Source of the DNA: a virus
Direction: 5' to 3' (one strand)
IMG/VR virus record: IMGVR_UViG_3300013233_000476
Coordinates: 1-22,792 of that record
DNA: 22,792 nucleotides
A model generated the notes under the pieces. The model did not search any database. It was not told where the DNA came from and saw nothing but the letters and a program-made list of their open reading frames with translations. The position numbers and the translations under genes were made by a program. Positions 1 to 22,792 of the stretch are shown piece by piece; position 1 is the first letter of the stretch, and every line of letters starts with the position of its first letter.

Positions 1-47
1 AATTAACCCCAACTTCATCGTCACATGCCCTATACATGTGCACACTC

Positions 48-111
48 CTCTGGCGGGTTCAACAGCACTGCCCCGGATACAGCTCCCGCAGCTACGGCTC
101 TGGCGGGTTCA
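48..111. repeat. 14-bp direct repeat, two copies 50 bp apart
   Basis: CTCTGGCGGGTTCA occurs at 48-61 and again at 98-111, with a period of exactly 50 bp. The bases just after each copy are also similar (CAGCACTGC against GCACCGCTGC). The pair lies downstream of the leftward terminator, outside any supported gene. The role is unknown; it could be a protein-binding site or a remnant duplication. Confidence 0.55.
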
Positions 112-148
112 GCACCGCTGCAACAGATGCAGAAACAGCAACAGAAGC

Positions 149-177
149 AAAAAAAGCGCGGCGCCGAAGCACCGCGC
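149..177 (-). terminator. Intrinsic terminator of the leftward gene
   Basis: Read on the minus strand, GCGCGGTGC (177-169), a TTCG tetraloop and GCGCCGCGC (164-156) form a 9-bp stem with one G-U pair, followed directly by seven T (155-149). This is a textbook Rho-independent terminator. It starts 15 bp after the stop codon of the minus-strand gene at 193-504, which supports that gene being real and transcription running leftward. Confidence 0.85.
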
Positions 178-192
178 GGAAAAGGGAACAGA

Positions 193-504
193 TTACGGGA
201 GCAGCTCACGCAGCTCCCGGAGCTTCTGGGCGAGCTCGGGGGGAACAATCTCCCCGAGCCTGCCCAGACGTTGAATATCCCTCCGGGCGAGGATGACCTC
301 GCCCTTTGGGAATGATTCTGAAACAGAGCTGATCCATTTGGTCAGCCCGACGGCCTTGAGCGCCGCCCAGAGCTCTGGGGCGGCGTCAGGGATTGACATG
401 CTCTGGTTCGCCCGGATTACCCGGGGAACCAAAGTGGACACCGCGATCGGACGGCGGAGTGGGACGAGCTCCCACTCTCCGTCCTTCCTGATGGGATGGA
501 GCAT
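193..504 (-). CDS. Small hypothetical protein, leftward gene (103 aa)
   Basis: The 103-residue protein is not recognised. It has a basic N-terminal third, a W-A-A-L-K helix-like segment near residue 47, and a C-terminal amphipathic helix rich in Leu, Arg and Glu (about residues 75-103). There is no signal peptide or membrane segment. The start is supported by GAGGAG on the minus strand (519-514), 9 nt before the ATG, and the gene is followed by an intrinsic terminator at 149-177. It is the only supported gene left of the structured control region and runs away from the morphogenesis genes, so it may belong to a separate leftward transcript. A small regulatory or DNA-binding role is possible, but no motif shows it. 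The layout is seen; any function is a guess. Confidence 0.65.
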   Translation of the reverse strand: MLHPIRKDGEWELVPLRRPIAVSTLVPRVIRANQSMSIPDAAPELWAALKAVGLTKWISSVSESFPKGEVILARRDIQRLGRLGEIVPPELAQKLRELRELLP

Positions 505-620
505 TTCTGCAATCTCCTCGCTCGTTGACCCGGCGCCCCGCCACGCGCAGGGCAGCCGGAATCAACAACATAGAATCCGTAAAACATATACAGAAACACA
601 CTCTGTAGAGGGGGCTGCAC

Positions 621-644
621 GGTAATTTCAGAGCCTAAATTACC
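621..644. repeat. Inverted repeat, 8-bp perfect arms
   Basis: GGTAATTT (621-628) and AAATTACC (637-644) are perfect inverted repeats around an 8-nt loop. No T-tract follows in either direction, so it is not an intrinsic terminator. It could be an operator or part of the larger hairpin array that follows. Confidence 0.6.
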
Positions 645-657
645 GGCAGCACAGGGC

Positions 658-704
658 GTGATCGCAGGCAAACAGAACGCTGCCGTTTGGCGGCCTGCGA
701 TCAC
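658..704. repeat. Long hairpin with 12-bp perfect arms
   Basis: GTGATCGCAGGC (658-669) and GCCTGCGATCAC (693-704) are perfectly complementary. Inside them CAAAC (669-673) can pair with GTTTG (685-689), leaving a small side bulge. No T-tract follows. The stem is GC-rich and would be stable as RNA or as a cruciform. Confidence 0.7.
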
Positions 705-711
705 AAGACGA

Positions 712-785
712 GCCGGGGCCAGGGCTTAGGGCCAGCAGCAGTTTCGGCTTCTGAGCCAGAAACAGGGCCCGGCCTGGCCCCCGGC
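712..785. repeat. Nested 74-nt stem-loop
   Basis: There are three nested pairings. The outer arms GCCGGGGCCAGG (712-723) and CCTGGCCCCCGGC (773-785) pair with one bulged base. The middle pairing is GGGCC (729-733) with GGCCC (766-770). The inner stem is GTTTCGGCT (741-749) with AGCCAGAAAC (754-763), one bulged A and a 4-nt loop. The three levels stack into one extended hairpin, unlikely by chance in intergenic DNA. It may be a structured RNA, an origin element or a packaging signal. Confidence 0.65.
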
Positions 786-917
786 GGCGGGTTAGGAACT
801 CAGATATACCCCACCGACGTTTTTTGAGATTTCGGGGCCAAGTCTCGACTTGCGGGAAACCCTTAGTGATTTTGGGTTACGGGCACCCGCCGACCTGGGT
901 GGCATTTGATGTATTGA

Positions 918-953
918 AATCCGTGATATTGGACGGGAATCCGTTATATTGGA
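918..953. repeat. Tandem 20-bp direct repeat
   Basis: AATCCGTGATATTGGA (918-933) recurs at 938-953 with one change (G to T at the eighth base), giving an exact 20-bp period. The spacing, near two helical turns, resembles iterons bound by replication initiators, although only two copies are present. Confidence 0.6.
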
Positions 954-1032
954 GCGGAATGGCTGGTCGGCTGCGGATTTCGTCGTTGGTTATGGTTTTG
1001 GCCCCTTGTCGTGATTTCGTTTGCCGGCGTGT

Positions 1033-1100
1033 GGTTTCGCTGGTTTCGCGGGTTTCGCTGTGTTTGTGGCGATTTTGCGCGATTTGGGGCGATTTGGGTG
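1033..1100. repeat. Short tandem repeats, 9-bp x3 and 10-bp x3
   Basis: GGTTTCGC occurs at 1033, 1042 and 1051 with a 9-bp period. A second series starting with GATTT occurs at 1071, 1081 and 1091 with a 10-bp period and a G/C-rich end. Both lie in the most G+T-biased part of the control region. They could be iteron-like binding sites or the product of compositional bias. Confidence 0.55.
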
Positions 1101-1266
1101 GTTTTTGCCGGATTGGCGGGATGATGAGTTAGGCGGTTGTGAGTTTTGGCGAGACGAGCTTGAACGTACTTGTGGCGTTTTAGATGAGTTTTGGGGAACG
1201 GCAGAGGAGAACGGAGGTTGCGTACCGAGGAGAGGTGACCGTAGGTCTGAGACCGGCGATCTGGGG

Positions 1267-1296
1267 TTGACTTCGGGTGTCGAAGTTTGTTAGATT
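1267..1296 (+). promoter_or_regulatory. Sigma70-type promoter candidate with extended -10
   Basis: TTGACT (1267-1272, 5 of 6 to consensus), an 18-bp spacer and TAGATT (1291-1296, 4 of 6) preceded by TGT, an extended -10 motif. An inverted repeat CTTCG/CGAAG (1271-1275 and 1281-1285) overlaps the -35 end and spacer and could be an operator. Transcription would start near 1303, leaving a leader of about 375 nt before the gene at 1680. Confidence 0.45.
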
Positions 1297-1478
1297 GTAA
1301 GCGAACTTCCGGTGGGACTAGATCACAGCTTTCGGCATAACGCGCCCTGAGGGCTTATCTGTGTCCGTTGGACTCCCGTCACTCTCGTTGCGGAGTACGG
1401 TCCCGCTTGAAGGTTTTTCCCATGTGTGATTTTCCGTTGGTTAATCACTGGTTGGCCTTCTGGGCATATCGGAAGTTT

Positions 1479-1523
1479 CGCCGAACTGGGCGTCGCGGTC
1501 TGATTGACTTCGGCGTCCAGTTC
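1479..1523 (+). promoter_or_regulatory. Two mutually exclusive leader hairpins
   Basis: CGCCGAA (1479-1485) can pair with TTCGGCG (1509-1515). Alternatively GAACTGGGCG (1483-1492) can pair with CGTCCAGTTC (1514-1523), with one G-U pair. The left arms share 1483-1485 and the right arms share 1514-1515, so only one can form at a time. This resembles a switch or attenuator in the leader upstream of 1680, but no ligand, leader peptide or T-tract is seen. Confidence 0.35.
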
Positions 1524-1592
1524 ATTTAGAGTGACCTTCACTTGCGAAACGAGGGGCATACGGCTTTGAGGTTTAGCCGTTGATGAGGGAAG

Positions 1593-1598
1593 TATAAT
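1593..1598 (+). promoter_or_regulatory. Candidate -10 box (TATAAT)
   Basis: A perfect TATAAT lies about 80 bp upstream of the ATG at 1680. No good -35 box sits 16-18 bp upstream: TTTAGC is at 15 bp and TTGAGG at 21 bp. It is a weak or activator-dependent promoter candidate for the gene at 1680. Confidence 0.4.
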
Positions 1599-1666
1599 CG
1601 AGGGAGATGTTCTTTTCAATCTTTCTTTTCCGGGTGCATGATTTCGGGAGTCATTCTGGGAATTTC

Positions 1667-1672
1667 AAGGAG
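1667..1672 (+). promoter_or_regulatory. Shine-Dalgarno site that sets the start at 1680
   Basis: AAGGAG lies 7 nt before the ATG at 1680. The upstream in-frame ATG at 1638 has no such site, so the shorter gene is preferred. Confidence 0.75.
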
Positions 1673-1679
1673 TTACGAG

Positions 1680-2237
1680 ATGAGAGATCCGGCTGACGCG
1701 TGGGTGCTGGGAAAGTTGTTGGGCACTTTGACGAGTGCTGAGCAGGGGAAGTTATCGGGTTTGGTATTAGATCGGAGTGTTGGAGATTCGTGTTTAGTTG
1801 GTCGGATGTTGAGCGACCAAGATGCTGCGAAGAAGTTTCGCGTTGCGCGGAAGGATTTGCGGTTGATGGCACAGATGGGGTTATTGCCGGTGGTGTTGTT
1901 GACTCCGTTGAGTTCGAGGGGTGGTCGATTTTTGGTTCATGAGCCGTCGTTGGAGTTATTGTTATTTCAGTTGGGTATTCTCCGGATGCGTCGGATTCGA
2001 CCTTCAGAGTCGGCTGTGAACAAAGAGGTGGTTGAATCTTCGTCTGAATCTACGGACAAATCTTCGGACCGAAATTTGTTTGGAGGTTTGCCAGTGGATG
2101 GCGGCAGCCAGATGACAGCGGAGGAGGCTCGCGAGGAGGAGCGTCGTCGCCGGGAGTTCAATGAGGCGTTGAAGCGTGAGCGGGAGAAGGAGTTGGAGGA
2201 GATCAGAAACGACCCGAACGCGGCGTTGCCTTACTGA
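1680..2237 (+). CDS. Hypothetical protein with charged C-terminal helix (185 aa)
   Basis: The protein is not recognised. Residues 1-105 look like a compact fold with several helices rich in Leu and Val. Residues 106-140 are Ser/Asp-rich and probably disordered. The C-terminus (about 145-180) is a highly charged Glu/Arg helix, probably coiled. The start is chosen from AAGGAG at 1667-1672. The gene uses many TTG and TTA leucine codons and G/T third positions, like the start of the next gene and unlike the capsid genes. It is isolated by a terminator at 2316-2347, so it is probably a single-gene transcript from the control region upstream. As the first rightward gene it could be regulatory or early, which is inference only. 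Confidence 0.75.
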   Translation: MRDPADAWVLGKLLGTLTSAEQGKLSGLVLDRSVGDSCLVGRMLSDQDAAKKFRVARKDLRLMAQMGLLPVVLLTPLSSRGGRFLVHEPSLELLLFQLGILRMRRIRPSESAVNKEVVESSSESTDKSSDRNLFGGLPVDGGSQMTAEEAREEERRRREFNEALKREREKELEEIRNDPNAALPY

Positions 2238-2315
2238 GTGGCATTAAGGAGAATTGAGGGGAGTTGGTGTGCTACTGCCGGATATGGCAGGTTGGAAGTC
2301 TCCTTGCTTCCTGAG

Positions 2316-2347
2316 CCCGAATCGGTTTACACCGGTTCGGGTTTTTT
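2316..2347 (+). terminator. Intrinsic terminator
   Basis: CCCGAATCGG (2316-2325), a 6-nt loop and CCGGTTCGGG (2332-2341) form a 10-bp stem with one G-U pair, followed directly by six T (2342-2347). It separates the gene at 1680-2237 from the giant gene at 2423, which must then be read by read-through or by a promoter in the 75 bp between; no clear promoter is seen there. Confidence 0.9.
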
Positions 2348-2422
2348 GATTGAGGTGTTCACCAAAGAGCAGATCGAGGAGGATAGAAGCGGACGCCGTT
2401 TGGATTTTGAAAGGAGATTCGG

Positions 2423-5400
2423 ATGGCGTATCGTACGAGTGCTAGTCGTTTTGGCGGGACGTTAAGGGGTTCATCGCTTTCGGACCGTCTTCGGTCTGCT
2501 ACTGGTGGTTTTGGAGATTTAGGTTTAGCGGCGATGGGTGCGTTTGACGCGTTGCCGGAGGCGGTGCGTCATGTGATTGGTGGCGGCGGCAGCGGTTACA
2601 CGTTCGGGAAGGACTTGACGGGTGGCCCGGTTTCTGGGTTAGCGGCGGAGGTGTTGACTGATCCGGCGTTATTGGCTGGTGGCGGCTTATTGTTGGGCGG
2701 TTTGGGTGCGGCAGTAGGGAAGCGTCTTGGTACTTCGTTGGCGGAGCGTTTGGCTGGTGGTGCGGTTGGTGGTGCGTTGCGTCATGGTTTGGAGACGGTA
2801 GCGAAGGAATCGTTAGAGGGATTGGAGAGTCCAGCGGTCCGGGAGTTGGTGACTCTTGCGTTGGAGCGTGGCGACGAGGTTGGTGCGCAGAAGTTGGCTG
2901 ACACGTTCAAGTCGGGACTGTACGGTCGCTTGTCGGATTTCGAGCAGATGTCGGCTCGCGGTCCTGCTGCGAACTTTGGAGCGATTGCGAGCGGTGGTCC
3001 GGGATATGCGGAGGATGCGGCTCACCAGTTGGCGGTATCTCCTCGTGCGATCGAGCAAGCTGCGGAGAATGTCTTGCAGCGGGTGAAGAGTGGCGAGGAG
3101 ATACCTTCGTTGGCGGACGAGGTATTTTCGACTGCGCACCGCGTTGCTCCTGTGGGGATGGGCGATCCGTATTTGCATGCTTCGGACCGGTTGCCGGCGG
3201 CGAATCCGTTGGTGTCGGACACGTTGGCGGACATTACGAAGGAGCAGTCGGTGACGCCGGAAGGCGGGCGCGGTGCGTTGGGGATGCCGAAGGCTGCTCG
3301 TTTGGCGGGGAAGGGGAACTTGACGGGTCCGGGCGGAGCCGGGAAGACGTTTCAGGTTGGTCCGAATGGAGAGTTGTGGGTTCAAGACTACAAGACGGGC
3401 AAGTGGGAGTTGAAGGGTCAGGACCCGGTCTTGGCGACTTTTCCCGAGGCGGGCGGTTCTGGCGAGGAGTCGTTCAGCGACATGTTGGCCGGTCGGAATC
3501 CTGGAGAAGGTCCGGAGTCGTTGGTCGGCGGCGGTTTCGGGGGTCCGAGCCCGAGTGATCCGAACGCGACATCTGTGTTTCCAGAGCCGAACTTCACTCG
3601 TCCTTCTTCGGCTCTTGAGAGCCCATCGGGAGAGGTTCCGGACTATCTGAAAGGTTTGTCGGCGAGTCCTGCGCAGGACGTGGGTCAGGCGGTTCGCGCT
3701 CAGTCCGGTGTGACGATCGACGAGTTGCAGCGGTTGGGATTGAGCAAGGACGTAATCGAGGCGATCAAGCTGTCGATGCAATCCAGGAGCGGGCTGGATC
3801 AAGACTTGACGATGCGTGCCCTGGATTCCGTGGCGAGAGATGCACGTGCCGGTCGGTTGAATCTTGAGGGCATGGACGCATCCGACTTTGCGAAACTGGT
3901 GGACATGCGGGCGAGGATTATCGGCGTGCAAGGTGCTGCGGAGGCGGGTGCGCTTCCCGGGGTGTCTCCGGATGCGAACCTTCCGACTCAATCACTGACT
4001 CGCCATCTGACTTCGGATACACCTCCAGAGGTCATTGACGCCGCCGACTACAGTCTGGTGAACGAGGGTCTTCCGAAGCGTCCGGACGTTCCGATGTTCC
4101 AGAGCGATTACGAGGGTTCGGCGATGGCTGCTCCTCCAGATCAGCCTTTCGGCGGGAGCCCGGAGCAGTCAAAGGCGATGGAGCTGTCGGACCTTCTTCG
4201 CCGTTCCCAGCAGGGATTGTCTCCGTCCGCCGTGGAAGGACGCGTTCCGGAACTTCCTCCAGTGGAGAAGGAGCCGAGAGCGTCCTCCGGTGCGCTTCCG
4301 ACACGGAAGGACGTTCCAAAGACACCGCCGGCGAAGGAGGAGCCTGCAAAACCCCTGCCGAAGAGGACGGACGCCGAGCCGACAGGTACTTCGACAGCGA
4401 AGGCGTTGGAAGAGGGGAAGCCCGTGTCGCCTGAGAAATCGGCGGGAGCAGGCGAACTGTCCGGTGGACCGCAGAACAGTCCTCAGCGCGGAGGTTTATT
4501 GAGCAGACTTTTCGGAGGCGGAAAGGAGCCATTGAACGAGCTCGAGCAGGAGGCGGCGGCCAACAAGTTGGCTTACTACGCGGTGAACGAGTCGAGCGGG
4601 ACTCACCATACGCAGGCGTTAAAGGCCGTCACGTCTTCGATGGACCAGCAGAGAAAGTTCAAGGTTGTCGACGAGCTGACGGAAACTTTGACGAATCTTG
4701 CGAATGAGGGAACGGCAGGAGGAGCAAAGGACCCGAACCTGCTGCTTCCGGAACGGATGCGGGAGATGGCCACCAAGCTTCTGCGTGCGATTGCAGAGGG
4801 CCGTGACCCGAAACAGGCGGCGAGCGAGTTGGCGGCCGTGACGACGATCAAACCGAAGCGTGCGATCAGGGAAGCGAAAGCCGCAATCATCAGAAACTCG
4901 GACGTTATCAAGAGGGCCAGCATCTCTCCGCTTCAAATCGAGGAAGCCGTTGCGGCTGCGGAGACGGGTCGACCTGAAGGCGTGGTCGGTCCGTTTCATT
5001 CCGCCACTCCGTCGAGAGCTGTACTGGAAGGGAAGAAGACAACGCTTTCCGGGCTGTTCGAGGAGACACCGCTCGGACGGCAGTTTTCCAATCCTGCCGG
5101 ATCGGCGGACAGGGGATACCCGTTGGAGACGATCGGGCCAGTGCCGCAGGCCGGTGCGCCGAAGAAGCAGGTTCAGGTCCACAGTTCGCTGCACAAAATC
5201 GCAAACGAGTACAGAACTCTTTCTGAGCAGGAGCCGACATTGGTTGCTCGCGCGAACGAGGTGTACCAGCGTATTCGCCGGTCGCTGCCTCCGATGTCAG
5301 CCAACGCTCTGCCGGACATGGAGATCGCAAAGGCAAAGGACGTAAAGAAGGCACTTGGCAAAATCGTAGACCTAGGAGTGTTTGACCTTCCGGAGGGTGT

Positions 5401-8400
5401 CCGAACTGAGGATGTATCCGAGTTGCGTGCGCTCGCGCTCAGGCTTCGGAGACTGATGCAGATAGAGCAGGCAGGAGGAAAGAAGCTTGCCAAGCTATCA
5501 GAACGGCACGGACTACATTCACTGATTGAGGCGTCCCAGAACCGCAAGATCATTCCGACGGAAACCGGGAAGATGTTCACGGCGGAGAACCTCGGCCGGG
5601 CCTCGGAGCTGGCAGACAAGATGGAAGCTGGAAGCATCAGCGACGCAGAACTTGACGAGCTGGACTCGATCCTCGGTCGTTATGGGATGTTCGAGACCCG
5701 GCAGGCAACCACTCGGACGCCGGCTCTACCTGTTCCGCTGAGCGGTGCCGGCTCGATCTCTTCTGCGGAGAAGAAGTCGGTCCCGACCCTTGCGGAGCTG
5801 TTGATGCCGAAGTCGGCCGAGCCGCGTGAAGCGATCGCCCCTCCGGCAGTCGCGGGCGGCCCGGTTACCGCATCGGTAGACCTGATTCGCGGTTCTGTCC
5901 CGCTGTCGAGTCCCGGTCAGAACGAGCTGCTGCACGCTCCCGGAAGTCGCGAGTTTATGAAGAGGGTCAACAGCGTCATGTTGGGGCACGCGGACGCGAA
6001 AACGGCCGCGTCCGGTTTGGGGGAGAAGGCATATCAGGCGCTCGACGCGATCGAGAGATTGTCGAAGAAGCCCGCGACCTATGTCGACGGTGTCCACTTC
6101 AGGGTGGTCGAACACCCGGAGACCGGAGAACGAATGGTCGTTGCCACGACGATGGACGATTCCGGACGAGGATTCCACCCGTGGAACGTACCCAGAGGGA
6201 ACAAATACTTCCAGGACAAGTCCGCGATTCCGCCGGTCGACTCCATCCTTGCGGCATGGAGAGTGGATGACCTGACCTCCACGGCAGAGGGAAAGAGGAC
6301 GCTCGATCTGATCCGTGAAGCGATGAACGGTCAGGAGATCACCGACCGAATCACCTCGGTGACCGGTGCCGTCGGCGGGCAAAAGAAGCCTCCGAAGGGA
6401 AGCACTCTCGAAGACTTGATCCAGAGTCAACGGGAAGACATGGCGGAAGACAGCCTGCTTGGAGGTTTGGAGGTTGAGCGAGCCAGGACGGACGACACCG
6501 GCATGGACCTGGTCGACGAGGAACTCGGGCCTGGAAACGAGGAGTCGGTCAAGCGGTCGTTCTCCGAGCTGAAGCCGCAAGAGGACGAGGGCTCGATTAG
6601 GAGCACTCGCAAGATGGCCGGCGACTTCGTCAACGGTCGAGACGCCGAAGGGACCCGCAGGTTTATCGACAGGATCGAAGAGGAGATCAAGCGAGCCTCG
6701 GTTGGAGACGCCAAGGAAAGCCTGATTCGATCCAGCGGTCGGCAGGAGCAAAAAGCTCTGGCGGCGACGAAGGTTGAGCAGCAGGCGACGTCCTACTCGA
6801 TTCGCGGGAGAAACAAACGTGATCTTTACGCCGTAACTAAGACGTTCGACTCCGACGTGCACAGCGGCGTGTTCACCAAGAAGACGGATAACGCAGACGT
6901 CATACTCGACGACCTTGAAGCGTTCGTGCAGGCAAACAAGGAAACGTCGATCTCTCGAGGTTTCGGGGGTCGTGCGACGGAGACCGCATCGGCCGAGGAG
7001 GTACTCGAGCCAGGCGATGTAACACCGCTACTGGAGATGGCCAGGCAACTCCCTCTCACTGAGAAACAGGCCCGCCGCGTAGAAAAGCTGTCCAAGGCGT
7101 TCGGCACGGTCGGAGAATACGTGCATCCTTACGTCGCAGCCGCTCGCAGCGGAAGCGGAGAGGAAGTGCTGAACACGGCCAGGCAATGGGCGAAGGACCC
7201 GTCCCGCAATAAACTGGTTGCACTTGGAGAGGCACTAGACTCGTTCCATGGAGCAGTCGCAGGAGGCAAAGACACTGCGACTCGCCCTCTGGAAGATGCG
7301 TTGAAGAGTCTCTCAAAGAGAGGAGACAAGCTGGCGCAGGACGAAATGCTTGCCGGGGATTACGCGATCCGGAAGGCTCACGATGTCGTCGATAAGGCTC
7401 TCGCCGACGGGGAAATCACACGGGAACAGGCGAACGCGGCGATGGTCAGACTCCGACGACTGGAGCAGCCTTGGAAAGATGCCGTGCGCAAGAGACGGGC
7501 GTCGGTAGTTGCACAGTCTTATAGCCCAATCAAAAAGGCGGTGAAGGAAGTTGCCTCTGCTGCGACGGGCGTACTAGAGAAACTCAAAGGTTCGGAGCGA
7601 GCGGGCGCCCAGGTCGAGTCTGCACGGAAATTCCTTGGCAAGCAGATTACGTCTCACGAAAGCGCAAAAGGGAAGGCGGTTACCGCCCTGCTGCCGCCGG
7701 AAAGAGTCGACGAGCAGTTGTCTCGCATGCTCCAAGGCAAGCCGCTCACGGAAGGAGACGCCAATGCGATGCTCAAGTCGATCGAAAAGTACGATGCGGC
7801 AGTCCGCAAAGCGACAGGCGCACGGGAACCTCTGTTGTCCAAATCCCGCGACCTCCTGGATAAGCGACTATCGGTACTGTCTCAGCGGCGAGAGGATATG
7901 CTCAACATGGCTACGGCGGGTGCTCAAATCGGAGTAATCCCAGAAACAAAGTACCCGAAGAAGCCGCTGACTTTCCGAGACATGCGGGACGGCATCAGAG
8001 GTCTTCGTCTTGAGAGCACGAGTCAGCAGGCGGCTCCCAATCTCGGGTTGGAGACAGAGCGAGCTGCGGCGGCCAGAGTGAGATCCGACGTCCATAAGAA
8101 GCTCGCTTCCATTTCGGGAGCAAAGGAAGAGGTCGTGCCGAAGATGGCCCGAGACCTGGCGGAAAAGCAGCGACTTAGCCAGAAATTCCAAGCTGGCGAA
8201 AAACTTACAGAGGAAGAGAGGGCGCGAAGCAATAAGCTGTTCGGACGTATCGTAGGAAAGGGAAAGAAGCTCGCGCCGAAAACGCACAAGCTGAGCGGGC
8301 GCGATATTGTGGAGTTCGGGGCAAAGAAATCGTCTGAGCTGAGACCGGGCGAGCGTCAGGTATTCGAGACCACGAAACAGGAGATGGGAGGAAGTGGGCT

Positions 8401-8911
8401 TCCGAGGCTTTACCCCAAAGGACATGGGCGGCACCCGTTGATGAATCAGTCGGCTCCGCCGAAAGCCCTGCCGTACAAGCAAATGCTCGTACTTCCAGTG
8501 CAGCACGTTCCGGCGAACATCACTCAGGTTGTCGAGGTTCTCAACAAAGAGCTTCCGGCATACCGATTCGCCTACATGAATCGTCCAGTCACCATCCAGC
8601 AGATTGGAGGAGTTATCAAGGCCGTAGCGGAACACTCGAACATCAAGTCACTTGCAGACGTCGGAGATGCGTTTATCGCCAGCGAGATCATCCCTCAGGT
8701 TCGCAAACTTGCTCACTTGGTTGGGCCAGCAAGAGAGAGGGCGCTAGATCAAGTCGTAGCGAAAATCATCAACAAAGCCGTTGTTCCGAGTGGAATGGTA
8801 GCCGATACAGCAAATAAACTCGGGATGGCTCTTATTGGAGCGTCCTTGGGTTTCAATATAACTGGACGAACTAAAGGACGTAGGGGGCGTCGTCACGCAG
8901 TGCTTGCTTGA
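2423..8911 (+). CDS. Giant virion-associated or ejected protein candidate (2162 aa)
   Basis: AAAGGAG 6 nt before the ATG supports this start. The 2162-residue protein has no domain I can name. Residues about 81-120 are a Gly/Ala/Leu-rich hydrophobic stretch with GxxxG spacing that could insert in a membrane. Residues about 606-690 are rich in Pro, Lys and Glu and look disordered. Much of residues 700-2050 is charged and helical. The last 50 residues hold a second hydrophobic stretch and a basic tail. Giant helical proteins with Gly-rich hydrophobic parts, next to head genes, are often internal virion or ejection proteins, or multi-domain polyvalent proteins delivered with phage DNA. That role is inference. 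Leucine codons are mostly TTG/TTA up to about 3.7 kb and mainly CTG/CTC/CTT beyond about 4.2 kb, so the coding style changes inside one frame. Long antisense open frames in it are shadows. Confidence 0.85.
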   Translation: MAYRTSASRFGGTLRGSSLSDRLRSATGGFGDLGLAAMGAFDALPEAVRHVIGGGGSGYTFGKDLTGGPVSGLAAEVLTDPALLAGGGLLLGGLGAAVGKRLGTSLAERLAGGAVGGALRHGLETVAKESLEGLESPAVRELVTLALERGDEVGAQKLADTFKSGLYGRLSDFEQMSARGPAANFGAIASGGPGYAEDAAHQLAVSPRAIEQAAENVLQRVKSGEEIPSLADEVFSTAHRVAPVGMGDPYLHASDRLPAANPLVSDTLADITKEQSVTPEGGRGALGMPKAARLAGKGNLTGPGGAGKTFQVGPNGELWVQDYKTGKWELKGQDPVLATFPEAGGSGEESFSDMLAGRNPGEGPESLVGGGFGGPSPSDPNATSVFPEPNFTRPSSALESPSGEVPDYLKGLSASPAQDVGQAVRAQSGVTIDELQRLGLSKDVIEAIKLSMQSRSGLDQDLTMRALDSVARDARAGRLNLEGMDASDFAKLVDMRARIIGVQGAAEAGALPGVSPDANLPTQSLTRHLTSDTPPEVIDAADYSLVNEGLPKRPDVPMFQSDYEGSAMAAPPDQPFGGSPEQSKAMELSDLLRRSQQGLSPSAVEGRVPELPPVEKEPRASSGALPTRKDVPKTPPAKEEPAKPLPKRTDAEPTGTSTAKALEEGKPVSPEKSAGAGELSGGPQNSPQRGGLLSRLFGGGKEPLNELEQEAAANKLAYYAVNESSGTHHTQALKAVTSSMDQQRKFKVVDELTETLTNLANEGTAGGAKDPNLLLPERMREMATKLLRAIAEGRDPKQAASELAAVTTIKPKRAIREAKAAIIRNSDVIKRASISPLQIEEAVAAAETGRPEGVVGPFHSATPSRAVLEGKKTTLSGLFEETPLGRQFSNPAGSADRGYPLETIGPVPQAGAPKKQVQVHSSLHKIANEYRTLSEQEPTLVARANEVYQRIRRSLPPMSANALPDMEIAKAKDVKKALGKIVDLGVFDLPEGVRTEDVSELRALALRLRRLMQIEQAGGKKLAKLSERHGLHSLIEASQNRKIIPTETGKMFTAENLGRASELADKMEAGSISDAELDELDSILGRYGMFETRQATTRTPALPVPLSGAGSISSAEKKSVPTLAELLMPKSAEPREAIAPPAVAGGPVTASVDLIRGSVPLSSPGQNELLHAPGSREFMKRVNSVMLGHADAKTAASGLGEKAYQALDAIERLSKKPATYVDGVHFRVVEHPETGERMVVATTMDDSGRGFHPWNVPRGNKYFQDKSAIPPVDSILAAWRVDDLTSTAEGKRTLDLIREAMNGQEITDRITSVTGAVGGQKKPPKGSTLEDLIQSQREDMAEDSLLGGLEVERARTDDTGMDLVDEELGPGNEESVKRSFSELKPQEDEGSIRSTRKMAGDFVNGRDAEGTRRFIDRIEEEIKRASVGDAKESLIRSSGRQEQKALAATKVEQQATSYSIRGRNKRDLYAVTKTFDSDVHSGVFTKKTDNADVILDDLEAFVQANKETSISRGFGGRATETASAEEVLEPGDVTPLLEMARQLPLTEKQARRVEKLSKAFGTVGEYVHPYVAAARSGSGEEVLNTARQWAKDPSRNKLVALGEALDSFHGAVAGGKDTATRPLEDALKSLSKRGDKLAQDEMLAGDYAIRKAHDVVDKALADGEITREQANAAMVRLRRLEQPWKDAVRKRRASVVAQSYSPIKKAVKEVASAATGVLEKLKGSERAGAQVESARKFLGKQITSHESAKGKAVTALLPPERVDEQLSRMLQGKPLTEGDANAMLKSIEKYDAAVRKATGAREPLLSKSRDLLDKRLSVLSQRREDMLNMATAGAQIGVIPETKYPKKPLTFRDMRDGIRGLRLESTSQQAAPNLGLETERAAAARVRSDVHKKLASISGAKEEVVPKMARDLAEKQRLSQKFQAGEKLTEEERARSNKLFGRIVGKGKKLAPKTHKLSGRDIVEFGAKKSSELRPGERQVFETTKQEMGGSGLPRLYPKGHGRHPLMNQSAPPKALPYKQMLVLPVQHVPANITQVVEVLNKELPAYRFAYMNRPVTIQQIGGVIKAVAEHSNIKSLADVGDAFIASEIIPQVRKLAHLVGPARERALDQVVAKIINKAVVPSGMVADTANKLGMALIGASLGFNITGRTKGRRGRRHAVLA

Positions 8912-8977
8912 AAAGAGCAGGTCAACATTTGAAACTATCCGCCGCAACATACCTTTCCCGCTTCCTAGGAGATCGTA

Positions 8978-10198
8978 ATGGCCGAAGAACTCACCACTGA
9001 CGCAGTCCAAGACCAGGACCCAGTAGCTACAGACGCGCCTGCCGAAGACCAGGCTGGTTCCCATCCTGTACTTGAGGGCCAGGATTTTGGCGAGCAAGAC
9101 ACGGTTGTGCCCGAGGACGGTACTGAGCCTCAACCGTCCGAGGACCAACCGTCTACGCCGTCGACAGAGGAACCAAGTGCCGAGGAGTCGCCTGCCGAAC
9201 CGACGCCTGAACCCGAGCCAGAGCCAGAGACTCAAGGTATATTCAACGCTGTCGAAGCAGCAAAAGAACTTGGTCTCGAGCAGGTTGAAGACCCGAATCA
9301 GGCCGCAGCCGCATTTCTCTATGGGTACCAGCAGACGCAGGCACAGCTCGCAAAAGCACAAGCAGAGCTTGAACGTCAGCGTGCAATCCTTGAAGCGCAG
9401 CAGCAGGGATCGCCTGTTCAACAACCTCCGGCGGCGGAACCTGAGGCCGAGACGAAGGAGAGATGGTGGAACCCTCCGAAGTTTAATCCGGAATGGATTG
9501 AGAGATACAGAGTGGTCACGCCAGGAGAGGATGGACAACCAAAGGTAGATTGGTCCCCAGACACTCCAGACGAGGTTCGCAAAAACACTGAGGCATATCA
9601 GAGGTATCTCGAACAGTGGGCAGACGACCTCGTGCGCCGCCCTCAAGAAGTATTGCCAAAGGTTATTCGACAAGAGGTTGAGTCGATCCTGGATGAGCGG
9701 TTTAAGACCCGCGAGATGCAACAAGACATCAGTCAGTTTCAACAGGAAATTCAACGCGCCAATGGAGCCTGGATGTATGAACACGATCCGATCACCGGCC
9801 AAATCGTCAACGACCCGGTTACGGGCCAGCCCGAATTGACCAGCGATGGGCGGGACATGATCGAGTGTCTCCGTTACGTCGAACGAAGCGGCGTCGCCAA
9901 TCCTCGTGATGCGTGGAAATTGGCGGTGGCAATGTTCGACGCCCAGCGATCATCTCAGCCTCAGTTCGAGCCTCCTCAAAGTGTCCAGCCGTCCGCTGCA
10001 CCCGGAGAGGGTAGGGACCAACTAAGGAGCGAGACTGTTCGCAGGCGTCAGGCAACGGACCAGTCGCCCTCCGCACCCTCGAGGTCGGATCGAGGTGCGG
10101 TTCGCAGCCGATCTGAAGAATCTGGAGTCCAACCAGACTCAACATTGAGTCCGGGGCGACAATTACTAGAGCAGTTACGCCACGACGGCGTGATATGA
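8978..10198 (+). CDS. Capsid scaffold protein candidate (406 aa)
   Basis: This gene sits directly before the major capsid gene, where phage scaffold genes usually lie. Residues 1-85 are very acidic and rich in Glu, Asp, Pro and Thr, probably disordered. Residues about 90-145 form a Gln/Ala/Glu-rich helix likely to be a coiled coil. The middle has an RWW tryptophan cluster near 162-164 and further helices at 200-265. The C-terminal tail (about 345-385) is basic and Ser/Arg-rich. Acidic, helical and disordered composition with a basic tail is typical of scaffolds, which guide procapsid assembly and then leave. AGGAG lies 6 nt before the ATG. No sequence motif proves the role; position and composition carry the call. 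It could instead be a minor head protein. Confidence 0.75.
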   Translation: MAEELTTDAVQDQDPVATDAPAEDQAGSHPVLEGQDFGEQDTVVPEDGTEPQPSEDQPSTPSTEEPSAEESPAEPTPEPEPEPETQGIFNAVEAAKELGLEQVEDPNQAAAAFLYGYQQTQAQLAKAQAELERQRAILEAQQQGSPVQQPPAAEPEAETKERWWNPPKFNPEWIERYRVVTPGEDGQPKVDWSPDTPDEVRKNTEAYQRYLEQWADDLVRRPQEVLPKVIRQEVESILDERFKTREMQQDISQFQQEIQRANGAWMYEHDPITGQIVNDPVTGQPELTSDGRDMIECLRYVERSGVANPRDAWKLAVAMFDAQRSSQPQFEPPQSVQPSAAPGEGRDQLRSETVRRRQATDQSPSAPSRSDRGAVRSRSEESGVQPDSTLSPGRQLLEQLRHDGVI

Positions 10199-10214
10199 CA
10201 AAGAGAGGTGCTCA

Positions 10215-11369
10215 ATGAGCTACAAAGGTTTTAATCCAGTCGCGTTTTCTCGTAGCTCGGCTACGACTCTCGCGCATCACATCATGGAAGTGGAAGAAGC
10301 GTTCTTCCGCAATTATCAGATCGGCGCACTGCTCGAATCGAACGGGCGCGTCAACTACAACAACTCTGGTGAAGGCTTCGACTGGCCCGTCCAGTACAGG
10401 ATTCACGTCCTCGAAGGAAACACCGGAGAGACTCACCGAAACTTCGCACGGCGCAACCTGTGGAAGACGGCGAACCTCGAGTTTCGCGGCTACCAAGCCA
10501 CGGACGCAATGTACTACCGAGAGTTCCTGTCCAATCGAGGACCGGAAGGAATCGTCAAGGTGTACGACCAGTTCGCCCAACGCATCGAGACCTCAGTCAA
10601 AGAGGCGCTTGGTGTTGAATACTACGTTGATGGCAATGCCACCGGAAACGAGCAGTCGTGGCACGGAATCGAATCGTGCTTCCCGATTGGAACGACCGGT
10701 CAGACTATCGACACCACAAAGGCTGGGGCGGTTCCAAGAACGGCCAACGCTGCTGACCTCGTCTACTACCCGAACGGGACCTACGCAGGACTCAACGTCT
10801 CGCCTGGCTCCTATAGCGGTGAAAACGAGAGCGGAAAGACGTGGCCTGATGGCCTTGCCGATCCGGAGTTCGACTTTTGGTCACCAGTGATGCTCAATGC
10901 GAACACCACAAACTCTGAAGTGAAAACCGGAACAGGAACCGGATGGGCCTCCAATGCAATCGAGGCCACTCGATGGGCGTTGATTCATTGTCAACGCAAC
11001 TCGAACATCGACGGCCAGATTACCAACATCCTTTGCTCGCGAGACCGCTATCGCGAGTTCCTGAATCTGATCGACGACAAGGAGCGAATTTGGATCACGC
11101 CGGAGAACAGCCTTCGAGCGCTCGGTTTCAAAAACGTCTTTGTCTTCGACGGCGTTGAAGTCTCCTGGGAAGTCGGTGTTCCGACCGCCACGGTCTACGG
11201 CATCAACTACAACCAGATGGAGCTCAAGTCGATGGATGACACGCTCCTCCGGACGGAAGGTCCCGAGTACGACATCCATTCGCAAGCGTTTGTTGCGGTC
11301 GTGTCGACCCTGTCGAACATGAAGTTCTCTTCGCCGCGCAATTTCTTCAAGATCATCGACGGAGTCTGA
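10215..11369 (+). CDS. Major capsid protein (384 aa)
   Basis: This protein forms the icosahedral head shell. It has the size of a capsid protein (384 aa) and the expected mix: an N-terminal helix region with aromatic residues, strand-rich segments such as FDWPVQYRIHVLEG (about residues 55-68), a long helix around residues 105-137 ending in EYYVDGN, and a C-terminal strand region ending NFFKIIDGV. The fold is probably HK97-like, inferred from composition and context rather than a signature. It follows the scaffold gene by 16 bp and precedes the decoration-like gene. AGAGG lies 8 nt before the ATG. Codons are C-rich at third positions, as expected for a highly expressed gene in this module. Confidence comes mainly from the neighbours. 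Confidence 0.8.
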   Translation: MSYKGFNPVAFSRSSATTLAHHIMEVEEAFFRNYQIGALLESNGRVNYNNSGEGFDWPVQYRIHVLEGNTGETHRNFARRNLWKTANLEFRGYQATDAMYYREFLSNRGPEGIVKVYDQFAQRIETSVKEALGVEYYVDGNATGNEQSWHGIESCFPIGTTGQTIDTTKAGAVPRTANAADLVYYPNGTYAGLNVSPGSYSGENESGKTWPDGLADPEFDFWSPVMLNANTTNSEVKTGTGTGWASNAIEATRWALIHCQRNSNIDGQITNILCSRDRYREFLNLIDDKERIWITPENSLRALGFKNVFVFDGVEVSWEVGVPTATVYGINYNQMELKSMDDTLLRTEGPEYDIHSQAFVAVVSTLSNMKFSSPRNFFKIIDGV

Positions 11370-11415
11370 GCACTCGCTTTCAGCGTATGGTTGGAGTTAT
11401 ATCCGCAACAATTTT

Positions 11416-11420
11416 GGGAG
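11416..11420 (+). promoter_or_regulatory. Shine-Dalgarno site that sets the start at 11430
   Basis: GGGAG lies 9 nt before the ATG at 11430. The upstream in-frame TTG at 11391 has no such site at the right distance, so the ATG is preferred. Confidence 0.65.
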
Positions 11421-11429
11421 ACCAATTTT

Positions 11430-12044
11430 ATGTTTTACGACAATCCACTTTTTGAACTGCATGAAACCATGCAGGGGAAAGATGACAGTGGAACGCTCAT
11501 CAATCTCGAGGTTCTCGGGAAGAGGTTCATCTTCCCGTCTCAACGAGTTGACCAAGGCGTTCGAGGGTCAAAGGCTCGGTATGTCGGAGCACAGATCTGT
11601 GCAATGGCACTCAGAAACACGACTGGCGCCGCGCTAAATGCCGGAGCACTCGTGCAGCTCGGAGTCTCTGTCACTAATACCTTCGGAGTTCTTCAGACGG
11701 CAGAGGCGCTGGCAACGGCGACTACGACCTTCCCGATCGTGGCTGTGTCTGGGTATCTCGGAACAAAAACCGTGGCCGACGACGACATCTTCTGGGGGAT
11801 CTACCAAGGTCCCACAAAACTTCTGACCGCTTCTGCGTCGCTGAACGATGTCTCTCCGGGAGATAGAATCGTTCCGGCTGGAACCGCCAATGGCGGGTTC
11901 GACAAAGCGACGCTTCCCGGTTCCCTGTATGCACAAGCTGCTGCTGAAGATGCTTTCAACTGGTGCGGATTTGCACTCGAGAGTGTCACAGGTGCCACCG
12001 ACACGTCTACTCTTAAATGGGTCCAGATGTGTGCACGCGTGTGA
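11430..12044 (+). CDS. Head decoration-like protein (204 aa)
   Basis: The protein is rich in Ala, Gly, Thr and Val with short alternating hydrophobic strands, for example GALVQLGVSVTNTFGVLQTA (about residues 71-90) and later VSPGDRIVPAGT. This beta-rich pattern is typical of capsid decoration or stabilising proteins (DUF2190-like), which bind the outside of the head after expansion. It directly follows the capsid gene, as decoration genes usually do, and is followed by a strong hairpin at 12093-12126. The ATG at 11430 is chosen because of GGGAG at 11416-11420. A head-fibre base or other surface protein is possible. The call rests on composition and position. Confidence 0.6.
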   Translation: MFYDNPLFELHETMQGKDDSGTLINLEVLGKRFIFPSQRVDQGVRGSKARYVGAQICAMALRNTTGAALNAGALVQLGVSVTNTFGVLQTAEALATATTTFPIVAVSGYLGTKTVADDDIFWGIYQGPTKLLTASASLNDVSPGDRIVPAGTANGGFDKATLPGSLYAQAAAEDAFNWCGFALESVTGATDTSTLKWVQMCARV

Positions 12045-12092
12045 TAATGTTTGACCACCACGAACCGCACCGCCTCTGGTAGCGGGAGAGGG

Positions 12093-12126
12093 GATGGCGG
12101 CTGTCGGTGTTTCCGCAGCCGCCATC
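12093..12126 (+). terminator. Strong hairpin, probable terminator between capsid and packaging genes
   Basis: GATGGCGGCTG (12093-12103) pairs perfectly with CAGCCGCCATC (12116-12126). Inside, CGG (12105-12107) pairs with CCG (12113-12115), leaving one bulged T and a 5-nt loop. The sequence after it is TGTTCTTT, only partly T-rich. It could lower expression of the terminase genes relative to capsid protein or stabilise the capsid mRNA 3' end. Confidence 0.65.
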
Positions 12127-12134
12127 TGTTCTTT

Positions 12135-12139
12135 GGGAG
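12135..12139 (+). promoter_or_regulatory. Shine-Dalgarno site that sets the start at 12147
   Basis: GGGAG lies 7 nt before the ATG at 12147. A longer in-frame start (TTG at 12051) would force translation through the 12093-12126 hairpin and add a non-natural-looking N-terminus, so it is rejected. Confidence 0.75.
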
Positions 12140-12146
12140 TAAACAT

Positions 12147-12761
12147 ATGGAAGACCACCCACCACTCGAGCCTCCACCTCTTCCCGGCACGGAGACCGGA
12201 GAGAAGATGTGTCACGTATGCGGAGAACAACTACCTGCAAACACGCAATACTTCGACGTCGACAACAGCCGAGACGACGGGCTGCGGTTGCAGTGCAAGG
12301 CATGCCGAGCAAAACGCGAGGATGACGAGGAACGAAAAACAATCGCGGCGAAGCTCGACGCGCTCGACAGCAATTCCGTGCGGCTGCTCACTGAGCTCGC
12401 CATGGACGGAAGCGACGTTCCACACATCGCAGAGGTGTTCCAAAAGCTGCTCGACGTGTTTGGAGGTATTTCGGGATTCGCCCAACACTTTATGGCGAAT
12501 TACCTGATGTCTAAACCAGGATCGCAAATGCGGCAACGCATGCTTCAGTCTATTATCACCCTCGGCATCAAGGTTACTGAAAGCGGCGGAGCCGAGCTTC
12601 CGCTCGAACTACTGAACGATGCCGACATCGAACGAGAGATCGTCAGACGATCGCGAAAGTTGATCTCGGTCGTAGGAGAAGACGGAGTCGCCCATGTCGT
12701 CCGAGAGGATCAGACACATCCAGAAGATGGTGAGACAAGGCCGGCCGCTGGAGACGCTTGA
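12147..12761 (+). CDS. Zinc-ribbon protein, candidate small terminase subunit (204 aa)
   Basis: The N-terminal part has four cysteines in two CxxC pairs: C22-x2-C25 and C50-x2-C53, with P30, F36 and the DGL at 44-46 between them. This CxxC-P-F-DGL-CxxC pattern is the zinc ribbon seen in many small phage proteins and in front of HNH nucleases; no HNH motif follows here. Residues about 62-160 are helical and the tail is acidic. The gene lies directly upstream of the large terminase and overlaps it by 68 bp, the usual place for the small subunit, which recognises viral DNA and starts packaging. Small subunits vary greatly in sequence, so the call is positional. It could instead be a DNA-binding regulator. 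The start is set by GGGAG at 12135-12139. Confidence 0.6.
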   Translation: MEDHPPLEPPPLPGTETGEKMCHVCGEQLPANTQYFDVDNSRDDGLRLQCKACRAKREDDEERKTIAAKLDALDSNSVRLLTELAMDGSDVPHIAEVFQKLLDVFGGISGFAQHFMANYLMSKPGSQMRQRMLQSIITLGIKVTESGGAELPLELLNDADIEREIVRRSRKLISVVGEDGVAHVVREDQTHPEDGETRPAAGDA

Positions 12762-15627
12762 CGCCTTTACCGACATGACGGCCTTTGAGAAAAAGGAGTA
12801 TCTCAAACTTCTGCAAGAGGCCGCCAATCGTCGTGTTGAAGCACTCAAGTTATACCGGCCGCTTCCGTTTCAGCAACGCTTCCATGAGTGTGCAAACAAG
12901 GAGTGCATCATAGTAAAAGGGAATCGCGCCGGCGGGGCACAGCCCTTGTATGGGCAAGTCCTGACCCCGGACGGATTCGTCCCGATGGGGAGCCTTTCTG
13001 TCGGCAGTACCGTTATCTCGGGCGACGGACTGCCGTGCACGGTCACTCACATCCACGAGCGAGGATGGATGGCCGTGTACCGAGTCACGTTCGACGATCG
13101 CGCGACGGCCGTGTGTACCGGCGATCATTTGTGGAAGTGCAAGATCAAGAAGCACGAGAAGTTCCCCTCTCACGACTACTACAAACCGGACGCGTTTACC
13201 GTATTGCCGCTGGACGACATCATCGAGTTCGACGGCTTTACGCCCAGACCGTCGAAGAGGCCGATCATTCCGTGTAGCCCCGTCCATTTTGTCGGCGGCA
13301 ATCTCCCGATGGACCCCTACACACTCGGAGTTATTCTCGGAGACGGCAGCATATCGTGCGACAGCGTGTCTTTCACGACGGAAGACAGGGAGATCGCGGA
13401 GAACGTGGAAGAACTCTGCACTATCGGAAAGGTGACGTATAGAAAGGAGGTGGAAGGCTCGAAGGCCAGAGCGTACGGGCTCGTCGCTCATCACAACTGC
13501 ACAACAGGAAAGCCCAGCCCTGTGAAAACCGCACTAAAGGAACTTGGGCTGATGGGGACGAGGTCGGTCGAGAAGTTCATCCCGGAAGAGTATATGCGAT
13601 CGTCTATTGCGGATAGACTTCAGTTGCTTCGCGGCCTCATGGACACGGACGGGACAGCGGACAAAAAAGGCCACTGTTACTTCTACACCAACTCTCCGAT
13701 GCTCGCCAACAATGTCGTCGAATTGGTCCGGTCTCTCGGTGGAAAATCGTACATCCGATGGAAGGAGACTTCAATTCGTCAGACTCGTCTCGACTTCCGA
13801 AAGAGAAGAAAGCTTTGCGACAAACCTCTCCCGAGAAAGAAAGTGATGAACATGGCGGTGGTCAGGGTGGACCTGACTATCGCAAGCCCTTTCATGCTGG
13901 AGAGAAAGACGAGACGTTGGCAAGGACGAAAGCGGCTCTCTCCATACTTCGGTAGATACATCGAGACAATCGAGCCGGCCGGGAACGCGATATGCCGTTG
14001 TATCACGGTAGACTCTCCCGACGGCACGTACATAATGGAAAACTATATCGTAACCCACAACTCGATCGCCGGATTTGCAGAGGACGCTAGAGCGGCCACC
14101 GCGCAAGACCCGTTTAAGAAATACCCGGAACGCGACGGAGTTGTTCTCTGTCTGGGATACGGAGAAAAACACGTCGGTCGCGTCATTCATAAACTGCTTT
14201 TTCGCGCAGGGTCGTTTCGCATCATCAGAGACCGAGCGACCGGAGAGTGGCGAGTCTACCGTGCTTGGCCAAAGGACGAAATCGTACTTGGACATCCAGG
14301 AGACGAGGACCGGGAGGCGGAAGCGAAACCCGCACCACCGATGATTCCACCTAGGATGATCGACGGATTCTCTTGGGAAAAGAAAAGCGAACACGTCTTT
14401 TCCATCGCAAGGCTCACGACCGGCTGGGAAATCCACGCGTGCAACTCGGCCGGCGATCCGTCACAAGCCCAAGGTTTCGACGTCAATCTTTATCACATCG
14501 ACGAGGACACCGCGACTCCGGGCTGGTACGAAGAGGCAATCGGTCGTACCGCAATCCCCAAAGGTCTCATTCGATGGACGGCACTGCCCCACGCGAGGAA
14601 CGACGACATCATGGGGATGATCGCTCGCGCCGAGGATGAGGAGCAGCAGGGCATACCGGAAAAGGAACGCACGACGATCTGCCTCAGGGCGAGCGTCTTC
14701 GATAATCCGTTCTATCCCGCGAAATCACGAGAGGCCAACATTAAAATTTGGGCGGCCCAAGGGGAGGACGTTCTCCGGAAACGCATCTACGGCGAGGTCG
14801 TTCAGGACACGATCTTGATGTACCCAGAGTTTAACAAGTACGTCCACTGCGCGCAATCCGACAAGGAAAACGCTTCTTCAATCCAGGCCCTTCTGGCCGA
14901 GTCGCACGGAGCTCCTCCGGACGACTGGTGTATAGACATGATCGTCGATCCGGGCCACACCGTCTGCGCCGTATTGTTCGTAGCGACCCCGCCTCCCATG
15001 ATGGGAGATTACAAGGTCTGCTTCGACGAGCTGTACTTGAGACTGTGCGACGCCAAGATGTTCGGCGAGGCAGTCGAGAGAAAAGCTGCTCAAATGTATA
15101 TTCAGAGATTTATCATCGACATGCACGGCGGCATGCTTCGCGAAATCGGTTCCGGTCAAACTCCAGTGGAGAGATATACAGACGAGCTGAAAATGAGGGG
15201 AATATCCTGCGTGGAGACGGGAGCCTACTTTATCCCAGGGTCAGATAAGATTAAGAGCCGCGAGGAGGCTCTGCGAGAGTGGCTGCGCGTCCGGAGGGAC
15301 GGGACCCCAACTCTATACGTAGATCACCTCAGATGCCCGAACACCGTGCGAGAGCTGTCGACGTTCAAAAAGAGACGCGTTCGCATGGGATTGCAGTGGA
15401 TCGTGTCGGACGACGGAGACCGGCGCGCAAACACTCACACCGTGGAGTGCTTGGAGTACGCTGCGGCCCATGGACTTCAATACGTCATTCCCAGGGCGAA
15501 GCCGAAGGCCATGTCTTACGCAAAACGTGCTATCATGGCACGCCAGGCACGGGCTGCTCAACGCGCCGCTCGGACGAGTGGGCAGTCCAAGAGTTACATT
15601 ACCCTCGGACCTACCGGAGAATCTTAA
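12694..15627 (+). CDS. terL: Phage terminase large subunit, intein-containing precursor (977 aa)
   Basis: This is the ATP-driven motor and nuclease that packages DNA through the portal. The precursor is 977 aa; removing the intein (residues 82-456) leaves 602 aa, a usual size. After splicing, residues 75-81 join S457 to give KGNRAGGS, a deviant Walker A motif. Walker B is LYHIDE with D603 and E604. The C-terminal nuclease domain shows acidic candidates D752 (IVDPGHT), D809 (IIDMHGG) and E918/E921 (HTVECLEYA). In the spliced Walker A the usual lysine position is Gly81 and lysine sits at the first position (K75), as in lambda gpA KSARVGYS. GGAG lies 6 nt before the ATG, which is inside the upstream gene (68-bp overlap), suggesting translational coupling. 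The stop overlaps the next start as TAATG. Packaging activity must wait for intein splicing. Confidence 0.93.
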   Translation: MSSERIRHIQKMVRQGRPLETLDAFTDMTAFEKKEYLKLLQEAANRRVEALKLYRPLPFQQRFHECANKECIIVKGNRAGGAQPLYGQVLTPDGFVPMGSLSVGSTVISGDGLPCTVTHIHERGWMAVYRVTFDDRATAVCTGDHLWKCKIKKHEKFPSHDYYKPDAFTVLPLDDIIEFDGFTPRPSKRPIIPCSPVHFVGGNLPMDPYTLGVILGDGSISCDSVSFTTEDREIAENVEELCTIGKVTYRKEVEGSKARAYGLVAHHNCTTGKPSPVKTALKELGLMGTRSVEKFIPEEYMRSSIADRLQLLRGLMDTDGTADKKGHCYFYTNSPMLANNVVELVRSLGGKSYIRWKETSIRQTRLDFRKRRKLCDKPLPRKKVMNMAVVRVDLTIASPFMLERKTRRWQGRKRLSPYFGRYIETIEPAGNAICRCITVDSPDGTYIMENYIVTHNSIAGFAEDARAATAQDPFKKYPERDGVVLCLGYGEKHVGRVIHKLLFRAGSFRIIRDRATGEWRVYRAWPKDEIVLGHPGDEDREAEAKPAPPMIPPRMIDGFSWEKKSEHVFSIARLTTGWEIHACNSAGDPSQAQGFDVNLYHIDEDTATPGWYEEAIGRTAIPKGLIRWTALPHARNDDIMGMIARAEDEEQQGIPEKERTTICLRASVFDNPFYPAKSREANIKIWAAQGEDVLRKRIYGEVVQDTILMYPEFNKYVHCAQSDKENASSIQALLAESHGAPPDDWCIDMIVDPGHTVCAVLFVATPPPMMGDYKVCFDELYLRLCDAKMFGEAVERKAAQMYIQRFIIDMHGGMLREIGSGQTPVERYTDELKMRGISCVETGAYFIPGSDKIKSREEALREWLRVRRDGTPTLYVDHLRCPNTVRELSTFKKRRVRMGLQWIVSDDGDRRANTHTVECLEYAAAHGLQYVIPRAKPKAMSYAKRAIMARQARAAQRAARTSGQSKSYITLGPTGES
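12937..14061 (+). mobile_element. Class 3 intein with LAGLIDADG homing endonuclease (375 aa)
   Basis: An in-frame protein intron lies inside the terminase Walker A motif, between G81 and S457 of the precursor. Intein residue 1 is Ala, so the usual N-terminal Cys/Ser acyl shift is impossible. The three class 3 marker residues are present: W66 in block B (CTGDHLW, with T61 and H64), C355 in block F (CITVDSPDGTY) and T373 in block G (VTHN, then Ser). In class 3 inteins the block F cysteine attacks first, before transfer to the +1 residue. Between the splicing blocks are two LAGLIDADG motifs, LGVILGDGS (about 130-138) and LLRGLMDTDG (230-239), which would cut intein-free alleles and promote copying of the element. 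Both motifs keep their acidic residue (D136 and D236 or D238) and the frame is open, so it looks active. Confidence 0.92.
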
Positions 15628-16322
15628 TGAGTACTGCATTTGCACAGGACCACATTGGCCCAAAAGAGCTGACACCGGAAATGATCGAGCGAATCCAGAA
15701 ATACCAGATGCCGCAGCCGCATCTTGGGGCACCGGTGATTTACTATCAGACTGGGGTAAAGGACCGCAGGAGAGCCCAGGTCGGATACGTCCTACAGGCC
15801 GGGCACAGGAATGTAACGCTCATGCTTCCCAATGGCCAGCGACAAGACGCGGTTCGACACATTGAAGACCCAAAATTGGCATTAAACGCAGACCAGAGAG
15901 AGTCAGGTGCGTGGGACTTTACCGACGAACACAAGCGCACAATCTCTGATGCCCATGCAATGAAAGCGAGAATCAGCGATCTCGAGGACAGGTTTTCCGC
16001 GTTGACCAAGCGACTATCTGACCTTGAGAGAGTGGTTCACAATGTCCCACGTGACCCGAGAGGAAGAAAAAAGGGGCAGAAAGACAAGAAGCCTCGCAGC
16101 GGTTCTCCGGCCACAGGAAAATCCGCCGCGAGGATGTGGCTGGCCAATCGAATGATGGAGACGACTGGGGCGGAAAGAAAAGAAATCTTCCGTCTCTCGT
16201 ATGATGCTCTCTTTAGCCGAGCTCAGGCTGAGGGTGTTGTCAGTCAGAACATCACCAGCGAGCAATACCTTGCCGAGTTTCGCCGACAGGCTGAGTCTAA
16301 ACTCTCGGCACAGAATGAATGA
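15627..16322 (+). CDS. Hypothetical protein between terminase and portal (231 aa)
   Basis: The protein is not recognised. Residues 1-95 include a strand-rich part (RRAQVGYVLQAGHRNVTLML, about 49-68) that may be a small beta domain. Residues about 100-140 form a predicted coiled coil. Residues 141-165 are a very basic Arg/Lys/Gly/Ser linker. The C-terminus is helical. The start is the ATG in TAATG overlapping the terminase stop, with GGAG 7 nt upstream. The frame stays open back to 15279, but that part lies inside the terminase gene and is rejected. The basic linker suggests nucleic-acid binding, and the place between terminase and portal suggests a packaging or head role. Both are inference. 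Confidence 0.75.
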   Translation: MSTAFAQDHIGPKELTPEMIERIQKYQMPQPHLGAPVIYYQTGVKDRRRAQVGYVLQAGHRNVTLMLPNGQRQDAVRHIEDPKLALNADQRESGAWDFTDEHKRTISDAHAMKARISDLEDRFSALTKRLSDLERVVHNVPRDPRGRKKGQKDKKPRSGSPATGKSAARMWLANRMMETTGAERKEIFRLSYDALFSRAQAEGVVSQNITSEQYLAEFRRQAESKLSAQNE

Positions 16323-18553
16323 GAACTAACATGGGCGACAATAACTTCGTGCAGGGCACGGCAGTTACAGACGTTGACGCGATCGGCAACCCGATCAAAC
16401 CGATTGTCACCGCATGGCTGGCCAAAATAGAGTTGGCTGCCAAAGTAAAGTGGCAGGAGTTCGGTCAGTACGCCGCCGAGGCAACGAAGTTTTTCGACGG
16501 CCCGCACAACTGGATGTGGAATACGACATATTCTGAAGGCACAGGAGGCTATCTGTCCAAAGACAATGACGCCGTGATGCCTATGTTCCGCATGACGGTA
16601 AATCGCGTCTTTGAAGCGGTCGCACTATACGGTCCGGCGTTGTACCACCGCAATCCACAGATCGAAGTGACGCCGGTACGCTTCCCAGACATTCCACCTG
16701 AGGCCCTAGGAATCAACCCTAATGACCCAAGCCAGGTGCAGGCGTACCAGCAGATGATCGCTCCTGATGCTGCCGCTAGAGGCATGCGAGACGCTCTCGC
16801 GAAAGTCAAGCAGCATTACGTGAACTGGGTCCAGAGGGAAACAGACAAGCAGACCCATGCCCGAATGGCAATAACGGAGGCCATTATCAAGGGCATGGGG
16901 CTGCTTCAAACAGAGATGATCTCGCCTCCGGGCTCCCAGATCAGCATGCCCAGATCGCGATTTATCTCCGTAGACGACCTCGTTGTAGACCCGGATGCGA
17001 TGTACTGGGACGAGGTCCAGTGGATTGCAATTCGACATATCGCACCGACCAATGTAGTCGAAGAGAGATTCAACCTGAAGGACGGCAGACTAAAGAAGTA
17101 TGGGAACCTCAAGAGCGCCGGGACTCAAGCGGAGCTCAAAGGACAGGGAAATCGAAACAAGCGTCGGAACCAGTCAGTATCAGGGACGACCTTCGACTTG
17201 ATCGAATACTGGGAGGTCTACTCGAGAAACGGATTCGGAGACCGTCTGAAAATATCTAAGGTTCAGGATGAACAGCTCAAGATTAAGCTAGATTTTCGCA
17301 GCTTTGGACCAAATACTCGCATCGTCGTGGCGAAGGGCGTTCCGTTCCCCCTTAATCTGCCGAGCGAGGTCTTACTGCAAGAGGACGATCAGAAGGTTTT
17401 CCAAAGGGTGCAGTGGCCAATTCCGTTTTGGATGGACGACAAATGGCCGGTTACGCCTCTCTGGTTCTACTCGAAACCCAGAAGCGTTTGGCCGATTTCG
17501 ATTATCAAACCGGCGATTGGAGAGCTCCGGTTCATCAACTGGTGCATGTCGTTCCTTGCAGACAAGGTAGCGGCTGCGAGCACGACGTACGTCGTGGCCG
17601 CGAAGGAAGCGGCGAATGAGATAAAGCGGCAACTCACGACCGGAAAGACGCCGTACAAGCTCATCGAGATAAGTCAGATGACCGGCAGGAGCGTAAAGGA
17701 CCTGGTCAACTTCCTCGATGCACCAAACTTCAACGCGGACATCTGGAAGATGGTCGCCGAGGTTATGCAGCTTATCGACAAGAGGACCGGTCTGACCGAC
17801 TTGCTCTACGGACTCACCAACAAGCAAATTCGCAGTGCAACCGAAGCCGAGGTAAGAGATGATAGAACGAACATTCGCCCGGACGACATGGCTGAATCCG
17901 TTGAGCGATGGATGGCAACTGTCGCTCAAAAAGAAATGGCGACAATGTGCTGGCTCGCAAAGCCTGAGGACATAGAGCCGGTAGTTGGAAAACTGGCCAC
18001 CAGAATCGTGATGCAATACCTTGATTCAACGCCCTTTGATTATGTCGTCAGAGATTTTAGCTACATCGTAGCCGCCGGTTCAGCCCGCAAACTAAACAAA
18101 GCCGGGAAGGCGAGAGCGCTAAATGACCTTGGGCAGGTTATCGTCCCGATGCTTCAATCGTTCGCTCAAATGGGAGTAGTCGATCCATGGAACGCTTATG
18201 TGGAGGCAATAGGTGATGCTCTGGATGTTCCGGTTGACAAATTTGTGCTCGACCCCGAGATGTTCCAGCAGCACGTTCAACAACAACAGGAAGCAGAGCA
18301 GGGCGGAGGAGAGGGCGGCGATAGCGGCATGGATGAACAGATGCAGGCCCAGCTCAAACAACTCGATCTACAAGTCAAACAGATACAGGCCGAGATGCAG
18401 AAGCAAAAGGACCAGCTTGACATTCAGTTGAAACGAATGGAATTAGATGGCCGGTCCGAAGACCTGAGGGCAAAAAAGCAGGTCTTGCAGACACAGTTGT
18501 CCCTGCTAAAGAAGCGTGCGCGTGTTATGGGTGGAGCGAATGGAAGCAATTAG
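16319..18553 (+). CDS. Portal protein (744 aa)
   Basis: The portal is the dodecameric ring at one head vertex that the terminase docks on and DNA passes through. The protein is 744 aa, near the large P22-like and T7-like portals. Supporting features are an early helical region with FRMTVNRVFEAVALYGPALY (about residues 83-102), a central aromatic segment, and the helix-rich TGLTDLLYG...RSATEAEVRDD region (about residues 489-520), a typical stem/wing pattern of large portals. The last 100 residues are a long Gln/Glu/Lys coiled coil, like the C-terminal barrel helices of such portals. The start overlaps the previous stop (ATGA). A second in-frame ATG at 16331 is about as likely, since neither has a strong ribosome-binding site. 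No single motif is diagnostic; size, composition and place after terminase support the call. Confidence 0.85.
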   Translation: MRTNMGDNNFVQGTAVTDVDAIGNPIKPIVTAWLAKIELAAKVKWQEFGQYAAEATKFFDGPHNWMWNTTYSEGTGGYLSKDNDAVMPMFRMTVNRVFEAVALYGPALYHRNPQIEVTPVRFPDIPPEALGINPNDPSQVQAYQQMIAPDAAARGMRDALAKVKQHYVNWVQRETDKQTHARMAITEAIIKGMGLLQTEMISPPGSQISMPRSRFISVDDLVVDPDAMYWDEVQWIAIRHIAPTNVVEERFNLKDGRLKKYGNLKSAGTQAELKGQGNRNKRRNQSVSGTTFDLIEYWEVYSRNGFGDRLKISKVQDEQLKIKLDFRSFGPNTRIVVAKGVPFPLNLPSEVLLQEDDQKVFQRVQWPIPFWMDDKWPVTPLWFYSKPRSVWPISIIKPAIGELRFINWCMSFLADKVAAASTTYVVAAKEAANEIKRQLTTGKTPYKLIEISQMTGRSVKDLVNFLDAPNFNADIWKMVAEVMQLIDKRTGLTDLLYGLTNKQIRSATEAEVRDDRTNIRPDDMAESVERWMATVAQKEMATMCWLAKPEDIEPVVGKLATRIVMQYLDSTPFDYVVRDFSYIVAAGSARKLNKAGKARALNDLGQVIVPMLQSFAQMGVVDPWNAYVEAIGDALDVPVDKFVLDPEMFQQHVQQQQEAEQGGGEGGDSGMDEQMQAQLKQLDLQVKQIQAEMQKQKDQLDIQLKRMELDGRSEDLRAKKQVLQTQLSLLKKRARVMGGANGSN

Positions 18554-19214
18554 CAGGCGAGATTGCAGGAAGGCCCTCCTGGGGCTCACTCACATGCTCG
18601 CGAGGTCCGTGCGTGGCACGCCGTCGCTGTCGGATAATACAATCGACGACATTCAAGTAGACGACTACATAGAGAGGTACATTAGGCTGCACGGGAAACG
18701 GGCGGCATACGTGGCCACATCGGTCCGTCCTGGCTTTAAGAGACTCGTTGACGTAGGATGCGGAATCGCTATTACGTCGATTATGGTAGCGGCACTGCAC
18801 CCCAGTTCACAGATAGAAGCGTTTGACAAGAACCAAGACATGGTTGATGCGAGTCGCGTGCTGATCGAGATGTCGAAGCTGGATAACATCAATGTCTACA
18901 AGGCTGATGCGGGGCTGGTGCGATACCTCGACACCGTCTGTGAACGAATGTTGCTATGTCATGTATTGCACACGCTACCAGACCCGGTTGCGTTGCAAGT
19001 CTGCCGGCGAATGATCGGCGCTGTTGCTGCCAGGGGGCAGGTGATTGTCTCACACCCTCTAGGAGACTCAGTCTCTCCGGAGAGGATTGTATCCAGGGAG
19101 AGATCGAAAATCGAACACTACTGCTCGCCCTGCCCTGTGACTTGGACCGGCAAGGCATTTACGGAAAGCGTAATAGGAAAGGTTCGTGTGACAGATGAAC
19201 GTCCGGTGTGGTAG
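18540..19214 (+). CDS. Class I SAM-dependent methyltransferase (224 aa)
   Basis: This is a Rossmann-fold methyltransferase. Motif I is LVDVGCGIA (residues 69-77, with D71, G73 and G75) and forms the SAM-binding loop. IEAFD (92-96) gives the acidic residue D96 that binds the SAM ribose. NVYKADA and the strand MLLCHVLHTLPDP follow at the motif III-IV positions. No DPPY/NPPY motif is seen, so an adenine-N6 DNA methyltransferase is not supported; a small-molecule, protein or RNA target is possible. The ATG at 18540 overlaps the portal stop and has GGAG close upstream (3 nt, short); a GTG at 18516 is an alternative. It overlaps the next gene by 20 bp. Its place after the portal gene is unusual, and it may be cargo or modify a virion or host target. 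Confidence 0.75.
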   Translation: MEAISRRDCRKALLGLTHMLARSVRGTPSLSDNTIDDIQVDDYIERYIRLHGKRAAYVATSVRPGFKRLVDVGCGIAITSIMVAALHPSSQIEAFDKNQDMVDASRVLIEMSKLDNINVYKADAGLVRYLDTVCERMLLCHVLHTLPDPVALQVCRRMIGAVAARGQVIVSHPLGDSVSPERIVSRERSKIEHYCSPCPVTWTGKAFTESVIGKVRVTDERPVW

Positions 19215-19854
19215 CTTAATCGCGTTCGAGGAAGACGACGTCGTCAAGTTTTCGGAGTCCTGTGGAGTCGGAGAGGCCGAAGTCTCAATGGCGTTGCGGG
19301 AAATCGAGTCCCGTGGAGAAGAGGCAGTAGACATCTTCTTGTTGATGATGGAAAAAGGGGAATCGTTCAGAATGTCGGCCATGTGTGCGTGCCGCCGTTG
19401 TCCGATGACACGACACACCGACCGAACATTTCAAGCTGAGAGACGCTACGTCATGGAGCAGTTCACTCCGATGACGCGTCGCTACATCGAGATCGCAAAG
19501 CGTGCCGGGATTAATACCTCCGGAAAATACTATGTCGGTGGTCTCGGACGCCCTAACGACCCGGACGCCTGGGTCTCAACGGTTGACGACGTTAAGGCTG
19601 TGTGCAAGAAGAAGAACCTAAACGCAGAGGGTTTAGTGAGCCATAAGGCTCATCCCGAAGCCCCGACACGTAAAGAGATGGCACCGGATATTGAGGCGGA
19701 ATACGTGCGAAATCTGGCAAGGGACGAACCACAAATTGCTGCTGCACTCCGAAACGATCCTCAAAGGACACGATCCGAACTGAGGGATCGTATTCGTTGT
19801 CTCCACCGAAGGAACGGTAAATCCCGAGCGCCTCAGGGTAAGGCAGCTCATTAG
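19195..19854 (+). CDS. Hypothetical phage protein (219 aa)
   Basis: The protein is not recognised. Its first 60 residues are acidic and helical, followed by CACRRCP (about 64-70), whose cysteines might bind metal although only one tight group is present. From about residue 87 there is a distinct second part (MTRRYIEIAKRAGI, then YYVGGLGRP, then an acidic helical segment rich in EAEYVRNLARDEP). The start overlaps the methyltransferase stop by 20 bp. The last 263 bp lie opposite the 3' end of the serine recombinase. The C-terminal 20 residues are basic and less natural-looking, so the original end may have been altered when the recombinase arrived. The frame otherwise matches the codon style of the operon. 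Confidence 0.65.
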   Translation: MNVRCGSLIAFEEDDVVKFSESCGVGEAEVSMALREIESRGEEAVDIFLLMMEKGESFRMSAMCACRRCPMTRHTDRTFQAERRYVMEQFTPMTRRYIEIAKRAGINTSGKYYVGGLGRPNDPDAWVSTVDDVKAVCKKKNLNAEGLVSHKAHPEAPTRKEMAPDIEAEYVRNLARDEPQIAAALRNDPQRTRSELRDRIRCLHRRNGKSRAPQGKAAH

Positions 19855-20614
19855 GAAACAAGATAGGGAATCCAATTCGTGCAGCCACGTATGCCTTAAA
19901 CAATTTTGGACGAGACCATTCAGAGATCAAGGTGCCACGATACTTCCTGGCTTTCTTCGTGAGTTTCTGAATCTTGTCGAAGCTCAGGTTGTGGATATGC
20001 CGCATGCGAACTACGACGTGACACCACCGACGCTCGATCTCGTAGGGGACCCACACAGCCCTCGCCTTCTTGCCCTGCTTTCTCCATCCTATCGGAGCGT
20101 AGTTTCCTCCCCCTGGTTTCCGCTGCCTGATCCTGTCTAGGGACACTTCGCGGGTGCGCCTGGAAATCTCTCGCAGCTCGTACTCCTTTAGAACGGCGAA
20201 CATCTGCGCGAAGGCACGCCCCATGGCTGTTCCCGTGTCGACTTGCATGTCCAACAGCCACAGCGACACGTTCATCTCTTGCAGTGTTGCGAGGGTTTCG
20301 CATAGATTCTTCACGGACCGGAAGGCGCGGTCGAAGTTCGCCACGACGATAACATCTCCGGGCTTGACGGTCCGAACGATATTCTGGCCCTCCGGCCGTT
20401 CAAACCAGTCGATCGAAGCAGAGATCGAAGCGTCCTCGAACCAGCCTCCCCATCCGTAAGGCCAGTCCCGCATGAGTTCTCGGCCTCTTACCGCATCCTC
20501 GATTCGACGTTTTTGTGCGGCGATAGTGAGTGTTTGTCGGTCAGTGCTGGCCCGGACGTAGCCATAAGCCATAGGACGCCCGTACGCCCCGCCAATAGCG
20601 GCGCTCATATCCAT
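19592..20614 (-). CDS. Serine recombinase, resolvase/integrase family (340 aa)
   Basis: This is a site-specific DNA recombinase. The catalytic N-terminal domain has YVRAS at residues 19-23 with the nucleophile S23 and R21, then GDVIVVANFDRAFRS (86-100) with the DRxxR pair R96 and R99, and the long dimer helix EYELREISRRTREV (144-157). Residues about 165-250 are basic and probably the helix-turn-helix DNA-binding part. At 340 aa it is between small resolvases and large integrases. AAGGAG (20627-20622) lies 7 nt before the chosen ATG at 20614; an upstream ATG at 20638 has no such site. It runs against the surrounding operon. Residues from about 254 overlap the gene at 19195-19854 and may be an extra tail. 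It could act as integrase, invertase or transposition enzyme. No attachment site was found. Confidence 0.9.
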   Translation of the reverse strand: MDMSAAIGGAYGRPMAYGYVRASTDRQTLTIAAQKRRIEDAVRGRELMRDWPYGWGGWFEDASISASIDWFERPEGQNIVRTVKPGDVIVVANFDRAFRSVKNLCETLATLQEMNVSLWLLDMQVDTGTAMGRAFAQMFAVLKEYELREISRRTREVSLDRIRQRKPGGGNYAPIGWRKQGKKARAVWVPYEIERRWCHVVVRMRHIHNLSFDKIQKLTKKARKYRGTLISEWSRPKLFKAYVAARIGFPILFPNELPYPEALGIYRSFGGDNEYDPSVRIVSFEDRFGVQQQFVVRPLPDFARIPPQYPVPSLYVSGLRDEPYGSLNPLRLGSSSCTQP

Positions 20615-20621
20615 TGCGAGT

Positions 20622-20627
20622 CTCCTT
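20622..20627 (-). promoter_or_regulatory. Shine-Dalgarno site that sets the recombinase start
   Basis: On the minus strand AAGGAG lies 7 nt before the ATG at 20614-20612. This favours the 340-aa product over the 348-aa one starting at 20638. Confidence 0.8.
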
Positions 20628-20696
20628 GAAAAGAGCATAGATAGTTGGTGCTCCTTCCACCATAATCCAGACTATTTTACAGATCAAGGCGACACC

Positions 20697-21878
20697 ATGG
20701 CGACGGACCTCCTGACTACATACCAAGACCTGGTCGATCACATTATCGACGTCTTCGGAGAGAGTCGAGACGGCGGCAGGATCGAGAGACTCGCCCGTAG
20801 AGCCGCACTTGAAGCATATAGGGACCTGACAAATGCGGCACAGTGGAAATATCTATACGACCGCAGGGTTTTTGCGTCGACGGCTGCCTACCGTACTGGT
20901 ACCGCTGCATATACTGAGTCCACTAGAACCGCTACGATTACGGGCGGTACCCTCCCGTCGGACCTCGCAGGCTACTATGTCACGTTCGGAACGTCGACAT
21001 ACAACGACACAGCCTTCCCGATCGACAAACGACTGTCCGACACCACGTTCAGCATTGTTGCCAGCCAGACGCCGGGGGCAGACATTCCTGCCCTTACTCC
21101 ATACACTGTGTTCAAGCAGGCGTTCACTCTTCCCGAGGACTTTCGGGAAATAGGGAGGCTGATCGACCTCGTCAATCAGTACGAGATGAGAAACGTCGAC
21201 GTCGACCTAAATGATCTTATCGCGACGTTCGTTTACGATAGCCCAGATACGGCATGGCAGTTCACTATTCGAGGAGATCCTGCAAACCCAGGACGAATGG
21301 CGATCATCCTGGTTCCTGCTCCGTCGACGGTTCGGACATACCAGTATTCATACTTCAGGGTCGCACACCCGCTAAGGAACGAGAGCGTAGCCGATGGCAC
21401 GGTGACGATAGCCTCTGGATCAACGGCGGTGTCTGGGACCGGTACGGCGTTCGATTCCAGCATGGCCGGCTCCGTCTTTCGGATCGGAACCACAACCGCG
21501 ATACCGGTGGGGCTGGCAGGGTCCTCGCTGGCAAACTCTGGTCCTTTCGTCGAGCAACACATCATCGAGTCGGTGACGGACGCCACCAATCTCGTGCTGC
21601 AAACGCCGGCGAGTTCGAGCTATACATCCGTTCTGTACTCGATCAGCGATCTCGTCGACATTCGCGGAAACGCCATGCTTACTGCACTGCACAGATTCGC
21701 AGAGCTCTCGTTCTCCAGACTGAGCAAGCGGTATGACAATACCGTCGCCGCGAGACAGGCTGCCGCCATGATGGCGCTGGCACTCGCCAAGGAAGCGGAC
21801 GTGACCTCGACCATTGACGGCAGTAATGCTTACTACAACCCGTTCTCGAGAGTTCAGGTTACAACGGATAGCGGCTAA
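20697..21878 (+). CDS. Head-tail adaptor (connector) protein (393 aa)
   Basis: This protein likely joins the portal to the tail. Its N-terminal helices (TTYQDLVDHIIDVFGE, then RLARRAALEAYRDL, about residues 8-42) and C-terminal helix region (about 320-370) resemble the helical core of portal adaptors such as the P22 gp4 and T7 gp11 family. Between them are beta-rich insertions. One, DGTVTIASGSTAVSGTGTAF (about 234-253), matches a pattern I recognise from phage adaptor proteins. A similar strand-rich segment at about 78-120 looks like a second, weaker version. The gene restarts the + strand operon after the recombinase. AAGG lies about 9 nt before the ATG. Its stop overlaps the next start as TAATG. 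Identification is by fold pattern and position, not a search. Confidence 0.7.
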   Translation: MATDLLTTYQDLVDHIIDVFGESRDGGRIERLARRAALEAYRDLTNAAQWKYLYDRRVFASTAAYRTGTAAYTESTRTATITGGTLPSDLAGYYVTFGTSTYNDTAFPIDKRLSDTTFSIVASQTPGADIPALTPYTVFKQAFTLPEDFREIGRLIDLVNQYEMRNVDVDLNDLIATFVYDSPDTAWQFTIRGDPANPGRMAIILVPAPSTVRTYQYSYFRVAHPLRNESVADGTVTIASGSTAVSGTGTAFDSSMAGSVFRIGTTTAIPVGLAGSSLANSGPFVEQHIIESVTDATNLVLQTPASSSYTSVLYSISDLVDIRGNAMLTALHRFAELSFSRLSKRYDNTVAARQAAAMMALALAKEADVTSTIDGSNAYYNPFSRVQVTTDSG

Positions 21879-22327
21879 TGGCTTTCACCAGTACGTTCCT
21901 GGACGCGATGATTGCAGTACGAGACCGAGTGCGGGCACTGAATCTCCCCGGACTCGACAACTCGGACGTGCAGGTAAGAAAGCTGCCGACCGACGGAGAG
22001 CAGTTTTACCGAGGGATTACCATTCACCCCGTGAGAGAGAGAATCGGCAGGGGTGTCAACGACAGAGACGACATCGGATACGGAGTAGCGATTACGTTCG
22101 TGCAGAACGATCCGGGAGAGTGGGTCGAGCACATGGACCGCTGGCTCCATTGGAGAGAGAAGGTAAGACAGGATTTCATCAACGATTCCTGCGTTACCGG
22201 AATTGAAGTGGTCTTTCACGTGCGCGTGGAGCCAGGAACTGTTTACAGTGAAAAAGACATCCTTCGCCGAGACTACGACATCGGAACTATGGTGCTCCGG
22301 TGCTGGGTCAGAGAGGGTAGAACCTAA
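21878..22327 (+). CDS. Tail-completion or tail-terminator-like protein (149 aa)
   Basis: The protein is 149 aa with an N-terminal helix (FLDAMIAVRDRVRAL, about residues 7-21), then alternating strands and a helix with WVEHMDRWLHWREKV (about 82-96). This helix-strand-helix-strand layout and size are typical of tail-terminator or head-tail joining proteins, which cap the tail tube and meet the adaptor. It starts in TAATG coupling with the adaptor gene and is followed by the tail-tube candidate, the usual order in long-tailed phages. No specific motif is seen, so the call is positional. Confidence 0.5.
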   Translation: MAFTSTFLDAMIAVRDRVRALNLPGLDNSDVQVRKLPTDGEQFYRGITIHPVRERIGRGVNDRDDIGYGVAITFVQNDPGEWVEHMDRWLHWREKVRQDFINDSCVTGIEVVFHVRVEPGTVYSEKDILRRDYDIGTMVLRCWVREGRT

Positions 22328-22340
22328 CTAGGAGTAGGAC

Positions 22341-22792
22341 ATGACTTGCAATGCCTCAATGGGCGTTCGCGCCAGGATGATTTCCAAGACAGGAACGCCT
22401 CCCTACACCTGGGGCTCTGCGGACTACATCACCGAGTTCGTCTCCGAGACCCTGCAAAAGAAGGGCAGCGTAATCCACGGACAAGGTTTGACCGGCAGCC
22501 TTGATCGACTCGTCGGCAGAGCCAGGCTCGCGCAGTACATCTGCGCCGGACAAGTCGTCACCGAACTTACGCACGACGAGGCTATCCATTGGATCGCAAG
22601 AGCTCTTGGAGAAGCGGACGGCTCCGTGGCAATCGAGCCGCAACTTACTCTTACGGACTTTGGAGTCCTGATTGACCGAGTGGCGAACGTCTTTGAATAT
22701 CAGACCTGCAACGTCGCTAGGCTGGGCCTCCAGGGTCGTGCAACCGCCGGTTCCGGGCCGCAGCCGATCATTATGTCCACGGACATCCTGGC
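22341..22792 (+). CDS. Tail tube protein candidate, cut by the window edge
   Basis: The frame is open from the ATG at 22341 to the end of the window (150 codons and no stop), so the 3' end is missing. AGGAG at 22330-22334 lies 6 nt before the ATG. The visible part begins with a strand/loop region, then RLVGRARLAQYICAGQVV (about residues 55-72), then a Val/Ile-rich strand near residues 95-100 and LTLTDFGVLIDRVANVF (about 101-117). Alternating strands with one central helix are typical of tail-tube proteins, and the gene follows the tail-terminator candidate. Inference from layout and fold pattern; a minor tail protein is possible. Confidence 0.5.
   Translation, partial: MTCNASMGVRARMISKTGTPPYTWGSADYITEFVSETLQKKGSVIHGQGLTGSLDRLVGRARLAQYICAGQVVTELTHDEAIHWIARALGEADGSVAIEPQLTLTDFGVLIDRVANVFEYQTCNVARLGLQGRATAGSGPQPIIMSTDIL

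Follow-up and report, generated by a model that had tools for sequence, protein, structure and literature searches.

The DNA analyzed here is a 22,792-nucleotide stretch of a viral record (IMG/VR IMGVR_UViG_3300013233_000476), which we call the window. It very probably encodes a class 3 intein of full length that includes a LAGLIDADG homing endonuclease and interrupts the large terminase (TerL) of a tailed phage between Walker A positions 7 and 8. Directly visible in the sequence are the splice residues (WCT triplet, catalytic His and Asn, and Ser+1), both endonuclease motifs, and the exact insertion site, along with a mobile distribution among relatives. The Walker A motif that holds the intein is deviant, a feature missed by a previous reading of this DNA from sequence only. 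Its Lys is at position 1, and position 7 is Gly (KGNRAGG/S; the slash marks the insertion site).

Results

Layout of the terminase gene

The terminase open reading frame (ORF) occupies positions 12694 to 15627 on the plus strand and encodes 977 aa, and the reading frame is unbroken across the intein. The N-extein (12694 to 12936, plus strand) is 81 aa long and ends in IIVKGNRAGG. It aligns without gaps at the junction to intein-free relatives, as in the alignment of query residues 1 to 602 with residues 29 to 623 of the relative L063 (52% identity). Walker A positions 1 to 7, KGNRAGG, lie at 12916 to 12936 (plus strand), with Lys1 at 12916 to 12918 and Gly7 at 12934 to 12936. They were assigned by comparison with intein-free relatives reading KGN[RQ]xGG/[ST] and with canonical relatives reading AGNQVGK/S and GGNRSGK/S. 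The intein, 375 aa with its LAGLIDADG homing endonuclease domain, follows at 12937 to 14061 (plus strand), and its residues 1 to 375 match exactly the bases proposed for it in the sequence-only reading. The C-extein (521 aa; 14062 to 15624, plus strand) begins with Ser+1 (14062 to 14064). This residue is Walker A position 8 and is residue 457 of the ORF, as that reading had it. The G+C content is 55% in the intein and 54 to 57% in the exteins, so nothing suggests that the intein arrived very recently from a different background. The window allele is known from a single contig, and no second copy of it was found.

Upstream of both the terminase and the portal gene is a major head protein-like ORF (window 10215 to 11369; phrog_9953, E = 4e-12), and a portal-like ORF (16319 to 18553; phrog_156, E = 1.3e-17) comes after the terminase. 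The region adjoining the portal gene (18516 to 19214) has a weak methyltransferase-like match (phrog_4752, E = 2e-5). For the 2162-aa ORF at 2423 to 8911, neither Pfam nor PHROG gave a significant family match.

The insert is a class 3 intein with a homing endonuclease

The insert has the published class 3 signature (PMC7891396, PMC7664689). There is no Cys or Ser at position 1. Trp66 (13132 to 13134, plus strand) is at block position B:12, with His64 two residues before it. Cys355 (13999 to 14001, plus strand), the predicted initiating nucleophile, is at F:4. Thr373 (G:5), His374 (G:6), and Asn375 (G:7) form the C-terminal end (14053 to 14061, plus strand), directly before Ser+1. We aligned 43 hand-picked related inteins and found that H64, W66, D238, C355, T373, H374, and N375 were invariant. 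The block F His of many relatives is Gly363 in the window intein, a position that is His in 18 of the 43 rows. Among intein matches collected from IMG/VR, 88 of 95 had the complete WCT triplet at the aligned positions.

The best matches among PDB sequences were also inteins, namely, the class 3 MchDnaB1 intein and a gp41-1 intein onto which a WCT motif had been grafted. An AlphaFold2 model of the intein (mean pLDDT, 90.4) had PI-SceI as its best fold match (E = 2.7e-17), and the splicing part of the model matched the class 3 DnaB inteins 6rix and 6bs8. Chance is excluded as an explanation. The W66/C355/T373 set named in the sequence-only reading was thus borne out by translation and by the aligned relatives, and its class 3 assignment was upheld by sequence, structure prediction, and placement within class 3 in the tree.

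Both LAGLIDADG motifs are kept, as had been noted, and each has its acidic residue. Motif 1, LGVILGDG (13324 to 13347, plus strand), contains D136, a position that is Asp in 41 of the 43 aligned inteins and Asn in 2. Motif 2, LLRGLMDTDG (13624 to 13653, plus strand), contains the invariant D238. The Pfam matches to LAGLIDADG_3 (E = 2.6e-11), which supports motif 1, and to Hom_end (E = 1.5e-4) both pass the curated cut-offs, and the fold is PI-SceI-like.

The host protein is a large terminase

Whole-ORF searches returned PHROG terminase matches, and their best-scoring stretches lay mainly on intein residues. The C-extein alone had no significant profile match. Therefore, the identity of the host needed separate proof, and we rejected the whole-ORF matches as evidence for it and re-established it through relatives and fold. 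Searching PDB sequences with a C-extein profile gave nothing useful, and a tblastn search of 50,697 phage records with the C-extein found no match. However, a scan of IMG/VR with the C-extein found 46 relatives, and a profile search of the same database found 370. Six of eight aligned members matched phrog_2, the terminase large subunit (best E = 1.3e-9), and intein-free members matched it at E = 1.9e-12 and 1.1e-13.

We used the intein-free relative L063 as a stand-in for the joined exteins in the fold test. Its model (mean pLDDT, 84.5) matched the D6E large terminase (E = 4.5e-14), T4 gp17 (E = 1.1e-11), and HK97 TerL (E = 1.7e-10), as well as several terminase ATPase and nuclease domains. 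Alignments with relatives showed that the acidic residues of both domains are kept in the window exteins. The Walker B DED (HIDED; 14500 to 14508, plus strand) is invariant in two alignments. The nuclease residues in VDPGHT (14947), DELY (15025), and IDMHGG (15118), spanning 14947 to 15120 (plus strand), were assigned from alignment conservation and from the fold matches to terminase nuclease domains. The modeled fold of a relative and the profile matches of relatives thus identify the host as a large terminase, with a predicted ATPase and RNase H-like nuclease fold.

Empty sites define the insertion point

Comparison with intein-free terminase alleles had been proposed as a check on the intein, and such alleles were found. 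The sites of L063 (KGNRVGG/S, continuing as SLGGFVEDARA), L229 and L227 (both KGNRAGG/S), and L224 (KANRAGG/S) have no insert, and these four proteins are 52 to 57% identical to the window exteins; there were others. Because their alignments are uninterrupted, the insertion point is fixed at single-residue precision and separates Walker A positions 7 and 8. This boundary gives the intein an N-terminal Ala, and together with the TerL fold it places the insertion in the terminase Walker A motif; the sequence-only reading was right on both points. The position is the "classic" P-loop intein site described for the mycobacteriophage TerL1-a inteins (PMC5050341).

Some relatives of the window terminase use a second site in this P-loop. 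The inteins there are class 1-like, with Cys1 and a His-Asn end, and occur in L023, L047 to L049, L115, L117, and L131 (GGNR/C...HN/SGKS). The terminases of L117, with such an intein, and L114, without one, are nearly identical, which indicates a recent gain or loss.

Related inteins occupy the same site in scattered hosts

Four related class 3 inteins were found at this TerL site. Besides the window intein, they are those of L098 (KPNQVGG/P...THN/S), L102 (KGNRTGA/A...THN/T), and L249/L250 (KGNRVGG/P...THN/S), the last of which came from two separate samples. Residue 1 is Pro, not Ala, in two of the four (L098 and L249). In a careful intein tree, a smaller replacement for an 84-row quick tree, the four formed one clade (support, 100/99) whose sister group comprised the inteins of L174, L176, and L201. 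The L174 host matched the terminase family phrog_2 (E = 2.6e-9) and also phrog_31467; the L176 and L201 hosts matched phrog_31467.

The four host terminases were scattered among intein-free relatives, requiring at least four changes on the host tree, and a single clade for the four hosts was rejected (AU test, P = 1e-5). One intein clade in scattered hosts is what would be expected of an intein that is horizontally mobile or repeatedly lost, and the counts fit either gain or loss.

The Walker A lysine has moved in one TerL clade

The window motif departs from the canonical GxxxxGK[ST], in that position 7 is Gly in the window and Gly or Ala in the same-site relatives. As in lambda-like motifs, an upstream Lys stands in place of Lys7; Lys1 is present in the window and in every intein-free Gly7 relative whose site could be read. 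Among distinct terminases of this family with a readable intein-free site, 19 had Lys1 and Gly7, 83 had Gly1 or Ala1 with Lys7, and none had both lysines; these counts leave aside one misaligned distant row. The Lys1/Gly7 rows and their intein-bearing kin formed one TerL clade of 12 rows in the first host tree (100/97) and of 22 rows in an enlarged tree (99/95). On these alignments and trees, Lys1/Gly7 is a trait of one TerL clade and not damage. We also considered whether the intein caused the loss of the P-loop Lys and rejected this, because Lys1/Gly7 is common to the intein-free relatives.

The residue before the window intein is therefore Gly, in contrast to the usual P-loop Lys. Essentially all of the P-loop class 3 inteins that we collected have Lys at -1 (76 matches ending in GK or AK). 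The exceptions are the terminase inteins of the window, L098, and L249 (Gly) and of L102 (Ala).

Lambda gpA likewise lacks the expected Walker A lysine and has an upstream one, a contrast drawn with HK97 (PMC9410871). In HK97 TerL, the upstream Lys is essential (PMC9410871). The deviant Walker A of lambda-type terminases was described by Mitchell and Rao in 2004, as cited in PMC5445408. By analogy, the window Lys1 may be functionally equivalent to the lambda-type upstream Lys. Since the spliced Walker A has no Lys7, ATPase activity would rest on this residue. A literature search of limited scope found no paper describing an intein within a deviant Walker A motif.

Discussion

Proposed splicing, activation, and spread

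We predict that the window intein splices through a branched intermediate on its F-block Cys. By the class 3 mechanism (PMC7891396, PMC7664689), C355 would attack the Gly81-Ala1 bond to give a branched thioester, and Ser+1 would then take over the N-extein. Asn375 would cyclize, and the exteins would be joined as KGNRAGG-SIAG. The joined sequence KGNRAGGSIAG is of the type present intact in intein-free relatives. The spliced product would be an active packaging ATPase that uses Walker A Lys1, much as the lambda-type deviant terminases use their upstream Lys. Before splicing, the P-loop is split by 375 residues, so the precursor should not hydrolyze ATP. The endonuclease would cut intein-free alleles at the P-loop codons, and the intein would spread by homing. 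The patchy distribution of the intein fits such mobility, and we predict cleavage of the intein-free allele.

Alternative explanations

The Ala at residue 1 could mean that the intein belongs to class 2, or that it belongs to class 1 and its start has been misplaced. Class 2 inteins have Ala there, and a Cys or Ser start could in principle be concealed by a wrong boundary. However, the intein-free alleles put the boundary after Gly7, which makes residue 1 Ala, the full WCT triplet is present, and all of the nearest inteins are WCT inteins. We consider this explanation scarcely credible. The Gly found where the P-loop Lys is expected could instead point to a decayed gene, either an intein that no longer splices or a terminase that died through the loss of its Walker A Lys. 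Yet all 977 codons are open, and the gene retains its Walker B, nuclease, and splice residues. Moreover, Lys1 and Gly7 are shared with intein-free relatives that are still long, conserved TerLs, as expected of a clade trait. Decay is therefore improbable.

The sequence-only reading had also suggested that splicing gates packaging. An insert in the ATP-binding loop would indeed hold the unspliced motor inactive, and regulated splicing has been reported for a mycobacterial DnaB intein (PMC6195587). Nevertheless, at least 18 intein-free relatives in the TerL clade of the window need no switch, the P-loop is the common insertion site of such inteins in unrelated ATPases, and the sequence gives no indication of conditional splicing. 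With the precursor ATPase presumed off, splicing would be a prerequisite for the motor, as with any P-loop intein, and this is not evidence of regulation. A conditional-splicing switch is thus very unlikely, and we favor a class 3 intein that splices and is mobile.

A possible specialization on lysine-relocated terminases

A class 3 intein lineage may have specialized on terminases in which the P-loop lysine now stands at position 1, moving among them at the usual site even though the preceding codon has ceased to specify Lys; we regard the arguments for and against this as evenly balanced. No canonical Lys7 terminase of the window TerL family in our sample had an intein at the window site. 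The sample was gathered by similarity to the window, so this absence is suggestive only. If the specialization is true, the P-loop niche of these inteins is independent of the invariant lysine, and the lysine shift came before the intein spread. The usual explanation for P-loop inteins is that the GK[ST] codons are extremely conserved, and here the site is occupied in a clade that has lost the Lys. Because intein-free relatives are available, one can test what the -1 residue and the target codons contribute. The findings also point to a TerL family of uncultivated phages with a relocated P-loop lysine.

Comparison with known systems

Class 3 inteins are common in phages, and their rarity was overstated when they were called a minority of known inteins. 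A published survey listed 1701 by 2020, 82.5% of them with LAGLIDADG motifs (PMC7891396), and one IMG/VR scan gave at least 579 confirmed relatives. Some unusual forms were also seen. The P-loop-type inteins of L197 (308 to 1420) and L203 (3213 to 4256) combine Cys1 with a complete WCT triplet and may be intermediate between class 1 and class 3. An ORF at 3131 of L009 apparently has two class 3 inteins, with intein-like segments at residues 293 to 702 and 744 to 1045.

Both the class 3 mechanism and the P-loop location are already known, as is the occurrence of class 3 inteins at canonical TerL P-loops. Phage ATPases and helicases, such as Mycobacterium phage Colt gp179 (980 aa), have class 3 P-loop inteins that resemble the window intein in their WCT triplet, LAGLIDADG motifs, and 7/8 site. 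Like it, they mostly have Ala1 and THN before Ser or Thr+1, but they are preceded by Lys (GK/A), whereas the window intein is preceded by Gly. The Methanosarcina virus MetMV terminase intein (RRSGK/A...THN/T) and those of L174 and L218 from IMG/VR are class 3 inteins at the same P-loop position of a terminase. However, they have the canonical Lys at -1, and the MetMV intein falls outside the clade of the window, L098, L102, and L249. The TerL1-a inteins also share the 7/8 site and, unlike the window intein, follow the invariant Lys (PMC5050341). TerL1-c and TerL1-e inteins, grouped with the class 3 DnaB-b, occupy other TerL sites (PMC5050341).

The MchDnaB1 and Mycobacterium smegmatis DnaB class 3 inteins (6rix, 6bs8) share the splicing fold and WCT triplet. 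Their structures are of small splicing domains that lack the endonuclease, and their host is DnaB, whereas the window intein has an endonuclease and a TerL host. As described in PMC5445408 and PMC9410871, the lambda-type Walker A resembles that of the window in lacking the canonical Lys and having an upstream one; lambda gpA is not a close relative of the window TerL and is not described in those papers as having an intein. The class 3 intein of the window is itself ordinary, and the uncommon element is its pairing with a Walker A motif whose lysine has been relocated.
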